Origin: Fimbriimonadaceae bacterium
GTDB lineage: Bacteria > Armatimonadota > Fimbriimonadia > Fimbriimonadales > Fimbriimonadaceae
DNA: 54,874 bases
Assembly (NCBI GenBank): GCA_024710805.1
Contig: JANJUB010000098.1
Span: 1-54,874, forward strand
Reading direction: 5' to 3'
Of the stretch, positions 1 through 54,874 are shown in pieces. The position numbers and the translations under genes are program-made. Under the pieces are notes generated by a model. The model was not told the origin of the DNA and searched no databases. It worked only from the letters and a program-made list of their open reading frames with translations. The first letter of the stretch is position 1. Each line of letters opens with the position of its first letter.

Positions 1-620
1 CGTTGTCCCCGAACGGGCAGCCGAAACTCGGCGGGCAGGGTGGCTTTGAACTCCAGCCACTCACGGTACTTGGGCGTGTCCGCAGCCTGCCAGTTGGCGC
101 GCTCGAGTAGTTCGGCGGGCGGCTGCACGGTTTGGAAGGCGGTGTGCTCTTCGATGTAAGCGCGGTTCAAATCGTCGATGGTGCGGTACTTGGTTCGCAG
201 CCAGGATTGATAGCGCAGTGAGAGGCGGCCGGTGACCTGGTTGGGCGCCGTTCGAAACCCGGCCGCCCAGTGGTCGAGAGGTAGCTCCATGAGGAACTGC
301 TCGTAGTCCTTCGTCTCCGTTGGACCGCCCCGTGTGCTGGCAATCTGGCTCTGATCGCCGGCGTACTTGTCGGCGAGATACTTGCCGAGGAGCGACTTCG
401 GGTCGAGCTTGCCCGGCTCCTCGTCGTTGGCCAGGTTTGACCAGTAGGGTGGGATCAGGCTCGGGTCGTTCTGGTCGGTCGGGCCCTTAAAGCCGGTCGA
501 GACCATGATCGCGAATGGGTAGAGCGTGGTTAGCGCGCCGAGGGAGAGGATGAGGTAGACGACGGCCATCGCGATGCGTGCCCGCCACCGCTTTCGGCCC
601 ACTCGCCCCACCAACCCCAT
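1..620 (-). CDS. Carbohydrate ABC transporter permease, N-terminal part (runs off left edge)
   Basis: Inner-membrane subunit of a sugar uptake ABC transporter (MalG/LacG-like), cut by the contig edge. Translating the reverse strand from the ATG at 620 gives about 206 residues. A basic N-terminus is followed by one membrane helix at about residues 17-40 that ends in the family hallmark YPFAIMVSTGFKGP. The next ~165 residues are hydrophilic, rich in W, Y, E and K, with no second membrane helix. In ordinary MalG-type permeases this first loop is short, so a large exported insertion is present; I associate such insertions with Planctomycetes/Armatimonadota permeases from memory. The start is supported by a TAAAAT box 6 nt upstream. 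A solute-binding lipoprotein lies at 13571, but linkage to this permease is only a guess. Confidence 0.75.
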   Translation of the reverse strand, partial: MGLVGRVGRKRWRARIAMAVVYLILSLGALTTLYPFAIMVSTGFKGPTDQNDPSLIPPYWSNLANDEEPGKLDPKSLLGKYLADKYAGDQSQIASTRGGPTETKDYEQFLMELPLDHWAAGFRTAPNQVTGRLSLRYQSWLRTKYRTIDDLNRAYIEEHTAFQTVQPPAELLERANWQAADTPKYREWLEFKATLPAEFRLPVRGQ

Positions 621-626
621 GGGCGC

Positions 627-632
627 ATTTTA
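627..632 (-). promoter_or_regulatory. -10 box of a leaderless promoter for the ABC permease
   Basis: TAAAAT on the minus strand ends 6 nt before the ATG at 620, the spacing expected if transcription starts at the start codon. No clear -35 box is visible. Confidence 0.55.
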
Positions 633-649
633 GCCGTTGCCGCCGGAAC

Positions 650-797
650 CGGGCCAACCCGCGCAAACCCGAACGCTACTCAACCGTTGGCGCAGGTTCC
701 GAGTCACGACGTGACGAGGCCCTGCGCGGTGCCGAAGGCGCGGTACGACACCCCCGCGCGCCTCGTGTTAAGGCACGATCCAAGCTAACCCGAACCA
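650..797. repeat. Intergenic repeat family 1, copy A
   Basis: The gap between the permease and the CmcI-like gene holds a nested hairpin at 690-727 (outer arms GCGCAGG/CCTGCGC, inner GTCAC/GTGAC), then the conserved block GGTACGACACCCCCGCGCG at 742-760. Degenerate 10-bp units of the type AACCCGAACC flank it on both sides. The same modules recur near 13440, 17800 (inverted) and 32880. Confidence 0.75.
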
Positions 798-803
798 GTG
801 AAC

Positions 804-1496
804 CTACTTCCTGCGCAAGTATCCGCCGGGGTTGAAGCTCACCAGGTGCCGCTCGCGACTCGCGTCCACCTCGAAGTCGTTGTTCTCGCGGTGGAAGATC
901 TCCAGCGCCTCCGTCGGCCCCGGTCCATGCTTGCGGAACACGGGGTGCCCGTTGATGTTGCCATCCTCGACCACCAAGTAACACCCCGGTGTCACCAAGC
1001 CGGCGTAGGCTCGGAGCTCCTTGATGACATGGTCGCACGAGTGATCCGAATCCAGAATCACCATCGTGCGCTTGCCTTGGGCCAACGCCGTCATTTCGGC
1101 GACGATCTCGGGCGCGACCGATGACGCCTTGATGAACCGGGCGCGCGGGTGCGTCGGCAGCCCGTCCTGCGGCGAGATGTCGATACTCACGATCTCGCCC
1201 TGCCCAAGGATGTCCAACATCGTCGCGAAGTACAGCGTGCTGCCCCCGTTGAACGTGCCGCACTCGATGATGAGTTCGGGCTTGGTCTCGAACAGGATCT
1301 CCTGATACACCCACAAGTCGAACGGGCATTTCAGCACCTTCACGCCGAGAAACTGGTTGACCTCCCACGTCTGCGGCCCCGCCCAGTGGTAGTAGATTCG
1401 GTGGAACTGGCGGCTGACCCAACGGATCATCGGGCGGCGCATCGCTCGGCGGGTTCGCCCGAGAAACGACCGAATCTTCTTCAACCCTTGCTCCAA
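804..1496 (-). CDS. CmcI-family SAM-dependent methyltransferase (cephalosporin hydroxylase family)
   Basis: Class I SAM-dependent methyltransferase of the CmcI/rhamnosyl O-methyltransferase family (PF04989), 230 residues. Visible motifs: the SAM-binding glycine loop ECGTFNGGS (78-86), the ribose-binding strand VSIDI (103-107), the metal/acid region LDSDHS (148-153) and the family signature VEDGNINGHPV (176-186). Known relatives methylate sugar hydroxyls or take part in cephamycin 7-methoxylation; the substrate here cannot be read. The ATG lies 16 bp inside the end of the upstream PhyH gene, so the two are translationally coupled and probably act on the same molecule, hydroxylation followed by O-methylation. 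That pathway order is inference. Confidence 0.85.
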   Translation of the reverse strand: MEQGLKKIRSFLGRTRRAMRRPMIRWVSRQFHRIYYHWAGPQTWEVNQFLGVKVLKCPFDLWVYQEILFETKPELIIECGTFNGGSTLYFATMLDILGQGEIVSIDISPQDGLPTHPRARFIKASSVAPEIVAEMTALAQGKRTMVILDSDHSCDHVIKELRAYAGLVTPGCYLVVEDGNINGHPVFRKHGPGPTEALEIFHRENNDFEVDASRERHLVSFNPGGYLRRK

Positions 1497-2278
1497 ATCA
1501 GGGGATTCACTACCGGGTCATCGAGCAGATCGCCGACGCTCAGGGTGGCGAAGTAGTCGGCCGGGAGGACGTTCTGGATGCCGTTGAAGGTGGATCCGTC
1601 GGGCATGTAGGCGCACGTCATCGCCCGGCGCGGCCGGTTCGTCATGTTCGCCCCCGCGCCGTGGGCCGTGAGTCCGTTATGCAAGACCGCGGAACCCGCC
1701 GGGCAAGCCGCGCACATCGGCTCGATGCTCCGCCACTCGGGATATATGCGGAACAGCCCCGCGATATCTTCCGCGATCCCTGTGTTGTCGGTTCGGGCGG
1801 TTAGGTGGGTTCCAGGCAGGTACCACATGCAGCCATTGGCCTGGGTTGCATCGTCGAGGGCCACCCACAGCGAGATCGCATCTCGCGACGTGAACGACCA
1901 GTAGGGATTATCGAGGTGCCAGGCGGTGGGATTGCCGAATGGTGGCTTGATGAGCGCCTGGTCGTGCCAGATTCGAATGCCGTCGACGCCTGCGAGCGTC
2001 CCCGCCAGTCGCCCAAGTCGTTCGTCGTGCATCAGCCGGCGCATCCCCTCGTGGGTGTCGGCGAGCTTCAGGCATTGCGTAAACACCCGGGCGTAGTAGC
2101 TGTCCGGGTCGCCCTGATTGTGGAGTCCTTGGTCGCGAGACTCCAGCCGCTCGTAGACAGCTTCGTCCACCTGCTTACGCCAATCGGCGAGTTCATCGGC
2201 ATCGAGGAACCCCTCGATAATGAGAAACCCCTGCTCACGATACTGCGCGATCTGACGCTCGTCCACCTGGTCTCGCAT
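1481..2278 (-). CDS. Phytanoyl-CoA dioxygenase (PhyH) family Fe(II)/2-oxoglutarate oxygenase
   Basis: 265-residue non-haem iron oxygenase. The iron-binding facial triad is visible: H121-x-D123 in TAWHLDNPYW and the distal H206 in GLTAHGAGAN, with arginines at 215-218 placed to bind 2-oxoglutarate. The core ends with a jelly-roll segment (LPGTH at 154-158). Members hydroxylate lipids, halogenate or hydroxylate secondary metabolites, or modify sugars; the substrate is unknown. It follows the ABC ATPase gene by 12 nt and overlaps the CmcI gene by 16 bp, so the three form one transcription unit. Pairing with a CmcI-type methyltransferase suggests a tailoring role on a small molecule or surface glycan. 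Confidence 0.85.
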   Translation of the reverse strand: MRDQVDERQIAQYREQGFLIIEGFLDADELADWRKQVDEAVYERLESRDQGLHNQGDPDSYYARVFTQCLKLADTHEGMRRLMHDERLGRLAGTLAGVDGIRIWHDQALIKPPFGNPTAWHLDNPYWSFTSRDAISLWVALDDATQANGCMWYLPGTHLTARTDNTGIAEDIAGLFRIYPEWRSIEPMCAACPAGSAVLHNGLTAHGAGANMTNRPRRAMTCAYMPDGSTFNGIQNVLPADYFATLSVGDLLDDPVVNPLIWSKG

Positions 2279-2290
2279 GACGGGTGGATG

Positions 2291-2938
2291 TTACTCAGAT
2301 TCCAGCCGACCGTCGGCCATGTGCAGGATGCGGTCGGCGCGTTCGAGCATCGAGGGATCGTGGGTGACCATGACGAGCGAGCCCTCACCCCGGTGCTGGT
2401 CGAGGAGTTCGACGACCTGAACCCCGTGAAGATGATCGAGGGCCGCGGTCGGCTCGTCGGCGAAGATCACCTTCGGCTTGCCCAGCAACGCTCGGGCCAC
2501 GCACACGCGCTGTCGCTCGCCGCCGCTGAGCTCGTGAGGCAGTCGGTGCATCTTCTCGCCGAGACCCAACTCGGTCAGCCAGCGTGCGGCTTCCTCGCGG
2601 GCGTCAATCCCTCCCGCGGCCACCGACACATTCTCGAGGGCCGACAGGTAGCCCAGAAGGTACGGCTGCTGGAAAACGAACCCAAACTCCGCGAGGCGCA
2701 GCTTGGCGCGGGCTTCATCCGACAGGGCGGCGAGGCTGTCTCCGCGATAGCGGACCTCGCCACGGGTGGGCAGCTTGAGTCCGCTCAGCAGATACAGCAG
2801 CGAGGACTTGCCCGACCCCGAAGGTCCGAGGATGCCCACGAACTCGCCGGGACCAATCTCCAGCGACACCTCGGAGCAAGCGAAGACATCGCCCTCTTGG
2901 TCGGCATAGATCAGGGAAGCTTGGTTCGCGGTCAGCAT
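2291..2938 (-). CDS. ABC transporter ATP-binding protein (LolD/MacB-like)
   Basis: 215-residue ABC ATPase of the LolD/MacB/FtsE class, which drives lipoprotein release, efflux or mechanotransmission. Motifs: Walker A GPSGSGKS (38-45), Q-loop at 90-91, signature LSGGE (137-141), Walker B VIFADE (157-162) and the switch His193. The reading frame extends upstream to 3025, but those 29 codons read through an intergenic repeat (residues such as HIQHPTRQQ), so the ATG at 2938, just before the conserved MLTANQASL, is the better start. No FtsX-like permease lies nearby; the neighbours are prfB upstream and PhyH/CmcI downstream, so the membrane partner must be elsewhere. Confidence 0.85.
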   Translation of the reverse strand: MLTANQASLIYADQEGDVFACSEVSLEIGPGEFVGILGPSGSGKSSLLYLLSGLKLPTRGEVRYRGDSLAALSDEARAKLRLAEFGFVFQQPYLLGYLSALENVSVAAGGIDAREEAARWLTELGLGEKMHRLPHELSGGERQRVCVARALLGKPKVIFADEPTAALDHLHGVQVVELLDQHRGEGSLVMVTHDPSMLERADRILHMADGRLESE

Positions 2939-2939
2939 T

Positions 2940-3049
2940 TGGCGTGTTGGCGTGTTAGCTTGTTGGCGTGTTGGATGTTGGATGTGGAATGTCGCTTGAG
3001 TTGATGAAGTTACTTCCAGCGACATTCGACATTCGACATCCTACATCCC
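2940..3049. repeat. Intergenic repeat family 2, copy E (inverted 7-bp arrays)
   Basis: Left arm is a run of 7-bp units (GTGTTGG, TGGATGT, GGAATGT). The right arm carries the complementary CGACATT units. The inner arms pair over about 23 bp with three mismatches around a ~23-nt loop. It sits between the prfB stop and the ABC ATPase start. Relatives occur at 42268-42347 and 43757-43822. It may act as a terminator or RNA-stability hairpin. Confidence 0.7.
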
Positions 3050-4163
3050 TCACTCCACGTACGCATCTTCGGAGGGACGCTGCTTGAGATACGCTTCGAT
3101 GAAGCCGTCGATCTCACCGTCCATGACTCCCGACACGTTTCCAGTCTCGTGAGCGGTGCGGTGGTCCTTCACCATCGTGTAGGGCTGCATCACGTAGCTG
3201 CGGATTTGGCGACCCCACTCGGCGGGCCCGGTCACCTTCATCGTACTCATGTGCTGTTCGGCCTGCTTTCGCTGCAGTTCGGCAAGCCGCGCCGCAAGCA
3301 CGGTCATCGCCGCATCGCGGTTCTTGTGCTGGCTGCGCTCGTTTTGGCATTGAACAACGATGCCCGACGGCAGATGCGTGATTCGGACCGCGCTCTCCGT
3401 CTTGTTGACGTGCTGGCCGCCCGCCCCGCCCGCACGGAGCGTCTCGACCTTGAGGTCATCCGGGTTGATGTGGACTTCGCTGCTCTCGATCTCGGGCAAC
3501 ACTTCGACCTTGCAGAACGAGGTGTGCCTACGCGCGGCCGCATCGAATGGGGAAATGCGCACCAGACGGTGGACGCCGTTTTCCGCCTTTAGATAGCCGT
3601 AAGCGTTGCGGCCGCGGACATCCAACTGCACGGCTCGGTAGCCGGTCACGTCGCCGGGAGTCTCGCTGAGAATCTCGACCTTGAACCCCTTGCGCTCCGC
3701 CCATCGGATGTACATCCGACACAGCATCGACGCCCAGTCGCACGCCTCGGATCCGCCAGCGCCCGCATTGATCTCAAGCAAGGCGTTGCGGTCGTCGTAC
3801 TCACCGCTGAGCAGGGTTTCGAGTTCGTAATCGTCGAGGTCTCGCAGGAAGGTGATGGACATCTGATCCATCTCCGCCGCGAGGCTTTCGCTGGGTTCCA
3901 GCTTGAGCATTTCGTACAGCTCCGCGATATCCCGCTCGGTCTTATCGAGGCGGAGAAACGGATTGATGAGATCGCGCAGTTGGCTAAGACGGCGGAGATC
4001 TTGGTTGGCGGAAGCCGGGTCATCCCAGAAGTTGGGGAGTTCGGACTTGGCTTCTAGAGTTCTGATTTGAGCAAGGCGCCGATCCAGGTCAAAGATGCCC
4101 CCGGATAGCGTCGAGGCGACCTCTCGCCTTCGACAGCGCTTCATGTTGCTCTAGGTTCAACAT
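3050..4163 (-). CDS. prfB: Peptide chain release factor 2 (with programmed +1 frameshift)
   Basis: RF2 recognises UGA and UAA stop codons and triggers hydrolysis of peptidyl-tRNA. The codon-recognition tripeptide SPF is present in VRISPFDAAARR and the catalytic GGQ in GAGGQHVNKTESA. The true start is the ATG at 4163, which opens a 24-codon leader ending RGHL followed by an in-frame TGA at 4091-4089. A +1 slip at CTT-T moves translation into the main frame (DLDRRLAQ...), giving 370 residues, close to E. coli RF2 (365). The interval 3050-4163 is 3n+1 long, as required. Starting at the ATG at 4144 instead would give an out-of-frame, non-homologous N-terminus. A TAGAAT box lies 7 nt upstream of 4163. 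Confidence 0.93.
4087..4102 (-). promoter_or_regulatory. prfB programmed +1 ribosomal frameshift site
   Basis: On the minus strand the site reads CGGGGGCATCTTTGACC. E. coli prfB has AGGGGGTATCTTTGAC. The internal Shine-Dalgarno-like GGGGG, the 3-nt spacer, the slippery CTT, the TGA stop and the following C are all conserved. When RF2 is scarce the ribosome pauses at TGA and shifts, so RF2 controls its own synthesis. Confidence 0.93.
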
Positions 4164-4170
4164 AGGCGAA

Positions 4171-4176
4171 ATTCTA
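4171..4176 (-). promoter_or_regulatory. -10 box of a leaderless prfB promoter
   Basis: TAGAAT on the minus strand lies 7 nt before the prfB ATG at 4163. The identical hexamer precedes nhaA and hmgA at 5-6 nt. It supports the upstream start and therefore the frameshift model. Confidence 0.6.
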
Positions 4177-4218
4177 CCTTGATCTGTAGAAAATCACTCA
4201 AACTCCCGGCATTTCCAC

Positions 4219-4224
4219 TATAAT
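4219..4224 (+). promoter_or_regulatory. -10 box upstream of the subtilase gene
   Basis: Perfect TATAAT ends 22 nt before the ATG at 4247, with a GAGGGA Shine-Dalgarno-like run in between, so this gene probably has a short leader. It is divergent from the prfB promoter; no convincing -35 box is visible. Confidence 0.55.
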
Positions 4225-4246
4225 GGGGTTGTTCTGAGGGACAGCC

Positions 4247-5857
4247 ATGGTGATTTTTAGAAATCTTTCTGTGGCGGCGTTGTTCTGCGCCGCTGCATTT
4301 TCAATGGGTCAGTACACCGAGCACGTGCCCGGTGAACTGATGGTGAAGTTTCTTCCGGGCAAGAGCGCGAGCGTCAATCAGGCGATCGGGGCCCAGGAAG
4401 CTGGCTACAATGCGGCGATTGGCGCGACGCGCGTGATCTTGCCGAAGAACATGTCGGTGAGCCAAGCGGTCGCCTACTACAGTTCTAAGCTGGAAGTGGT
4501 CTACGCTGAGCCGAACTACGTTTATCGAGCGTCATGGACGCCGAACGATCCTCGGCTGAGCCAGCAGTACGCGATGCCGAAGACCAAGGCCATCGAAGGC
4601 TGGGATCAGATGCGCGGCGCCCCGGACATCGTGATCGCGATCGTGGACACAGGCGTAAGCAAGGACCACGAAGATCTTGCCGCCAAGTTGTTGCCGGGTT
4701 ACGACTTCGTGAACGACGACAATGATCCTGACGATGATCAAGGCCATGGCACCCACTGCGCCGGCATCGCAGCCGCGATCACCAACAACGGAATCGGTAT
4801 CGCCGGCATGGCGCCGAACTGCTCCATCATGCCGGTTAAGGTGTTGGACGAGTTCGGTTTTGGAAACACGCAAGGGATCGCCGACGGAATCACGTTTGCC
4901 GCGAACAACGGTGCCCATGTCATCAGCCTGAGTCTGGGTGGAGGTGGCGCTTCGGATGCGATGCGAGATGCTTGCACCTATGCGATCACGCGCGGAGCGA
5001 TTCCGATCGCGGCTGCCGGCAACCACGGCACCACGCAGATGATCTATCCCGCCGGATTCCCTAACGTCATGGCGGTCACCAACACCGACCAGAACGACAA
5101 TCGCAACTTTAACTCGGCATATGGCGACTGGGTCGATGTGGCCGCTCCGGGCACGAACATCATGAGCACCTTGCCGGGCAACTCCTACGGTTACAACACC
5201 GGTACCAGCATGGCTTGCCCGTACGTGGCTGGACTCGCGGGGCTCATCAAGTCCACGTGGCGCGCCGCAACCCCGATCCAGATTCGTAACCAGATTCAGA
5301 ACAATGCCGATTACGTCGGTAACTTCGTGAAGTACGGACGGATCAACGTGCTTCGCTCGGTCCCTGTCCTGGTAACGACGGATCCCTACACGTTGGTGCC
5401 CAACGCGGCTTCGATGTTCGAAGGCACGGTCACTTTCGGTGGCCCGGCCAACATCGCCGCTTCAGACAACAGCTACTTCACGATCGTGAGTAAGGCCGTT
5501 TCTCGTGTCGGCCACGTTGGTTCGATGCGCGGCACGTTCAAGGCGAACCGCGATCCGGCGACGATCAGCCAGTTGTCTCTCGATCTTGAAGTTAATGCGC
5601 CGACCCGCGTCACCGCTAACTTCTTCATCTGGGATAACTCGACTTCGAAGTGGCAGTATGTAGGTGCGTTCCCGATGAACGGCACGGACATCAGGAAGTC
5701 CTTCTCGCTATCGGCTCCGTACACCAAGTTCTGGAACGCGAATCGCGAGCTTCAGGTTCTTGTCCGGTGCGTGTGGCCCCAGACGATGAGCGCCCCTGCC
5801 AAGCAGTTCACCATGAAGGTGGACCACGTTCGGCTCAACGGACGCGTTCCGAAGTAA
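4247..5857 (+). CDS. Secreted subtilisin-family (S8) serine protease
   Basis: 536-residue thermitase-like protease. Order: Sec signal peptide (about 1-21), an inhibitor-I9-like propeptide (to about 100, containing VPGELMVKF), the catalytic S8 domain (about 105-365) and a C-terminal beta-rich domain of ~150 residues. The triad is complete: D134 in IVDTGV, H167 in GHGTHCAG and S321 in GTSMACPYVAG, with the oxyanion Asn259 in AAAGNHG. It should be exported, mature by removal of the propeptide and act outside the cytoplasm. It stands alone, divergent from prfB, and ends at a strong terminator. The C-terminal domain has no recognisable family and may bind the cell surface or substrate. Confidence 0.93.
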   Translation: MVIFRNLSVAALFCAAAFSMGQYTEHVPGELMVKFLPGKSASVNQAIGAQEAGYNAAIGATRVILPKNMSVSQAVAYYSSKLEVVYAEPNYVYRASWTPNDPRLSQQYAMPKTKAIEGWDQMRGAPDIVIAIVDTGVSKDHEDLAAKLLPGYDFVNDDNDPDDDQGHGTHCAGIAAAITNNGIGIAGMAPNCSIMPVKVLDEFGFGNTQGIADGITFAANNGAHVISLSLGGGGASDAMRDACTYAITRGAIPIAAAGNHGTTQMIYPAGFPNVMAVTNTDQNDNRNFNSAYGDWVDVAAPGTNIMSTLPGNSYGYNTGTSMACPYVAGLAGLIKSTWRAATPIQIRNQIQNNADYVGNFVKYGRINVLRSVPVLVTTDPYTLVPNAASMFEGTVTFGGPANIAASDNSYFTIVSKAVSRVGHVGSMRGTFKANRDPATISQLSLDLEVNAPTRVTANFFIWDNSTSKWQYVGAFPMNGTDIRKSFSLSAPYTKFWNANRELQVLVRCVWPQTMSAPAKQFTMKVDHVRLNGRVPK

Positions 5858-5867
5858 CGACGCAATC

Positions 5868-5900
5868 CGCCTCCCTTGCCACTGGCAAGGGAGGCGTTTT
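5868..5900 (+). terminator. Rho-independent terminator after the subtilase
   Basis: Perfect 13-bp stem (CGCCTCCCTTGCC pairing with GGCAAGGGAGGCG), 3-nt loop ACT, then TTTT, starting 10 nt after the stop codon. Confidence 0.9.
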
Positions 5901-5920
5901 GCTATCTCAGGATCAGACCT

Positions 5921-6217
5921 ATGCGATTCCTCCCCCTCTCAATGCTTGCCCTCCTCGCCGTCGTTGGCTGCCAGTCTCCGACTCCGAATACTCCCGCCCC
6001 GACGGAGCCCGCGGAAAGCGCCGCCAATGCGCCCACGGGTGGCGATGGTGGAGTGACGCCCTTGACGCCGTCGCCGATTCCCAATGCGCCCGTCACCGGA
6101 ACGGAGTCCCTCCAGGGTGGTGGGTCGGCCGTGGGCACGATCGCCAAAGACCGAGCCAAGGACGCCGCTGGCAAGGCTTCCGGGTCTAGCTTGGGTGCGT
6201 TGCCGGACGGGGACTAG
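5921..6217 (+). CDS. Small proline/alanine-rich lipoprotein
   Basis: 98-residue hypothetical lipoprotein. The ATG at 5921 gives a signal peptide with the lipobox VVGC at residues ~14-17, so Cys17 would be lipidated; the frame opens earlier but that part reads through the terminator. The mature part is low-complexity (P, T, A, G, S), as in surface-exposed linkers, and no fold is evident. Its 3' end overlaps the convergent nhaA gene by 32 bp. Function unknown; its lipoprotein nature is well supported. Confidence 0.65.
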   Translation: MRFLPLSMLALLAVVGCQSPTPNTPAPTEPAESAANAPTGGDGGVTPLTPSPIPNAPVTGTESLQGGGSAVGTIAKDRAKDAAGKASGSSLGALPDGD

Positions 6218-7535
6218 GCCGACGCACTCGGCCCTGCTTCCTCAGCAGCAGGAACCCGAGGATGCCCGCCACGAGCGAGGCCGCCATGATGCCCATTTTC
6301 GCAACGACCAACTTCTCAGGCGTCACCAGTGCGAGTTCCGCAATGAAGAGGGCCATCGTAAAGCCCACGCCGCCGAGCATGCCGACGCCGAGAACATGAC
6401 GCCAGCCAACGCCGTCGGGCAGGGCACCCAGGTTCATCTTAACGGCGAGCCACGACATGAGGAAGATCCCGATCGGCTTGCCGAGCACTAAGCCTGCGAA
6501 GACGCCCCAAGCGATCGGGCTTCCCGCCGCTTGCTGAACACCTTCGCCGAGCGGAATGCCGGCGTTGGCCAGCGCGAAGATCGGCATGATGAAGTAGGAA
6601 ACCCACGGGTGCAGGGAGTGCTCGAGCCTCTCGAGAGGCATCTGCGCTTCTTCGGAGGCGCGCTCGATCTCCTCGATGGCAGTCGTACGCGCTTCGCTCA
6701 TGAGTACGTGCTCGCCGACGTCTCCTGAGCCCTCGAACTCGTCGGTCACTGCGCGAATCTGTTCGAGGTATTCCCGGGCATTCAGGTGAACGCGGGTCGG
6801 AATCGTGAGCGCGAGCAAGACGCCGGCGATGGTGGCGTGAACGCCCGACTTAAGGAACAGCACCCACAGCACAATGCCCGCCAGCGCGTAAGGGGTCGGT
6901 TTGCGGACTCCGGCTCGGTTGAGGGCCAAGAGGAGAGCGAAGACGCCGAAGCCGCCCAGGAGAGCGGACATGTTGATCTCGGCGGTGTAGAAGAGCGCGA
7001 TGACCAGCACCGCACCGAGGTCGTCCACGATCGCAAGTGCCGCCAAGAAAACCTTCAGTCCGATGGGAACGCGCGGGCCAAGTAAGGCAAGGATGCCCAG
7101 CGCGAAGGCGATATCCGTCGCCATGGGAATGCCCCAGCCCCGCGTTGCCGGCCCCGAAGGATTGAATGCGAAGTACAGCAGGGCCGGGAACACCATGCCG
7201 CCAATCGCCGCCGCAACGGGCAAGGCGGCTTTGCGGAAAGACGACAGCTGCCCCAGCAGCAGCTCACGCTTGATTTCGAGGCCCACCAGCAGGAAGAACA
7301 CGGCCATGAGGCCGTCGTTGATCCACAGAATCGCCTTCTTGCTGATCTCGAACGTGCCGACTGCAACCGTGATCTTGGTGTCCCAAAGCTCCTTGTAGTA
7401 GGAAGCCCACGGGGAGTTCGCCCAGACCAGCGCGATGAGCGCCATCGCCATCAGCAGAATGCCCGAAGAGGCTTCCGTCTGAATGAACTGGACGATGGGT
7501 TGCAGCAACCGGCGGCGGGAGGGTCGTCGGGGCAT
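6186..7535 (-). CDS. nhaA: Na+/H+ antiporter NhaA
   Basis: 449-residue inner-membrane antiporter that exports Na+ (Li+) in exchange for protons in pH and salt homeostasis. The essential paired aspartates are in AIVDDLGAV and the conserved transmembrane Asp in MATDIAFALGIL. A dozen hydrophobic helices are visible, with the interrupted helices typical of the NhaA fold. A charged cytoplasmic insertion (ARTTAIEEIERASEEAQ and surroundings) makes it longer than E. coli NhaA (388); several non-enteric NhaAs have one. Leaderless promoter: TAGAAT 5 nt before the ATG. It is convergent with the small lipoprotein gene and stands alone. Confidence 0.95.
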   Translation of the reverse strand: MPRRPSRRRLLQPIVQFIQTEASSGILLMAMALIALVWANSPWASYYKELWDTKITVAVGTFEISKKAILWINDGLMAVFFLLVGLEIKRELLLGQLSSFRKAALPVAAAIGGMVFPALLYFAFNPSGPATRGWGIPMATDIAFALGILALLGPRVPIGLKVFLAALAIVDDLGAVLVIALFYTAEINMSALLGGFGVFALLLALNRAGVRKPTPYALAGIVLWVLFLKSGVHATIAGVLLALTIPTRVHLNAREYLEQIRAVTDEFEGSGDVGEHVLMSEARTTAIEEIERASEEAQMPLERLEHSLHPWVSYFIMPIFALANAGIPLGEGVQQAAGSPIAWGVFAGLVLGKPIGIFLMSWLAVKMNLGALPDGVGWRHVLGVGMLGGVGFTMALFIAELALVTPEKLVVAKMGIMAASLVAGILGFLLLRKQGRVRRPSPRPATHPS

Positions 7536-7540
7536 AGATC

Positions 7541-7546
7541 ATTCTA
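7541..7546 (-). promoter_or_regulatory. -10 box of a leaderless nhaA promoter
   Basis: TAGAAT on the minus strand ends 5 nt before the nhaA ATG at 7535. Confidence 0.6.
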
Positions 7547-7672
7547 CCGAGGGCGGTCGTGATCTGCCTGAGCGTTCGGCGAATCGCTCTTGTTGCGCAT
7601 TCGAGCGCTATGACCCAACAGAACCTCAAAAAAATGTGAAGTATTTGTGTCGCAGTTTCTAAGAAAGTCCGT

Positions 7673-7678
7673 TAAAGT
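7673..7678 (+). promoter_or_regulatory. -10 box for the beta-propeller gene
   Basis: TAAAGT ends 6 nt before the second ATG (7685) of the reading frame. That spacing favours 7685 over the ATG at 7679. Confidence 0.5.
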
Positions 7679-7684
7679 ATGGGT

Positions 7685-9460
7685 ATGAAGTGGTTTGCCC
7701 AGCTCTTCCTTGTCGGATTTGTTGCGTCATCGGTTGCTCAGAGCAGTCCTGAGATCGTATGGTCCGAGGGTCAGGGCCAGTTCATGTCAAGCCATACAAC
7801 AGCTTCCCCCGATGGCAAGTGGGTATACGACGGCACGGGCAAGATTCGCCATACAGACACGCTCCAACTTCGGATTGCGATGGACTCGATTACGGGTAAC
7901 CCCGCATCGTTTAGTGCACACTCACAGTGGCTGATGACCTGCGGCACGTCCGGCATTCGGTTCTTCCTTCCGTTCCTCGATCTGCAAACCGGCGAGCTCA
8001 AGGCAACGACCTCAACCCCGCAGGATGTTCTAGGTATCGAAGTGAACGGCAACCAGGGGTTTGTGGCGGTGGACGATAGAGAGGCTGTGCTTTGGGCTCG
8101 TGTGGGTGGGATCTGGATGTTGCAGTTCAAGTGGCCCGTTGCTCCGAACCAACTCACCGGGGCCATCGCCATTTCACCCGATCGAAAGCACCTGGCGGTG
8201 GGGACCTACGAGCCTTCTATTCGAATCTACGACCTTGTGAATCGAAGCACGACTCCGCTCCAGACGCTTCCTGTCCTGGAACCAACTACTTTGCGGTGGA
8301 TGAAGTTCTCGAAGGACAGTGCCCACTTGCTGGCTGTGGCGGGACCTGCGCGGATCTGGCGCACGTCCGATTGGTCGCACCAAGGAGACGTGACCGTGCC
8401 CGACGGATTCCACGCGCAGATCGAACCGGCCCACAACCCTAACGAGTTCTGGCTGGTCAATAGTTTGAATCCTCGCAAGCTCAGCCGCTTCGATCTCCAG
8501 GGCAACGAACTGTTCTTCTTGGAATCCAAGCTTGGAGCAACTGGACTGTGTTTGCTCCCGAACAACCGGCTGATGGCGAGCATGCTGCCGGGTCTGGTGA
8601 CGATCGACGATCAAAACACGGTCAAGGAGGCACCGGGGGCAATGGGCGACCTGAGTAGCTTAAGTCTGACCTCCAACGGCAAAGAAATTGGCGCGACGGC
8701 TTGGGATGGCTACGTGCGGGTCTATGATCGCGCCACAGGCCGCGAGCGGTTTGCACGAAACACAGGTAGCCATTACACCCGGGTCGTGCGAGCCGTTCCC
8801 GATGGGCTGCGTTGGGTGGTCAAGGACGAGGAGTACTGGTCGACAAGCGGGAACAACTCAATCAAGGTCTATGACACGGTGGGCAATCTCTTGAGCCCGC
8901 CGGGAATAGGAACGAGCGGTGATCTCCTGGACGTAAGCCCCGTGGCCCACCCTACGCTTGGGCACATCGCAGCCGCCTCTCACGACGCTAGCGTTCGGAT
9001 CTTGAGGCTCTCAAACTACACCTACCCCGTTACCTTGGCCCAGCCAGATTCTCTAAGCCGCATTGTGTTTTCGCCAGACGGACAGCGGCTCGCTGTGGTT
9101 TGCGGACAAAGGACGCTTAGGATCTACCGCACCTCCGATTGGGGGTTGCAATATCAGGAGTCGTTTGCCGCTGACGTACGCGACCTCGTGTTCGACCACA
9201 CCACAAGTAAACTCTACTTGTTAAGCGGCGACACAAACGTGCTCGTTAGGCGACGCACTGGAGACGCGTGGGTCAACGACGGTTTTATCGCAGCACCTGA
9301 GTTTGGCCGTACTATAGCGGTCTCTCGAGACAGCCGCGTTCTCGCACTTGGATCATACCGACAGATGAAGCTGATTTACTTGCCCAACACGAACTCCGAT
9401 GACCGTTTGGCAGGGATTCTGGATCAATCCACATATGGTCGCTTTCAGCATTGCGAATGA
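7685..9460 (+). CDS. Secreted WD40-like beta-propeller protein, N-terminal part of a frameshifted gene
   Basis: About 591 residues with a Sec signal peptide (MKWFAQLFLVGFVASSVAQ) and a chain of WD40/YVTN-like blades, visible as repeats such as SPDGKWVYDG, SPDRKHLAVG, SPDGQRLAVV and SRDSRVLALG. Such proteins usually scaffold protein contacts outside the cell. The frame ends abruptly in GRFQHCE, while the +1 frame over the same bases continues in the same style into an Ig-like tail. The gene is therefore split by a single-base shift near 9390-9410, either a real mutation or an assembly error. GC content is lower than in the neighbouring genes. Confidence 0.75.
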   Translation: MKWFAQLFLVGFVASSVAQSSPEIVWSEGQGQFMSSHTTASPDGKWVYDGTGKIRHTDTLQLRIAMDSITGNPASFSAHSQWLMTCGTSGIRFFLPFLDLQTGELKATTSTPQDVLGIEVNGNQGFVAVDDREAVLWARVGGIWMLQFKWPVAPNQLTGAIAISPDRKHLAVGTYEPSIRIYDLVNRSTTPLQTLPVLEPTTLRWMKFSKDSAHLLAVAGPARIWRTSDWSHQGDVTVPDGFHAQIEPAHNPNEFWLVNSLNPRKLSRFDLQGNELFFLESKLGATGLCLLPNNRLMASMLPGLVTIDDQNTVKEAPGAMGDLSSLSLTSNGKEIGATAWDGYVRVYDRATGRERFARNTGSHYTRVVRAVPDGLRWVVKDEEYWSTSGNNSIKVYDTVGNLLSPPGIGTSGDLLDVSPVAHPTLGHIAAASHDASVRILRLSNYTYPVTLAQPDSLSRIVFSPDGQRLAVVCGQRTLRIYRTSDWGLQYQESFAADVRDLVFDHTTSKLYLLSGDTNVLVRRRTGDAWVNDGFIAAPEFGRTIAVSRDSRVLALGSYRQMKLIYLPNTNSDDRLAGILDQSTYGRFQHCE

Positions 9461-9800
9461 CCAGATTTTCTACAACACAGGGCCGATGCTCTACTGTGCC
9501 AAGAACCCCTACGCTGCCTTCATCTCGAGCATGTCGGTGTCTCCGACTTCGATTCAACCTGGACAGCATTCCGTCCTGACGGTGAACTTAACCAAGCCCG
9601 CGCCCGCGGGTGGACTGACGGTGCAGCTCACCGACTACACGCCCAACGTGTGGACTCCGGCGACGCTGAAGATTCCCGCGGGACAATATTCGGCAACGAC
9701 GAACCTCCTGACGCTGCCCGCGAGCAAGCCAGGTACCTACACCATCGTGGGTACGGTGCACGGAGTCCATGCGTCGACACGATTGACTGTCGCACCGTGA
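9399..9800 (+). CDS. C-terminal part of the frameshifted beta-propeller gene (last blade plus Ig-like domain)
   Basis: 133 residues in the +1 frame relative to the preceding ORF, overlapping it by 62 bp. It begins with a segment that completes a propeller blade (VAFSIANDQIFYNTG) and continues into a bacterial Ig-like domain (SVSPTSIQPGQHSVLTVNL ... TYTIVGTVHG). It has no signal peptide, no -10 box and no ribosome-binding site of its own, so it is best read as the rest of the upstream gene. The intact product would be about 700 residues. Confidence 0.7.
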   Translation: MTVWQGFWINPHMVAFSIANDQIFYNTGPMLYCAKNPYAAFISSMSVSPTSIQPGQHSVLTVNLTKPAPAGGLTVQLTDYTPNVWTPATLKIPAGQYSATTNLLTLPASKPGTYTIVGTVHGVHASTRLTVAP

Positions 9801-9875
9801 GTCAACTGTGCTGAGATCGTACTCGGACCTTTCGCCCAAACTGGATGGAGAACACCCTAGGAAGTGCCGACGTTC

Positions 9876-9881
9876 TATAAT
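9876..9881 (+). promoter_or_regulatory. -10 box upstream of the small exported protein gene
   Basis: Perfect TATAAT ends 14 nt before the ATG at 9896, predicting a leader of only a few bases. It may also serve secA downstream. Confidence 0.5.
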
Positions 9882-9895
9882 TGGCTTCTGTCCGA

Positions 9896-10222
9896 ATGTT
9901 TCCGCTGATTCCCGCCCTGATCCTGTTGTTGCTCCAAGGCCACGCGCCTCTGGATCGCGCGCAGTTGCCCGCGGCTCTCGATGCGCTCCCCTGGGGAGCG
10001 ATGGTTCGCCAGATCGAGGCCGATCAGAAGCTCGGCCGGCCCCTTAGTGCGGAAGCTCGTGCGTTGCTGTGGCTCATCGCCCAGCCCGCCGGCACCTCGG
10101 CACCCGCTGTCTCAGAGGATCCCGAAGCCGAGCCGCATCTGCCCGAACTTCCCATAACCCGCCTCGACCGTGGTTATGCGAAGTCGGATCGCACCCGCGA
10201 CGGTCCGTTCGTTCTCGCTTAA
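9896..10222 (+). CDS. Hypothetical small exported protein upstream of secA
   Basis: 108 residues starting MFPLIPALILLLLQG, a likely signal peptide or N-terminal anchor. The remainder is a short Ala/Leu-rich helical stretch (ALPWGAMVRQIEADQKLG) and an acidic, proline-rich tail with no recognised domain. TATAAT precedes the ATG, and the gene ends 62 nt before secA with no terminator between them, so the two may be co-transcribed. I do not recognise the family. The codon pattern is that of a real gene, but the coding call is only moderately sure. Confidence 0.5.
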   Translation: MFPLIPALILLLLQGHAPLDRAQLPAALDALPWGAMVRQIEADQKLGRPLSAEARALLWLIAQPAGTSAPAVSEDPEAEPHLPELPITRLDRGYAKSDRTRDGPFVLA

Positions 10223-10284
10223 GATCGCCGTCTGCGACCCGCTCCTACGGAGTGGCCGCCACGATTTGAACGAGAACCGAACCC

Positions 10285-13200
10285 ATGCAATTTCTGAGAA
10301 AGCTGTTCGACACCAGCAAGAAGGATGTCGAGAACTTGATGCCGATCATCGAGCGCGTGAATGCGCTCGAACCGACCATCTCCGCCCTCACCGACGAAGA
10401 ACTCAAGGCGAAGACCCCTGAGTTCAAGCAGCGGCTGGCCAACGGCGAATCGATCGACCAGATCACGCCTGAAGTCTTTGCCGTCGTTCGCGAAGTTAGC
10501 AAGCGCTTGCTGCACATGCGCCACTTCGATGTTCAGGTCGTCGGCGGCTTGGTACTCCACCAGGGTCGTATCGCCGAGATGAAGACCGGTGAAGGTAAGA
10601 CCCTCGTCGCGGTCGCGCCTCTGTATCTGAACGCGCTTACCGGGCGCGGCGTCCACTTGGTTACGGTGAACGATTACCTCGCTCGCCGCGACGCGGTCTG
10701 GATGGGCCCGATCTACCACTTCCTCGGCATGTCGGTCGGCATCATTCAGGGCCAAAGCCAAGAGTCCGACGAGTTGGGCGGCTCCTGGATGTACGCGCCG
10801 GGCGTCCAAAACGACGATCCTCGTTACGCGAACCTGGTGCCGATCAGTCGCCGTGAGGCCTACCTGTGCGACATCACGTATGGCACGAACCACGAGTTCG
10901 GGTTCGACTATCTGCGCGACAACATGGCCTTCAGCCTCGAGCAGCTGTCGATGCGCGAGCTTCACTTTGCGATCATCGACGAAGTCGACTCGATTCTCAT
11001 CGACGAAGCGCGAACGCCCCACATCATCAGCGGCGCGAGCCAGGAAGATGTGTCGGTCTATAAGGTCGTCGACCAAATCGTCAAGCAGCTTCAGCCGGAA
11101 GTCCACTACACCGCCGACAAGAAGAACCACAGTGCCAGCCTCACCGAAGAAGGAATGGACGAGGTCGAGCGCATGATGGGCATTCCCAACATTGCCTCGG
11201 ATCCGAAGCTGTTCCACCACGTGAATGCCTCGGTGAAGGCGTACGCGCTGTTCGATCGGGATGTCGAGTACGTCGTCCGCGGGGGCGAAGTCGTCATCGT
11301 CGACGAGAACACGGGCCGTATGATGTTTGGCCGCCGATTCTCGGACGGCCTGCACCAAGCCCTCGAAGCCAAAGAAGGCGTGACCGTCCAGCGCGAAAGC
11401 CAGACCGTCGCGGTTATTACGTTCCAGAACCTGTTCCGCCTTTACGAGAAGCTCGCCGGCATGACCGGTACCGCGAAGACGGAAGAGGACGAGTTCCGCA
11501 AGATCTATGGCCTCGACGTGGTCAGCGTGCCGACCCACCGGCCCATGTGCCGCGCGGACCAAGCCGACATCATCTTCAAGACCGAGGAGGCGAAGTTCCG
11601 CGCCATCGCATTTGAGATCATGCGGCTGTACACCAAGCAGCAGCCCGTCCTCGTCGGTACTCGTTCGATCGAGATGTCCGAGAAAGTCTCCGAGCGGCTC
11701 ACCGCCGACATGTTGCAGAAGCTTGTGTCGATCAACCGGCTGCGCGAATCGCTCGAAATCAAGAAGGACCTTCCCAAGGACCTTCGCAACGATGCTCAGG
11801 AGCTCATCAACGCCGACCTGAAGGAGCAGTCCCGGCAGGTCCTCGCGCCCTTCATGAGTAAGGCGAACTTGCCCAGCGATCCGCTGAGCGACGAGATGGT
11901 GGACTGGTTGCTGAAGCAGTGGAAGTTGCCCGCCGAGAATCGCGAGAACCTCGAGGAGGCGCTCAAGCATGGCATTCCGCACAACGTTCTGAACGCGAAG
12001 TTCCACGAGCGCGAAGCGCTCATCATTGCCGAAGCTGGCCGAAAGGGCCAGGTAACAATCGCCACGAACATGGCCGGTCGTGGTGTCGACATCCTACTGG
12101 GTGGCCGTATCCAGGATGAGCTTGTCGAGCGCGCCCGAAACATGGAAGAGGGCGACTACGACGAGTACACCGGCACGTTCGTCAGCTACCGACGTGGTGG
12201 GCAGGAGCGCGCCGCGCCCCCGCTACCGTTGGACGACACCGAGCGCCTCACGCTCGCCGAAGAAGTCCGCGCTCTGGGTGGCCTTTACATCCTGGGTACG
12301 GAGCGCCACGAGAGCCGCCGCATCGACAACCAGCTTCGTGGCCGTGCCGGTCGTCAGGGCGATCCGGGCGAAAGCCGATTCTTCGTTGCGCTTGAGGACC
12401 AGCTTTGGAAGATCTTCAACGCGAAGATGCTGGAGAACCCGCTGCTGAAGGCATGGCCTCCGATGGAGCAGGTGGACACCAAGTTCCTCTCGGGGATGAT
12501 CCAGAAAACCCAGGAGCGCATCGAGAACCACTTCTTCGAAGCGCGAAAGCACGTTCTCGAGTACGACGACGTCTTGAACGCGCAGCGCGAGCACATCTAC
12601 GGATGGCGGCGCGAGATTCTGATCGGCGAGCGCGATGTGCGTGGAGATCTCAAGGGCCAGATCGACGAGCTCATCGCCGAGATCTGCCAGAACGCTTGGA
12701 TGATCGACGAGGTTCAGGGTCGGGTGTTCGACTATGAGGTGCTCTACGAGGACATCTCGGAAATCTTCCCGATCATCGATTACGCGACCATCAGCGAACT
12801 AGAGCAGCATCAGCCGGGCGAGCCGATCATCGCCTTCGTGCAGGATATCGCGCACCGCGCCTACGACGCGAAGGTTGCGAGTTATCCGCCCGAGATGATG
12901 AACTACCTGGAGCAGCAGGTCATGCTGCGCGCAGTCAACGACAAGTGGATGGACCATTTGCAGGTCGTCGAGTACATCCGCGAGGGCATCGGCTTGCGAG
13001 GTTATGGCCAGACCGACCCGCTCGTTGCGTATAAGCGCGAGACCTTTGATCTGTTCCAGACCACGCTGCGCCAGATTCGCGACCAGGCGGTGCGGATGAT
13101 CTTCCGCGCTGAACTGCAGGTGAATCAGCCTCAAGAAGCCGAACCGGCGATGACGCGCATGGAAGATGAGCCCGCCGGTTCGGCGGCACTGGGAATGACG

Positions 13201-13371
13201 GGCGATGCCACGTCGGCCGTCTCACCGATCGTCATGCCCGGCCAGTCGGACGGCTACATGGCGGACGTCGACTGGACTCGGGTGGGTCGCAACGATCCGT
13301 GCCCGTGCGGCAGCGGCAAGAAGTTCAAGTCCTGCCACTATCCGACGCTCCGGTCTTCCGGTGTGATCTAA
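10285..13371 (+). CDS. secA: Preprotein translocase ATPase SecA
   Basis: 1028-residue motor that pushes unfolded preproteins through SecYEG. NBD1 Walker A MKTGEGKT (99-106), DEVD box IIDEVDSIL (230-238), preprotein-binding domain (about 250-400), NBD2 with ERHESRRIDNQLRGR, the helical scaffold/wing domains and a C-terminal zinc motif CPCGSGKKFKSCH that binds SecB or ribosomes in other bacteria. It is longer than E. coli SecA (901) mainly because of an insertion of about 85 residues (around 477-562) between the NBD2 motif GTRSIEMSEKVSERL and GIPHNVLNAK, plus a smaller one after MAGRGVDILLGG. Lineage-specific insertions at this place are known in some phyla. Confidence 0.97.
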   Translation: MQFLRKLFDTSKKDVENLMPIIERVNALEPTISALTDEELKAKTPEFKQRLANGESIDQITPEVFAVVREVSKRLLHMRHFDVQVVGGLVLHQGRIAEMKTGEGKTLVAVAPLYLNALTGRGVHLVTVNDYLARRDAVWMGPIYHFLGMSVGIIQGQSQESDELGGSWMYAPGVQNDDPRYANLVPISRREAYLCDITYGTNHEFGFDYLRDNMAFSLEQLSMRELHFAIIDEVDSILIDEARTPHIISGASQEDVSVYKVVDQIVKQLQPEVHYTADKKNHSASLTEEGMDEVERMMGIPNIASDPKLFHHVNASVKAYALFDRDVEYVVRGGEVVIVDENTGRMMFGRRFSDGLHQALEAKEGVTVQRESQTVAVITFQNLFRLYEKLAGMTGTAKTEEDEFRKIYGLDVVSVPTHRPMCRADQADIIFKTEEAKFRAIAFEIMRLYTKQQPVLVGTRSIEMSEKVSERLTADMLQKLVSINRLRESLEIKKDLPKDLRNDAQELINADLKEQSRQVLAPFMSKANLPSDPLSDEMVDWLLKQWKLPAENRENLEEALKHGIPHNVLNAKFHEREALIIAEAGRKGQVTIATNMAGRGVDILLGGRIQDELVERARNMEEGDYDEYTGTFVSYRRGGQERAAPPLPLDDTERLTLAEEVRALGGLYILGTERHESRRIDNQLRGRAGRQGDPGESRFFVALEDQLWKIFNAKMLENPLLKAWPPMEQVDTKFLSGMIQKTQERIENHFFEARKHVLEYDDVLNAQREHIYGWRREILIGERDVRGDLKGQIDELIAEICQNAWMIDEVQGRVFDYEVLYEDISEIFPIIDYATISELEQHQPGEPIIAFVQDIAHRAYDAKVASYPPEMMNYLEQQVMLRAVNDKWMDHLQVVEYIREGIGLRGYGQTDPLVAYKRETFDLFQTTLRQIRDQAVRMIFRAELQVNQPQEAEPAMTRMEDEPAGSAALGMTGDATSAVSPIVMPGQSDGYMADVDWTRVGRNDPCPCGSGKKFKSCHYPTLRSSGVI

Positions 13372-13378
13372 GGCTGTG

Positions 13379-13438
13379 CCTGCTGCGGCATCGCTTAGCG
13401 GCCCTGGCGTGAAATGCCTACACCAGGGCCGCAGCAGG
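13379..13438 (+). terminator. Possible factor-independent terminator or cruciform after secA
   Basis: CCTGCTGCGG (13379-13388) can pair with CCGCAGCAGG (13429-13438), and GGCCCTGG with CCAGGGCC inside. The stem starts 7 nt after the secA stop. There is no T-run, so this is a structural call only. Confidence 0.4.
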
Positions 13439-13439
13439 T

Positions 13440-13562
13440 AGCGATGTGGGCAGGGGTTTCGAGTCACCAAGTGATGCGGTACGACACCCCCGCGCGCTTC
13501 GCGTTGTTCTCAATCCGAGTGAATCCGGGTCAACCCGAGCATGACCTGCCAACCCGGTAAGC
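13440..13562. repeat. Intergenic repeat family 1, copy B
   Basis: Contains GTTTCGAGTCACCAAGTGA, then GGTACGACACCCCCGCGCG, then degenerate 10-bp units (AATCCGAGTG, AATCCGGGTC, AACCCGAGC). It is a shortened copy: the outer GCGCAGG arms are lost. The long reading frame of the next gene would start inside it at 13541, which is why 13571 is preferred as the start. Confidence 0.7.
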
Positions 13563-13563
13563 T
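13558..13563 (+). promoter_or_regulatory. -10 box of a leaderless promoter for the solute-binding protein
   Basis: TAAGCT ends 7 nt before the ATG at 13571. Confidence 0.5.
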
Positions 13564-13570
13564 TGCCCAC

Positions 13571-14860
13571 ATGAGGTGCATCGCTCTCGTCGGGTTGCTG
13601 GCGGCGCTCGCCGTCGGTGGCTGTGTACGTCAAGCGAGCGAAGAGAATGTCCTGCGCGTGTCCAACTGGGGTGGCGCGGGCGACGATGGCCCATTCGAGC
13701 AGATGGTCCAAGCGAAGAACCGCCAGTTTGGCGAGCGCAACGGGGCCAAAGTGCGCGTCGAGGGCATCCCGGGCGAGTACGTGCCCAAGATGCTCCTCAA
13801 CTTCGTCGCGGGGTCTCAGCCCGACGTCATGGTCGTCGATGCGAGCAGCGCCGCGGTTTTCGTGAACAACGGCCTGCTGCAAGACCTCCGACCCTTCATC
13901 GAGCGCGATCCCGAGTTCAAAGTCAGCGATTACTACGCAAACGTGCTCGCCACCTACCAGCGCGACGAGGCGATCTACGCGATCCCGAATGACTTCACCC
14001 CGATGGTGATGTACTACAACAAGGATCTGTTCGACGCCGCAGGGGTGCCTTATCCCAAGCCGGGCTGGAACTTCGACGATTTCCTCCGCACCGCTCAGCA
14101 ACTCACCATCCGCCAGAACAACCGGACCAAGCAGTACGGCTTCGTGTTCACCAACTGGATGCCCGGCTGGGTGATGTGGCTGTGGAACAACGGGGGCGAC
14201 GTGCTCTCTCCGGATGGAGTCGCAAAGGGCACCCTCGACTCCGCCCAGAACACCCAGACGTTCAGCTTTCTTCGCGATCTCGCGACCAAGCACGGAGTCG
14301 CTCCGACGTTGAGTGAGGCCGCCTCGATGGGGGTCGACCTGTTCGCCAACGGGCAAGCCGCGATGACCGTCTCTGGCCACTGGGCGCTGGTCGGCTACAA
14401 GAGCGCGAAGCAGATCAAATGGGAGCGATTGGGGGTCATCGAGTTTCCCCATAACACCCCCGAGTCGCACACCGTGCTTTACATGTCGGCGTACGGCATC
14501 CCGCGAGGGGCGAAGAACGCGGAACTCGCATGGAAGTACATCAAGATGTGGACCTCGCAGGAGATTCAGCGCGAGTACCAGTCGACCGGGATCGCGGTGT
14601 GTGCGCGGATCGACATCAGCCAGGAGCGGGCCGGACTCGAGCAATCCAAGCCAGCCACCGTCGAACAGGTGATCGAGCGGTCTTTCCTCCCGATAATTCC
14701 GACCGGACGCCCACCGTATGGCTCGCGTATCGAGGGGTATGAGATCGTCGAAAAGCACGGCGCGAGCGCGATGCAGAGCATTCTCAACGGGTCCGATGTG
14801 GCGACGACCTTGCAGAGAACCGCCGAGCGGATCGACGCCGAGTTCGCGAAGAGCCGATAA
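13571..14860 (+). CDS. Extracellular sugar-binding lipoprotein (family 1 solute-binding protein)
   Basis: 429-residue ABC-transporter receptor. The ATG at 13571 gives a signal peptide with the lipobox AVGGC, so Cys18 anchors it to the membrane. The body matches the carbohydrate-binding SBP family 1 pattern: VLRVSNWGG at the start of the mature fold, IPNDFTPMVMYYNKDLFDAAG in the first lobe, and FANGQAAMTVSGHWAL and YGIPRGAKNAELAWKYIK in the second. No permease or ATPase gene is adjacent. A sugar permease fragment lies 13 kb away at the left edge, but co-function is not shown. The family points to sugars, with no specific ligand. Confidence 0.9.
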   Translation: MRCIALVGLLAALAVGGCVRQASEENVLRVSNWGGAGDDGPFEQMVQAKNRQFGERNGAKVRVEGIPGEYVPKMLLNFVAGSQPDVMVVDASSAAVFVNNGLLQDLRPFIERDPEFKVSDYYANVLATYQRDEAIYAIPNDFTPMVMYYNKDLFDAAGVPYPKPGWNFDDFLRTAQQLTIRQNNRTKQYGFVFTNWMPGWVMWLWNNGGDVLSPDGVAKGTLDSAQNTQTFSFLRDLATKHGVAPTLSEAASMGVDLFANGQAAMTVSGHWALVGYKSAKQIKWERLGVIEFPHNTPESHTVLYMSAYGIPRGAKNAELAWKYIKMWTSQEIQREYQSTGIAVCARIDISQERAGLEQSKPATVEQVIERSFLPIIPTGRPPYGSRIEGYEIVEKHGASAMQSILNGSDVATTLQRTAERIDAEFAKSR

Positions 14861-14940
14861 GGGTGCCTTAGGTTGCACGGCTTGGCGCGGGCTCAAAATC
14901 CTCCGACGCCAATCTCGGGACATGAATCTTGACAAAAGCG

Positions 14941-14946
14941 TACAAT
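14941..14946 (+). promoter_or_regulatory. -10 box of the suf operon promoter
   Basis: TACAAT ends 7 nt before the ATG at 14954 (4 nt before the GTG at 14951), a leaderless arrangement. The Rrf2-type regulator encoded in this operon is the obvious candidate to act here, although no clear Rrf2 palindrome is seen. Confidence 0.55.
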
Positions 14947-14950
14947 TAGG

Positions 14951-16177
14951 GTGATGGCTCTTGCCGCGCTTGAAACGATCCGAGATCAGTTCCCCATCCT
15001 GAAGGAGACCATCCGCGGGAAGCGGCTGGTGTATCTCGACAGCGCGGCCTCGACCCAGAAACCGGATGTCGTCATCGACACGATCAGCGACTACTACCGG
15101 CACTCACACGCGAACGTCCACCGCGGAGTTCACGCCCTCAGCCAGCGCGCCACCGATCAGTTCGAGAATGCTCGCCGACTGCTGCAAGGGTTCATCAACG
15201 CGCGGGAAGATGCCGAAGTCATCTTCACGAAAGGCAGCACCGAGGCGATCAACCTTGTCGCCGCGAGTTGGGGACGCACGTTCCTGCAACCCGGCGACCG
15301 CATCATGCTCACCGAGATGGAGCATCACGCGAACATCGTGCCGTGGCAGGTGGCCGCCCAGCAGACCGGAGCGGAGATCGTGGTGGTGCCGATTCTCGAT
15401 GACGGCTCGCTGGACATGGAAGCGATGGCAAAGCTGCTCGACGAGCGCGTGAAGATGGTGGGCGTCACCCACGTCAGCAACGTGTTGGGCACGGTCAACC
15501 CGATTGCCGAGATCACCCGGATGGCGCATGCGGTCGGTGCGAAGGTGCTCGTCGATGGGGCGCAGGCGCTGGGCCATCTGCGGATGGATGTGCAGGCGGT
15601 CGGCGTCGACTTCTATACGATGGCGAGCCACAAGATGTACGGCCCGACGGGCATTGGAGCGCTGTACGGGCGTCGCGAGCTGCTCGACGCCATGCCGCCG
15701 TACCAGCTTGGCGGAGGCATGATCCGCTCCGTCACCTTTGAGAAGGCCACGTACGCGGCGCTTCCGGACAAGTTCGAGCCGGGTACCCCGAACATCGCTG
15801 ACGCGATCGGCCTTGGCGCCGCGATCGAGTTCCTTTCGCCAAGGCTCGAAGAAGCGCACCACCTTGAGTCAGACCTGACGCACTACAGCCACGAGCGGCT
15901 CAGCGAGATTCCCGGGCTGAAGATCCACGGGACCGCCCCTGGCAAGGCGGGCACGATCAGCTTCACGATGGCCGATGTCCACCCGCACGATATCGGCACG
16001 ATTCTCGACAGCGAGGGCGTCGCGGTGCGCGCCGGGCACCATTGCTGCCAGCCGCTGATGGCGCGTCTAGGGGTGGCGGCAACCGCGCGGGCCTCGTTCG
16101 CTCTCTATAACACCCGGGATGACATCGATGCACTGGCCTTGGCGCTGCGCCGGGTCCGGGAGGTATTCGGCCTATGA
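14951..16177 (+). CDS. sufS: Cysteine desulfurase SufS
   Basis: PLP enzyme that removes sulfur from L-cysteine as a protein persulfide for Fe-S cluster assembly; 408 residues, the normal class II (SufS/CsdA) length. PLP-binding Lys228 lies in ASHKMYGPTG, the cofactor-stacking His in TEMEHHAN and the active-site Cys365 in RAGHHCCQPLM (numbered from the GTG). Two adjacent cysteines (365-366) follow the histidines. The start is GTG 14951 or, more likely from promoter spacing, ATG 14954. It is the first gene of sufS-sufU-sufT-rrf2-A-type carrier and overlaps sufU by 4 bp (ATGA). Confidence 0.95.
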   Translation: MMALAALETIRDQFPILKETIRGKRLVYLDSAASTQKPDVVIDTISDYYRHSHANVHRGVHALSQRATDQFENARRLLQGFINAREDAEVIFTKGSTEAINLVAASWGRTFLQPGDRIMLTEMEHHANIVPWQVAAQQTGAEIVVVPILDDGSLDMEAMAKLLDERVKMVGVTHVSNVLGTVNPIAEITRMAHAVGAKVLVDGAQALGHLRMDVQAVGVDFYTMASHKMYGPTGIGALYGRRELLDAMPPYQLGGGMIRSVTFEKATYAALPDKFEPGTPNIADAIGLGAAIEFLSPRLEEAHHLESDLTHYSHERLSEIPGLKIHGTAPGKAGTISFTMADVHPHDIGTILDSEGVAVRAGHHCCQPLMARLGVAATARASFALYNTRDDIDALALALRRVREVFGL

Positions 16178-16620
16178 TGAGCGAGCTTTATCAGGACTTG
16201 ATTCTCGACCACAACCGAGCCCCCCGAAACCGCCGGGTGATCGAGCATCCGAGCCATGAAGCCGACGGTCATAATCCGCTCTGCGGCGATCAGATTCACG
16301 TGTACGCGGTCGTTCGGGACGGCGTCGTCGAGGACGTCAGCTTCGTGGGGCAGGGGTGCGCGATCTCGACCGCGAGTGCCTCGCTCATGACCGAAGCTCT
16401 CCGTGGGCGGACCGTCGAGGAGGCGGAGGCGATCTTCAAGCGATTTCACGCGATGCTCACCGACGACGCGGCGATCGATGGTTTTCCCGAAGACGGGTTG
16501 GACAAGCTACAGGCCTTTGCCGGAGTCCGCGAGTATCCGATGCGGGTCAAGTGTGCGACCCTTGCCTGGCACACCCTTCACGCCGCCTTGGCGGGAGACG
16601 GCCGCGTCTCGACGGAGTAA
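16174..16620 (+). CDS. sufU: Sulfur-relay/scaffold protein SufU
   Basis: 148-residue IscU-like protein. In Firmicutes SufU is a zinc-dependent sulfurtransferase that accepts sulfur from SufS. The three conserved cysteines are present: C37 (NPLCGD, with D39 as a further ligand), C62 (GQGCAIS) and C127 (RVKCATL). The ~20-residue insertion between the second and third cysteines is the mark of SufU as against IscU. The ATGA overlap with sufS indicates coupled translation and matched amounts of the two partners. Confidence 0.93.
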   Translation: MMSELYQDLILDHNRAPRNRRVIEHPSHEADGHNPLCGDQIHVYAVVRDGVVEDVSFVGQGCAISTASASLMTEALRGRTVEEAEAIFKRFHAMLTDDAAIDGFPEDGLDKLQAFAGVREYPMRVKCATLAWHTLHAALAGDGRVSTE

Positions 16621-16623
16621 CCC

Positions 16624-16986
16624 ATGCCCAAGCCCATCGAACCGACCCCAACCGCAGCGGCGCCGCTGAACCCGATTCAGAAACGCGTGCTCGAGAGCGA
16701 AATCGTGGAGCAGATTCGCCAGGTCTACGACCCGGAGATTCCGGTGAACGTGTACGATCTGGGCCTAATCTACGACATCATCATCGCCGACGATGCATCG
16801 GCGCACATCGTCATGACCCTGACTTCGCCCGCGTGCCCGGTAGCCGGGTCGCTCCCTGGCGAAGTCGAGATGGCGGCAAGCCAGACTCCTGGCGTAGGAA
16901 AGGTGACGGTCGAACTCACTTGGGATCCGCCGTTCACCCTTGATCGGATGTCGGAAGACGTCAAACTGATGCTGGGGCTGATGTAG
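16624..16986 (+). CDS. SufT-like MIP18/DUF59 Fe-S maturation factor
   Basis: 120-residue protein with one MIP18 (DUF59, PaaD-like) domain: the helix VEQIRQVYDPEIPVNVYDLGLIYDI (about 27-51), the conserved Cys in TSPACPVAGSLP and the final WDPPFTLDRMS. SufT-type proteins help mature Fe-S proteins under high demand. It starts 4 nt after sufU and its stop abuts the rrf2 start. The N-terminal ~17 residues are Pro/Thr/Ala-rich and may be disordered. Assignment to SufT rests on operon position, since DUF59 also occurs in other pathways. Confidence 0.87.
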   Translation: MPKPIEPTPTAAAPLNPIQKRVLESEIVEQIRQVYDPEIPVNVYDLGLIYDIIIADDASAHIVMTLTSPACPVAGSLPGEVEMAASQTPGVGKVTVELTWDPPFTLDRMSEDVKLMLGLM

Positions 16987-17454
16987 ATGAAGTTTTCTGC
17001 GCAAGAAGAGTACGGGTTGCGGTGTCTGGTGGCAGTCGGCCGCAAGGAAGGGATCACGATTCCCGAGATTAGCCGGCGTGAAGGGCTGACCGAAGCCCAC
17101 GTCGCGAAACTGCTCATGATCTTGCGCAAGGGAGAGTTCGTGACCAGTACGCGCGGACAAACCGGCGGCTACGCACTCGCTCGCCCGGCCGAGCAGATCA
17201 GCGTCAACGAAGCGCTCGCCCACCTGGGTGGCCGACTTTACGACGAGGAGTTCTGCGGGAAACACAGCGGCAAGGGCGATGTGTGTGCGCACTCGTTCGC
17301 GTGTACGATCCGCTCGTTGTGGTCGCGAGTGCAAGACGCGGTGGATTCGGTGTTGGACGAGATTTCACTCGCCGACATCATTCGCGACGAGCCGGAAGTG
17401 CCAGTGACCGTGATGGGCGCCGTTCCGGCGGGCATCCGAGGGCGGACCGAGTGA
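16987..17454 (+). CDS. Rrf2-family Fe-S-sensing transcriptional regulator (IscR/SufR-like)
   Basis: 155-residue winged-helix repressor. The N-terminal Rrf2 HTH (MKFSAQEEYGLRCLVAVG ... LLMILRKGEFV) is followed by the wing TRGQTGGYALAR and a cluster-binding region with three cysteines, C90, C100 and C106. That resembles the three Cys ligands of IscR (C92, C98, C104), with a wider first gap. It probably senses Fe-S status through its own cluster and represses the operon it sits in. It begins directly after sufT and overlaps the next gene by 4 bp (GTGA). Confidence 0.92.
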   Translation: MKFSAQEEYGLRCLVAVGRKEGITIPEISRREGLTEAHVAKLLMILRKGEFVTSTRGQTGGYALARPAEQISVNEALAHLGGRLYDEEFCGKHSGKGDVCAHSFACTIRSLWSRVQDAVDSVLDEISLADIIRDEPEVPVTVMGAVPAGIRGRTE

Positions 17455-17792
17455 GCGATTTTCCCTATCGACTGACCGAAACAGCGCTCGTTCGGGTGCG
17501 GCACCTTCTCAAGCGGCAAGACAAGTCGATCCTCCGTATCGGGGTGAAGGGGGGCGGTTGCTCGGGATTCGAGTACATGATGCGGCCTGAGGATTTGCCA
17601 CGCGAGAACGACTTGGTCTGCGAAGTCGAGGAGGGGGTGACCCTCGTTTGCGATCCGCGCTCTGCGGAGATTCTGCAGGGAACGGAGATCGAGTACACGG
17701 GCAACCTCATCGGCGGCGGCTTCCGCTTCGACAACCCCAACGCCGCCCGCAGCTGCGGCTGCGGCACGAGCTTTACGCTGAAGGGGAAGTAG
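17451..17792 (+). CDS. A-type Fe-S carrier (IscA/SufA/ErpA family)
   Basis: 113 residues from a GTG at 17451 that overlaps the rrf2 stop (GTGA). The HesB-like fold binds iron or a cluster through three conserved cysteines, here in GGGCSGFEY and SCGCGTSF. It would pass clusters from a scaffold to target proteins. The reading frame is open back to 17283, but that part only shadows the regulator gene. It is the last gene of the operon; family repeat 1 follows in inverted orientation and no obvious terminator is visible. Confidence 0.92.
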   Translation: MSDFPYRLTETALVRVRHLLKRQDKSILRIGVKGGGCSGFEYMMRPEDLPRENDLVCEVEEGVTLVCDPRSAEILQGTEIEYTGNLIGGGFRFDNPNAARSCGCGTSFTLKGK

Positions 17793-17799
17793 GCTTGTT

Positions 17800-18012
17800 T
17801 GCTCGAGTTTAGTTCGGGTTGGTTCGGGTTAGTTCGGATTGGCTCCTATTGAAGACAACCACGAGGCGCGCGGGGGTGTCGTACCGAGCCTTTCCTTCGC
17901 GCAGGGCCTCGGCCCTGGCATTGCTCGGGTCGTGTCCGGGTTGGCATGAAAGCGATCGTGCCGCGCGATCCGCCGGGACGATGGCAACCGGCGACCTCAG
18001 GGAAACGAAAAA
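17800..18012. repeat. Intergenic repeat family 1, copy C (inverted)
   Basis: Read on the minus strand it carries a block GATGGCAACCGG-like (as in copy D), a rearranged GAGGCCCTGCGCGAAGG hairpin arm, GGTACGACACCCCCGCGCG, CCTCGTG and then 10-bp units AATCCGAACT, AACCCGAACC, AACCCGAACT. It fills the convergent gap between the suf operon and the DUF1501 gene. Confidence 0.72.
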
Positions 18013-18018
18013 CCCGAG

Positions 18019-19287
18019 TTAAGCCAGCAGCCCTAGCGGCCGATGCCTCAAGCCGGGAAACACCGTGTCGACTTGATCGAGTCCCATCCTCCGCGTGAGC
18101 ACTTCGCCCAGCACGTCCCGGTAGTCGGTCGTAACCCGCAAGTCGCCGGTGCCTTCGAGCTTCTCGTCCGCCAAAGTGGGCCAGTCGCCGTACACTTTGC
18201 CGCCGCGGGTCGAGCCGCCCATCACGAACATGCAGCTGGCCCGCCCGTGGTCGGTGCCGAGCCCGCTGTTCTCATACACCCTACGCCCAAACTCGGTCAT
18301 GACCACCACGGTCGTACGGCCGAGCCGCGAGCCGATATCCGCGGTGAACGCGGCAAGCGAGTTGCCGACGTCCTCGAGCAACCCGGCGAGCCATCCCGTC
18401 GTCGAGCCCTGCGCCACGTGGGTATCCCAGCCGCCCTTATCGAGAAACGCGACTTCGAGTCCTACCTCGGCCTTCAGCAAGAAGGCGACCTGCTTCAGCG
18501 CGTTGCCGAGGTCGCTCGAGGGATACACCGCCGGAGACGTCGGGCGATATCCGGCGTAGTCTAGGCGGTTCAGCGTATCGAGCACGCGCAAGGTCTCTCG
18601 CCCGGCGGTGGCGATCGCGTCATCGCCCGAGCCGTAAGCTTCGATGAGCCGTTCGCGGAACGAGCGATCTCCGCGTAGCCGAAACGCACCAAGATCGGGC
18701 AGCGCCATCGCGGATAATCCTCCGCGCAGCGAGTCGGGCATGAGGTCGCCAATCGCGACCGCGCGTAGCGGGGAGTCGCCTTCTTGGGCGGTGTGGTTGA
18801 GGTAGCGAGCCAGCCAGCCGTTGGATGTATCAGAACCCGGGCCGAGTCGGGCAAGGCCGCGTTCCATCGCCGACATCGCTTCGAAGTGCGATCGGGTTTG
18901 GTCGGCTGAACCGACGGCTTGGATGACCGCCATCTTGCCCTCACGATAGAGCGGATAGAGCCCGGCCATTGAAGGGTGCAATCCGAAAAAGCCATCGAGA
19001 TCGAGCGTCTTGGTCCCGGCCGCGCTCTCCTTGGGAGAGCGAATCCGCAATGACGGCCGTCGTCGGTGGTAGTCGTCGTCCAGATAGGGAGGGACCACGT
19101 TCAGACCATCGGCGCCGCCTCGCAGGAACACGACAACTAAGGTGTCTCGCCCATCGGGTTGGGCACGGAAACCCAGATTGGCGAGCGCGCTTGGAATGCC
19201 CGCCATCCACGCCACTCCGCCCAGGGCGGCACCGCGCAAAATCGCGCGCCGCGACCACGATCGATAGGAATCACAACCTTCTTGCAT
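18019..19287 (-). CDS. DUF1501 exported protein (Tat substrate)
   Basis: 422 residues with a twin-arginine signal (SRRAILRGAALGGVAWM) and the DUF1501 fold, distantly related to sulfatases/alkaline phosphatases: VVVFLRGGADGLNVVPP near the N-terminus, GGWDTHVAQG in the middle and TVVVMTEFGRRVYENSGLGTDHG near the end. Biochemical function is unknown. It starts 4 nt after the DUF1800 gene; these two families almost always occur as a pair in Planctomycetes, Bacteroidetes and Armatimonadota and are thought to act together in the periplasm. Confidence 0.9.
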   Translation of the reverse strand: MQEGCDSYRSWSRRAILRGAALGGVAWMAGIPSALANLGFRAQPDGRDTLVVVFLRGGADGLNVVPPYLDDDYHRRRPSLRIRSPKESAAGTKTLDLDGFFGLHPSMAGLYPLYREGKMAVIQAVGSADQTRSHFEAMSAMERGLARLGPGSDTSNGWLARYLNHTAQEGDSPLRAVAIGDLMPDSLRGGLSAMALPDLGAFRLRGDRSFRERLIEAYGSGDDAIATAGRETLRVLDTLNRLDYAGYRPTSPAVYPSSDLGNALKQVAFLLKAEVGLEVAFLDKGGWDTHVAQGSTTGWLAGLLEDVGNSLAAFTADIGSRLGRTTVVVMTEFGRRVYENSGLGTDHGRASCMFVMGGSTRGGKVYGDWPTLADEKLEGTGDLRVTTDYRDVLGEVLTRRMGLDQVDTVFPGLRHRPLGLLA

Positions 19288-19290
19288 GGC

Positions 19291-20679
19291 TTATCTCCAC
19301 TGAAAGTCCGGCGAGGCGAGTAACGCGGCGGCATCACCAAGGCTCGCCCCTTCGGCACCCTCGCCGAGAACGAGCGGGCCGTAAGGCGCGAGCCCGTCGG
19401 GGTTGATCGACGTGCCGCCGATTTCGTTGTTGACCAGTTGGTGAGCGAAGTTCCACCGAGCGAGCAGGGTGCCTGTCCACGCGGTGGTCCGGTCCGGATA
19501 GCCATCGGGCATGGGCCAACCGTAGAGGGGTTGCCCCATGGCGTCCAGATGCGCCTGCAGCGCTTCGCCGCCGTCGGTCTGCGCATCCAGCGCGCGGAGC
19601 GACGACACGAGGTAGTCGTAGGGCCGCTTGAGGACCGGCGGGCCGTCCAACATCGCGTCGCTGGTCAGGATCGGCATGAGCATGGCGACGATCTCCCCTC
19701 CCGTATCCTGGTAAGCCCGTTCGACCTGAGGTTGAACCGACTCGCCCGCGTCGCCCAGAAAGAACCGGGTGAGCTTGGTCGAGATGAACTTCGCGCAGGA
19801 AGGGTGTCGGGTGACGATGTCGATGACGCGATTGCCATCCTCGATTCCGCCCTTGGCGGGAATCCGCTGCCCGAGCACTAACTTTTCCCCGTCGTCGTGG
19901 GTGTTGGGGTCGAAGCGAAACCGGTCGCGCGGCCGCATGAACCGATTCTCGATCGTCCATCCGGTGAAGCAGCGTGCGACTTCGCTGACGTCCTTTTGCG
20001 TGTAGCCTCCGTACACCCCGAGGGTGTGAAGCTCAAGCAGTTCGCGGGCGTAGTTCTCGTTGGCGACCCCCTTTCGGTTGACCTGGTTGTCCAAGTAGCC
20101 GAGCATCGCCGACGAACGGGCCGACGCGCGCACCATGTCCGGAAACTTGCCCAAGGCGTGCTGTCGCACGACCATGAGGTCGTCGATGTTCTTCCGGTAT
20201 GCGCCATCGCCCTTGTGGGCGAAGATGTTGAAGTGGTTCGTCCAGAAGTCGACCACCCGCTCTCGCAGTTGCCATTGGCTGTAGACTGCGCGCAGGATCG
20301 CCGCTTGACGAAGCTGACGCATGACGTGGCCCTCGGGCAAATCGCGTAGTTCCGCCGACCCCATGCGCATGACGTCGAGTCGGCTGAGCAAGAACTTCAT
20401 GGCCAGATCGTCTTCGTCGGTTGGATGAAGCTGCGCCTTCAGGTACGCGTCGCGGCCCATCTCGGCGAAGCGGCGGGGTTCCCCTGGAATCGGACCGAAC
20501 GCGGCTCGGTGAAGAAAGCGGTGAGCTTCCGATCCACCACGCTTGGGCAGCGAGATGTCCTCCGCGCGGCGACGTCCGGCCACGCGCTGGGTGAGCGGCG
20601 CACACCCAGCGGCCAGGGTCGAGACGGCCGCCGCCCCAAAGAGGAACTGCCGACGGTCGATTCCGGAGTCGCGCTTCAC
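19291..20679 (-). CDS. DUF1800 exported protein, probable Tat lipoprotein
   Basis: 462-residue DUF1800 protein. The N-terminus has a twin-arginine motif (DRRQFLFGAAA) followed by a lipobox-like LAAGC at about 22-26, suggesting a Tat-exported lipoprotein. Family motifs: FLHRAAFGP, DFWTNHFNIFAHKG, GYLDNQVNRKGVANENYARELLELHTLG and FTGWT. Structure and activity of the family are unknown. It is flanked 4 nt downstream by its DUF1501 partner and 4 nt upstream by a four-helix membrane protein, forming a tight three-gene operon. Confidence 0.9.
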   Translation of the reverse strand: MKRDSGIDRRQFLFGAAAVSTLAAGCAPLTQRVAGRRRAEDISLPKRGGSEAHRFLHRAAFGPIPGEPRRFAEMGRDAYLKAQLHPTDEDDLAMKFLLSRLDVMRMGSAELRDLPEGHVMRQLRQAAILRAVYSQWQLRERVVDFWTNHFNIFAHKGDGAYRKNIDDLMVVRQHALGKFPDMVRASARSSAMLGYLDNQVNRKGVANENYARELLELHTLGVYGGYTQKDVSEVARCFTGWTIENRFMRPRDRFRFDPNTHDDGEKLVLGQRIPAKGGIEDGNRVIDIVTRHPSCAKFISTKLTRFFLGDAGESVQPQVERAYQDTGGEIVAMLMPILTSDAMLDGPPVLKRPYDYLVSSLRALDAQTDGGEALQAHLDAMGQPLYGWPMPDGYPDRTTAWTGTLLARWNFAHQLVNNEIGGTSINPDGLAPYGPLVLGEGAEGASLGDAAALLASPDFQWR

Positions 20680-20683
20680 GGCC

Positions 20684-21187
20684 CTAACCCACCTCGAAGC
20701 TGGCTTGGTTTTTCCGCACGATGACCGAAACGCCCACGCCGAGGAACGTCACGAACAGAACAGGGGCAATCAGGAACCAGCCGACGAACGGGAAGAAGCC
20801 GGCTACGACGATGAGCATGGCGGCGCGAGTGAGGCCGCTGTAGACCGACAGGCCCGGTTCCATGGCGCGGATGCGGTCGCTCAGGTGGAGCGACAGTCCG
20901 GCTCCGCCCAGGGCGGAGATCGCGATCAGCGTGAAAAGTCCGGTCATTCCGAGGAGCTTGATCGGCGGGACGGGATTCGCGGCCATGGCGACCGAGATGA
21001 AGCCCAAGGTTCCCGCGACGAGCAAGCCCACCAAGAAACTTTGCCCGGGCCGAGCGGCGACGCGCGCTTGGGCCATCTCGGCCCTCGTTCGAAAGGTTAG
21101 AGCGGCGGCGAGGAACAGAGCCCAGGTGGTGAATCCGACTCCAATCAAGATCGCGACGATGGCAAAGCTGTCTCCAATAGTGGTCAT
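20684..21187 (-). CDS. Four-helix membrane protein of unknown function
   Basis: 167 residues with four hydrophobic segments (about 8-30, 50-70, 78-100 and 118-150) and short polar loops. No family recognised. It is the first gene of the operon with DUF1800 and DUF1501, so it may be an accessory of that exported pair. The start is firm: GGAGGA lies 5 nt before the ATG at 21187, with a TATAGT -10 box further upstream. Confidence 0.65.
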   Translation of the reverse strand: MTTIGDSFAIVAILIGVGFTTWALFLAAALTFRTRAEMAQARVAARPGQSFLVGLLVAGTLGFISVAMAANPVPPIKLLGMTGLFTLIAISALGGAGLSLHLSDRIRAMEPGLSVYSGLTRAAMLIVVAGFFPFVGWFLIAPVLFVTFLGVGVSVIVRKNQASFEVG

Positions 21188-21207
21188 GGAAATCCTCCGA
21201 TAAGTTG

Positions 21208-21213
21208 ACTATA
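21208..21213 (-). promoter_or_regulatory. -10 box for the membrane protein-DUF1800-DUF1501 operon
   Basis: TATAGT on the minus strand ends 20 nt before the ATG at 21187. The GGAGGA ribosome-binding site lies between them, so this unit has a conventional leader, unlike most genes here. Confidence 0.5.
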
Positions 21214-21284
21214 GGTCAGGTTGCCCGCAACTTGGGCCAGAAGCCCCACACCAATCGGGCGTCCCGAGTCGTAGATAGTCCTGT

Positions 21285-22937
21285 ATGTCCGACTCCTCCT
21301 CGCTTCGCGACCTCCTTGTCCGGCTGCGTGAATCTGCGCCGAAGGATGACGTCCGCCTCCAAACCTATCTCGACGCCCTCGAAGAATCGCTCGATGCCCA
21401 GGACGTAGAGCAGCAGCGGGTCGACCAGATGCTTACCGAATACCGCGAGGCGTACGAGAAGCTGACCGCACCGGCGAACCGCATCGGCGTCTTCCTGAAG
21501 TGGCACGACGGCCAGATTGCGTCGGTGGCGCTGGGCGACGGCGAATATGTGGCCGAAGTCGATCCCGCGCTCGAGCGAGATCAGCTGGTTCCCGGCGTCC
21601 GTGTTCGACTGAACGACGCGTATGCGGTCGTGGGGCTCATGGAACCCGCGATGGGCGGGCCCCTCTTCCGGGTCGCCGAAGTCACCGACGATGCTCGTCT
21701 ACGCCTCGGAGGCGATGAACCGGGCCGCGAATCGAAGTTGGTTGGCCGCGCCGCATCGCTGGATTCGGCGGCGATCAAGTCGGGCGACGAAGTCCGCCTC
21801 GATCCGACGGGGCGGTTTGCCATCGAGCACTTTCCGCGCCGCGAAGCCAAGGAGTATTTCTTCGAGGAGGTGCCCGATCTACCGTGGAGCGCGGTTGGCG
21901 GCCAGGAAGAGGCGATCAGTCTCATTCGGGAGACGATCGAGCTCCCGCTCCTTCACCCTGAGATTTTTGCTCAGTACGAGAAGAAGCCGGTAAAGGGCAT
22001 CTTGCTGTATGGCCCTCCGGGCTGCGGCAAGACGCTGATCGGCAAGGCGGCAGCATCTAACCTAACTAAAGCCTATGCCGACCGAGTCGGCCACCCCGTG
22101 AAGGAGGTGTTTCTCTCGATCAGCGGCCCCAAGATTCTGAACATGTGGCTCGGGGAGACCGAGCGGATGGTCCGCGAAATCTTCTCGATCGCACGGGAGA
22201 AGGCGAAGGAGGGCAATCTGGTGTTCATCTTCATGGATGAGGCCGAGTCGGTCCTGCGGACGCGCTCCTCGGGTCGATTTCTCAACATCAGCAACACTGT
22301 GGTTCCTCAGTTCTGCGCCGAGCTAGACGGCCTCGTGAGTCTCGAGAACGTCGTGCTCATTCTCACGTCGAATCGACCGGACTACATCGACCCGGCCGTG
22401 TTGCGTCCCGAGCGGATCGACCGGAAGGTCAAAGTCACCCGGCCGAATCGTGAGGCGTCTCAAACGATTCTCGGCATCTATTTGAAGTCCTCGCTGCCGC
22501 TCGATCCCGAACTATTGGCAAAGTTCGACGGCGAATCGGATTGCGCGCGGAAGGAACTGGTCGAGGGCGCGATCGACTATCTTTGGCGCACCGAGCGGTC
22601 GACCGAGTTCCTCAAAGTGCAGTATCGCAACGGACGGTCGGAGACGCTGCATTGGCGCGACTTGGTGAGCGGTGCGTTGCTGAAATCGGTGGTGGACCGA
22701 GCAAAGGATACGGCGATTCGTCGGGCGATCGATGTGCCCGACTCTCCGCATGGGATCACCCTTGCCGATCTTATCGCAGGCATCGAAGCCGAGTACCGCG
22801 AGAACGAGATTTTCCCGAAATCGGATGTGCAGGAAGATTGGCTGAAACTGCTCGATGTCGAGCCCGACAACGTGGCCCAGGTGCGGCCGGTCGGGCCTTC
22901 ACGAGGCGAAGACTGGGTTAGGCGAACGGTTATCTGA
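21285..22937 (+). CDS. Proteasome-associated AAA+ ATPase (ARC/Mpa-like)
   Basis: 550-residue ring ATPase of the ARC/Mpa/PAN type, which unfolds tagged proteins and feeds them to a 20S proteasome. Order: N-terminal coiled coil (about 5-62), tandem OB domains (about 65-190), AAA domain with Walker A GPPGCGKT (243-250), Walker B FIFMDEAE (314-321) and the sensor/arginine region SNRPDYIDPAVLRPERIDRK, then a C-terminal helical part. The C-terminus ends RRTVI and lacks the penultimate tyrosine (HbYX/GQYL) with which Mpa opens the proteasome gate. No proteasome subunits, pup/UBact-like gene or ligase are in this window. A GATAGT box 5 nt upstream suggests leaderless transcription. Confidence 0.87.
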   Translation: MSDSSSLRDLLVRLRESAPKDDVRLQTYLDALEESLDAQDVEQQRVDQMLTEYREAYEKLTAPANRIGVFLKWHDGQIASVALGDGEYVAEVDPALERDQLVPGVRVRLNDAYAVVGLMEPAMGGPLFRVAEVTDDARLRLGGDEPGRESKLVGRAASLDSAAIKSGDEVRLDPTGRFAIEHFPRREAKEYFFEEVPDLPWSAVGGQEEAISLIRETIELPLLHPEIFAQYEKKPVKGILLYGPPGCGKTLIGKAAASNLTKAYADRVGHPVKEVFLSISGPKILNMWLGETERMVREIFSIAREKAKEGNLVFIFMDEAESVLRTRSSGRFLNISNTVVPQFCAELDGLVSLENVVLILTSNRPDYIDPAVLRPERIDRKVKVTRPNREASQTILGIYLKSSLPLDPELLAKFDGESDCARKELVEGAIDYLWRTERSTEFLKVQYRNGRSETLHWRDLVSGALLKSVVDRAKDTAIRRAIDVPDSPHGITLADLIAGIEAEYRENEIFPKSDVQEDWLKLLDVEPDNVAQVRPVGPSRGEDWVRRTVI

Positions 22938-22988
22938 ATATGAAGAACCGACTTGGAACAACAACCTGGCCCTAAAAGTCTTTAAATT

Positions 22989-23001
22989 CACGCTAAGCGT
23001 G
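22989..23001. promoter_or_regulatory. Perfect palindrome upstream of the nucleotide-sugar dehydratase gene (possible operator)
   Basis: CACGCT-A-AGCGTG, immediately before a TACACT box at 23003-23008. Its place across the promoter suggests a repressor site. No regulator gene is adjacent. Confidence 0.4.
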
Positions 23002-23081
23002 ATACACTAGAACCTGCCGTATTGTTTCAGCCCGGTGATATTACTGGGGTTCTGTACGGCTTCGGGAGAATACAAGCAGGT

Positions 23082-24998
23082 ATGAGTTCAATCCAAGTCC
23101 TCGTCCAAGCATTGCGTCGGCCGATTTACGGCTGGCGAAGGCTGGGACGAGACATGGGCATTGACGTTGCTTTGCTCGTGGGAGCTTTGCTTGCCGCCCA
23201 CTGGCTCACCTTCCCGAAGAACCAGCCGGTCGAGTTCGGCGTCACCGTTGTCTTCGAGGCGATTGTGCTCTCGCTGGCGTGTCTCATTCTGTTGCTGTGG
23301 CGAGGTGCCTACAGCGTCAACCCACGCTACTTCGGTCTTGGCGACTTTCTCGGAATCGGCTTGTCCGTTTCGATTGTGACGGCCTTTCAACTTTGCCTCC
23401 CCGTATCCCCCGATGGGGACCTTAAGCGGTCGGTGGCGCGGGGTTTGCTGTTCGCTGGACTTTTGGCGGCGGGGCTCAGCTCGGTACGCATCATCAAACG
23501 CATTCGATCCTGGCAGGATAGCCGCCAGTCGGAGATCAAGGTTCGCCGAACCCTGATCATCGGCGCGGGCGACGCGGCCGAGATGATCATGCGGGAGATC
23601 AAGCGGAGTTCTCACCCGGTCCACCGCATCGTCGGCTTCGTCGACGACGACCCCGAGAAGCAGTCTTCGCTCATCCACCAAGTTCCCGTCCTCGGCCGCA
23701 CGCCCCAGATCCCAGAACTGGTCAAGGACCACAACATCGAGGAGCTGCTGATCGCGCTGCCGTCCGCTACAGGCGAAGACATGCGGCGGATCACCCAGCT
23801 CTGCCAGAGTTCTGATGCTCGCGTGCGCACGCTGCCCCCGGTCAAAACGCTTCTAACCGGCGGCCCCCAGATCTTCTCCCACTTGCGCGAGGTCGACATC
23901 GAAGACCTGCTCCGCCGAGAGCCGGTTCAGACGGATTTGGAGTCGATTGCGAAGTACATCTCCGGCGAGCGCGTTCTCATCACCGGCGGCGGCGGATCGA
24001 TCGGTTCAGAGTTGGCCCGCCAGATCGCGAGCCTTTCTCCCGCGAACTTGGTGCTCCTCGGCAAGGGCGAGAACAGCATTTACGAGATCGAGCAGGAACT
24101 GCTCCAGACCAACCGATTCCAGCCAAGTTGCATCATCGCCGACGTTCGCGACAAGGCCTCCATGGAAGCTGCGTTCGAGAAGTTCCGCCCGACGGTGGTG
24201 TTCCATGCGGCGGCGCACAAGCATGTGCCCCTGATGCAGGGCAATCCAATCGAGGCGATCCGCAACAACATCCTAGGTACATGGCAGACCGCCGACCTCG
24301 CCATCAAGTACGGAGCCAAGCGGTTCATCAATGTCTCTACCGACAAGGCGGTTAAACCGTCGAGCGTGATGGGTGCGACAAAGCGCGTCGGCGAGATGAT
24401 CGTGACTTCGATGGGACGCCGCTCGGAAACGGAGTTTGCCATCGTCCGATTCGGCAATGTCATGGGCAGTCGTGGATCGCTGATCCCGCTCCTCAAGGCG
24501 CAGATCAAGCGTGGCGGCCCCGTGCGGGTCACCCACCCGGAGATGACGCGCTACTTCATGACGATCCCCGAGGCGGTCCAGCTGATTCTTCAGGCGGGCG
24601 CGATCGGCGAGCGAGGCGAGATCTTCATCCTCGATATGGGCGACCCGATCAAGATTCTCGATTTGGCCATGGACCTGATCCGCCTACACGGCCTCGTGCC
24701 GGGTGAGGACATCGAGGTGCAGTTCACCGGCGTTCGTCCGGGTGAGAAGCTCTACGAAGAGCTGCTCTACGACACGGAGAAGCTCTCCGACACGTCCCAC
24801 CCGAAGATTCGCATGGTCGAGGAGCCGTTCACCATGCAGTGGGATCTGCTGCGAACCGAGATTCAGAACCTGCTTGAGTTGTGCGCAGAGGGCCGGGCCG
24901 AAGACGCCCGCCACTCGCTGATGGAACTTGCCTGGGGCAAGAGCGTGCTCGGAGAGTTTCCGCTGAACAAGCCTACGCGCGGCGTCGTCGAGGGGTAG
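23082..24998 (+). CDS. Membrane-bound nucleotide-sugar 4,6-dehydratase (PglF/FlaA1/CapD-like polysaccharide biosynthesis protein)
   Basis: 638-residue enzyme that makes UDP-4-keto-6-deoxy sugars, usually from UDP-GlcNAc, for glycoprotein glycans or capsule. Four N-terminal membrane helices (about 25-140) are followed by a Rossmann domain of the CoA-binding type (LIIGAGDAAEM, 158-168) and the SDR catalytic domain with NAD-binding TGGGGSIGSE (301-310), NVSTDKAVKPSS carrying the Thr-Asp-Lys catalytic set, and MGATKRVGE. The frame is open back to a TTG at 23022, but the ATG at 23082 opens directly into the conserved region. No glycosyltransferases are adjacent. Confidence 0.9.
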   Translation: MSSIQVLVQALRRPIYGWRRLGRDMGIDVALLVGALLAAHWLTFPKNQPVEFGVTVVFEAIVLSLACLILLLWRGAYSVNPRYFGLGDFLGIGLSVSIVTAFQLCLPVSPDGDLKRSVARGLLFAGLLAAGLSSVRIIKRIRSWQDSRQSEIKVRRTLIIGAGDAAEMIMREIKRSSHPVHRIVGFVDDDPEKQSSLIHQVPVLGRTPQIPELVKDHNIEELLIALPSATGEDMRRITQLCQSSDARVRTLPPVKTLLTGGPQIFSHLREVDIEDLLRREPVQTDLESIAKYISGERVLITGGGGSIGSELARQIASLSPANLVLLGKGENSIYEIEQELLQTNRFQPSCIIADVRDKASMEAAFEKFRPTVVFHAAAHKHVPLMQGNPIEAIRNNILGTWQTADLAIKYGAKRFINVSTDKAVKPSSVMGATKRVGEMIVTSMGRRSETEFAIVRFGNVMGSRGSLIPLLKAQIKRGGPVRVTHPEMTRYFMTIPEAVQLILQAGAIGERGEIFILDMGDPIKILDLAMDLIRLHGLVPGEDIEVQFTGVRPGEKLYEELLYDTEKLSDTSHPKIRMVEEPFTMQWDLLRTEIQNLLELCAEGRAEDARHSLMELAWGKSVLGEFPLNKPTRGVVEG

Positions 24999-25124
24999 TC
25001 GACTTAGGATTCATCCGGTTGTAGCCGCGGGATGGATCGTGCCCGCGCGCATCGCGTTCCGCATGAAGGGTGGCTGGTGCCTCGTGGAGTTCCGAGACCC
25101 GTGCCACCCGAGCTGCTCCGAACC

Positions 25125-25685
25125 CTAGATCTCCATCAGTTCGGCGTCTTTCTTCTTCTGGAGCGCGTGGGCTTCTTCCACGTACTTGTCCGTCAGCTTC
25201 TGAATCTTGGCCTCGAAGCCCTTCAGATCATCTTCGCTGATTTCCTTCTTCTTCTCCAGCGCCTTCAGGTGCTCGTTGGCGTCGCGGCGGACGTTGCGCA
25301 CCGCGACGGCGGCGTTCTCCGCGCGGCTGTTCACCTGCTTGACCATGTCCTTACGGCGCTCTTCGGTCATCTGAGGGAAGATCAGCCGGATACCGCTGCC
25401 GTCTGTGACGGGGTTGATGCCTAAGTCACTCTTCTGAATGGCGCGCTCGATGAGCGGGATGCTGGACTTGTCGTACGGCTGGATGAGCAGTTGGCGCGGC
25501 TCAGGGATGCTCACGTTCGCCATCTGCGAAATCGGAGTCTCGACGCCGTAATACTCGACATGAACCCGCTCCAGAACCGACGGGCTCGCGCGGCCGGTTC
25601 GGTAGGTTCCAAAGTCGTGCACCATCGCGTCGATGGCGTGCTTCATTCGTCGATCGGCATCCTGCAGAATCTCTTCAGCGTTCAT
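25125..25685 (-). CDS. frr: Ribosome recycling factor
   Basis: 186-residue RRF, which with EF-G splits the ribosome after termination. Canonical length and features: MKHAIDAMVHDFGTYRTGRASPSVLERV at the N-terminus, the hinge and domain II (YYGVETPISQMANVSIPEPRQLLIQPYD), and the C-terminal helix with FEAKIQKLTDKYV. The usual neighbours tsf and pyrH are absent. Unlike most genes in the window it has a strong Shine-Dalgarno (AAGGAG 9 nt before the ATG). It starts 40 nt after the hmgA stop, in the same direction. Confidence 0.96.
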   Translation of the reverse strand: MNAEEILQDADRRMKHAIDAMVHDFGTYRTGRASPSVLERVHVEYYGVETPISQMANVSIPEPRQLLIQPYDKSSIPLIERAIQKSDLGINPVTDGSGIRLIFPQMTEERRKDMVKQVNSRAENAAVAVRNVRRDANEHLKALEKKKEISEDDLKGFEAKIQKLTDKYVEEAHALQKKKDAELMEI

Positions 25686-25694
25686 AGCGGTGTT

Positions 25695-25700
25695 CTCCTT
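25695..25700 (-). promoter_or_regulatory. Shine-Dalgarno sequence of frr
   Basis: AAGGAG on the minus strand, 9 nt before the ATG at 25685. It is notable because most genes here lack one; it fits frr being translated as a distal gene after hmgA or from a leadered transcript. Confidence 0.7.
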
Positions 25701-25725
25701 AACGTGAGGTGTAGCTGATTTTGGC

Positions 25726-26922
25726 TTAATCGCCGGTCGTGTGGGCGGTGCCCGGGGGGGCGGAAACCCGCATCTGCCAGCTCTTCCAGTAGTCCGGATC
25801 TTCGAGCCCGAGGGCGGCCTTGGTCATCATCAGCGGGCGGTAGGTGTCGAGCATGACGGCGAGTTCTTCGGTCTTCGTCGCTCCGATCGAAGCCTCGACG
25901 GCACCCGGCTGGGGCCCGTGGGGCAGGCCGAGCGGGTGGATCGTGATGGAACCCTCTTCGATGCCCTTGCGCGAACCAAACTTGTCGTTGCAGTAGTACA
26001 GCACTTCGTCCGAGTCCACGTTCGAGTGGTTGTACGGCACGACAATCGCTTCGGGGTGGTAATCCAGCATGCGAGGACAGAACGAGCAGATCACGAATCC
26101 TCCCGACGCAAACGTCTGGTGGATCGGCGGCGGCATGTGGAGCTTGCCGGTGATGGGTGAGAAGTCGTGGATGCTGAACGCATACGGGAACTCGTAGCCA
26201 TCCCAGCCGACGATGTCGAACGGGTGATAAGGATACGTGTACATCGTGTATCGCTCGCGCGCCTTGATGAGTACGGGCGTGTCCTCGCGCTTGTCGATCG
26301 TGACCAACTCGCTCGGCGGCCGGATGTCGCGTTCTTGGAACGGCGCATGCTCCAGAAGCTGGCCGACTTCATTACGATAGCGGCGCGGAATCTCGATCGG
26401 CGTGAAGCTTTCGATCACAATCATCCGAACGGGCAACGTGTTGAACTGGAGCCGGTAGATGATGCCCTTCGGAACGACCAGGTAGTCGCCGGGACGGAAG
26501 TGAACGGTGCCAAACATGGACTGGAGCTCGCCCTCGCCGTCGTGCACAAACAGGCACTCATCGGCGTCCGCGTTCTTATAGTAGTAGTTCATTTGCTCGG
26601 CAACGAGGACTTGGTGCCAGTAGACGTCGCTGTTTCCGAGCAGGCAGACTCGACCGGTTACTGCGTCTCCGCTCGGCGTCATCTTCGCGGTGCGCAGGTG
26701 ACGGTGGCGCAACGCTTCGTCCGCCAAGAACTCCGGCTTGCACGATCCTCGGTCTTCCCACGACTTGACTTCGGTGGGCAGATTGATGTGATACATCAAC
26801 GACATCGGACCGCTGAATCCGCGGGTGCCGAAGAGCTGTTCCGCGTACAGTCCGCCATCCGGCTTCCGGAACTGGATATGGCGTTGCTTAGGGATTTGGC
26901 CGAGGCTTACGTATCGGGGCAT
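25726..26922 (-). CDS. hmgA: Homogentisate 1,2-dioxygenase
   Basis: 398-residue ring-cleaving iron enzyme of tyrosine/phenylalanine breakdown that turns homogentisate into maleylacetoacetate. Candidate ferrous ligands are His299 with Asp305/Glu306 in PYNHSNVDSDEVLYY and His335 in LGLPHGPQPG, matching the H-x6-E ... H pattern of the human enzyme. The cupin core and HPFDIVGWDGYEFPYAFSI are characteristic. It is shorter than the human enzyme (445), as in many bacteria. No hppD, maiA or fahA lies nearby, so the pathway is scattered. Leaderless TAGAAT box 6 nt upstream. Confidence 0.92.
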   Translation of the reverse strand: MPRYVSLGQIPKQRHIQFRKPDGGLYAEQLFGTRGFSGPMSLMYHINLPTEVKSWEDRGSCKPEFLADEALRHRHLRTAKMTPSGDAVTGRVCLLGNSDVYWHQVLVAEQMNYYYKNADADECLFVHDGEGELQSMFGTVHFRPGDYLVVPKGIIYRLQFNTLPVRMIVIESFTPIEIPRRYRNEVGQLLEHAPFQERDIRPPSELVTIDKREDTPVLIKARERYTMYTYPYHPFDIVGWDGYEFPYAFSIHDFSPITGKLHMPPPIHQTFASGGFVICSFCPRMLDYHPEAIVVPYNHSNVDSDEVLYYCNDKFGSRKGIEEGSITIHPLGLPHGPQPGAVEASIGATKTEELAVMLDTYRPLMMTKAALGLEDPDYWKSWQMRVSAPPGTAHTTGD

Positions 26923-26928
26923 AACTCT

Positions 26929-26934
26929 ATTCTA
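26929..26934 (-). promoter_or_regulatory. -10 box of a leaderless hmgA promoter
   Basis: TAGAAT on the minus strand ends 6 nt before the ATG at 26922. Confidence 0.6.
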
Positions 26935-26957
26935 CTGTCCGCGCCGGGCAACGTTCG

Positions 26958-29120
26958 CTAGGGACTGCGGAACTCGATCCAGGACATTCCCATCGGTGGA
27001 ACCGTAACCTTGATCCTCGCTGTCGATTCGTCAAGCGAAAGGGCACGCCGCTGCATCTTCCCGCCGTCCGAGTCGCCGCCTTCGACCAAGGCTCGATCCC
27101 GCAAGCCTGCGTAGTAAATCGGCAGCTCGACCTCCTCAGTCAGGGGTCCGTTGGTCGGATTGTAGAGGACGGCCAACCCCTTGATCGGCAGCTTCGGATT
27201 GACGTGGACGACCCCGTCGATGCGGCGGCCGTCGGCGCGGCGGACGTGGATCACGTCGGACTCGAGGATGTCGCGACGGGCTTTGAACCACTGAACCCAC
27301 TGCTGCACCATCGCTTTCGTTTCGGGAGCGTCGTACAGCCGCGGTCCTCGGTAGCACGATTGGGCACCGTAGCCGAGATTGTTCAACAGGTGGAGTCGGT
27401 AGTCGACGAGATGCTCCTTCAGCGGTTCGATGGTCGCCGCAGGTCCGCCGCCTTGGTATTCGACTAGCGGAGTCATCATCCAACCCATGCTCGGGGTTTT
27501 GTCCCATGTGCCATCGAAGAGATTCTGACGAGCGTGGATGTGCTGCTGAGCACGTGGCAGCGACCAGTTCACCTCGCGATAACCCATCCCGGTCTTGTTG
27601 GATCCGGCGAGGAAGTAATTGTCGGGCACGTTCAGGAAGACGTCACGCGCCCGGCACCACTCGTACCACTTGCGAATGCGCTCGTATTGCCGCCATTGCG
27701 AGTCGTCAAGGCCCGTGTGACCGGGGTGCTTGTCGGAGGCGCAGGTGTCGCCGGGATAGTTGCCATCATGCTCCAGCAGATCGAATCCCGTTTCGGTGAA
27801 GAACTTCTCGAGCTTCTGGAAGTACGCCTGACCCCACCGGCTTTCGAGGCACGGGCTGTTGCCAAAGATCGGCTTGGGATTGACGACGTTGTTCTCCGCG
27901 TCGATGCTGCGGCTGGCGAGCAGGGAATAGCCGCCGAGTTCAACCCCTTGCTTGTTCGCGTACTCCCGAAAGCTGCGGAACTTCGCGAGGTTCGCATCCG
28001 AGACGTCCTCCATGTCGAGACCGCTCCAGAACGAGATGACGATCATCTCGAATCCGCATTCGGCGGCTTGGTCGATCGCGGTCCTGACGACCTTGGGATC
28101 GGTGCTCGTCAGGTGGAGCATCAGCGGGTTCTGGGTCGTCCAAGGTGCCACCGTGCGGTAGAGCCGTCGGATGCCGAGGCTCTGCCGCTCGCGCTCGGTG
28201 GAATCGTGGAGCATGACGAAGCTCGTGAACGAGCGAAACGGCTCGTCCTTCGTGAGCGGAACATCGGGGCCGAGCGGGGGGCGCATCTCGAGGTCGCAGG
28301 GTGTAAGCAACTCGTAGTTGACCTGCGTCTTGTAGTTGGGATCGGGCACCCAGTGCGCCGTGCGGTTCGAGTTGTTCGTCGCCATGCCGCCAAAGCTGTA
28401 ATCGCTGATCGCAGTGACGTTCGGGAGCCTCCAGTTGGGGTTTCGATCCACCGTGCTTTCGGCCTCGACGAGCCCCAGAACCTCGGAGGTGAACGACTTG
28501 ACTTGCACGGGCTCGCCTGCGTTCTCAAGGGTCACCCACTTCGAGAACAAAGGGATGCCGTCGTACAGTTCGTAGTGAACGCCGACGGTCAGCCCCGGCC
28601 ATGCATCCGAGCGGTAGGTGAAGTGCAGGGCGACTCCCTTGGGCGGCCACTGGGAATTCGGGGTACGACGCTTCGGCTTCCAGGCCAGCCGCGGCTCGAC
28701 CGGGCCCTGTTTCCACTCCACGAGCCGAAAGGCATCCGGCCTAGCGGTCATTTGATCCAGCCACTCAGGCGTGAGGTAGGCGAGATTGGGCTGGCCGGCT
28801 AGGCCGCCGATATCCACCGTCTCGGGAGGCGTTGCGCCCCGCTGCAAGGTCAACCGGGCCTCGGGTTTCACGGCGCGGATCATCTCTTCGCCGTTGATCA
28901 GATTGACGAGGCCGACGGTGGCCGCGTTAGGAGCGATACGAAACCGCCGAGCGATCAAGCCATTGCTGAGAACCAGTTCCTGGGGATGCTCGGTTCGGTA
29001 GAGGCGCGAGGCTTCGGCCTTGGTCGCGAGGAGCCAGTCTTGGCGCGGCCTGCGCGGCACGAACAGGGGAAGGGAGGACGTCGATCCAAGAACAACCATA
29101 GCGCACACCGCCGCGAGCAT
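26958..29120 (-). CDS. Large secreted protein resembling alpha-galactosidase-type glycoside hydrolases
   Basis: 720 residues with a short signal peptide (MLAAVCAMVVLGSTSS). The N-terminal half (about 40-330) is beta-rich, like the super-sandwich domain before GH36-type barrels (ELVLSNGLIARRFRIAPN, VGVHYELYDGIPLFSKWVTLEN). The middle (about 350-600) looks like a TIM barrel: FEMIVISFWSGLDMED, GFDLLEHDGNYPGDTC with Asp candidates, VFLNVPDNYFLAGSN, and YREVNWSLPRAQQ. The C-terminal ~100 residues look like a beta domain. The likely role is hydrolysis of plant or microbial glycans outside the cytoplasm. I cannot assign a GH family with certainty or identify catalytic residues. Confidence 0.6.
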   Translation of the reverse strand: MLAAVCAMVVLGSTSSLPLFVPRRPRQDWLLATKAEASRLYRTEHPQELVLSNGLIARRFRIAPNAATVGLVNLINGEEMIRAVKPEARLTLQRGATPPETVDIGGLAGQPNLAYLTPEWLDQMTARPDAFRLVEWKQGPVEPRLAWKPKRRTPNSQWPPKGVALHFTYRSDAWPGLTVGVHYELYDGIPLFSKWVTLENAGEPVQVKSFTSEVLGLVEAESTVDRNPNWRLPNVTAISDYSFGGMATNNSNRTAHWVPDPNYKTQVNYELLTPCDLEMRPPLGPDVPLTKDEPFRSFTSFVMLHDSTERERQSLGIRRLYRTVAPWTTQNPLMLHLTSTDPKVVRTAIDQAAECGFEMIVISFWSGLDMEDVSDANLAKFRSFREYANKQGVELGGYSLLASRSIDAENNVVNPKPIFGNSPCLESRWGQAYFQKLEKFFTETGFDLLEHDGNYPGDTCASDKHPGHTGLDDSQWRQYERIRKWYEWCRARDVFLNVPDNYFLAGSNKTGMGYREVNWSLPRAQQHIHARQNLFDGTWDKTPSMGWMMTPLVEYQGGGPAATIEPLKEHLVDYRLHLLNNLGYGAQSCYRGPRLYDAPETKAMVQQWVQWFKARRDILESDVIHVRRADGRRIDGVVHVNPKLPIKGLAVLYNPTNGPLTEEVELPIYYAGLRDRALVEGGDSDGGKMQRRALSLDESTARIKVTVPPMGMSWIEFRSP

Positions 29121-29126
29121 AGGCTC

Positions 29127-29132
29127 ATGCTA
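29127..29132 (-). promoter_or_regulatory. -10 box of a leaderless promoter for the secreted glycosidase-like gene
   Basis: TAGCAT on the minus strand ends 6 nt before the ATG at 29120. The same gap carries the divergent cyclophilin gene. Confidence 0.5.
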
Positions 29133-29293
29133 GCACTTGGCGGCTGCTTTGATGGGAGAACAACCATCGGGTCGTGCATCTGGTGGGCGAAGGGTGCGTT
29201 GTGCCCTCTCAGGGTATCCGCTGATCCGGCTCGCTCCCGGACTCCAAGAGCAACCTTTCCCGGGTTCGCGCGTCCAACTCATTGGTGAAGACG

Positions 29294-29851
29294 ATGTTGC
29301 ATAAGCTTCTCGTGGTGCTGGCCGTGACTTTCGCGGCGGTCGGAGCGTGGGCGCAAGAGTACGCGCCTAAGGCGGGCGAAACCATCATGAAGGTGGCGAT
29401 CGAGGGCCGGGGCAACCTGTACATCAAGCTCTTTACCGCCGAGGCGCCAAAGACGACCAACCACATCATGGGTCTCGTCCGGCGCAACTTCTACGACGGT
29501 CAGCGCATTTTCCGCGTAGACCGCTCGCCGAAGCCATTCCTGCTTCAAATGGGTGCCCCCGGATCGCGATCGAAGGGCATGGACGACCCCACGTTACTCA
29601 CCGAGGGCACCGGGGCGAAGATCCCTTTCGAGGATTCCGGCTTCCTCCACGACCAAGTAGGCCGGGTTGGCCTTTCCGCCCAGCCGGGTGACCGCAACTC
29701 GGGCGACGCGCAGTTCCATATCCTCCTCGGACCGTCGCGATTCCTAGATGGAAACTACACCGTCTTTGGCCAAGTCGTCGGCGGTTTGGCTCTTCTTTCC
29801 AAGATCGAAAAGGGTGACCGAATCGTGTCGGTCACGTTGATGGGCGGTTAA
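29294..29851 (+). CDS. Exported cyclophilin-type peptidyl-prolyl cis-trans isomerase
   Basis: About 185 residues with a Sec signal peptide (MLHKLLVVLAVTFAAVGAWA), so it works in the periplasm or outside. It catalyses proline isomerisation in folding. Cyclophilin features: NLYIKLFTAEAPKTTNHIMGLV, the catalytic Arg region YDGQRIFRVDR, GDRNSGDAQFHILLG and LDGNYTVFGQVVGG. The usual FHRV and Q-x-GD are modified (FRVDRSPKPFLLQMGAP), so activity may be altered. Start codons TTG 29282 and GTG 29285 are alternatives that add 3-4 residues. It is divergent from the glycosidase-like gene. Confidence 0.88.
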   Translation: MLHKLLVVLAVTFAAVGAWAQEYAPKAGETIMKVAIEGRGNLYIKLFTAEAPKTTNHIMGLVRRNFYDGQRIFRVDRSPKPFLLQMGAPGSRSKGMDDPTLLTEGTGAKIPFEDSGFLHDQVGRVGLSAQPGDRNSGDAQFHILLGPSRFLDGNYTVFGQVVGGLALLSKIEKGDRIVSVTLMGG

Positions 29852-29889
29852 GGAATCGCCAAAGGGCCCGACGCTTGGCCCACCGCCTG

Positions 29890-29895
29890 CACAAT
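29890..29895 (+). promoter_or_regulatory. Weak -10 box for the 29902 gene
   Basis: CACAAT ends 6 nt before the ATG at 29902. The first base departs from consensus but the spacing matches the leaderless pattern. Confidence 0.4.
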
Positions 29896-29901
29896 AAGAA
29901 C

Positions 29902-30579
29902 ATGAAACGCATCCTCGTCTTCACTGTTGCCGCGGTTGCGGCCCTCGTCGTCGCCCAAGATAAGGTCAAGATTCAACCCAAGTACACGGCGGAATCTTCA
30001 TCCAGCTACAAAATCACGATGAAGATGGCCGTTGGCGGAATCGAGGCCGAACTGAGCGGCAACATTGTGATGGCCGTGAAATCGGCGGGTGAGGCGGAAG
30101 CCAAGGTCGAGTACGACTGGCAGAATGGCAAGGCGGTCGTGAATGGTGAAGAGACTCCCGTGCCGTTCGCCCCGACCCACGTGATCTACGACCTTAAAGG
30201 CGACCTGATGAAGGTCGAGGGTGGAATCGAGGGCACCGACCCGATCCGCACCTACCTGACCGTCTTCGCCCACCTCCCGGCAGACGAACTCGTGAAGGAT
30301 GGCACCTGGAAGAAGACCTATCCGAAGAGCGCGCCTTTAGGCATCGAAGAGCGAACGGTCGAGGGCACCTATCTGGGCGACGAAGAAGTCTCCGGCAAGA
30401 AGAGCCACAAGTTCAAGATCAAGATGGTCGAGGGGGGTACGTTCACGACCGTGATCACGGCGTGGGTGGAAGCCGACGGCAAGATCGTCAAGCTTGAGGG
30501 TGAGTTCACCGCGCTGCCTCTTCCGATCGCCGGCGAGAATGCGAACGGAACCGTCCGCTTAGAACTCGCAGGGAAGTAA
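29902..30579 (+). CDS. Exported protein of unknown function
   Basis: 225 residues after a signal peptide start (MKRILVFTVAAVAALVVAQ). The mature part is a run of amphipathic beta strands (SYKITMKMAVGGIEAELSG, GEAEAKVEYDWQNG, HKFKIKMVEGGTFTTVITAW), resembling lipocalin-like or LolA-like barrels that carry hydrophobic ligands, but no family is certain. No cysteine follows the signal, so it is soluble. It follows the cyclophilin gene by 50 nt and ends at a strong hairpin. Confidence 0.6.
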   Translation: MKRILVFTVAAVAALVVAQDKVKIQPKYTAESSSSYKITMKMAVGGIEAELSGNIVMAVKSAGEAEAKVEYDWQNGKAVVNGEETPVPFAPTHVIYDLKGDLMKVEGGIEGTDPIRTYLTVFAHLPADELVKDGTWKKTYPKSAPLGIEERTVEGTYLGDEEVSGKKSHKFKIKMVEGGTFTTVITAWVEADGKIVKLEGEFTALPLPIAGENANGTVRLELAGK

Positions 30580-30586
30580 TTGAGAA

Positions 30587-30622
30587 GGCTCGGTGCCCTG
30601 CTCTCCCCAGGGCTCCCGAGCC
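30587..30622. terminator. Hairpin between convergent genes (possible bidirectional terminator)
   Basis: GGCTCGG (30587-30593) pairs with CCGAGCC (30616-30622), and CCCTG with CAGGG inside. It lies 8 nt after the stop of the plus-strand gene and before the convergent lipoprotein. No T-run is present. Confidence 0.55.
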
Positions 30623-30659
30623 GATTGGCGCTCCCTCGCCTAAGTGGCGTTGAGCTAAC

Positions 30660-30860
30660 CTACTTCCCGCCGTCCTCGCCGCTTCCCGGAGCGCCGTTGT
30701 TCGGGTTTGCCGCCGCCCATTCGTTGATGGTCTTAGCGTTCTTGCCCGACTCCAAGTCGGCCGCTGGCTGAGCCTCGACCTTGCTCAGGTCTGGACCCGC
30801 CTTTTCGCCGCATCCGGCGAGCAACCCAATCGCCAAAGTAAAGGCAAGTGCGATTCTCAT
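30660..30860 (-). CDS. Small lipoprotein co-transcribed with the prepilin gene
   Basis: 66-residue lipoprotein: signal peptide MRIALAFTLAIGLLAGC, with Cys17 as the lipidation site in LLAGC, then a short polar tail rich in N, G and E (TINEWAAANPNNGAPGSGED). It starts 1 nt after the prepilin stop, so the two are one operon. Small lipoproteins of this kind often follow DUF1559 prepilins in Planctomycetes-like genomes; a role in surface or pseudopilus assembly is inference. Confidence 0.75.
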   Translation of the reverse strand: MRIALAFTLAIGLLAGCGEKAGPDLSKVEAQPAADLESGKNAKTINEWAAANPNNGAPGSGEDGGK

Positions 30861-30861
30861 C

Positions 30862-31749
30862 TTAGTTCGGCGACCACTCGGTCGCGACCGTGAACGGATA
30901 GTTGACGAAGTTGTCGCATCGGATGCTGCCGAGGCCGAAGCGGCTGCCGTCGAGCAACTCGCTCGGGTTGGCGCAGTAAGCGAATCGATCCTTCTCGGCC
31001 GCCGGCACGTAAACGTAACCGACGCCTGGCGTGAGACCGCCGCGATACTGCACGTTCTTGGCGTGGCCATCAGCATAGGACATGTTGAATCGGCCGCCCC
31101 AGCGGAACTGGCTCTGCCGTGTCGCGGCCGTGACCGGGAAGGTGTCGAGAATCCAAGCCTTGCCGCCGGCGGTGTTCGGGTACATGCCGATCGTGGGGCG
31201 AGGAGTGTCATAGGTGTCGCCGAACACGAAAACGTTTGCCGGCTCATCGAACGAGGTCAGCGATCGGCCCGGCTGGACGGTACCGCCGCCTGGGATGGGC
31301 ACCTCGCCCAAGAGAACGCCGCCGCCGGCGTAAATCTGCGGGCCCCAGTTGTATCCGTAGCCAAGGCAGCGGCCCGTTGGGTTAAGGTCGCGGATGTGTC
31401 GCCCCCACGGCGTGTTGTCGCGGTCGTTCTGGTTGTGATAAAAGCAGCCGGTCTCGGTGCGCTCGCTGCTGAAGAAGAGCTGGACGTTCTTCACGTAGGG
31501 TTGCATAACGACCCAGAAATCGGTGCGATGGACGCCCTGCGGGCCACCGGTACTGACATTGACCGCACTGTCGTCATGGTCGGTGGCATACATCTGCCAC
31601 GCCGTGCCAATCTGCTTGACCTGCGAAAGGGCGTTGGTCTTCTTGGCGGCGGTCTTTGCCTGGGCAAACACCGGGAATAGAATGGCGGCAAGGATCGCGA
31701 TGATGGCGATCACGACGAGAAGCTCGATAAGCGTAAAGGCTCGTTTCAT
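30862..31749 (-). CDS. DUF1559-type prepilin-like protein (type IV pilin/pseudopilin N-terminus)
   Basis: 295 residues starting MKRAFTLIELLVVIAIIAI, a textbook class III prepilin signal: basic leader, methylated Phe after cleavage, Glu at +5 and a long hydrophobic helix. The C-terminal globular domain carries the family ending WGGRFNMSYADGHAKNVQYRGG. Such proteins are processed by prepilin peptidase and form pseudopili or surface fibres; they are greatly expanded in Planctomycetes and Armatimonadota. GGAGGA lies ~13 nt before the ATG. It heads a two-gene operon with the small lipoprotein. Confidence 0.92.
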   Translation of the reverse strand: MKRAFTLIELLVVIAIIAILAAILFPVFAQAKTAAKKTNALSQVKQIGTAWQMYATDHDDSAVNVSTGGPQGVHRTDFWVVMQPYVKNVQLFFSSERTETGCFYHNQNDRDNTPWGRHIRDLNPTGRCLGYGYNWGPQIYAGGGVLLGEVPIPGGGTVQPGRSLTSFDEPANVFVFGDTYDTPRPTIGMYPNTAGGKAWILDTFPVTAATRQSQFRWGGRFNMSYADGHAKNVQYRGGLTPGVGYVYVPAAEKDRFAYCANPSELLDGSRFGLGSIRCDNFVNYPFTVATEWSPN

Positions 31750-31910
31750 AAGATGGACTGATTCCTCCAGTGAGCACGTTACGGGGCCGATGTTAATGGA
31801 GCACTAGCCCACGGTTAGGGTCCGATGAACGTCAGGTTAACGATGATGTTGGCTTTAAGGAATGGTGAAATCGGAGGCGATTTGGGCCATCAAGGGCCAC
31901 GTTCTGGGCA

Positions 31911-31916
31911 CACAAT
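31911..31916 (+). promoter_or_regulatory. Weak -10 box for the phosphoesterase gene
   Basis: CACAAT ends 5 nt before the ATG at 31922, supporting that start rather than the earlier ATG at 31862. Confidence 0.4.
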
Positions 31917-31921
31917 GGGGC

Positions 31922-32866
31922 ATGGATTTCAAGCCTGCTCTCTCGCGCCGCGATCTGCTTGCCGCTTCGGCAGCAGGGATACTGATGCCCTCGCTCGCTA
32001 TGGGGACCTTTCGGGCCGATAGGAAGCGCGTTCTCCGCATTGCCCACTTGACCGACATCCACGTGCAGCCCGAGAAAGGAGCCCCCGAGGGCATGGAGGC
32101 GGCTCTCCGGCACGCCCTCGCCCAATCGGACAAACCGGATCTGATCTTTACCGGCGGGGATCTCATCATGGACGCCTTGGGTCAAACCCGCGAGCGCACC
32201 AAGACGCAGTGGGACCTCTTCACCAAGGTGATCGGCGGGGTGAACATTCCCGTCGAGCACACGATCGGCAACCACGATGTGTGGGGTTGGGGCAAACGCG
32301 ACGTGTACAGCAAAGAGCCCGAGTACGGCAAGAAGTGGGCCTGCGATGTGCTTGGGCTGGCCAAGCCCTACCGCAGCTTTGACCGGGCGGGATGGCACTT
32401 CATCGTGTTGGACAGCACCTTCATGAAGGAGGGTAGCGGCTACACGGCCAAGCTCGACGACGAGCAGTTCGAGTGGCTCGCAGGCGATCTGAAGTCGGTG
32501 CCGAAAGACACTCCAATCATGGTGGTCAGCCACATCCCGATCGTCGCCGCGTGTCCGATGTTCGACGGGGAAAACGAGAAGTCAGGCGATTGGGTGATTC
32601 CCGGCGCTTGGATGCACCTCGACGCGCGCAAGATCAAGAACGAGTTCCGCAAGTACCCAAACGTCAAGCTTTGCGTCAGCGGACACATCCACCTGATCGA
32701 CCAGGTGGTGTACAACGACGTGACCTACTTCTGCAACGGCGCGGTGAGTGGCGGCTGGTGGGGTGGCGACTACCAGGAGTGTACGTATGGTTACGCGCTG
32801 GTGGATCTCTACGACGACGGCAGCTTCGAGAATCGGTACGTGCCGTTCGGTTGGAAGACGCGGTAA
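31922..32866 (+). CDS. Tat-exported calcineurin-like metallophosphoesterase
   Basis: 314 residues. A twin-arginine signal (SRRDLLAASAAGILMPSLAMG) precedes a complete dinuclear-metal phosphoesterase core: DIH (HLTDIHVQP), GGD (FTGGDLIMD), GNHD (IGNHDVWGWG), VVSH and SGHIHL. It hydrolyses phosphomonoesters or diesters in the periplasm after folding with metals in the cytoplasm. Substrate unknown; similarity is to the CpdA/Icc-like and phosphatase-phytase groups. It stands alone; a repeat element follows it. Confidence 0.88.
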   Translation: MDFKPALSRRDLLAASAAGILMPSLAMGTFRADRKRVLRIAHLTDIHVQPEKGAPEGMEAALRHALAQSDKPDLIFTGGDLIMDALGQTRERTKTQWDLFTKVIGGVNIPVEHTIGNHDVWGWGKRDVYSKEPEYGKKWACDVLGLAKPYRSFDRAGWHFIVLDSTFMKEGSGYTAKLDDEQFEWLAGDLKSVPKDTPIMVVSHIPIVAACPMFDGENEKSGDWVIPGAWMHLDARKIKNEFRKYPNVKLCVSGHIHLIDQVVYNDVTYFCNGAVSGGWWGGDYQECTYGYALVDLYDDGSFENRYVPFGWKTR

Positions 32867-32879
32867 GGCGCAACCGAGC

Positions 32880-33077
32880 TCATCAAGACTGTAGGCGCAG
32901 GTTTCGAGTCACGAAGTGACGAGGCCCTGCGCACCCGGCGTGACGATGGCAACCGGCCGCCCCAGGGGAGGTTTGGCGCGGTACGACGCCCCCGCGTGCC
33001 TCGTGCTTTTTTGACCGAGCTAACCCGCGCCAACCCGAACTAATCCGAGCCAATCCGCGCTAACCCGAGCCAATCCC
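32880..33077. repeat. Intergenic repeat family 1, copy D (most complete)
   Basis: Contains the nested hairpin (GCGCAGG ... GTCACGAAGTGAC ... CCTGCGC) near 32897-32933, the block GTGACGATGGCAACCGGC, GGTACGACGCCCCCGCGTG with CCTCGTG, and then six uninterrupted 10-bp units alternating (T/C)AACCCGNNC and (T/C)AATCCGNGC up to the stop of the next gene. Confidence 0.78.
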
Positions 33078-33293
33078 CTAATGGCTGTCGCAGGAGGCGC
33101 ACACCAGCTTGCCACCGTGGTTGTGCAGTTCGGCCTTCGGATACTCCTTGCCGCAGGTCTCGCACTTCGCAACTTCGGCGGTGCTCGACATGGCCGCGCC
33201 GGCTCCCGTCGTCTCTTGCTCCGCAGGCGCGCATCCTACGCCTACAAAGCTCACGCAAACAACGCAAATCATTCCAGAGAGAAGCTTCTTCAT
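33078..33293 (-). CDS. Small zinc-ribbon lipoprotein
   Basis: 71-residue lipoprotein. The signal peptide has a lipobox ending VGVGC, with lipidation at Cys21. The short mature domain ends in two CxxC knuckles, CETCGKEY and CASCDSH, the pattern of a small zinc or rubredoxin-like ribbon. Exposed on the outside of the membrane it could bind metal or act in redox. Its stop abuts the 10-bp tandem part of repeat copy D. No family name recognised. Confidence 0.7.
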   Translation of the reverse strand: MKKLLSGMICVVCVSFVGVGCAPAEQETTGAGAAMSSTAEVAKCETCGKEYPKAELHNHGGKLVCASCDSH

Positions 33294-33334
33294 TCAAGTT
33301 CACCCGATCGAGGATCGGTCGATTTTACCGGGCA

Positions 33335-33712
33335 TCATGAGCCGGGGGCCGTGCGCTTGCGGAAAGCGTCCAGGGAGGTCGGAGCCATTTTCTTCCGCCG
33401 CTTGTGGACGTTCAAGTAAACGAGCCGGTCGGAAGTCGCCTGTACCCGCCGCTCGGTGCCCTTGGGAATGAGCAAGAACCCGCCGATCGAGAGTGAGTAA
33501 CTCAGATCTCCCACCGCCACGGTTGCGCTCCCCTCAAGGACGACCATCAGCACATCGACTTCGTCGTTGGTGTGAGGGGCGACCCCTTGCCCCTCGGGCC
33601 ACGCTACGAGCGTGGCGTCCAGGTCCTCAGATTCGGTGCCCCAGAGGGCTCCACGACTCGGGTCGCTGTGGGCGACACGAAGTAAGTCGGCAAGTACGGC
33701 TAAATCTGCCAT
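33335..33712 (-). CDS. Cupin-domain protein
   Basis: 125-residue small-barrel protein. Cupin motif 1 is partly kept (PHTNDEVDVLMVVLEGSATVAVG), with one His and acidic residues; motif 2 (GGFLLIPKGTERRV) lacks the usual His. Metal binding is therefore uncertain and the protein may be a sugar or ligand binder. It starts 2 nt after the other cupin gene, so the pair is an operon and may form a heterodimer. Confidence 0.8.
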   Translation of the reverse strand: MADLAVLADLLRVAHSDPSRGALWGTESEDLDATLVAWPEGQGVAPHTNDEVDVLMVVLEGSATVAVGDLSYSLSIGGFLLIPKGTERRVQATSDRLVYLNVHKRRKKMAPTSLDAFRKRTAPGS

Positions 33713-33714
33713 GG

Positions 33715-34059
33715 CTAGGATCGAATCATCGTCAAGATCATCTTGAACCGGGTCGTCGCGTCGAGAGCGTGCGGCACGTTGGCGGGAAGGAGGATCATCT
33801 CGCCCGCCACGACGCGGTGGGCTTCGCTCGCGATGGTGATTTGGGCCTCGCCGTCGATCACCTGAACGAGCGCGTTGAACGGGGCGGTGTGCTCGCTAAG
33901 AGCCTGGCCCTCGTCGAAGGCGAAGAAAGTGATGTTGCCTGTGGGTTCCTTTGCGATGATGCGGCTGACGATCGACCCGTCTTGGTAGTCACCCAAGGCG
34001 CATCCGTTGATTACGGTGCCGGGCGTGATGCCTTTCGACTTGGAAGTTGAGTCGCTCAT
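33715..34059 (-). CDS. Cupin-domain protein
   Basis: 114-residue single cupin. Motif 1 is HTAPFNALVQVIDGEAQITI and motif 2 is GEMILLPANVPHALDA with the conserved PxxxPH. It belongs to the small stand-alone cupins often seen beside redox or stress genes; no catalytic activity can be deduced. TAGAAC lies 6 nt before the ATG. It is the first gene of a two-cupin operon. Confidence 0.82.
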   Translation of the reverse strand: MSDSTSKSKGITPGTVINGCALGDYQDGSIVSRIIAKEPTGNITFFAFDEGQALSEHTAPFNALVQVIDGEAQITIASEAHRVVAGEMILLPANVPHALDATTRFKMILTMIRS

Positions 34060-34156
34060 GTCGTGGTTCTACCCCTTTGAGCACATCCGCGGAATCTGTG
34101 GTGCTGCCGCAAGATCGCCAGTTTGAACTCGGTTGGGTGGCAGGTACTCTTCAGTG

Positions 34157-34726
34157 ATGCCGATTCGCCGTCCACATTACGGAGAGCAGAAGGACGCGTT
34201 CATTGAGGAAGTGAATCGTGGGATTGAGGCTGATCCGGCTTCTTGGGGTCGCTCATCTCAGGTCTTACTTAAGTGCGCTCAGATCATTGAAGAGACCGTC
34301 AAACCCCATGTCGATGTCTACAGAGCGTACACGGAGGATCGCCTAGAGGGGGTACCGCCTCCATCGCGAGAATCTGAGGAGCATGCTGCATTCGAGACGG
34401 CAGCAAACGAAATGCTTCTGCTCCTGGTCGCTTCTATGCTGCAGTGCATGTCTCTTGAGTGCAGGTTGAAGGCCCGGATCACCAGAATCGGACACTCTCT
34501 GCCGAAGGGGGCAGACGGCCACGATTTGGCGAAGCTGGCGTCATCAGCAGGGCTTCAGTTGACTTCCGATGAAGTCACAAGATTGAGGGAACTGACTCTA
34601 ATGGGTCAGTTCGGCCGATATCCCGTTTACAGCAGGCGGTCGGTATGGACCGCTTATGAACTCGGAGTTGATCACACGATCATCAAACGCATCGAAGAAC
34701 TCCTCAGTCCAGGCGAAGAGGGCTGA
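34157..34726 (+). CDS. HEPN-like helical protein, possibly acquired
   Basis: 189 all-helical residues. The segment ECRLKARITRIG followed by HDLAKLASSAGL resembles the C-x-L-K ... H-x-L-x-K-L pattern of HEPN-type proteins, which include RNase toxins and defence-linked nucleotide-binding proteins. The RNase motif R-x4-6-H is not clearly present. Codon use is unlike the neighbours (AGA, TTA, TCA, many A/T-ending codons) and GC is lower, pointing to horizontal transfer. It stands alone with no partner antitoxin gene. The ATG at 34157 fits better than the upstream 34133. Confidence 0.45.
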   Translation: MPIRRPHYGEQKDAFIEEVNRGIEADPASWGRSSQVLLKCAQIIEETVKPHVDVYRAYTEDRLEGVPPPSRESEEHAAFETAANEMLLLLVASMLQCMSLECRLKARITRIGHSLPKGADGHDLAKLASSAGLQLTSDEVTRLRELTLMGQFGRYPVYSRRSVWTAYELGVDHTIIKRIEELLSPGEEG

Positions 34727-34816
34727 GAACTCTAGCACCCCGAACCTCACTAGAACCTAATGCTCAGGAATCGCGACGTGGCAGCCTTGGGTCCGCGTTC
34801 CAGCATCGATCCGGGA

Positions 34817-34822
34817 TAAGAT
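34817..34822 (+). promoter_or_regulatory. -10 box of a leaderless promoter for the sugar isomerase-like gene
   Basis: TAAGAT ends 6 nt before the ATG at 34829. Confidence 0.55.
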
Positions 34823-34828
34823 GACAAA

Positions 34829-35656
34829 ATGCCGATGACCGCCCTTCTCGCCATATCCGCCATGCTCGCACCCGCCCAAACCGCGTCATTCATCCCTTCC
34901 GTTCAGGCGTGGACGTTCAACTCGTTCACCACGGAGCAAGCCATCGAGATGTCGGCGCAAGCGGGATCCAAAGCGATCGAGCTGTTCCCGGGGCAAACCC
35001 TCAGCACCGAGAAAAAGGACGTCAAAGTTGGTCCAGACATGGGAGCCGAAAACACCGCGCTGCTCAAGGGTTTCCTGGACAAGGCTGGCGTTCGAGCGGT
35101 CGCCTTCGGCGTCACGGGCATTTCCAAGGACCCGGCCGAAGCTCGAAAGCTCTTCGCGTGGGCGAAAGGTCTGGGCATCCTCGTCATCAACACGGAGTCG
35201 ACCGAGTCCATCGACACGATCGAGCAGATGGTGAAGGAGTTCGACCTGAAGGTCGGCTACCATAACCACCCGAAACAGCCGAACAACCCCAACTACCGCG
35301 TGTGGGACCCGACGTACGTGTACGACTTGATCAAGAACCGAGACCCGCGGATCGGGGCGAATGCCGATACCGGCCACTGGGTTCGATCGGGCATCAAGCC
35401 CGTCGATGCTCTCAATATCCTCAAAGGACGGGTCGTCTCCAGCCACCTGAAGGACCTCAACGTGTTCGAGCCGGGCGGGCACGACGTGCCTTATGGGATG
35501 GGCGTCTCCGACGTTCGAGGCATCCTCGAGGCGTATCAGAAGATGGGCATGACGGGCCCGGTTTCCGTGGAGTACGAGCATAACTGGGGCAAGTCGTTGC
35601 CCGAAGTTGCCCAGTGCATCGGCTTCATGCGCGCCTTTCAGACGCTGAAGAAGTAA
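34829..35656 (+). CDS. Exported sugar phosphate isomerase/epimerase-like TIM-barrel protein
   Basis: 275 residues of the xylose-isomerase-like/AP-endonuclease 2 superfamily with a signal peptide (MPMTALLAISAMLAPAQTAS), so the enzyme is exported. Metal-site elements: KVGYHNHPKQP with His ligands, GANADTGHWVRSG, SSHLKDLN and VSVEYEHNWG with the terminal Glu. Exported members in Planctomycetes-like bacteria are thought to act on sugars or inositols beside Gfo/Idh/MocA enzymes; here none is adjacent. A perfect GC-rich hairpin follows its stop. Confidence 0.85.
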   Translation: MPMTALLAISAMLAPAQTASFIPSVQAWTFNSFTTEQAIEMSAQAGSKAIELFPGQTLSTEKKDVKVGPDMGAENTALLKGFLDKAGVRAVAFGVTGISKDPAEARKLFAWAKGLGILVINTESTESIDTIEQMVKEFDLKVGYHNHPKQPNNPNYRVWDPTYVYDLIKNRDPRIGANADTGHWVRSGIKPVDALNILKGRVVSSHLKDLNVFEPGGHDVPYGMGVSDVRGILEAYQKMGMTGPVSVEYEHNWGKSLPEVAQCIGFMRAFQTLKK

Positions 35657-35671
35657 GCGAGACCGTGGGAG

Positions 35672-35691
35672 GGCGCCGCTCTGTCGGCGCC
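35672..35691 (+). terminator. Hairpin after the isomerase-like gene
   Basis: GGCGCCG/CGGCGCC perfect 7-bp stem with loop CTCTGT, 15 nt after the stop. There is no T-run, so termination is only likely. Confidence 0.45.
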
Positions 35692-35750
35692 TATGGCATG
35701 AGCGTTTTGAGACCGGGAAGGCAGTTACTGCATCCTGCGTCCGACTGCCC

Positions 35751-35756
35751 TATAAT
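35751..35756 (+). promoter_or_regulatory. -10 box of a leaderless promoter for the 35763 lipoprotein
   Basis: Perfect TATAAT ends 6 nt before the GTG at 35763 and 9 nt before the ATG at 35766. Confidence 0.6.
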
Positions 35757-35762
35757 GAGCAA

Positions 35763-36821
35763 GTGATGCGCCTGTTCTTGCTGGCGGCGATTCTCCTCTG
35801 CGCTGGATGCTCTCCGAAGGCCAAGGCCGATCCCTTGGTTGGCGACTATGTGGCCTGGATGTTCCTCGATGGGCAGGCAGTCAGCTACGACGGCTCGATG
35901 GGAGCGACGCAGACGCTGTCTCTGACTCCCGATGGCAAGTACATCTATGTGACGGAAACCTCGATCATGGCCGACCTGAAGGCGAGAGCCACCGGGACGT
36001 ACAAGCGCGTCGGTGACGAACTTGTTTTCACGGGGACCCTTACTTCAACCATGGACGACGGCTACAAGAAGGGTACGGAGTCGGGACCGCACGAAATGAA
36101 GCTCAGGATCGTTGGCGCAGTGCTTGAACTTGCCGATGAGGAGGCAATGAGCATGTACTACGTCAAGAAGGGCTCTGGGCCGCCTCCGTTGCCCCCCAAT
36201 TTGCAGTTGAAGGAGTCCGAGCCGGCAGCGAGCGAACTGATCAAGAAGATCGAGGCGACCTATGCCTCAGTCAAGTCGATCGTGGTTACGGGCACGGTCA
36301 AATCCGAGGGTGGCGGGTTTGTGGCGAAGGACGCGAGATTCAAGTTGCTCTATCAGCGCCCGTCACTTCTCCGATTCGAGTCCGATATCCTCGTTGGCAG
36401 TAACACAGAAGTCGAGCGGACCGAGATCACCTGGGACGGCGGTGAGAAGTGTTGGTGGTTCACGGACGAGTATGGGGAGACCACGGACCGGACCCTGGGC
36501 AATGCGATGAGTATTGTTGCCGTGAACTCTGGACCCCAGGTGGACCTCCTGTTATCTCTCCTGATGCCGGAAGAACGCGCCCCAATGGGGGACGGCGCTG
36601 AAGCTTCGTTGCTTGCCGACGAGACCATCGGGAGCCAGTTGTGCGCGGTTCTTCAACTCAAGGACATGAACGGCACGGTAACCAAGCTGTGGGTCGCGAA
36701 GTCGAGCAACCTGGTGCTGCGCATCTATGAGGAGCTCCGTGGTGTGACCGTGAACCTGGAGCCTCGCGCCAACGCCGCGATACGAGCGGAGGAGTTTAAG
36801 CTCGGGCGACGCTCTCGTTAG
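35763..36821 (+). CDS. Two-domain lipoprotein, C-terminal half LolA/DUF2092-like
   Basis: 352 residues from the GTG at 35763 (or 351 from the ATG at 35766). Signal peptide with lipobox LLCAGC. The N-terminal domain (about 25-135) is a small beta barrel (YVAWMFLDGQAVSYDG, TGTYKRVGDELVFTG). The C-terminal domain (about 150-345) has the strand order of DUF2092/LolA-like lipid carriers: SIVVTGTVKSEGG, FKLLYQRPSLLRFES, TEITWDGGEKCWWF and TKLWVAKSSNLVLRIYEELRGV. A role in lipid or lipoprotein handling is inference. GC is a little lower than average. Confidence 0.6.
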   Translation: MMRLFLLAAILLCAGCSPKAKADPLVGDYVAWMFLDGQAVSYDGSMGATQTLSLTPDGKYIYVTETSIMADLKARATGTYKRVGDELVFTGTLTSTMDDGYKKGTESGPHEMKLRIVGAVLELADEEAMSMYYVKKGSGPPPLPPNLQLKESEPAASELIKKIEATYASVKSIVVTGTVKSEGGGFVAKDARFKLLYQRPSLLRFESDILVGSNTEVERTEITWDGGEKCWWFTDEYGETTDRTLGNAMSIVAVNSGPQVDLLLSLLMPEERAPMGDGAEASLLADETIGSQLCAVLQLKDMNGTVTKLWVAKSSNLVLRIYEELRGVTVNLEPRANAAIRAEEFKLGRRSR

Positions 36822-36845
36822 CCGTCCCTAATCGCAACCCCAAAA

Positions 36846-36932
36846 TGGTGCCCAGGAAAGGACTCGAACCTTCACTCCCTTGCGAGAACTAGTACCTGAA
36901 ACTAGCGCGTCTACCAATTTCGCCACCTGGGC
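36846..36932 (-). tRNA. tRNA-Leu (anticodon CAG)
   Basis: 87-nt class II tRNA on the minus strand. Acceptor arms GCCCAGG/CCTGGGC, anticodon stem CTAGT/ACTAG around the loop TTCAGGT (anticodon CAG), long variable arm TTCTCGCAAGGGAGT typical of leucine, T arm GAAGG-TTCGAGT-CCTTT (the last pair is a G-T wobble) and an encoded CCA end. Confidence 0.97.
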
Positions 36933-36960
36933 AGGCGGAGCAAGATTATAGCACAGCGCC

Positions 36961-37950
36961 CTATTCCACCAGGATCCACTTCTCGCGCTTGGCGCGGTCC
37001 CAGTCGGCTTTGAAGCTCCACCAGTTGCGGAGCTTACGCCCCTTGTGGGTGAGTTCGTGGCCGAGGCCGGGGATGGCCTGCATCCAGTAGATGCGCCACT
37101 TGATCGGGTCGCGGTCCCACCGGTCGGCGTTCATCCGCTGGGTCTTGCCGATCTTGTCGGGGTGCCAGTCCTCGATGTCGGTCTCCACATAGCGCGGGTT
37201 GGTCCAGTCGTAGTCGCGCTCGCTGTTCGGGGCGTAGTGCGTCCAGCCGCATCGCGCCGGGTTGGTGACGATCTTGTGCGAGTAGTCGCTGCCCACGAAC
37301 TTGCCCCAGAAGAGCAGTTCGTTCCACTTCTCGGGAGGGGTGGTCTCTCGCCCGTCCACATGATTCAGCAGATGCTCGAACTGGTGCATGTGGTTCTCCA
37401 GCATCTCGCCAAGTCCGCGGCCGTAGTTGTAGTGATACACCGTGTAGGTTCGCTTGAACACCGGCAGGTCGTTCGGATCGCGGTCCGAGTTGCTGATGTC
37501 GCCGGTCGGGCTCGCCATGTTCGACTCCCACAGGCCGTTGTTGCCGTGGTAGCCCCACATCCAAATCTCGTGGACACCTTGTTCCTCGACCCACTTCTTG
37601 GCGTCGATCCGGTTCATGATCGCGTTGTAGTCGGGCAGCGGCGGGTTGTTGCCTTGCTTGGGCCGGGTGGGAATGGCCTCTTTGATCTCGATTTCGCCAA
37701 CGACTTCGTACCGAAGTGACGGAGGGCTGGGGAGCTTGTAGCCACGGAAGGTCGAACCCTGCTGCAAGGCATCACAGGCCTCTTTCGTCAACCGTTGGGT
37801 CTTGGCCTTGAGGTCGGCATAGCTGCCGCCGACATCGCCGGTCGCCGTCCGATCCATTTGATCGCCCTGAACCGGGAAGTAGCTGACGACGAACACCTTG
37901 ATGGTCGCGGTCTGAGCGAACGTTGCGGCGAGGATGGCGGCGGCGAGCAT
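36961..37950 (-). CDS. Exported protein of unknown function
   Basis: 329 residues with a short signal peptide (MLAAAILAATFAQTA). The body is rich in Trp, Tyr, His and Asn, with strongly patterned blocks that look conserved: HEIWMWGYHGNNGLWESN, TVYHYNYGRGLGEMLENH, CGWTHYAPNSERDYDW and YWMQAIPGLGHELTHKG. Clusters of His and acidic residues could bind metal, but no known catalytic motif is clear. Such Trp/Tyr-rich secreted proteins often bind carbohydrate. Leaderless TATCCT box 6 nt upstream. I do not recognise the family. Confidence 0.65.
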   Translation of the reverse strand: MLAAAILAATFAQTATIKVFVVSYFPVQGDQMDRTATGDVGGSYADLKAKTQRLTKEACDALQQGSTFRGYKLPSPPSLRYEVVGEIEIKEAIPTRPKQGNNPPLPDYNAIMNRIDAKKWVEEQGVHEIWMWGYHGNNGLWESNMASPTGDISNSDRDPNDLPVFKRTYTVYHYNYGRGLGEMLENHMHQFEHLLNHVDGRETTPPEKWNELLFWGKFVGSDYSHKIVTNPARCGWTHYAPNSERDYDWTNPRYVETDIEDWHPDKIGKTQRMNADRWDRDPIKWRIYWMQAIPGLGHELTHKGRKLRNWWSFKADWDRAKREKWILVE

Positions 37951-37956
37951 ACGGTC

Positions 37957-37962
37957 AGGATA
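37957..37962 (-). promoter_or_regulatory. -10 box of a leaderless promoter for the 37950 gene
   Basis: TATCCT on the minus strand ends 6 nt before the ATG at 37950. Confidence 0.5.
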
Positions 37963-37997
37963 TCACGCCCAGAGTCGGAAGCGCGGAAATGATGGAG

Positions 37998-38003
37998 TAT
38001 GCT
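37998..38003 (+). promoter_or_regulatory. -10 box of a leaderless promoter for the small basic protein
   Basis: TATGCT ends 5 nt before the ATG at 38009. Confidence 0.5.
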
Positions 38004-38008
38004 TGGCT

Positions 38009-38152
38009 ATGAGCCGTCCATCCAAAAAAGACATCAAAGCCGCCGTAGATAAGCTCAAAGAGAAGCCGTCGGCGGGCACCGCGCCCGAACCGCAAGTTGG
38101 AAAGTTGCCGGCGAAAAAAGACACCAAGCGCATCCGCAAGCAGGGAGTCTGA
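38009..38152 (+). CDS. Small basic protein of unknown function
   Basis: 47 residues, Lys-rich, beginning MSRPSKKDIKAAVDKLKEK and ending RIRKQGV. It has an amphipathic helix followed by a Pro/Ala-rich linker and a basic tail, which would suit nucleic-acid or ribosome binding. Reality is supported by the -10 box at the standard leaderless spacing and by the next gene starting only 6 nt after its stop. It is not Pup-like: there is no C-terminal GGQ/GGE. Confidence 0.5.
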   Translation: MSRPSKKDIKAAVDKLKEKPSAGTAPEPQVGKLPAKKDTKRIRKQGV

Positions 38153-38158
38153 TCACGT

Positions 38159-38734
38159 ATGGACGAACTCATCTCTCGCCGTACGCTGTGCGTAGGTCTT
38201 GCCCTAACCCCGCTGGCCACCCTTGCCCAAGACCCCAAGAAGGGGCCAACCGAGGCCGCCTACGAGCGCGAATCCAAGCCGGGCTTTGAGCCGAGTTGGA
38301 GCAAGCCGCAGCTCAACCGGCTGATGATCCAGGACTTCATCATCTACGCCCACTCGGATTTGGAGCAAACCAAGAAGCTCCTTGACCGCGAGCCGATGCT
38401 GATCAACGCGTTCATGGATTGGGGAGCCGGCGACTGGGAATCGGCTCTCGGGGGCGCGTGCCACATGGGTCGGCGCGATATCGTCGAGTTCCTGCTGGAG
38501 CGCGGCGCAAGAATGGACATCTTCTGCGCGACCATGATGGGGCAGCTTGAAGCGGTCAAGGCTTTCCTGACGCTGCAACCCAAGCTCATCGATGCTCGCG
38601 GTCCGCACGGATTCAATCTTCACTTCCACGGCCAGCTTGCCGGCAAGGATGCAGACCGGATGGTCGAGTACCTACAGTCGGTGAAGAAGATTGAGTTGAA
38701 GCCGAATCCGTTCGTCCGCGGCGGCGGCGGATAG
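38159..38734 (+). CDS. Exported ankyrin-repeat-like protein
   Basis: 191 residues. The N-terminus has a twin-arginine-like signal (ISRRTLCVGLALTPLATLA). The mature part contains two to three helix-turn-helix units with ankyrin character (SDLEQTKKLLDREPMLINA, GRRDIVEFLLERGARMD, GQLEAVKAFLTLQPKLIDA). It probably mediates protein contacts in the periplasm. It lies 6 nt after the small basic protein gene in the same operon. The Gly-rich end (VRGGGG) is unusual. Confidence 0.75.
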   Translation: MDELISRRTLCVGLALTPLATLAQDPKKGPTEAAYERESKPGFEPSWSKPQLNRLMIQDFIIYAHSDLEQTKKLLDREPMLINAFMDWGAGDWESALGGACHMGRRDIVEFLLERGARMDIFCATMMGQLEAVKAFLTLQPKLIDARGPHGFNLHFHGQLAGKDADRMVEYLQSVKKIELKPNPFVRGGGG

Positions 38735-38777
38735 CGATCAAACCGTTCTGGCCCGGTTCTTGAAGCACTCCCTAGCG

Positions 38778-39515
38778 ATGACCTACCGCGAGATTCAGGA
38801 TGAACTCAGGGAACTCGGCCTCGAGAACTTCTCGAACCGAGCGACGGCCGCGCAATACGAGCGCATCTACGACATGATTCTGAAGGAGGTCCCGAAGGGT
38901 GCGAAGGTGCTCGATTGGGGCTGCGGCAACGGCCATCTCTCCTATTTCCTGTTGCGGAACGGCTATCAGGTCAGCGCTATCGGCATGGAGGTTTTCTCGG
39001 AGACCGACTTGTTCAATCAGCGCTTTCCGGGGCAGTTCACCTACTACCAAGCCGGGGAGGACGATCCGATCGGGCTACCTTACGCGGACAACGAGTTCGA
39101 TGCCACGTTCAGTATGGGCGTCCTCGAGCACGTCCGCGAAACGGGCGGCGACGAGGTCGGCTCCCTCAAAGAGCACTACCGGATCCTGAAGCCCGGCGGG
39201 AAGTTCTTGTGCTTCCACTTTCCGAATCGGCTGAGCTACATCGAAGGAGCGGCCAAGCTGTTCTCGAAGAAGCACCACCACAAGTTCAAGTACGACCGCG
39301 CGATCATCCAGGCGATGCTCGATCAAGCCAAACTCAAGCTGGTGAGCATGCATCGATATGGCATGCTTCCCCGCAACGAACTGAAACGGCTCCCCAAGTC
39401 CCTGTCGAACAGCGTAGGATTTGTGAAAGCGTACAACGCAGCCGATGGGCTACTGGGTGCGGTCCTCGGCATCGTGGCCCAGAACTACATGTTTGTTGCG
39501 AAGAAGCCGGACTAA
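38778..39515 (+). CDS. Class I SAM-dependent methyltransferase
   Basis: 245-residue methyltransferase of the Methyltransf_11/23 type: SAM-binding loop VLDWGCGNGHLSYFL, acidic motif after strand 2 (SAIGMEVF), motif IV SMGVLEHVRETGG and post-motif YRILKPGGKFLCFHFP. The substrate is not predictable. The frame opens at a TTG at 38760, but the ATG at 38778 is preferred. It overlaps the convergent erythromycin-esterase-like gene by 4 bp at the stops. Confidence 0.87.
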   Translation: MTYREIQDELRELGLENFSNRATAAQYERIYDMILKEVPKGAKVLDWGCGNGHLSYFLLRNGYQVSAIGMEVFSETDLFNQRFPGQFTYYQAGEDDPIGLPYADNEFDATFSMGVLEHVRETGGDEVGSLKEHYRILKPGGKFLCFHFPNRLSYIEGAAKLFSKKHHHKFKYDRAIIQAMLDQAKLKLVSMHRYGMLPRNELKRLPKSLSNSVGFVKAYNAADGLLGAVLGIVAQNYMFVAKKPD

Positions 39516-40615
39516 GGCCGATTGGTCGGCGACAGCCGATCCACCACGACCAAGCCGTCGAATCGGTCCTTGGGCACAAAGCTGATCCGTCCCCCGTTCT
39601 CGGGCTCATAGGCGCTGACGGCGTCGGTGAAAACCGACGTGGGGAGGAAGGACGCTTCGTACCGTTTGGAGAATCGAGACTCCAGCCCATCTGGCGCCGC
39701 ATCCCAAGGCTTGGTCTGGTTCGACCAGTGCTCCCGCCACTCGCCGCTGCGGGCAAAGAGCCCGAGGCTGAACACATCCTTGTCGCGAGCGGCACGCACA
39801 TGATCTCCCATCACCCGGTAGCCGATCCCGTTCCCGATGTGGCCGTTATGCGCCCACACGATGGCCTTTTCCTTGCCGACTTGGGCCAGCAGGTGGTCAG
39901 CCATGATCTGGTCTCGTAGCGCAAACCGATCGATGACCGGGGTGGTCGGCTCGTAGTCCCAATACCGCCTTAAACCGGACAGACCTTGCGTCAAGACCGC
40001 GAAGCCCGCTTTGTGCTCCGGTTTCCACCGGAGAGCCCCTACGTGACCCTCCAGCGCTTTCAGCCAGCGCAGGTAATCATCGCGTGCCGTTCGGAACTCG
40101 GTTGGATCTCCTGTCTTCGCCATGAACTGGTAGGGCTCACCAAGCCGCTGCCGGACTTGCGCAGCGAGTTTGGGTCGATAGGGTTTCAGTAAGTCGTGGG
40201 TGTAGTCGAGCACTTCGGTCGCGGAGAACTGCGGGTCGACTCCGATCACGCGAAGTTGCGGGCGAGACTTGATGTAGGCGAAGAGCGGCAGCATCTCGCG
40301 CCAGTTCATGCCGCCGCTCACCGTGGTGGTCATGAACTCGCGATCGGTGAGTTCGGCCCTCCTAAGGGCGGCCAGCCCGGTCTCCAACATCCCGGACTCG
40401 ATCGCCAAGATGTTGAAGCCCCTGCGTTCGTGCAGGTAGCGGACGATTCGTAGCTTGAGCTTGTAGAACTCGGCTCCTCCGTGGGTTGCCTCGCCAAGCT
40501 CCGCGATCCGGCGTGTGCCGATCTGGGCATCCAAAAAGGTCAAGTCGGAAAGGTCGTCTCCCGAAATCCTAATCGGAACGGACTGAAGCATGAAGAACGC
40601 GAGGGTAGCGATCAT
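39512..40615 (-). CDS. Erythromycin-esterase family hydrolase, exported
   Basis: 367 residues of PF05139. Catalytic elements match EreA/EreB: Glu42 and His45 in LGEATHGGAEF, Glu73 in LAIESGM and the late His in WAHNGHIGNG. True Ere enzymes open the macrolide lactone, while many family members act on other esters or succinoglycan-like compounds, so drug resistance should not be assumed. The N-terminus (MIATLAFFMLQSVP) may be a short signal peptide. Its ATG overlaps the stop of the DUF1801 gene (ATGA). Confidence 0.85.
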   Translation of the reverse strand: MIATLAFFMLQSVPIRISGDDLSDLTFLDAQIGTRRIAELGEATHGGAEFYKLKLRIVRYLHERRGFNILAIESGMLETGLAALRRAELTDREFMTTTVSGGMNWREMLPLFAYIKSRPQLRVIGVDPQFSATEVLDYTHDLLKPYRPKLAAQVRQRLGEPYQFMAKTGDPTEFRTARDDYLRWLKALEGHVGALRWKPEHKAGFAVLTQGLSGLRRYWDYEPTTPVIDRFALRDQIMADHLLAQVGKEKAIVWAHNGHIGNGIGYRVMGDHVRAARDKDVFSLGLFARSGEWREHWSNQTKPWDAAPDGLESRFSKRYEASFLPTSVFTDAVSAYEPENGGRISFVPKDRFDGLVVVDRLSPTNRP

Positions 40616-40962
40616 GCTTCAACCCTTGCCCTTGCGGCACGTGTGATGTCCCGCACGAGTTGTTCGGGGATCATATGGTCGGGGGTGAAGTGGACTCCGC
40701 CCTTGGTTGCTTTGAATCCGCGCAATTGGTCAGCGAAGTCCGCGTGGACCGTCCCGGTGAAGAACGTACAGTGCTTGGTGAACGCCGCGTAGTGGACGAT
40801 GTTCTTCTTGCCTAGCTTGAAGGTCGGGATGCCGTAGCTGATCACTTCGTCCGCGTCTGTGAGTTCCTCGCGGAGAATGGCGCGCAGCGCAAGCAGGGCA
40901 CCGCGCAACGCCGGAGACTCGATCCCCGCCAAGTACGCGTCGACGGATTCCGCTGCTTTCAT
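40612..40962 (-). CDS. DUF1801 (YdhG-like) protein
   Basis: 116-residue cytoplasmic protein with the DUF1801 pattern: VDAYLAGI near the start, then EELTDADEVISYGIPTFKLGKKNIVHYAAFTKHCTFF and DHMIPEQLVRDI. Function of the family is unknown. It is the middle gene of a tight operon with DUF2071 (9 nt upstream) and the erythromycin-esterase-like gene (4-bp overlap). Confidence 0.87.
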   Translation of the reverse strand: MKAAESVDAYLAGIESPALRGALLALRAILREELTDADEVISYGIPTFKLGKKNIVHYAAFTKHCTFFTGTVHADFADQLRGFKATKGGVHFTPDHMIPEQLVRDITRAARARVEA

Positions 40963-40971
40963 GCGGGCACG

Positions 40972-41649
40972 TTACCCGAGCCGCTCGCCCGGATAGACCG
41001 CGACTTCTGAGCCCACCGCGAACAGCACCGAAGTCGGTGCCTGCTCGGTGAGGAACCTCCACTCGGAGCCGTAGACGGTGCCGAAATCGACATCGATGCT
41101 CCACTCGCCCACGGCTCGGTGTTCCCATTGCGGATGGTCCACCCGGTACTCATCAGTACGCCCTTCCGAACGGCGCGTGTAGCCCCAATAGTGCTCGGTG
41201 ATGAACTCAGCGTGGGAACCGGGCGTCGGCAATGTGGGGTCGCCCAGTTGCTGCACGGCGACGCGATTCGATGGAGCGCCGCGACCCCAACGATACGACT
41301 CGCCGCCGCCCTCGCAGGTCCACGTTTCGTACGGTTCGCCGTACACCGTCCGCGCCACCCAAGCGATCAACGGTCGGGGCACGAGTTCCTTGATGAACAC
41401 GACGCCGCGCCGGTCCCCACGGCGAACATAGAACCGCAGGTTCACTTCGATAAAGTCTCGGTGGCCAGGTAGCGCCCAGCCACGAACGCGAGTCTCGAGG
41501 AACTCGAAGGCAACGAGACTAACATAGGTATTGCCCTCATGGAAGTCGAGTTCCGTGCCGCTGGGCACTCGCGGCTGAAGCAACTGCGGATCGATCGCCC
41601 AGTTGACGAGGATGAGGTTCCTCCACTCGGCGGTGAGAAACGGGCGCAT
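40972..41649 (-). CDS. DUF2071 (YqjF-like) protein
   Basis: 225 residues matching the DUF2071 family: LTAEWRNLILVNWAIDPQLLQPRVPSGTELDFHEGNTYVSLVAF, then RGVVFIKELVPRPLIAWVAR and the acetoacetate-decarboxylase-like barrel. B. subtilis YqjF belongs here; function unknown. It is the first gene of DUF2071-DUF1801-Ere-like. TAAGGT lies 6 nt before the ATG. Confidence 0.87.
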   Translation of the reverse strand: MRPFLTAEWRNLILVNWAIDPQLLQPRVPSGTELDFHEGNTYVSLVAFEFLETRVRGWALPGHRDFIEVNLRFYVRRGDRRGVVFIKELVPRPLIAWVARTVYGEPYETWTCEGGGESYRWGRGAPSNRVAVQQLGDPTLPTPGSHAEFITEHYWGYTRRSEGRTDEYRVDHPQWEHRAVGEWSIDVDFGTVYGSEWRFLTEQAPTSVLFAVGSEVAVYPGERLG

Positions 41650-41655
41650 GGATTG

Positions 41656-41661
41656 ACCTTA
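41656..41661 (-). promoter_or_regulatory. -10 box of a leaderless promoter for the DUF2071 operon
   Basis: TAAGGT on the minus strand ends 6 nt before the ATG at 41649. Confidence 0.5.
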
Positions 41662-41719
41662 CCAAGCTCCATGATCTCCCCACAGACCCCTCGTGCCTGC
41701 GGCCCAGTTGCTGATCGAG

Positions 41720-41725
41720 TAGCCT
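41720..41725 (+). promoter_or_regulatory. -10 box of a leaderless promoter for the GNAT gene
   Basis: TAGCCT ends 7 nt before the GTG at 41733. Confidence 0.5.
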
Positions 41726-41732
41726 AAGCCCC

Positions 41733-42269
41733 GTGATTCGGATCGTTCGCGAAGGGGTGGAGCGGCTGGCCGAGTATGCGACCGTGCCGATCACCTTCGA
41801 GGTGAGCTCCAAGCTCAGTCTGCCCGCGCTGAAAATCGGGCGCTTTGTCGAAGACGCGGTCGAACCGTTCGTCAAGGACTACGATGCCGTCGAATCCGAG
41901 CGGCCTACTTCGCTCCCCGACCGGCTTGGCCACGATCATCTTGTGGTGCTGGCGGCATATAAGAACGATAGTCGCGTCGGCGGGGCGATCCTCCACTTTC
42001 CGAGCGAAGTCGAGGCCCAGCTCATCGACCTGCGTATTCACCCCGAATCCCGCCGTAGCGGATTGGGGCGACGGCTCGTCCAGAGCGCCCTTGCGGAAGT
42101 CGCCCATCGCGGCATTCCGACGATGGAGATCGAAACGCAAGACACGAACGTGGCCGCTTGCCGCTTCTACCACTCGCTCGGGGCGAGCCTCGTATGGATC
42201 GAACCGAACGGCTACCCCGGCTTCTCGGACGAGGCGAAGCTCGTTTGGAGCCTTCCCAGTGAAGTGTAG
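41733..42269 (+). CDS. GNAT acetyltransferase resembling streptothricin acetyltransferase
   Basis: 178 residues from a GTG. The acetyl-CoA loop is DLRIHPESRRSGLGRRLVQ, followed by MEIETQDTNVAACRFYHSLG; ETQDTNV with ACRFY is close to the signature of streptothricin acetyltransferases (Sat), and YPGF follows as in that group. It may therefore acetylate the beta-lysine amine of streptothricin or a related amino group. This is an assignment by motif memory, so resistance is a hypothesis. It is divergent from the DUF2071 operon, and a family 2 repeat follows it. Confidence 0.75.
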   Translation: MIRIVREGVERLAEYATVPITFEVSSKLSLPALKIGRFVEDAVEPFVKDYDAVESERPTSLPDRLGHDHLVVLAAYKNDSRVGGAILHFPSEVEAQLIDLRIHPESRRSGLGRRLVQSALAEVAHRGIPTMEIETQDTNVAACRFYHSLGASLVWIEPNGYPGFSDEAKLVWSLPSEV

Positions 42270-42347
42270 AGTGTTGGATGTCGGGTGTCGCTTGAGGTGT
42301 GTCCAACTACATTCCACATACGACACTCGACATCCCGCATCCCCACG
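42268..42347. repeat. Intergenic repeat family 2, copy F
   Basis: GGATGTCGGGTGTCG on the left pairs with CGACACTCGACATCC on the right with one mismatch. The arms are made of 7-bp units (CACATAC, GACACTC, GACATCC, CGCATCC). It lies between the GNAT and GH109 genes. Confidence 0.7.
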
Positions 42348-42367
42348 CACGCTTTAGCCCCATGCGC

Positions 42368-42373
42368 TAAGCT
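42368..42373 (+). promoter_or_regulatory. -10 box for the GH109 gene
   Basis: TAAGCT ends 9 nt before the ATG at 42383, just after repeat copy F. Confidence 0.45.
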
Positions 42374-42382
42374 AGCAGGGTC

Positions 42383-43744
42383 ATGCCGAAGAACGTTGGA
42401 CGACGCGATTTCTTGAAGATTGCCGGGGCGGCCGCCGCCACCGGATTGGTGGGCACTGCCGAAGCCCTGCAACCGAGTCGGCCCCAGAAAGGGAAGTCAG
42501 TGGCGGGTTTTGTCGCGCCGAAACTGGACACCGTCCGGGTGGGCATCATCGGCCTCGGAGCCCGCGGCTCGGGTCACCTCGCCCACTTGCTGAGACTCGA
42601 AGGTGTGGAAGTCCGCGCGCTGTGCGATAACCACAAGCCCACGGCGGACCGCGCGATGGCCCAGTGCGAGAAGGCCGGCGTCAAGCCGGTCATGTACAAC
42701 AACGGTGACAACGATTGGCGCCGCATGAACGACCGCGATGACCTCGACGCCGTATTCGTGGTGACTCCGTGGGACCTGCACGTGCCCATGTGCGTGGACG
42801 CCATGAAGAAGGGCAAACATGCCTTCGTCGAGGTCCCCGCCGCGCTCACCGTCGATGAGTGCTGGCAACTGGTCGATGTCGCCGAGCAGACGCAGAAGCA
42901 CTGCATGATGATGGAGAACGTCAACTACGGACGCGAGGAACTGCTGGTGCTGAACCTTTGCCGTAGCGGCGTGCTGGGCGAACTCCTCCACGGCGAAGCC
43001 GCCTATATCCACGACCTCCGCGGCCAAATGCACGAAATCGAGCACGGCACCGGCTCGTGGCGCACCCTCGAGTACACCAAGCGCAATGGCAACCTGTATC
43101 CCACCCACGGCCTTGGCCCGGTTGCGCAGTACATGAACATCAACCGCGGCGACCGCATGGACTACCTGTCGTCGGTCAGCTCGCCGTCCCGGTCACGGGA
43201 GCTCTATGCCCGTGAGAAGTTCCCCGAGGGCCACGACCGCCGCAAGCTCAAGTTCGTGTGCGGCGACATCAACACGACCATTGTGAAGACGGTCATGGGC
43301 AAGTCGCTGATGATCCAGTGGGACGAGCAGCTACCCCGCCCTTACACCCGCCACAACCTCATTCAAGGAACGCGCGGCGTCTGGGCTGGCTTCCCGGATC
43401 GGCTGGTTGTCGAAGGACGCACCGAGTCCACCCACAGTTGGGTCGAAGACGATGGATTGAAGCCATGGTACGAGCAGTACGAGCACCCGCTGTGGAAGCG
43501 CATGGGCGAAGAAGCAAAGAAGAACGGCGGCCACGGTGGTATGGACTTCCTGATGCTGTGGCGCATCATCTACTGCCTGCGCAACGGCGAGCCGTTGGAC
43601 CAAGACGTCTACGACGCCGCCGCCTGGTCGGTCATCACCCCGCTTTCCGAGTGGTCAGTCGCGAATCGGTCGAAGTCGATCGACGTGCCTGACTTTACGC
43701 GGGGACAGTGGAAGACGATGAAGCCGCTGGGGATTGTGGAGTAG
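42383..43744 (+). CDS. GH109-type NAD-dependent alpha-N-acetylgalactosaminidase, Tat-exported
   Basis: 453-residue glycosidase of the Gfo/Idh/MocA fold. GH109 enzymes (founder from Elizabethkingia) cleave terminal alpha-GalNAc by an oxidation-elimination mechanism with tightly bound NAD. Twin-arginine signal GRRDFLKIAGAAAATG, consistent with export of a folded cofactor enzyme; NAD loop VGIIGLGARGSG. Family blocks: KHAFVEVPAALTVDECWQLV, HCMMMENVNYGREE, GNLYPTHGLGPVAQYMNI, KKNGGHGGMDFLMLWR and LDQDVYDAAAWS. These match from end to end, and the length is typical. Natural targets would be mucin-like or lipopolysaccharide GalNAc. Confidence 0.93.
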   Translation: MPKNVGRRDFLKIAGAAAATGLVGTAEALQPSRPQKGKSVAGFVAPKLDTVRVGIIGLGARGSGHLAHLLRLEGVEVRALCDNHKPTADRAMAQCEKAGVKPVMYNNGDNDWRRMNDRDDLDAVFVVTPWDLHVPMCVDAMKKGKHAFVEVPAALTVDECWQLVDVAEQTQKHCMMMENVNYGREELLVLNLCRSGVLGELLHGEAAYIHDLRGQMHEIEHGTGSWRTLEYTKRNGNLYPTHGLGPVAQYMNINRGDRMDYLSSVSSPSRSRELYAREKFPEGHDRRKLKFVCGDINTTIVKTVMGKSLMIQWDEQLPRPYTRHNLIQGTRGVWAGFPDRLVVEGRTESTHSWVEDDGLKPWYEQYEHPLWKRMGEEAKKNGGHGGMDFLMLWRIIYCLRNGEPLDQDVYDAAAWSVITPLSEWSVANRSKSIDVPDFTRGQWKTMKPLGIVE

Positions 43745-43756
43745 CTTCGCGACGGT

Positions 43757-43822
43757 CGCGTGTAGGGTGTTGAATGTGGCCGGTTCGGCATTCAACATCC
43801 TACATCTCACATTCGATGAAGT
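43757..43822. repeat. Intergenic repeat family 2, copy G
   Basis: GTTGAATG ... CATTCAAC form a perfect 8-bp stem, extended by 7-bp units (CATTCAA, CATCCTA, CATCTCA). It lies between the GH109 stop and the convergent giant secreted protein stop, where a bidirectional terminator would be expected. Confidence 0.65.
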
Positions 43823-43827
43823 GACCC

Positions 43828-46800
43828 TCACGGTTTCGGCGCCACAAACACGACCCAGATTCCCGGCGGGTAGATCGCGACGCCGCGCGTCGGCGGACCG
43901 ACGGTCAGGTGGTGGTGTTTCTTCTGCGCCGGCTTATCGGTCTCGGTGTACTCCATCCTATAGTCCGCTTCGAATCCCGTAACCGCTTTGGTCGGGCGCA
44001 GGCTGAACTCGAACCACACGTTGCCCTGCGGATCAGTCTCCCGTTTCACGAAAGGCACGGCCGCGGCAAGGATGTCGATGCTCATCATGTTCATCGACTT
44101 GCTCGGCTTAGGGGCACCCATGAGCGCCTCGACCGTCGAACGTGGCTTCCAGTTGGGATCAGGGGTGAAGTCGCCCGTATCCTTCGACTCGAAGGTTGCA
44201 CGAACATCGACGACCTGGCGAGACTTCGCGTCGTACCGACCCCGAACCGTGAGGGTGCGCTGCGCGGAACTCACGGTCGTACCTGTTCGCCCCGTCGAGG
44301 TCTTCGGAAGCGGACCGACCTTGACTTCGATCGTGAACTCGGCTCCCGACCAAGTCACGACCGGTCGATCCATCGGCTTCTGATAGTCCTTGGCCACGGA
44401 CACCACGCCGTCTAAGTGGTTGGGATATCCCCACGTGGCCACCTTGAGTTGGCTGGAGAACCCGCTCTGCTGGTTCGGGTTGTCGTCGGCCTTGACTTCG
44501 GCGACCCCGGCGAGGTGCACGATGACCTGACTCGTCTTCTGAAGTTCCTTCAGCAGGCTGTCGGCCGGAGCTCCCGCCCACTGGATAGGCGACGTGAGCG
44601 GAACCGAACCCTCCTTTGCCACGAGTTCGACGCAGGCGATGCCAAGGCTTTCGAACATCGCACCGGCGATGGTCGGGAGAACGACTTCGGTAGTCGCGGG
44701 CGAAATGACGATTGCCGTGCGCGAACCGCCCTGCCCTGAGAGCTGACCAGGTGATTGCTCGGGCCTGAACCGCAGTTCTTGAACGAGCTTGACCTCGCCG
44801 CCTTGGAACCGGCCGTAGATGTGGTAACCCCAAAGCGCATCGCCTGGAGGCACTCCGTTGAGCGTCGGCAGACTCCACTTGAGATGGAAGCCGTCTGAGG
44901 CGGACGTCGATTCGAACGTCGCCGGAGGGGAAAGTCGATAGACATAGAGCGGATTCGACGCACCCTCGGCTTTCTTGACGCTGCTCACAAGAACGGGGAT
45001 CAGCATGTCGCCAGCGTCCATCGTCGCCGGAAGGGCGGCGACTCCGCGTTCGACGGTCACTTGATCTCGCGCGCGTTCCGCGCTTGTCACGGCCTGTCCT
45101 GTGGATGCCGATGGCTTAAGCACCATCAGTTCCTCCTCGGCGTTTGGGACACGGCGTCTGACCACGATCGGCGAGGGCGGGGTCGATGCGGCGATCTTGA
45201 CCATCGCCGGAGTCACCGACAAAGCAGGTGACATGGGCAAGTCGATCTTGCCCGCCGCCACCGTGTTACGATTGACCGAGAGCGCCAACTCGGTAAGCAA
45301 GGCCGGCCAACCGGTCGAGACCTTGCCCCGGCCATCTTCGGAGTCGACTTCCTTATCGGGACTGTCTTCGCGGTTGGTCAGCGCGCGGACGTAACCTCGG
45401 AACATCTGCTCCATCAGCGCGGGCTGCATGGTCCCCGAAGCGAGCGACCTTAGGTCTTCGACGCCGTGCTGGTGATAGACGAACTTCGGAAACGACCAGA
45501 GGACATAGCCCCGGCGCTCGGGCGTACTGAACCCCTCTCCTTGTCCTGATCCCTTAAGCCCGTTCTGCAGAACCGGCCCGGCGACTTTCCATCCGTTGAG
45601 CGTCATCCCGTCGTCGGCCCCAGGCCATACGATTGACTCGACGGCCACGGCGATCGCCTCTTCCGAGCCCAGGAACTGTTCTTTGAACCCGTTGTGCTTG
45701 CTTACCGCGTGGAAGTACTCGTGAGCGAGGGTCGCCTTGACGACGCTCGGACTCTCCTTGGCATCGGTCAGCATCTCTCCGTTAACCATCAGGAAGGTGC
45801 CTTCGAACTCACCCGCATTCTTCTCACCGGTTCGAAGTTTGCCGAGTTCGTTGGTGACGAGCACCGGAGTCGTCGGGGGCGGGTTGAACTGGCTTCGCTC
45901 GTACCAGCGCCTCGTCGTGGCGAGTTCGTTGGCGAGGTTGACGACCGCAGTCGGAACCTTGTGTCTACCGATATCCTCGAGGCGCACACTCTCCCCGGCG
46001 GGAAGCTCTAACGTGTAGGTGCCGCCCTGGCCGACGGAACCCCACTGATCGGTGTCTTTCACCCACGTGAGAACCCGATTTGTCTTCTTGTTGACCAGCA
46101 CGACCGCCTGGCTCTTGGCGGCAACTTGATCGGGTTTCCAGTACACATTGAAGCCTTCCACCGGGATTGGCCCGGTGAAACCCCGCTTCATCAACATGTC
46201 GTACTCGGCTCCCCCAGCGAACCAGCCGACCGCACCGAAGACCGCGATCACCACAACGATGGGAGTCGAGACGGTCAACGCAGTGCCGATGACCGCCTTG
46301 CTGCCGAAGTAGAGCAGCAACGTTCCGGCACTGGAGTAAATCGTAGCCCCGATCGTCTGATGCTGCTTCTTGTTCATCCCGAACCACCCCTGGTTCGAGA
46401 AGTGGCTGGTCTTGGCCGTGAGGGTCCTTGTTGCAGGATTGAACTGGGCGGGTTGCACCTGCCAGAGATCGTCCGTCACTTGGCCCACCGCGACAAGGGT
46501 TGTGGGATCGACGCCGTCGGGGATCTTGTACGTGAGCGTGGCTGGCTTCAAGAGGAGCTTTCCTCCGGCTTCGACCTCGAGGAACCGACCATACGTTCCC
46601 GAGTTGATTTGGGTCACCTTGACGGTTTGGGGTTCGACAAGGGCGCCTGACGGGATCGACACTTCGAAGTCCCCCGATTGGCTGGCGATCTTGCCGCCTT
46701 CGGGGCCGATCTTCGCTTCCCCGACCAAAGTCGCGGGCGATGTGGTTGCTCGTTGCCCCGCGAGAACCTCGATCTGCTGGGCGGCGCGTTCGGCGAGGAG

Positions 46801-47628
46801 ACTCCCTTCGGTCGCCGCCCATGCGGCCTTGACTTGCTCGAAGTTGATCTTGGCGTCGAAGGTGGTCGATCGACTGTAGCCCCGGCCGGCGGCGCTATAC
46901 GAGAGCACACCGATCGGCAACCCTGGGTTCGCCGCTTGCTGGGCTTCGCGAAGCCGCGTCGCCGCCGCCAGCGTGTCGTCGACGTTCTGCGCGGTGCTGA
47001 ACAGCACGTACAGTCGTCCGCCGGTCTGCGCATTGACGCCTTCGAGCGCTTTCGTGATCCGCGCCTTCAGGGCGGCCGTAACGGTGCCGGTTTCGTCCAC
47101 GACCAGATCCGGCGTCGCCACCATCGGCGCCACCCCGACCACGCGCACTGTTCCCACCATCGCGGGGTGGATGCGATAGTTCGCGCCCCATGAGTCATCG
47201 CCGGGAAAGTCGCCGATCCAAAGCGGGTCGCGGCTGAGCGGTGCTTTGATCGTGCCGACGGTTGACTGTCCGCCAACGGTCAGCGTGACGCGTTCACCCG
47301 TGCGCGACACGACGATGATCTCGTCTGCGTTGCGGAGGGCTTGAGTCGATGTGAGGATGGTCCACCCGGGCTGCCAAACCTGGAACGAGACCTTGCGATC
47401 TGCGTTGATGGTGAGGCTGTAGGAGCCGGTTGGCGCGGCGTTGATGCCGACCGAGTCGAGCACGACCCCGGGCTTCTGACAGTTGACGACCACCTCGATC
47501 CGGAAATCTCCCGCGGGAGGTTTGACCGCAAGTCGGTGGCCATCGTCGGGAGATTGCAGATTCACCTGCTGACCGAGTTGGACGTCTCCCTGAGTGAGGA
47601 AGGCCAGCATGAGGGTGACGATGGCCAT
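43828..47628 (-). CDS. 1266-residue secreted multidomain protein with HExxH motif and ZU5-like domain
   Basis: Starts at ATG 47628 (GACAAT 6 nt upstream); the longer frame to 47829 reads through tRNA-Pro and is rejected. Order: short hydrophobic start (1-12), LamG-like beta domain (about 20-165, ending [13 protein letters not shown]), TPM-like alpha/beta domain (about 170-290), ZU5-like domain (about 305-412, [11 protein letters not shown] ... [11 protein letters not shown]), a long hydrophobic stretch with Gly/Ala (about 425-472), a region holding [13 protein letters not shown] with zinc motif HEYFH at 636-640 and a possible third ligand near 656, then about 600 residues of Fn3/beta domains. 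It is likely a membrane-anchored or secreted metallopeptidase-like protein; no complete known architecture matches. Confidence 0.7.
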
Positions 47629-47715
47629 ACATGAATTGTCGCCGATCGAGGGTCCCTCCGCGCGTCCCCATTTTGGGGGACGGGTTTCGGTTTCGGGTAT
47701 CTTGTGGATTCGTGT

Positions 47716-47792
47716 CGGGGCGTGGCGCAGTTTGGTAGCGCGCTTCCATGGGGTGGAAGAGGTCGCACGTTCGAATCGTGTCGCCCCGACCA
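47716..47792 (+). tRNA. tRNA-Pro (anticodon GGG)
   Basis: 77 nt. Acceptor CGGGGCG/CGCCCCG, D arm GCGC-AGTTTGGTA-GCGC, anticodon stem CTTCC/GGAAG around ATGGGGT (anticodon GGG), T arm GCACG-TTCGAAT-CGTGT (the last pair is a G-T wobble) and an encoded CCA. Confidence 0.97.
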
Positions 47793-47894
47793 GGTTATTG
47801 AACCTGAACAGCTCTCTCGCTTTATTCACCCAAACCCAGCTCGTTCGGGCTTAGCGAGACCCACGAGTACTCAAAAGACGGGCTTGGATAGGCA

Positions 47895-47924
47895 TAGAAG
47901 CGACCCGCATTGGGATCGCTTCTA
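47895..47924. terminator. Strong inverted repeat between tRNA-Pro and the zinc-ribbon gene
   Basis: TAGAAGCGA (47895-47903) and TCGCTTCTA (47916-47924) form a perfect 9-bp stem that extends by CCC/GGG across one bulged A. It lies between the end of tRNA-Pro (+) and the convergent stop at 47944. It could terminate either transcript; no T-run is present. Confidence 0.5.
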
Positions 47925-47943
47925 CGTGCGCAGGCCTGACGCG

Positions 47944-48348
47944 TCAGCGGATATCCACGACATGGAATCCCGCGTGTCGGATTTCCGACTCGGTGTGCCC
48001 GACATCCAACCATTGCTGCATCAGCAGTAAGTCGGACTTCTTTGCGCAGAATCCCCCGCACTCGGGGCAAACGTGCATCGGGATGGGCGAGTCGTACATG
48101 TATCGACGGTGCTCAAGTAAGACCCCACAATCGGGGCATACCTCCTTTTCGCAGCAGGGAGTCGTATCACCACACTCGCGAAGGTCAGCCGACAACGCGG
48201 TGACGGCCTTAGGGTCTCCGCGGAGCAGCAACGTCAGGTCTTCAACGTCGAACCAGATCAGTTCGCACGTCGGACAAGTCTCCACCGTCACGTGGTGAAA
48301 ATCGTGTCCGTTCATGGCTGTTCGGCAGTTTGGACAGATGCGATCCAT
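47944..48348 (-). CDS. TFIIB-type zinc-ribbon protein
   Basis: 134 residues with at least two zinc ribbons: CPNCRTAM ... CPTCELIWFD at the N-terminus (the zf-TFIIB pattern CPxC-x-M ... CxxC-x-x-W-D) and CPDCG ... CPECGGFC further on, with a CC pair at 65-66. Such small proteins are of unknown function, perhaps nucleic-acid or metal binding. The start at 48348 is backed by GGAGG 9 nt upstream and a TATACA box; starts further upstream only overlap the exonuclease gene. It is the last gene of DUF2330-FEN-zinc ribbon. Confidence 0.78.
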   Translation of the reverse strand: MDRICPNCRTAMNGHDFHHVTVETCPTCELIWFDVEDLTLLLRGDPKAVTALSADLRECGDTTPCCEKEVCPDCGVLLEHRRYMYDSPIPMHVCPECGGFCAKKSDLLLMQQWLDVGHTESEIRHAGFHVVDIR

Positions 48349-48389
48349 TTTCTGAACCTCCACATGTATAAACGCATGTTCATTCAAGA

Positions 48390-49319
48390 TCACCCGCATT
48401 CTTGCCGTGTGTTTTTCGAATGTGGACAAGTCCTGACGTTCACGAGAGTAGCCCGCAGGCGCGTGAAAAACACGCGGGCCGTCAAAGGGTCTAAAGCGCC
48501 GCCGGCCGCTTTGGCGCAGCGTTCCGAGAGCCGCGCATCTCCGATCCGCTCGACCCACTCCCCGAAGGCATCGGTCGGCCCGGTCCACGCAAGGTCATCG
48601 ACCTGCGAGAAGGCGGGAAAATCCGTTCGGAGCGTGGCCAGATCCTTGAACAACAGGGCGAGTTCCTTTCGTTCGCCCAGCACCTCGGAAGGAAACTCCT
48701 CGATCGGGCCATGACGGAGCAGCGCCTTCGCCGCGCCGACCGCGCCGAAGCCGGGAATGCCGGGATAGCCATCCGCCTTATCGCCGACGAGGGCCAGGTA
48801 GTCGGGGATCAGAGCCGGAGGGACGCCGAACTTCTCCTTCACGCCCGCCTCGTCCCGGATGTTCTTGCTGCGCCGTTCGACCTGCACCACCCGATCGCCC
48901 CGAACGCACTGGGCCAGGTCCTTGTCCGGGGTCCAGATGCAGATTTTGTCTACTTGCGGGTCTTGCTCGGCTAGGAACGCGGCGGAGGCGAGGGCGTCGT
49001 CGGCTTCCAACTCCTCCATCGGCCACACCTTGACGCCCATCGCGGCAAGGGCATCTTCCAAGGGATGAAACTGGTCGGTCAGGTTCGGCTCCATGCCGGT
49101 CGCCCGCTTGTACCCGGCCCACAGGTCGTTGCGGAACGACTCGATCACGTGATCCGTGGCTACCCCGAAGTGCGTGCCGCCTTGCTCCACCATCTGGAGG
49201 ATCGAGTGGAGGACCCCGCCGACGGCGGCAAGAGGCTTGTCGTCGCCCTTCGAGAAGCTTCGCAGGCCATAGAACTGGCGAAACAGCTCGTAGGTGCCAT
49301 CGATCAGGTGGACGATCAT
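48390..49319 (-). CDS. 5'-3' exonuclease of the FEN/PolI-N family
   Basis: 309 residues with the flap-endonuclease fold found at the N-terminus of DNA polymerase I. Acidic metal ligands are visible in HLIDGTYELFRQF, MEELEADDALASAAF, IWTPDKDLAQCV and ALVGDKADGYPGIPGFGAVGAAK; the last block carries the H3TH DNA-binding loop. No polymerase domain follows, so it is a stand-alone nuclease like ExoIX, possibly for Okazaki flap or RNA primer removal. It starts 15 nt after the DUF2330 stop. Confidence 0.87.
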   Translation of the reverse strand: MIVHLIDGTYELFRQFYGLRSFSKGDDKPLAAVGGVLHSILQMVEQGGTHFGVATDHVIESFRNDLWAGYKRATGMEPNLTDQFHPLEDALAAMGVKVWPMEELEADDALASAAFLAEQDPQVDKICIWTPDKDLAQCVRGDRVVQVERRSKNIRDEAGVKEKFGVPPALIPDYLALVGDKADGYPGIPGFGAVGAAKALLRHGPIEEFPSEVLGERKELALLFKDLATLRTDFPAFSQVDDLAWTGPTDAFGEWVERIGDARLSERCAKAAGGALDPLTARVFFTRLRATLVNVRTCPHSKNTRQECG

Positions 49320-49334
49320 CCAGTCCAGTATGCG

Positions 49335-50300
49335 TTACGCTCGGCGTCTCCGCCACCAGACCACCCCGCCGACTACGACGGCGATGACCGCAACGTCGAT
49401 CGCGATGCGGGCCGGGGTCCACACCCAGTCCGAGGCTCCCGCATAGGTGAAGTAGAGGTCATCGGAAGTTCGGCGCGGGAATTCATAGTCGGTGTAGTGG
49501 GCAACTTCCCACCCTTCCGAGAGGCCCTTGATTTCGATGCCGAGTCCGGCCTTCAGATCGCGCAAAGCGTCGTTGGTGAGGCGCTCTCGCCAGCGAGCGT
49601 TTAACTTGTGATCGGTGTTGGGAACCTCGTTCCGATAGGAACCGTTCGAGACGAAGTACAGGAGCAGCCCGGCCCCTTTGTTTTCATCGATGTTGTCGTC
49701 GGGCACGAAGTAAGGGTTGAAGGGCCTCTCCGCTTTGAAGGACATCCGCACGGGGATGGTCTTCGCCTCGTCATCCGCACCGGCTCGGATCTTGAATGCT
49801 GTCAGGAACCAGTCCTTGCCGATATAGAATGCCGTCCATTCCTCGATCGACTTGGAGGTCACGTAGTTGTTGGCACGCATCCACTTTGCCAACGCCTGCG
49901 CATCGCTCGCACGTAGCGTCGTCGCTCGGTAGGCCCCGACGTCCTTCACTTGGACGACGTCGACCCCATCTGAGGCCGTCGCCGCGTCCATCTCTCCCGC
50001 CGAGCACGAGCACCCTATCGACGCCGGTCTGGGCCGCAGACTGGCCAGCGCGACATAGATTGCGGGATCGACCGTGCCGAGGTCAGGCACCGTCGGCGTC
50101 GGCGCAATAAAGCCGATGTCATCAGCGTCCGTGGCGAAGCGCGCTTGCCGAATGAAGTGTTGGGTCTTCGTATCCGCGTCCCAGATAATCACGTTCGCTT
50201 GGCCCTGAAAGACAACTCCTTTGCCGTCGAACGATACACCGCAACACGGCCATGCCGCGATCGGTAGCGAAGCCACAAGCGCAACTCCGAGCAACTTCAT
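49335..50300 (-). CDS. DUF2330 exported membrane-anchored protein
   Basis: 321 residues from the ATG at 50300, supported by TATACT 7 nt upstream; the frame is open further but reads non-coding sequence. Signal peptide MKLLGVALVASLPIAAWPCC, then the DUF2330 body (NVIIWDADTKTQHFIRQARF, ADDIGFIAPTPTVPDL, PVRMSFKAERPFNPYF) and one C-terminal helix (IAIDVAVIAVVVGGVVWW) followed by RRRR. It would be anchored with the domain outside. Function of the family is unknown. It is the first gene of an operon with the FEN nuclease and the zinc-ribbon protein. Confidence 0.82.
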   Translation of the reverse strand: MKLLGVALVASLPIAAWPCCGVSFDGKGVVFQGQANVIIWDADTKTQHFIRQARFATDADDIGFIAPTPTVPDLGTVDPAIYVALASLRPRPASIGCSCSAGEMDAATASDGVDVVQVKDVGAYRATTLRASDAQALAKWMRANNYVTSKSIEEWTAFYIGKDWFLTAFKIRAGADDEAKTIPVRMSFKAERPFNPYFVPDDNIDENKGAGLLLYFVSNGSYRNEVPNTDHKLNARWRERLTNDALRDLKAGLGIEIKGLSEGWEVAHYTDYEFPRRTSDDLYFTYAGASDWVWTPARIAIDVAVIAVVVGGVVWWRRRRA

Positions 50301-50307
50301 GCCTATA

Positions 50308-50313
50308 AGTATA
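50308..50313 (-). promoter_or_regulatory. -10 box of a leaderless promoter for the DUF2330 operon
   Basis: TATACT on the minus strand ends 7 nt before the ATG at 50300. Confidence 0.55.
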
Positions 50314-50358
50314 GGACGGTCTTTGGCGTAGTGCCCAAGCTCGCCACATCGACTCGCC

Positions 50359-50377
50359 GTTACAAAGCTGTTACAAA
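50359..50377 (+). promoter_or_regulatory. Direct repeat GTTACAAA x2 with 11-bp period (candidate SARP site)
   Basis: GTTACAAA at 50359 and again at 50370, 11 bp apart, in the divergent gap between the DUF2330 operon and the globin-like gene. SARP regulators such as DnrI and ActII-ORF4 bind heptameric direct repeats with this same helical spacing, and a SARP gene lies next door. Confidence 0.4.
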
Positions 50378-50432
50378 TGCGCCATGACCGAGAAATCGGG
50401 TGGATCGTAGGGGACCCTATGCGTACACCTTC

Positions 50433-50861
50433 ATGGATCGCATGACTAAACACCCGCCTGATCAGACGCTGAGAGAGCTGCTGAGCCCCTCATTTCTCCG
50501 GCACATTCCCGAGAGCGAGAACATCGCCCAGGAACTGGTGGCCGAGTTCGTGGAGGGCCATCCCGAAGTGCACGCCACGGACACCGAGGCGTTGGCGCGC
50601 CTGATCTGGCTGGCCCTCGCGACCGCGCTCGATCATCTCGACGACGCTCAGCAGTTCGCCGCGCGGTGCCGCGAGCTTGGCCGCTCCTTCGTGGGCCTCG
50701 GGCTACGCCCCCGACACTTTCCGGCTATGGCCCAACTCCTCCTGCGGCACTTAGCGCTTGAAGAGACCGAGGCCGATGCGTGGAAGAGGTTCGTGCTTCA
50801 GATCGAGCGGGCCATGGTTAGCGGATCCAAGCAAACAGGGCCTGGGCCTGCTCTTTCGTAA
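50433..50861 (+). CDS. Globin-like protein lacking the proximal histidine
   Basis: 142 all-helical residues. The stretch LDHLDDAQQFAARCRELGRSFVGLGLRPRHFPAMAQLLL follows the E-F helix pattern of flavohaemoglobin-type globins (LG-x-x-H-x-x-x-x-x-x-P-x-x-Y), and EADAWKRFVLQIERAM matches the last helix. Where the haem-binding proximal His is expected the sequence has Phe or Ser, so haem may not bind; it could be a haem-free sensor domain. The 3' end overlaps the convergent SARP gene by 44 bp. The start is ATG 50433 or 50442. The family call is tentative. Confidence 0.45.
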   Translation: MDRMTKHPPDQTLRELLSPSFLRHIPESENIAQELVAEFVEGHPEVHATDTEALARLIWLALATALDHLDDAQQFAARCRELGRSFVGLGLRPRHFPAMAQLLLRHLALEETEADAWKRFVLQIERAMVSGSKQTGPGPALS

Positions 50862-53736
50862 CGGGTAGTTCGTGGGTGCACACTCCGCCGAAATGGGCGG
50901 CGGCGGCATCGCGGTGATCGATTTCGGACTCAACGACGATCAGACCTAGCTCACGTTCTAGGTCTCGGGCAAATGCGATGACCTGCCGTGCGCGGTCGGC
51001 ATCGCCGTCGTGAAAAAGAACCTCGGCCAGCAGGGTCAGCGTACAGCAAAGGCCACCATAGTTGTCGTCCAGCACCCACCGTCGTCCCGCCTCGCGAACG
51101 GACCACCGGGATTCGTCCCACTTTCCCTGCAGGATCAAGGCTCGACTCAAGCAGTGCAGCTGATCCGCTTCTTGGTAAGGGCTGCCGATGGCTTCCCAGA
51201 TTCTTAGGGACTCACGCAGTAACGCTTCGGCTTCCTCTGGTCGTCCGTCGGCGGTGGCGATTCGACCCTCGGTTTCGTACAAGAAGGCCGCGGCAACGGG
51301 ATCTCTCAGCCCGCGCAGCGATTCCTTCGAGCGTTCGATCGCCTCCAATGCCTCTCGCCTGCGATCCGTGAACCAAAGCGTGGCTCCGAGATACGTGCCC
51401 AGCGAGGGGAGTTCGGTTTCGGCGCCGGTAGCCTGCAGTTTCTCAAAGGCCGCAGAGAGGCACTCGAGTGCCTCATCGGCGCGTCGCTTGTAGTTGACGA
51501 TGACTCCCAAGAGCCGAAGTGCCCGCCCGGTGAGATAGGTGTCGCCGGCGTCCTTCGCAAGTTCGAGCGCCCGTCTGGCCAAGTCCTCGCTGGATTCGAA
51601 CTCGCGCCGGAAAGCAAGCTGGGCTTCGCTGAAGGTCAGTAAGGCCTCCCATGTCGCTGAGCCCTTGACCCCACGTGCGCGCTGAAGGGGCTCTCGGGCA
51701 CGCTCCTCTTGGTGGCACGCGAAACACAGGTGGGCAAGGGTCAGTTCGAGCTCGATCGCTTGGTCCGGGGACGTTTCTTGCCCCCGAACGCGATTTGCCT
51801 CCAAAAACTCCAGCAGGGCCAGGCTGCGACCACGGCTCATCTCCAAGCGCGCGACCTTCTTCGCGCTCGGCCAGGCACGCTCGGGCTCATGGTCGATGGC
51901 CCAGCGCCAGGCGAACAGAATGTTGTCCGCCTCCGACTCGACGAGGTCGATCACTCGGCGGGGCAGGGGCTTCCACGGAGCGATGTCATGCTGGGCGAGC
52001 AGTTCGAGGACGGTGTGCACCGCCGTCCGCTCCAGTGCCTCCCGGGCATCCTCGCCCTGGCGCCTTTGGACGTAGTTACGAACGGGCACCAACATGCGGA
52101 CTCGCACCAGCCCTGAATGATCTTCCATCGCAAGCAGGGCAAGGTCGAGCAACGACTCGATCAGGTCCAAGTACGGCTCGTCGGCCAGCGCCAAGCCGCA
52201 CAGGTCCATGCCCATGCCACCGGGGTACGCCGAGATCCGGTCTACCGTCCGGAGCTGCGCCTCCGACAGGCTGTCAAAGCTCGATACGAGGGCCGACTCA
52301 AGTGATCGGTGGCGATCAGGGAGATCGTGTGCCGACGAGCGAGCGAGCGCATGGTCGAGTTGTCGGAGCAGGTCCTGCGGGGAGAGCAGCCTCAAACGGG
52401 CCGAGGCCAACCTAAGCGCGAGCGGGTAGCCGTCGAGCCGGTGCGCGATCTGCAGCAGCACATGGGCATCCACGTCGGAAATCTCCGCGTTCGGACGGTG
52501 CTGGTGATAGGCGTTTCTCAGGAACTCCGCTCCTGCGACGCGCGGGTCGAGGGGGCCGACCGGGATCAGCTGTTCACCTTGGACCCGCGACGGGATCACC
52601 GACGTGATGAGAATTCGCAAGGTGGGCGCGAGCGAACGCAGATGGGAGATTCCGTCGGCCGCATTCGGCAGGACGCTTTCAAGGTTGTCGATAACAAGCA
52701 CGGTGGGCTCTTGATCGACGAGAACCGCCAAGAACTTGATCGGGTCGGCCTCGCCGGGCGGGTCGCTGCCCAACTGGGCCAGAACTTCGCGCGCCCATAG
52801 GCCAGGTTCCGCAACCTCTACCATCGAAGTGAAGGCAACCCGCCCCCCCTCAGATGCGAGTCGCTGGGCCACCTCGACGGCGAGCCGAGTCTTGCCGATA
52901 CCGCCCGGACCGACCAGAGTGACGACCCGGGTTGTGCTTGTGCGGAGTTGGTCGACCACCCGTGCGACGAGTTCTTCGCGACCGTAAATGGGCTCAGCCG
53001 ATACCGGCAGCGTCGTTGACCAATCGGCGTCGGCCGTCGCGTCCCGCGTTCGCGCCGCAAGATCGCGGGCCAGGCGATCGCTCACGTCTGGCGTGTCGAC
53101 CCCAAGCTGTTCCTTCATCTTGCGGCGATAGTCTTGGAACTCGGCTACCGCCGCAGCAAGACTGCCGAGCTGGGCATGGACTTCGACGGCGAGCTTTCGT
53201 AAATCCTCATTCAGCGGATGTCGCGCGATCATCTGCTGGAGCAGTCCCTGCACCCGGTCGGCCTCGCCGGCCTGAACGGCTCGCGTGATCGCGGTTACGC
53301 CTGCGTTGACCTGGAGTTGGTCGGCGTGGCGCCGTTGCCCGATGACCCACGGGTCCTCCCAGCCGGGAAGAAAGGGATCGAGGATCAGCGACGGTTCAAG
53401 CGTGCGCGACGAGGAATGCTCCAAAACATCGAGGTCCGTGGCCAAACGCGAACGGTCTACCCAGACTTCCGTGGGCGACGAGCCGATAAGATCGGCTTGG
53501 TCACCGAGGGCACGCTTGAGCCGGTGGATCTCTTGTCGAAGTCGCAAGCGCGTCGCGTCATAGTAGTCTTCCGGCCAAAGCTGCTCGGCGAGGTGCTCTC
53601 GGGGCATCTTTCCAGACCGCGACAAGCTCAACAGGACGAGGAGCTTGGCGGCACGCACCGTGCCGAACGCCTCGATCGACTGGTCGTCGGCTTCGAGGCG
53701 AATACTTCCAAACAGGCGAAGTCGACACGTGTTCAC
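50818..53736 (-). CDS. AfsR/SARP-type transcriptional regulator (wHTH-BTAD-STAND ATPase-TPR)
   Basis: 972 residues from a GTG preceded by AGGA. Order: OmpR-like winged helix (about 1-95, RLRLFGSIRLEADD ... LRLRQEIHRLKRALG), bacterial transcriptional activation domain with TPRs (about 100-235), NB-ARC/STAND ATPase with P-loop GPGGIGKT (276-283) and Walker B TVLVIDN (345-351), then a long TPR superhelix (about 590-960). Streptomyces relatives (AfsR, large SARPs) switch on secondary metabolism; in other phyla they are orphan signal-gated activators. The STAND domain suggests ATP-dependent oligomerisation after a ligand binds the TPRs. It follows queF by 50 nt. Confidence 0.92.
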   Translation of the reverse strand: MNTCRLRLFGSIRLEADDQSIEAFGTVRAAKLLVLLSLSRSGKMPREHLAEQLWPEDYYDATRLRLRQEIHRLKRALGDQADLIGSSPTEVWVDRSRLATDLDVLEHSSSRTLEPSLILDPFLPGWEDPWVIGQRRHADQLQVNAGVTAITRAVQAGEADRVQGLLQQMIARHPLNEDLRKLAVEVHAQLGSLAAAVAEFQDYRRKMKEQLGVDTPDVSDRLARDLAARTRDATADADWSTTLPVSAEPIYGREELVARVVDQLRTSTTRVVTLVGPGGIGKTRLAVEVAQRLASEGGRVAFTSMVEVAEPGLWAREVLAQLGSDPPGEADPIKFLAVLVDQEPTVLVIDNLESVLPNAADGISHLRSLAPTLRILITSVIPSRVQGEQLIPVGPLDPRVAGAEFLRNAYHQHRPNAEISDVDAHVLLQIAHRLDGYPLALRLASARLRLLSPQDLLRQLDHALARSSAHDLPDRHRSLESALVSSFDSLSEAQLRTVDRISAYPGGMGMDLCGLALADEPYLDLIESLLDLALLAMEDHSGLVRVRMLVPVRNYVQRRQGEDAREALERTAVHTVLELLAQHDIAPWKPLPRRVIDLVESEADNILFAWRWAIDHEPERAWPSAKKVARLEMSRGRSLALLEFLEANRVRGQETSPDQAIELELTLAHLCFACHQEERAREPLQRARGVKGSATWEALLTFSEAQLAFRREFESSEDLARRALELAKDAGDTYLTGRALRLLGVIVNYKRRADEALECLSAAFEKLQATGAETELPSLGTYLGATLWFTDRRREALEAIERSKESLRGLRDPVAAAFLYETEGRIATADGRPEEAEALLRESLRIWEAIGSPYQEADQLHCLSRALILQGKWDESRWSVREAGRRWVLDDNYGGLCCTLTLLAEVLFHDGDADRARQVIAFARDLERELGLIVVESEIDHRDAAAAHFGGVCTHELPVTKEQAQALFAWIR

Positions 53737-53786
53737 TGCGATTCCTCAGTTATGACGCAGACTCGGCTTGAAATGACGGTTGTCGG

Positions 53787-54131
53787 CTACGGCTGGGGCC
53801 CGGATTCCGCGACGATCACCGATTCGATGCCGCCGCGGACGTTGAAGTTCGCGGTGATCCGCATCCAGCGCGGCGAGCAGGCTTCGACCAGTTCGTCGAG
53901 GATTCGGTTGGTGACGGCCTCGTAGTAGATGCCCTCGTTGCGGAAGCTGTAGTAGTAGAGCTTGAGGGCCTTGAGTTCGAGGCAGGTTTGGTCGGGGATG
54001 TACTCGAGTTCGATGGTGGCGAAGTCCGGCTGGCCGGTCTTGGGGCACACGGACGTGAACTCGGGGCAGATGTGAGTGATCACGTAATCGCGGTGTGGAG
54101 CAGGATTGGGAAAGGTCTCGACGTGCGGCAT
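53787..54131 (-). CDS. queF: NADPH-dependent 7-cyano-7-deazaguanine reductase (type I QueF)
   Basis: 114 residues, the size of unimodular QueF. It reduces preQ0 to preQ1 in queuosine tRNA modification. Active-site Cys in [17 protein letters not shown] with the Asp following, and the NADPH-binding family motif [21 protein letters not shown]. The ATG at 54131 is preferred over TTG/GTG codons slightly upstream. No other queuosine genes (queC, queD, queE) and no preQ1 riboswitch are seen; upstream are REP-like hairpins. Confidence 0.95.
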
Positions 54132-54163
54132 GGGCACCAAGAGGGTACCGCGGAAGGAGGGGT

Positions 54164-54199
54164 GTCGGGCCTCACAGATGGGTGGGGGAGAGGCCCGAC
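54164..54199. repeat. Perfect 10-bp inverted repeat upstream of queF
   Basis: GTCGGGCCTC (54164-54173) pairs with GAGGCCCGAC (54190-54199) around a 16-nt loop. The arm begins GTCGGG like the hairpins of the neighbouring 84-bp units, so it is probably a REP relative. Confidence 0.65.
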
Positions 54200-54242
54200 G
54201 GGACCGGAGGATATGGGGTCGCCGGTCTATGTCTGTTTGACC

Positions 54243-54410
54243 GGAGATATCGAGCCTGGGTTCCCGTGGTCTTACCAGTGAGAGACGCGGAGCGTCGGGG
54301 TGGGCTCGTCCCCCGACCCAAGAGCGGGAGATGTCGAGCCTGGGTTCCCGTGGTCTTAATATTGAAAGTCACGGAGCGTCGGGGTGGGCTCGTCCCCCGA
54401 CCCAAGAGCC
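54243..54410. repeat. Tandem 84-bp REP-like unit, two copies
   Basis: 54243-54326 and 54327-54410 are head-to-tail copies that differ at a dozen or so positions, mostly in the middle. Each holds a hairpin with arms GTCGGGG/CCCCGAC and a loop TGGGCTCGTC. Beside a REP-associated tyrosine transposase, such palindromes are the expected REP/BIME substrates. The 335-base gap between queF and the transposase is made up of these repeats; no gene is seen in it. Confidence 0.85.
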
Positions 54411-54466
54411 AAGAAGCGGCTTTGACAACGCCGAGCGTCAAGGTAGGTTTTCCGCGACGAGAACAC

Positions 54467-54858
54467 TCACCTATCAATCCTAAGAACGACATCTTGAAGT
54501 TCCGTCACGATCGCGCCGAGGTACGGGTAGTCGAAGTAGTTCTCGACAAGTCCGGCACGAACGGGGTTCAGCGCCATGTACGTGGCATGATTTCGCCAAT
54601 CATCGCCGACTCGCATGACGTGGTCCCAGAAGTCTCTCTGCCAACCCGGCAGGCAATGTCGATGCATCCACTTGCCTGAGAGCAATCGAAACCGATGAAC
54701 GGTGGCTAGCAGATCGGATTCCTCGTGCTGGCCCATCAGCATCAAGTGAAGATGGTCGGGCATGAAGCAGTACACGGGAACGATGCAGCCATGCTCTAGG
54801 GAGGCCCTCTCTAGATGTTCGACTAGAGGATTCACCGTCTGCGGGCAAGTGAACATCC
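54467..54858 (-). CDS. REP-associated tyrosine transposase (RAYT, IS200-like Y1 superfamily), 5'-truncated
   Basis: About 130 residues of a RAYT/TnpA-REP protein. The catalytic HUH motif is HLHLML in VYCFMPDHLHLMLMG. The C-terminal region FWDHVMRVGDDWRNHATYMALNPVRAGLVENYFDYPYLG carries the tail typical of this family. The N-terminal ~30-50 residues are missing because the contig ends in adapter sequence at 54859, so the apparent ATG at 54856 is probably internal. RAYTs are single-copy domesticated transposases that mobilise or maintain REP sequences; the 84-bp palindromic units downstream fit as its substrate. Confidence 0.9.
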
Positions 54859-54874
54859 AGATCGGAAGAGCACA
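54859..54874. other. Illumina TruSeq adapter sequence at contig end (not genomic)
   Basis: The last 16 bases, AGATCGGAAGAGCACA, equal the first 16 bases of the TruSeq read-1 adapter. Adapter read-through was assembled into the contig, so this stretch should be trimmed. Confidence 0.97.

Follow-up and report, generated by a model that had tools for sequence, protein, structure and literature searches.

A predicted exported zinc peptidase with LamG, TPM-like and ZU5-like domains in a Fimbriimonadaceae bacterium

Introduction

What would a bacterial protein do in which LamG-, TPM- and ZU5-like domains precede an HExxH motif, and might its ZU5 domain cut its own chain? The question is raised by a 1266-residue reading frame in the window, by which we mean the whole stretch of 54,874 nucleotides of Fimbriimonadaceae bacterium DNA analysed here (assembly GCA_024710805.1, contig JANJUB010000098.1). 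A preliminary description of this DNA took the product for a secreted enzyme of novel architecture, possibly toxin-like or adhesive. Large exported bacterial proteins that join ZU5 with adhesion modules and enzyme domains appear in the part of Zhang et al. 2012 used here (PMC3482391). In the window protein the component domains are already known; their combination is unusual. Sequence comparison and structure models suggest that it is probably an exported, active zinc peptidase, either at the surface or secreted, a judgement that leaves self-cleavage aside.

The gene, its relatives and its domain order

The features of the gene are as follows, with the basis of each assignment in brackets.

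43828..47628, minus strand: whole coding sequence, 1266 aa plus stop (stop-free translation, homology, dN/dS)
47575..47628, minus strand: putative short signal peptide, residues 1-18 (by eye)
47119..47571, minus strand: LamG-like domain, residues ~20-170 (AF2 model, Foldseek, profile matches)
46753..47106, minus strand: TPM-like domain, residues ~175-292 (AF2 model, profile, hhalign)
46375..46722, minus strand: ZU5-like domain, residues ~303-418 (Foldseek, AF2 model, alignment)
46396..46404, minus strand: HFS tripeptide, residues 409-411, candidate HF/S self-cleavage site (model and alignment)
46213..46356, minus strand: hydrophobic Gly-rich stretch, residues 425-472, possible helical hairpin (alignment; model pLDDT mostly <50)
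45994..46176, minus strand: small beta-rich segment, residues ~485-545 (model, low to moderate confidence)
45364..45975, minus strand: predicted gluzincin-type peptidase domain, residues ~552-755 (alignment, model, Foldseek, profile)
45709..45723, minus strand: predicted HEYFH zinc-binding motif, residues 636-640 (conserved in relatives)
45658..45663, minus strand: Glu656-Glu657, candidate third zinc ligand (alignment)
43831..45363, minus strand: C-terminal region, residues 756-1266, resembling fibronectin III by eye, followed by a fast-evolving tail (no Pfam match)

The frame is intact. Its start at the ATG at 47628 is borne out by L019, a same-genus contig with which homology begins at the identical Met; a longer alternative from the GTG at 47829 would cross tRNA-Pro (47716-47792). 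With a dN/dS of ~0.2 against this congener, and with conservation in same-genus and same-family genomes, the gene is by sequence comparison real, rare, maintained and under purifying selection. The database record of L019 (JADZEW010000030.1) is titled Methanoregulaceae archaeon; the contig looks bacterial, and the title is probably wrong. By eye, the window protein has a putative signal peptide that is short and does not open with basic residues; clearer ones are seen in L020, L021, L022 and L028. The earlier view of an exported enzyme is supported. Pfam on the whole protein gave only chance matches (AAA_30, PrgI), a PDB sequence search with the single protein gave none, and a structure search against viral proteins gave none with E <0.001.

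The ZU5-to-peptidase part occurs in six copies in five genomes among 291 genomes of the phylum. Besides the window genome, the carriers are the congener at 72% identity, one genome of the same family at 48% and two more distant genomes at ~27-32%. Both same-genus species have one copy per genome; a genome-contig search returned nothing beyond the same-genus contig. One of the six copies, the second in genome G211 (L023:7385-11290), is interrupted by an in-frame TGA and is either a decayed gene or a sequencing error. Among more distant LamG proteins (L024 and L033), L024 has the order LamG, weak TPM, weak ZU5 and HELFH, matching the window protein. The LamG-TPM-ZU5-HExxH order read earlier from the sequence holds, by the LamG and ZU5 folds, a weak TPM profile and the conserved HExxH. 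Novelty can be granted to it in part: few genomes of the phylum share the exact order, but ZU5 combined with adhesion modules and enzymes had been described in 2012, as the available part of PMC3482391 shows.

The LamG and TPM-like front end

Residues 1-300 were modelled by AF2 with a mean pLDDT of 85. On this model the first domain has the LamG jelly-roll fold, with agrin, neurexin and laminin as best Foldseek matches, and a profile search with the region points the same way (agrin 6.9e-7, laminin 4.2e-5). The TPM-like assignment of residues ~175-292 is weak but consistent. A profile match to the Arabidopsis TPM protein At1g54780 has an E of 0.034, and hhalign against true TPMs from the same order gives 87%, while 13.7 bits (E 0.066) falls short of the 22.1-bit gathering score of Pfam PF04536. 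By eye, the domain keeps the opening VVDExG and has lost the later Asp/Glu motif of true TPMs; because that motif is not kept, we judge an active TPM phosphatase unlikely. The front end varies among relatives, L020 beginning at the TPM-like domain without LamG and L022 having F5/8 type C in place of LamG. LamG-TPM pairs are also seen with neither ZU5 nor peptidase behind them but another C-terminal domain (L028:7169-8563 and L025:2735-4816), and the module is shared within the phylum.

The peptidase domain

The HEYFH motif has an expectation of ~0.012 by composition alone. HExxH is present in 6/6 close family copies and in two distant LamG proteins, which bears out the earlier metallopeptidase-like reading of the motif; among close relatives it takes the forms HEYFH, HETLH, HEYWH, HELFH and HEYYH, with both His and the Glu invariant down to ~27% identity. 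The Glu-bearing helix that follows is conserved as well, Glu656 being invariant and the position of Glu657 being occupied by Asp in one relative (L022). Within the diverged part of the gene, the peptidase core is one of the better-kept stretches. In an alignment with other HExxH proteins of the phylum E657 falls into the usual W..EG.A register, whereas invariance favours E656 instead as the third ligand. In the AF2 model a helix, a strand and two more helices follow one another as in a gluzincin; HEYFH lies in one helix and E656/657 in the helix after it, and the ligand was judged by this order. We regard HEYFH as probably a genuine gluzincin-type site, which on sequence and model would bind zinc.

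Comparison with known families places the domain more loosely. In a Foldseek search the peptidase region matched the M1 peptidase ERAP1 (1.5e-5, low TM-score); the match takes in the peptidase together with the beta region ahead of it, and there is no sequence match. M1 aminopeptidases have a spacing of 18 to the third ligand, whereas the window protein has 15-16 residues to its candidate and no GAMEN motif was seen in it. The NCBIfam MXAN_6640 model (NF045524) matched weakly in 4/5 proteins tested (window protein 4.5e-4, L022 7.7e-5, L024 1.3e-3, L033 6.1e-4); the HExxH region and the following Glu helix align with it, the model being matched in part only. The window protein is not a member of this family, since its 20 bits lie far under the 140-bit cut-off, which is reached in 0/61 related genomes; at most it shares a broad clan with the putative metalloprotease MXAN_6640, of which no mention by name was found in the literature searched. 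Pfam gave no peptidase match on the window protein, and a PDB search with a ZU5-peptidase profile returned one neutral metalloprotease at chance level.

The ZU5 domain, its HFS tripeptide and the segments that follow

For residues 300-821 AF2 gave a model of uneven quality: the mean pLDDT is 63, but most of the ZU5 part scores 70-89 and the peptidase core comes close to 80. In alignment A2 the second half of L023, which forms one row, is probably out of place and may have reduced model confidence. As modelled, residues ~303-418 form a ZU5 beta-sandwich, matched by Foldseek with a probability of 1.00 to the ZU5 domains of ankyrin, ZO-1 and UNC5b (target TM 0.5-0.6, to single ZU5 chains); the BAI3 GAIN domain stands lower among the matches. 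Pfam ZU5 (PF00791) has no match on the window protein or anywhere in the window genome, and matches the relative L024 weakly (E 0.052). A plasmid search gave two weak matches to the ZU5 region, in Deinococcus and Thermus.

In the model, HFS 409-411 sits in a short turn directly preceding the last ZU5 strand, which is the placement of the HFS/SFS-type tripeptide in self-cleaving ZU5/GAIN-type domains. In human PIDD the self-cut falls at HF/S, immediately behind the ZU5 domains; in CARD8 and NLRP1 it falls at SF/S, just ahead of the last strand (PMC3210808). The link between ZU5 and autoproteolysis drawn in the preliminary description is thus stronger than first stated, because of this tripeptide. 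Phe and Ser are kept in 6/6 family copies, the residue before them being His in 4/6 and Cys and Ser in the other two; by eye, the matching place reads HLS in L033 and HLC in L024. The window protein resembles PIDD, CARD8 and NLRP1 in its ZU5 fold and in the cleavage-type tripeptide before the last strand; unlike them, it would be exported rather than cytosolic, shows no UPA or death domain and lacks the His and Glu of the NLRP1 triad. That triad includes the upstream His H1186 and Glu E1195 (PMC9700037). Within the domain of the window protein, no His other than His409 precedes Ser411, and none of the residues within 45 positions is a Glu; in three relatives a His stands 28-29 residues ahead of the Ser. 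In 2012 self-processing by ZU5 was put forward as a trait general to bacterial surface enzymes, in the part of PMC3482391 used here, and the literature consulted on it yielded no experimental test in bacteria.

Past the ZU5 domain, the hydrophobic Gly-rich stretch at ~425-472 that had been noted earlier is indeed present, and holds its position in the six close copies. Membrane insertion by this stretch, as first suggested, may be conceivable, but model confidence there is very low. The long beta tail at the C-terminal end is only inferred from sequence.

Divergence from the congener and gene surroundings

Aligned with the congener L019, the neighbouring oxidoreductase gene and positions 47051-47800 show a DNA identity of 0.87-0.95. 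Across 43751-47050, which covers the protein from residue ~190 onward, identity is 0.53-0.81; on the 43.7 kb side the boundary coincides with the stop codon. Synonymous divergence is 0.1-0.4 in LamG, mostly 1.1-2.4 past residue ~250 and 0.43-0.51 in three neighbour genes. The gene is thus, on these alignments, a divergence mosaic, with the LamG end at genome background and the rest ~3x more diverged at synonymous sites. The simplest reading from the two genomes compared is that, through recombination, one species acquired most of the gene as a diverged allele. We do not take the mosaic for an effector swap, because the diverged part keeps the same domains.

The surrounding genes encode an erythromycin-esterase-like protein, a DUF2071 protein, a GH109-like oxidoreductase, a zinc-ribbon protein, a 5'-3' exonuclease and a DUF2330 protein. 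The DUF2330 gene region (49301-50350) aligns poorly with the congener, with both flanks collinear, and a large BTAD/STAND-type regulator with TPR repeats lies at 50818-53736. A match over the full length of the bacterial small-subunit rRNA model agrees with a bacterial origin.

Proposed mechanism and alternative readings

We infer export, zinc binding, substrate cleavage, self-cleavage and anchoring by the hydrophobic stretch, and suggest the following scheme. The protein would leave the cell by Sec-type export to become surface-bound or secreted, and its LamG domain would bind an extracellular ligand, with the TPM-like domain as a non-catalytic spacer or binding fold. The gluzincin domain, with HEYFH and Glu656/657, would cut an extracellular protein, and the hydrophobic stretch 425-472 may serve as an anchor. 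The central ZU5 domain would be a structural hub or a self-cutter at Phe410|Ser411; after such a cut, LamG-TPM-ZU5 would remain non-covalently attached to the other half, which carries the hydrophobic stretch and the peptidase, on the pattern of PIDD and NLRP1. The protein would thus be like the ZU5 proteins of Zhang et al. 2012 in being large and exported and in joining ZU5, an adhesion module and an enzyme domain. The enzymes named in the part of that paper available here (PMC3482391) are glycohydrolases, lipases and phosphodiesterases and, in toxins, other peptidases; the LamG-TPM-ZU5-gluzincin order does not appear in that part, and the window protein has no RHS, SpvB or propeller, unlike the systems described there.

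The same domains could also belong to a catalytically dead adhesin that retains the gluzincin fold as a scaffold only, and the Asp at the second Glu position in L022 would suit such a protein. Yet the His, Glu and His of HExxH are invariant among relatives at ~27% identity, and the motif's immediate surroundings are kept better than the sequence flanking them; we therefore hold loss of activity to be improbable. Still more so, to the point of being very hard to credit, is a toxin-like or polymorphic effector, in which the LamG end is constant and the remainder a swapped effector part freed by ZU5. The mosaic, with a constant N-terminal end and a diverged remainder, resembles what such a system would leave, and a role for ZU5 in the processing of bacterial polymorphic toxins has been proposed (PMC3482391, in the part used here). 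However, the diverged part has the same domains end to end, which speaks for an allele and not a different effector; no immunity gene, RHS or SpvB repeats, partner or dedicated secretion cluster was seen in the neighbourhood; and the gene is single-copy in two same-genus species. The toxin-like label given at first did not survive these ordinary surroundings: we reject it because there is no partner gene and the diverged part retains the architecture.

Within the preferred reading of an exported zinc peptidase, what the ZU5 domain does can be weighed separately. By analogy with PIDD, a cut of its own chain at Phe410|Ser411 is a tentative proposal that we would not yet lean on, because the NLRP1-type His and Glu are absent and, in the phylum, stand-alone ZU5-like domains mostly have FS preceded by Gly or Ser and not by His. 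Since GFS or SFS prevails in those domains, FS may be structural, and we rather favour an exported zinc peptidase whose ZU5 never cuts itself, with Phe410 and Ser411 conserved only for packing of the beta-sandwich. Against it stand the exact PIDD/Nup98 tripeptide HFS in 4/6 family copies and the GPS-like pattern of the related LamG proteins L024 (HLC) and L033 (HLS). The fullest version, an extracellular two-chain peptidase in which a PIDD-like self-cut at HF/S holds the zinc peptidase on a LamG sensor half, strikes us as unlikely. If it were true, removal of the LamG half would activate or free the enzyme, and the protein would be a bacterial surface counterpart of the NLRP1/adhesion-GPCR design. 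Either way, the protein offers a small test case for bacterial ZU5 self-cleavage: it has the exact HFS, the activity of the adjoining enzyme could depend on the cut, and sister domains provide natural variants at the site (GFS, SFS, CFS and HLS).

Follow-up and report, generated by a model that had tools for sequence, protein, structure and literature searches.

In the window, i.e. the whole stretch of 54,874 nucleotides analysed here, a giant gene for a SARP, a DNA-binding protein of the antibiotic-regulator type, runs into a small globin-like gene that is itself preceded by a direct repeat. A first-pass annotation had proposed that these elements form one signalling unit, in which the globin-like protein is controlled by, or controls, the SARP, and had let a divergent operon share the region; as checks it had named structure prediction for the globin-like protein and the conservation of the gene pair and of the repeats in related genomes. 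The locus thus raises the question whether regulator, globin and repeat belong together and, if so, what a globin may do next to such a regulator.

The SARP gene and its globin-like neighbour

The SARP gene (positions 50,818-53,736, minus strand) starts with GTG at 53,736 and encodes P0002, a SARP/NTPase/TPR regulator of 972 amino acids. Its membership in the SARP family is given by the BTAD domain, which comprises residues 121-216 (53,089-53,376, minus strand; PF03704) and scores 47.6 bits with a cut-off of 22.1, and TPR_12 reaches 40.5 bits vs a cut-off of 30.1. A probable STAND-type NTPase region with the P-loop GPGGIGKTR spans residues 250-353 (52,678-52,989, minus strand) and is marked by alignment A4 and by matches to AAA_16, AAA_22 and NB-ARC, some of them under their cut-offs: AAA_22 scores 27.8 bits (cut-off 27), NB-ARC 20.6 bits (cut-off 23.5) and nSTAND_NTPase5 25.7 bits (cut-off 34). 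Trans_reg_C, the model for an OmpR-type N-terminal DNA-binding domain, stays just under its cut-off at residues 26-81 (25.4 vs 26.2 bits) and lies at the expected place. A PDB sequence search with the SARP gave generic matches only. As the annotation had it, the gene overlaps the convergent globin-like gene, the two sharing 44 bp at their 3' ends, and its dN/dS between the window and the sister species G001 is 0.076.

The globin-like gene (50,433-50,861, plus strand) encodes P0001, a protein of 142 amino acids, or of 153 if the alternative GTG start at 50,400 is used. By Pfam profile and by predicted fold P0001 is a globin: it scores 26.8 bits against PF00042 (cut-off 22), which places it in the globin superfamily, and the AF2 prediction, whose input alignment included other globins, has a pLDDT of 86.7 and a pTM of 0.79. 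Nearly all top matches listed for this model by Foldseek and VIA are globins, the best in VIA being cytoglobin (Z 15.2, 132 residues, rmsd 2.6), i.e. the structure prediction gave the anticipated fold.

Haem-binding bacterial globins carry a B10 Tyr, a CD1 Phe and the proximal F8 His; we assigned the positions B10, CD1, E7 and F8 by alignment and take them to be those usually given these names. In P0001 the F8 position is occupied by Phe86, with a Phe in G001 too, the segment containing the CD1 phenylalanine is deleted and the B10 tyrosine is missing as well. P0001 therefore lacks both F8 His and CD1 Phe, which characterise a haem-binding haemoglobin, and combines a predicted globin fold with the absence of haem ligands, as do sensors of the RsbR type. 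For the globin gene dN/dS between the window and G001 is 0.158, and 0.112 outside the SARP overlap, which shows purifying selection. Judged from its sequence, the globin in the window's genome no longer has its haem-holding parts, and yet it is maintained by selection, which suggests that it has been reused as a signalling partner.

Conservation of the pair and of the direct repeat

Among 291 genomes of the phylum Armatimonadota, profile A3 detected 25 globins, of which 17 directly adjoin a SARP-type gene and eight have no SARP neighbour. The globins of G095, G082, G134, G015 and G046 are masked by longer opposing frames in the ORF list, and their places were taken from other searches. The pairs are arranged convergently (eight), as globin followed by SARP (five) or as SARP followed by globin (four), and the tandem genes of G071, G064 and G120 overlap by 4 bp. 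In one supported clade (SH-aLRT 98) 11 of 12 SARPs are paired, the SARP of G062 lying inside this clade with no globin. The pairing is thus conserved and not accidental. Pairing outside the phylum was looked for in the named scan. Its best 80 SARP loci do not represent the nearest SARPs from each phylum, include some other Armatimonadota and are in several cases incomplete; among them a globin in the flank covered was seen only at L095 and L096, i.e. in G095 and G080.

The annotated boxes are indeed present before the globin-like gene: two copies of GTTACAAA occupy 50,359-50,366 and 50,370-50,377 (plus strand), the second starting 11 bp after the start of the first and leaving a 3-bp gap. They form a putative SARP-type direct-repeat site, and their geometry fits the spacing of 11 or 22 bp described for the SARP AfsR in the available part of the published account (PMC10936776). 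With up to three mismatches, GTTACAAA-N3-GTTACAAA is found once in the window, vs a shuffle mean of 0.04, and the arrangement occurs exactly once in the 3.25-Mb genome; Markov resamples of the 150 bp before the globin reached eight of eight matches at period 11 in 0/300 and 0/200 cases. The box lies inside a 71-bp block (50,319-50,389, plus strand) that is identical in G001, with 71 consecutive identical bases between the window and L006 in a MAFFT alignment, while the globin and SARP genes show differences at 29-40% of their synonymous sites. A promoter search on the plus strand gave no match, and by eye no clear -10 hexamer is seen 8 bp past the second box, the distance expected of a SARP site.

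The divergent operon is present as described, with a DUF2330 gene (49,335-50,300, minus strand; PF10092, E 2e-16) and profile matches for a 5'-3' exonuclease (E 1.6e-29) and a zinc ribbon (E 1.6e-8). Its inclusion in the unit does not hold, as G001 has no DUF2330 gene at this place yet keeps the 71-bp block with the box, and so we place the operon outside the module. The DUF2330 gene has a promoter-like site of its own at 50,337-50,308.

Eight of eight matches at period 11, all with GTTACA, precede the globins of five genomes (G000, which is the genome of the window, and G001, G095, G070 and G080), so that the repeat, like the pair, is conserved; before the globin of G094 the repeat has a period of 22. 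At the paired loci of G097, G082, G065 and G066 no period-11 box with at least 7/8 matches was found. As start positions were off, the 150-bp segments searched were shifted by 1 base in G095 and G070, by 18 in G097, by 23 and 37 in G082 and by 2-3 in G065 and G063. Exact pairs of boxes are rare, and the rest of the family almost lacks the motif: GTTACA-N5-GTTACA occurs four times in G000, three in G001, two each in G095 and G080 and once in G070 (reversed control 0), whereas the other 59 of 61 relatives together have six occurrences (control 7). The remaining exact sites of G000 (three) and G001 (two) are intergenic and precede members of one exported-protein family. One-mismatch hits were of the same order as the control counts, and thus only exact sites were used for the candidate regulon.

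At C26 of G001 and C8 of G080, one-mismatch sites extend the exact ones to three boxes at 11 bp, and ATTACAGAGGCGTTACA is common to C170 of G000 and C35 of G001. Autoregulation of the SARP via the same box was considered and rejected, the best period-11 repeat in the 150 bp before ten SARP starts reaching 6/8.

A proposed two-gene module and its alternatives

Based on these findings we lean, slightly beyond an even chance, towards a two-gene regulatory module: the globin gene would be under the control of the SARP through its binding to the boxes, and the globin would feed back on its regulator. The large SARP, composed of a probable OmpR-like DNA-binding part, BTAD, a probable STAND-type NTPase and TPR, would bind the two GTTACAAA boxes as a side-by-side dimer and control the globin gene together with a handful of other genes that have the same box. 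The globin would in turn set the activity of the SARP, for which the simplest route would be to dock on the NTPase/TPR part; binding, direction of control and feedback between the proteins are what we infer. The ancestral globin may have been a haem protein that signalled oxygen, NO or redox state. Since the window's genus has lost the haem pocket, its globin would act in a haem-less form and may sense another small molecule or serve solely as a protein partner. With the operon removed and the haem loss restricted as set out below, the interpretation of the first-pass annotation is supported. A more far-reaching version, which we hold only tentatively, is that the globin is a dedicated subunit of a SARP/STAND transcription activator, although it has a gene of its own; it would first have been a haem-based gas sensor for the SARP, would have become a haem-less partner in at least two lineages and would belong to a feedback loop to which tandem arrays of exported-protein genes respond as well.

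The globin might instead be a mere target, i.e. a single-domain haemoglobin handling O2 or NO under an O2/NO-responsive SARP, that never signals back and is a relic in this genus. In its favour, the box precedes the globin and not the SARP, and of the 17 paired globins 14 have retained the proximal His; wherever such a globin is part of the 16-row alignment (13 cases), B10 Tyr and CD1 Phe are present too. The loss of the haem-binding His, as annotated, therefore stands for the window's globin, while haem loss as such does not characterise the pair. However, decay would be expected of a haemoglobin enzyme that no longer has haem, whereas the globin of the window's genus, despite its lost pocket residues, shows a dN/dS of 0.11-0.16 behind an unaltered promoter block. 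Moreover, haem ligands were lost separately a second time, in G094, and the pair is retained there too; the haem-less globin of G094 has an AF2 pLDDT of 81.5, and its best Foldseek matches are globins, with E no better than 3e-3. We thus regard a target-only globin as unlikely.

Similarly improbable, in our opinion, is that a different regulator, of the OmpR/PhoB type, uses the GTTACAA repeats as its site and that the neighbourhood of SARP and globin is a separate matter. The motif could belong to such a protein, as OmpR/PhoB-type response regulators also use direct repeats about 11 bp apart, and two of the three other G000 sites are reverse-oriented relative to the following gene, which is at odds with the activator geometry of AfsR. 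Against this, among 13 genomes only five have an exact pair of boxes ahead of the globin, and the SARPs of these five make up one clade; the other eight have none there, G062 and G067 of these having no globin at all. In the presumed recognition helix, which in alignment A4 we take to be RQEIHRLKRAL, the five box-linked SARPs share the pattern RQE[IL]H[RH]LKRAL, unlike the eight others compared there. As the five are one nested clade, this agreement counts as one evolutionary event. The near absence of the motif elsewhere in the family also speaks against a separate regulator.

That one ancestral adjacency was merely inherited without function is highly improbable, for although 11 of the 17 pairs belong to one SARP clade, there are three gene arrangements, at least four label changes are forced by supported branches of the SARP tree (built with only a 519-aa piece of the G080 SARP, whose frame has two in-frame stops, and in its second version without G064 and G063, the latter with a short frame of 434 aa), and SARP identity outside the genus is 23-46% in alignment A4.

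Relation to known systems

To our knowledge, the signals that reach the sensor half of large SARPs are poorly known. A conserved partner gene with gas-sensor ancestry is a direct candidate for such a signal input, with the DNA box as readout, and as the gene pair exists in haem-keeping and haem-losing forms, the switch from a haem sensor to a haem-less one may be tested in one regulatory setting. In Armatimonadota, a little-studied phylum with few cultured members, it would also provide a first SARP regulon candidate. A search of the open-access literature did not find the SARP-globin pair.

AfsR and the large SARPs of Streptomyces (SARP-NOD-TPR) have the same domain order as P0002. The available part of the AfsR study describes direct repeats spaced by 11 or 22 bp, of which eight bp each are contacted (PMC10936776). 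In these proteins NTPase and TPR modulate the DNA-binding part. P0002 differs from AfsR in its phylum, in its box and in its score of 59.4 bits against the AfsR equivalog model NF053617 (NCBIfam), which requires 1430, so that it is no AfsR equivalog; moreover, it has a globin partner gene, and none is mentioned for AfsR in that part of the study (PMC10936776).

RsbR of the Bacillus stressosome, proteins of the pXO1-118 type and MabR share with P0001 a globin fold without haem ligands, which they use in signalling, and the RsbR family, as far as the accessible portions of the sources go, includes haem-binding relatives in Vibrio (PMC4976288, PMC11617747), a split like that among the paired globins here. 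In RsbR and MabR, however, the signalling protein itself contains the globin as one of its domains, whereas here it is a separate protein of 142 amino acids beside the SARP, and structures of RsbR, pXO1-118 or MabR are not among the 50 fold matches listed for P0001, which favour classical globins. Single-domain haemoglobins, e.g. those of Vitreoscilla and Campylobacter and Hell's Gate globin I, represent the third relation: such globins are among the sequence and fold matches, and paired relatives keep their B10 Tyr, CD1 Phe and F8 His, whereas the protein of the window has lost all three.

Loss of haem ligands in a globin-like protein

The draft genome, assigned to the family Fimbriimonadaceae of the Armatimonadota, comprises 3.25 Mb, of which the contig studied here accounts for 54.9 kb. 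Its SARP regulator (972 aa; 50818-53736, minus strand) contains, according to Pfam, a BTAD domain, an NTPase and TPR repeats, with an OmpR-like N-terminus slightly below the Pfam cut-off. The SARP gene overlaps tail-to-tail, by 44 bp, with that of a 142-aa protein (50433-50861, plus strand). The globin-like identity proposed for this protein in the first-pass annotation is supported by a Pfam Globin score of 26.8 bits (cut-off 22) and by its predicted fold: the AF2 model, calculated with 17 relatives in the input, has five helices and a pLDDT of 86.7, and nearly all of its listed Foldseek and VIA matches are globins (top Z 15.2).

In an alignment of 16 globins paired with a SARP, His F8, Phe CD1 and Tyr B10 are kept in 13, and the 17th paired globin, from G134, retains His F8 as well. 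The suspected loss of the haem-binding His is confirmed by this alignment, as the globins of the window's genome (G000) and its sister species (G001) have Phe at F8, a gap at CD1 and Val at B10. Judged from these positions, conventional haem binding by the window globin is not expected. Nevertheless, the gene is not decaying, since dN/dS between G000 and G001 is 0.158, or 0.112 without the overlapping part. The globin of G094 (L088:8029-8568), which also adjoins a SARP, is a second, separately degenerate case, with Glu at F8, Leu at B10 and a retained Phe CD1. The sister species contains another unusual globin-like protein (contig C35, L036:1489-1884), whose searched flanks contain no SARP homologue and for which no counterpart was found in the window's genome.

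Globin-SARP pairs in the phylum

The Pfam model detects 20 globins in 19 of the 113 genomes of the order. With three SARP queries and 1.5-kb flanks a SARP adjoined 11 of them at first look; the pairs of G064 and G071 were added once wider regions were read. Applied to 291 genomes of the phylum, a profile of the paired globins has one match in each of 25 and, on reading the surroundings of the matches, 17 of these globins lie directly beside a SARP-type gene, i.e. the gene pair is conserved in related genomes. Eight pairs are convergent (G000, G001, G006, G070, G080, G094, G095, G097), five are tandem with the globin first (G065, G066, G082, G133, G134) and four are tandem with the SARP first (G063, with a short SARP, G064, G071, G120), the genes overlapping by 4 bp in the last three. 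The remaining eight globins (G014, G015, G046, G088, G105, G106, G161, G163) have no SARP neighbour. Those of G161 (L086:8354-8779) and G163 (L085:7654-8100), single-domain proteins with the proximal His, are located between genes that we read from their sequences as CheA-like and CheW-like, and this context makes another globin partner of a signalling system possible.

If no more than some tens of ~3,000 genes are SARP-like, chance adjacency is by our estimate a few percent per globin. In the SARP tree 11 pairs fall within one clade of 12 (SH-aLRT 98), whose twelfth member, from G062, has no adjoining globin. The other pairs belong to two further lineages, which implies either more than one origin of the adjacency or frequent loss. 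Among the best 80 SARP loci of a named scan only L095 and L096 (from G095 and G080) have a globin nearby; thus, pairing was not seen outside the phylum in that sample. We found no description of the SARP-globin pair in the open-access papers searched. On contig C54 of G080 the SARP frame (L080) is broken by two in-frame stops, reflecting either a young pseudogene or an assembly error.

Upstream of the window's SARP, at a distance of ~50 bp and on the same strand, lies queF (PF14489, E 1.1e-31; 53787-54140), and both may be co-transcribed in this genus. A relative of REP-type/IS200-like transposases (54467-54856, minus strand; Y1_Tnp 20.3 bits, cut-off 23) is found near the contig end. The terminal bases, AGATCGGAAGAGCACA (54859-54874), resemble Illumina adapter sequence, and this end is probably an assembly artefact.

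The direct-repeat box and a candidate regulon

Upstream of the globin gene GTTACAAA occurs twice with a period of 11 (50359-50377). The 71 bases around the repeats (50319-50389) are identical in G000 and G001, whereas 29-40% of the synonymous sites in the globin and SARP genes are different between them. GTTACA boxes with period 11 recur upstream of the globins of G095, G070 (three or four copies, one step being 12 bp) and G080, in otherwise dissimilar upstream sequence, so that the repeats, too, are kept in relatives. G094 has two copies of CGTGACAA 22 bp apart, G133 a different repeat, ATCTCACG, with 8/8 matches, and G120 a repeat with 7/8 matches. The period-11 signal upstream of the globin is absent or weak in G006, G094, G097, G082, G065, G066 and G071; four paired loci of the SH-aLRT 98 clade lack a good box, and no -10 element is evident at the box. 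In AfsR sites the repeats are spaced by 11 or 22 bp, and of every 11 bp the leading 8 are contacted by the protein (PMC10936776). The window box shares the 11-bp period and G094 the 22-bp distance, and the conserved repeats look like SARP sites. The SARPs of the five GTTACA-box genomes form part of one clade and read RQE[IL]H[RH]LKRAL, the first H being replaced by S, A or R in eight other SARPs compared; box and motif together are a single evolutionary event, not five.

Among 13 genomes searched, GTTACA-N5-GTTACA occurs in G000 (4), G001 (3), G095 (2), G070 (1), G080 (2) and G065 (1) and has no match in the other seven; the reversed control gives none in the first five, one in G097 and two in G082. 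In the 59 other genomes of a 61-genome sample there are 6 matches vs 7 for the control. One exact site precedes the globin in each of G000, G001, G095, G070 and G080. The others in G000 (three) and G001 (two) precede paralogous exported proteins of ~700 aa without a Pfam family over the cut-off. On contig C166 of G000 ~8 such paralogues form a tandem array (L202:1257-19357); two of the four exact pairs of this genome sit between its members, and two members scanned gave no Pfam family. The sites on C198 and at C26:203567 have the same direction as the gene, those on C166 and at C26:169877 the opposite one. The second exact sites of G095 and G080 also adjoin exported proteins (a sortilin/dockerin-like protein and a protein with a weak CHAP match); the context of the G065 site is uninformative. 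The box pairs define a small candidate regulon.

A globin as possible partner of a SARP

The first-pass annotation suggested one module of regulator, globin and repeats. What the analysis shows is a globin fold by prediction, the loss of haem ligands, the gene pairing, conserved boxes and purifying selection. In such a module the SARP would bind the box and control the globin gene and the genes of the exported proteins, and the globin may act back on the SARP. The 4-bp tandem overlaps point to matched production of both proteins. Moreover, the pair outlasts haem loss in two lineages, an argument for conservation of a contact between proteins and not of haem chemistry. The eight unpaired globins, the unpaired clade SARP, the four paired loci lacking a good box, the reversed sites and the lack of an evident -10 element do not fit this scheme. 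RsbR and MabR are precedents for haem-free use of the globin fold (PMC4976288, PMC11617747), and RsbR has haem-binding relatives, just as the SARP-paired globins are split into forms with and without the haem ligand.
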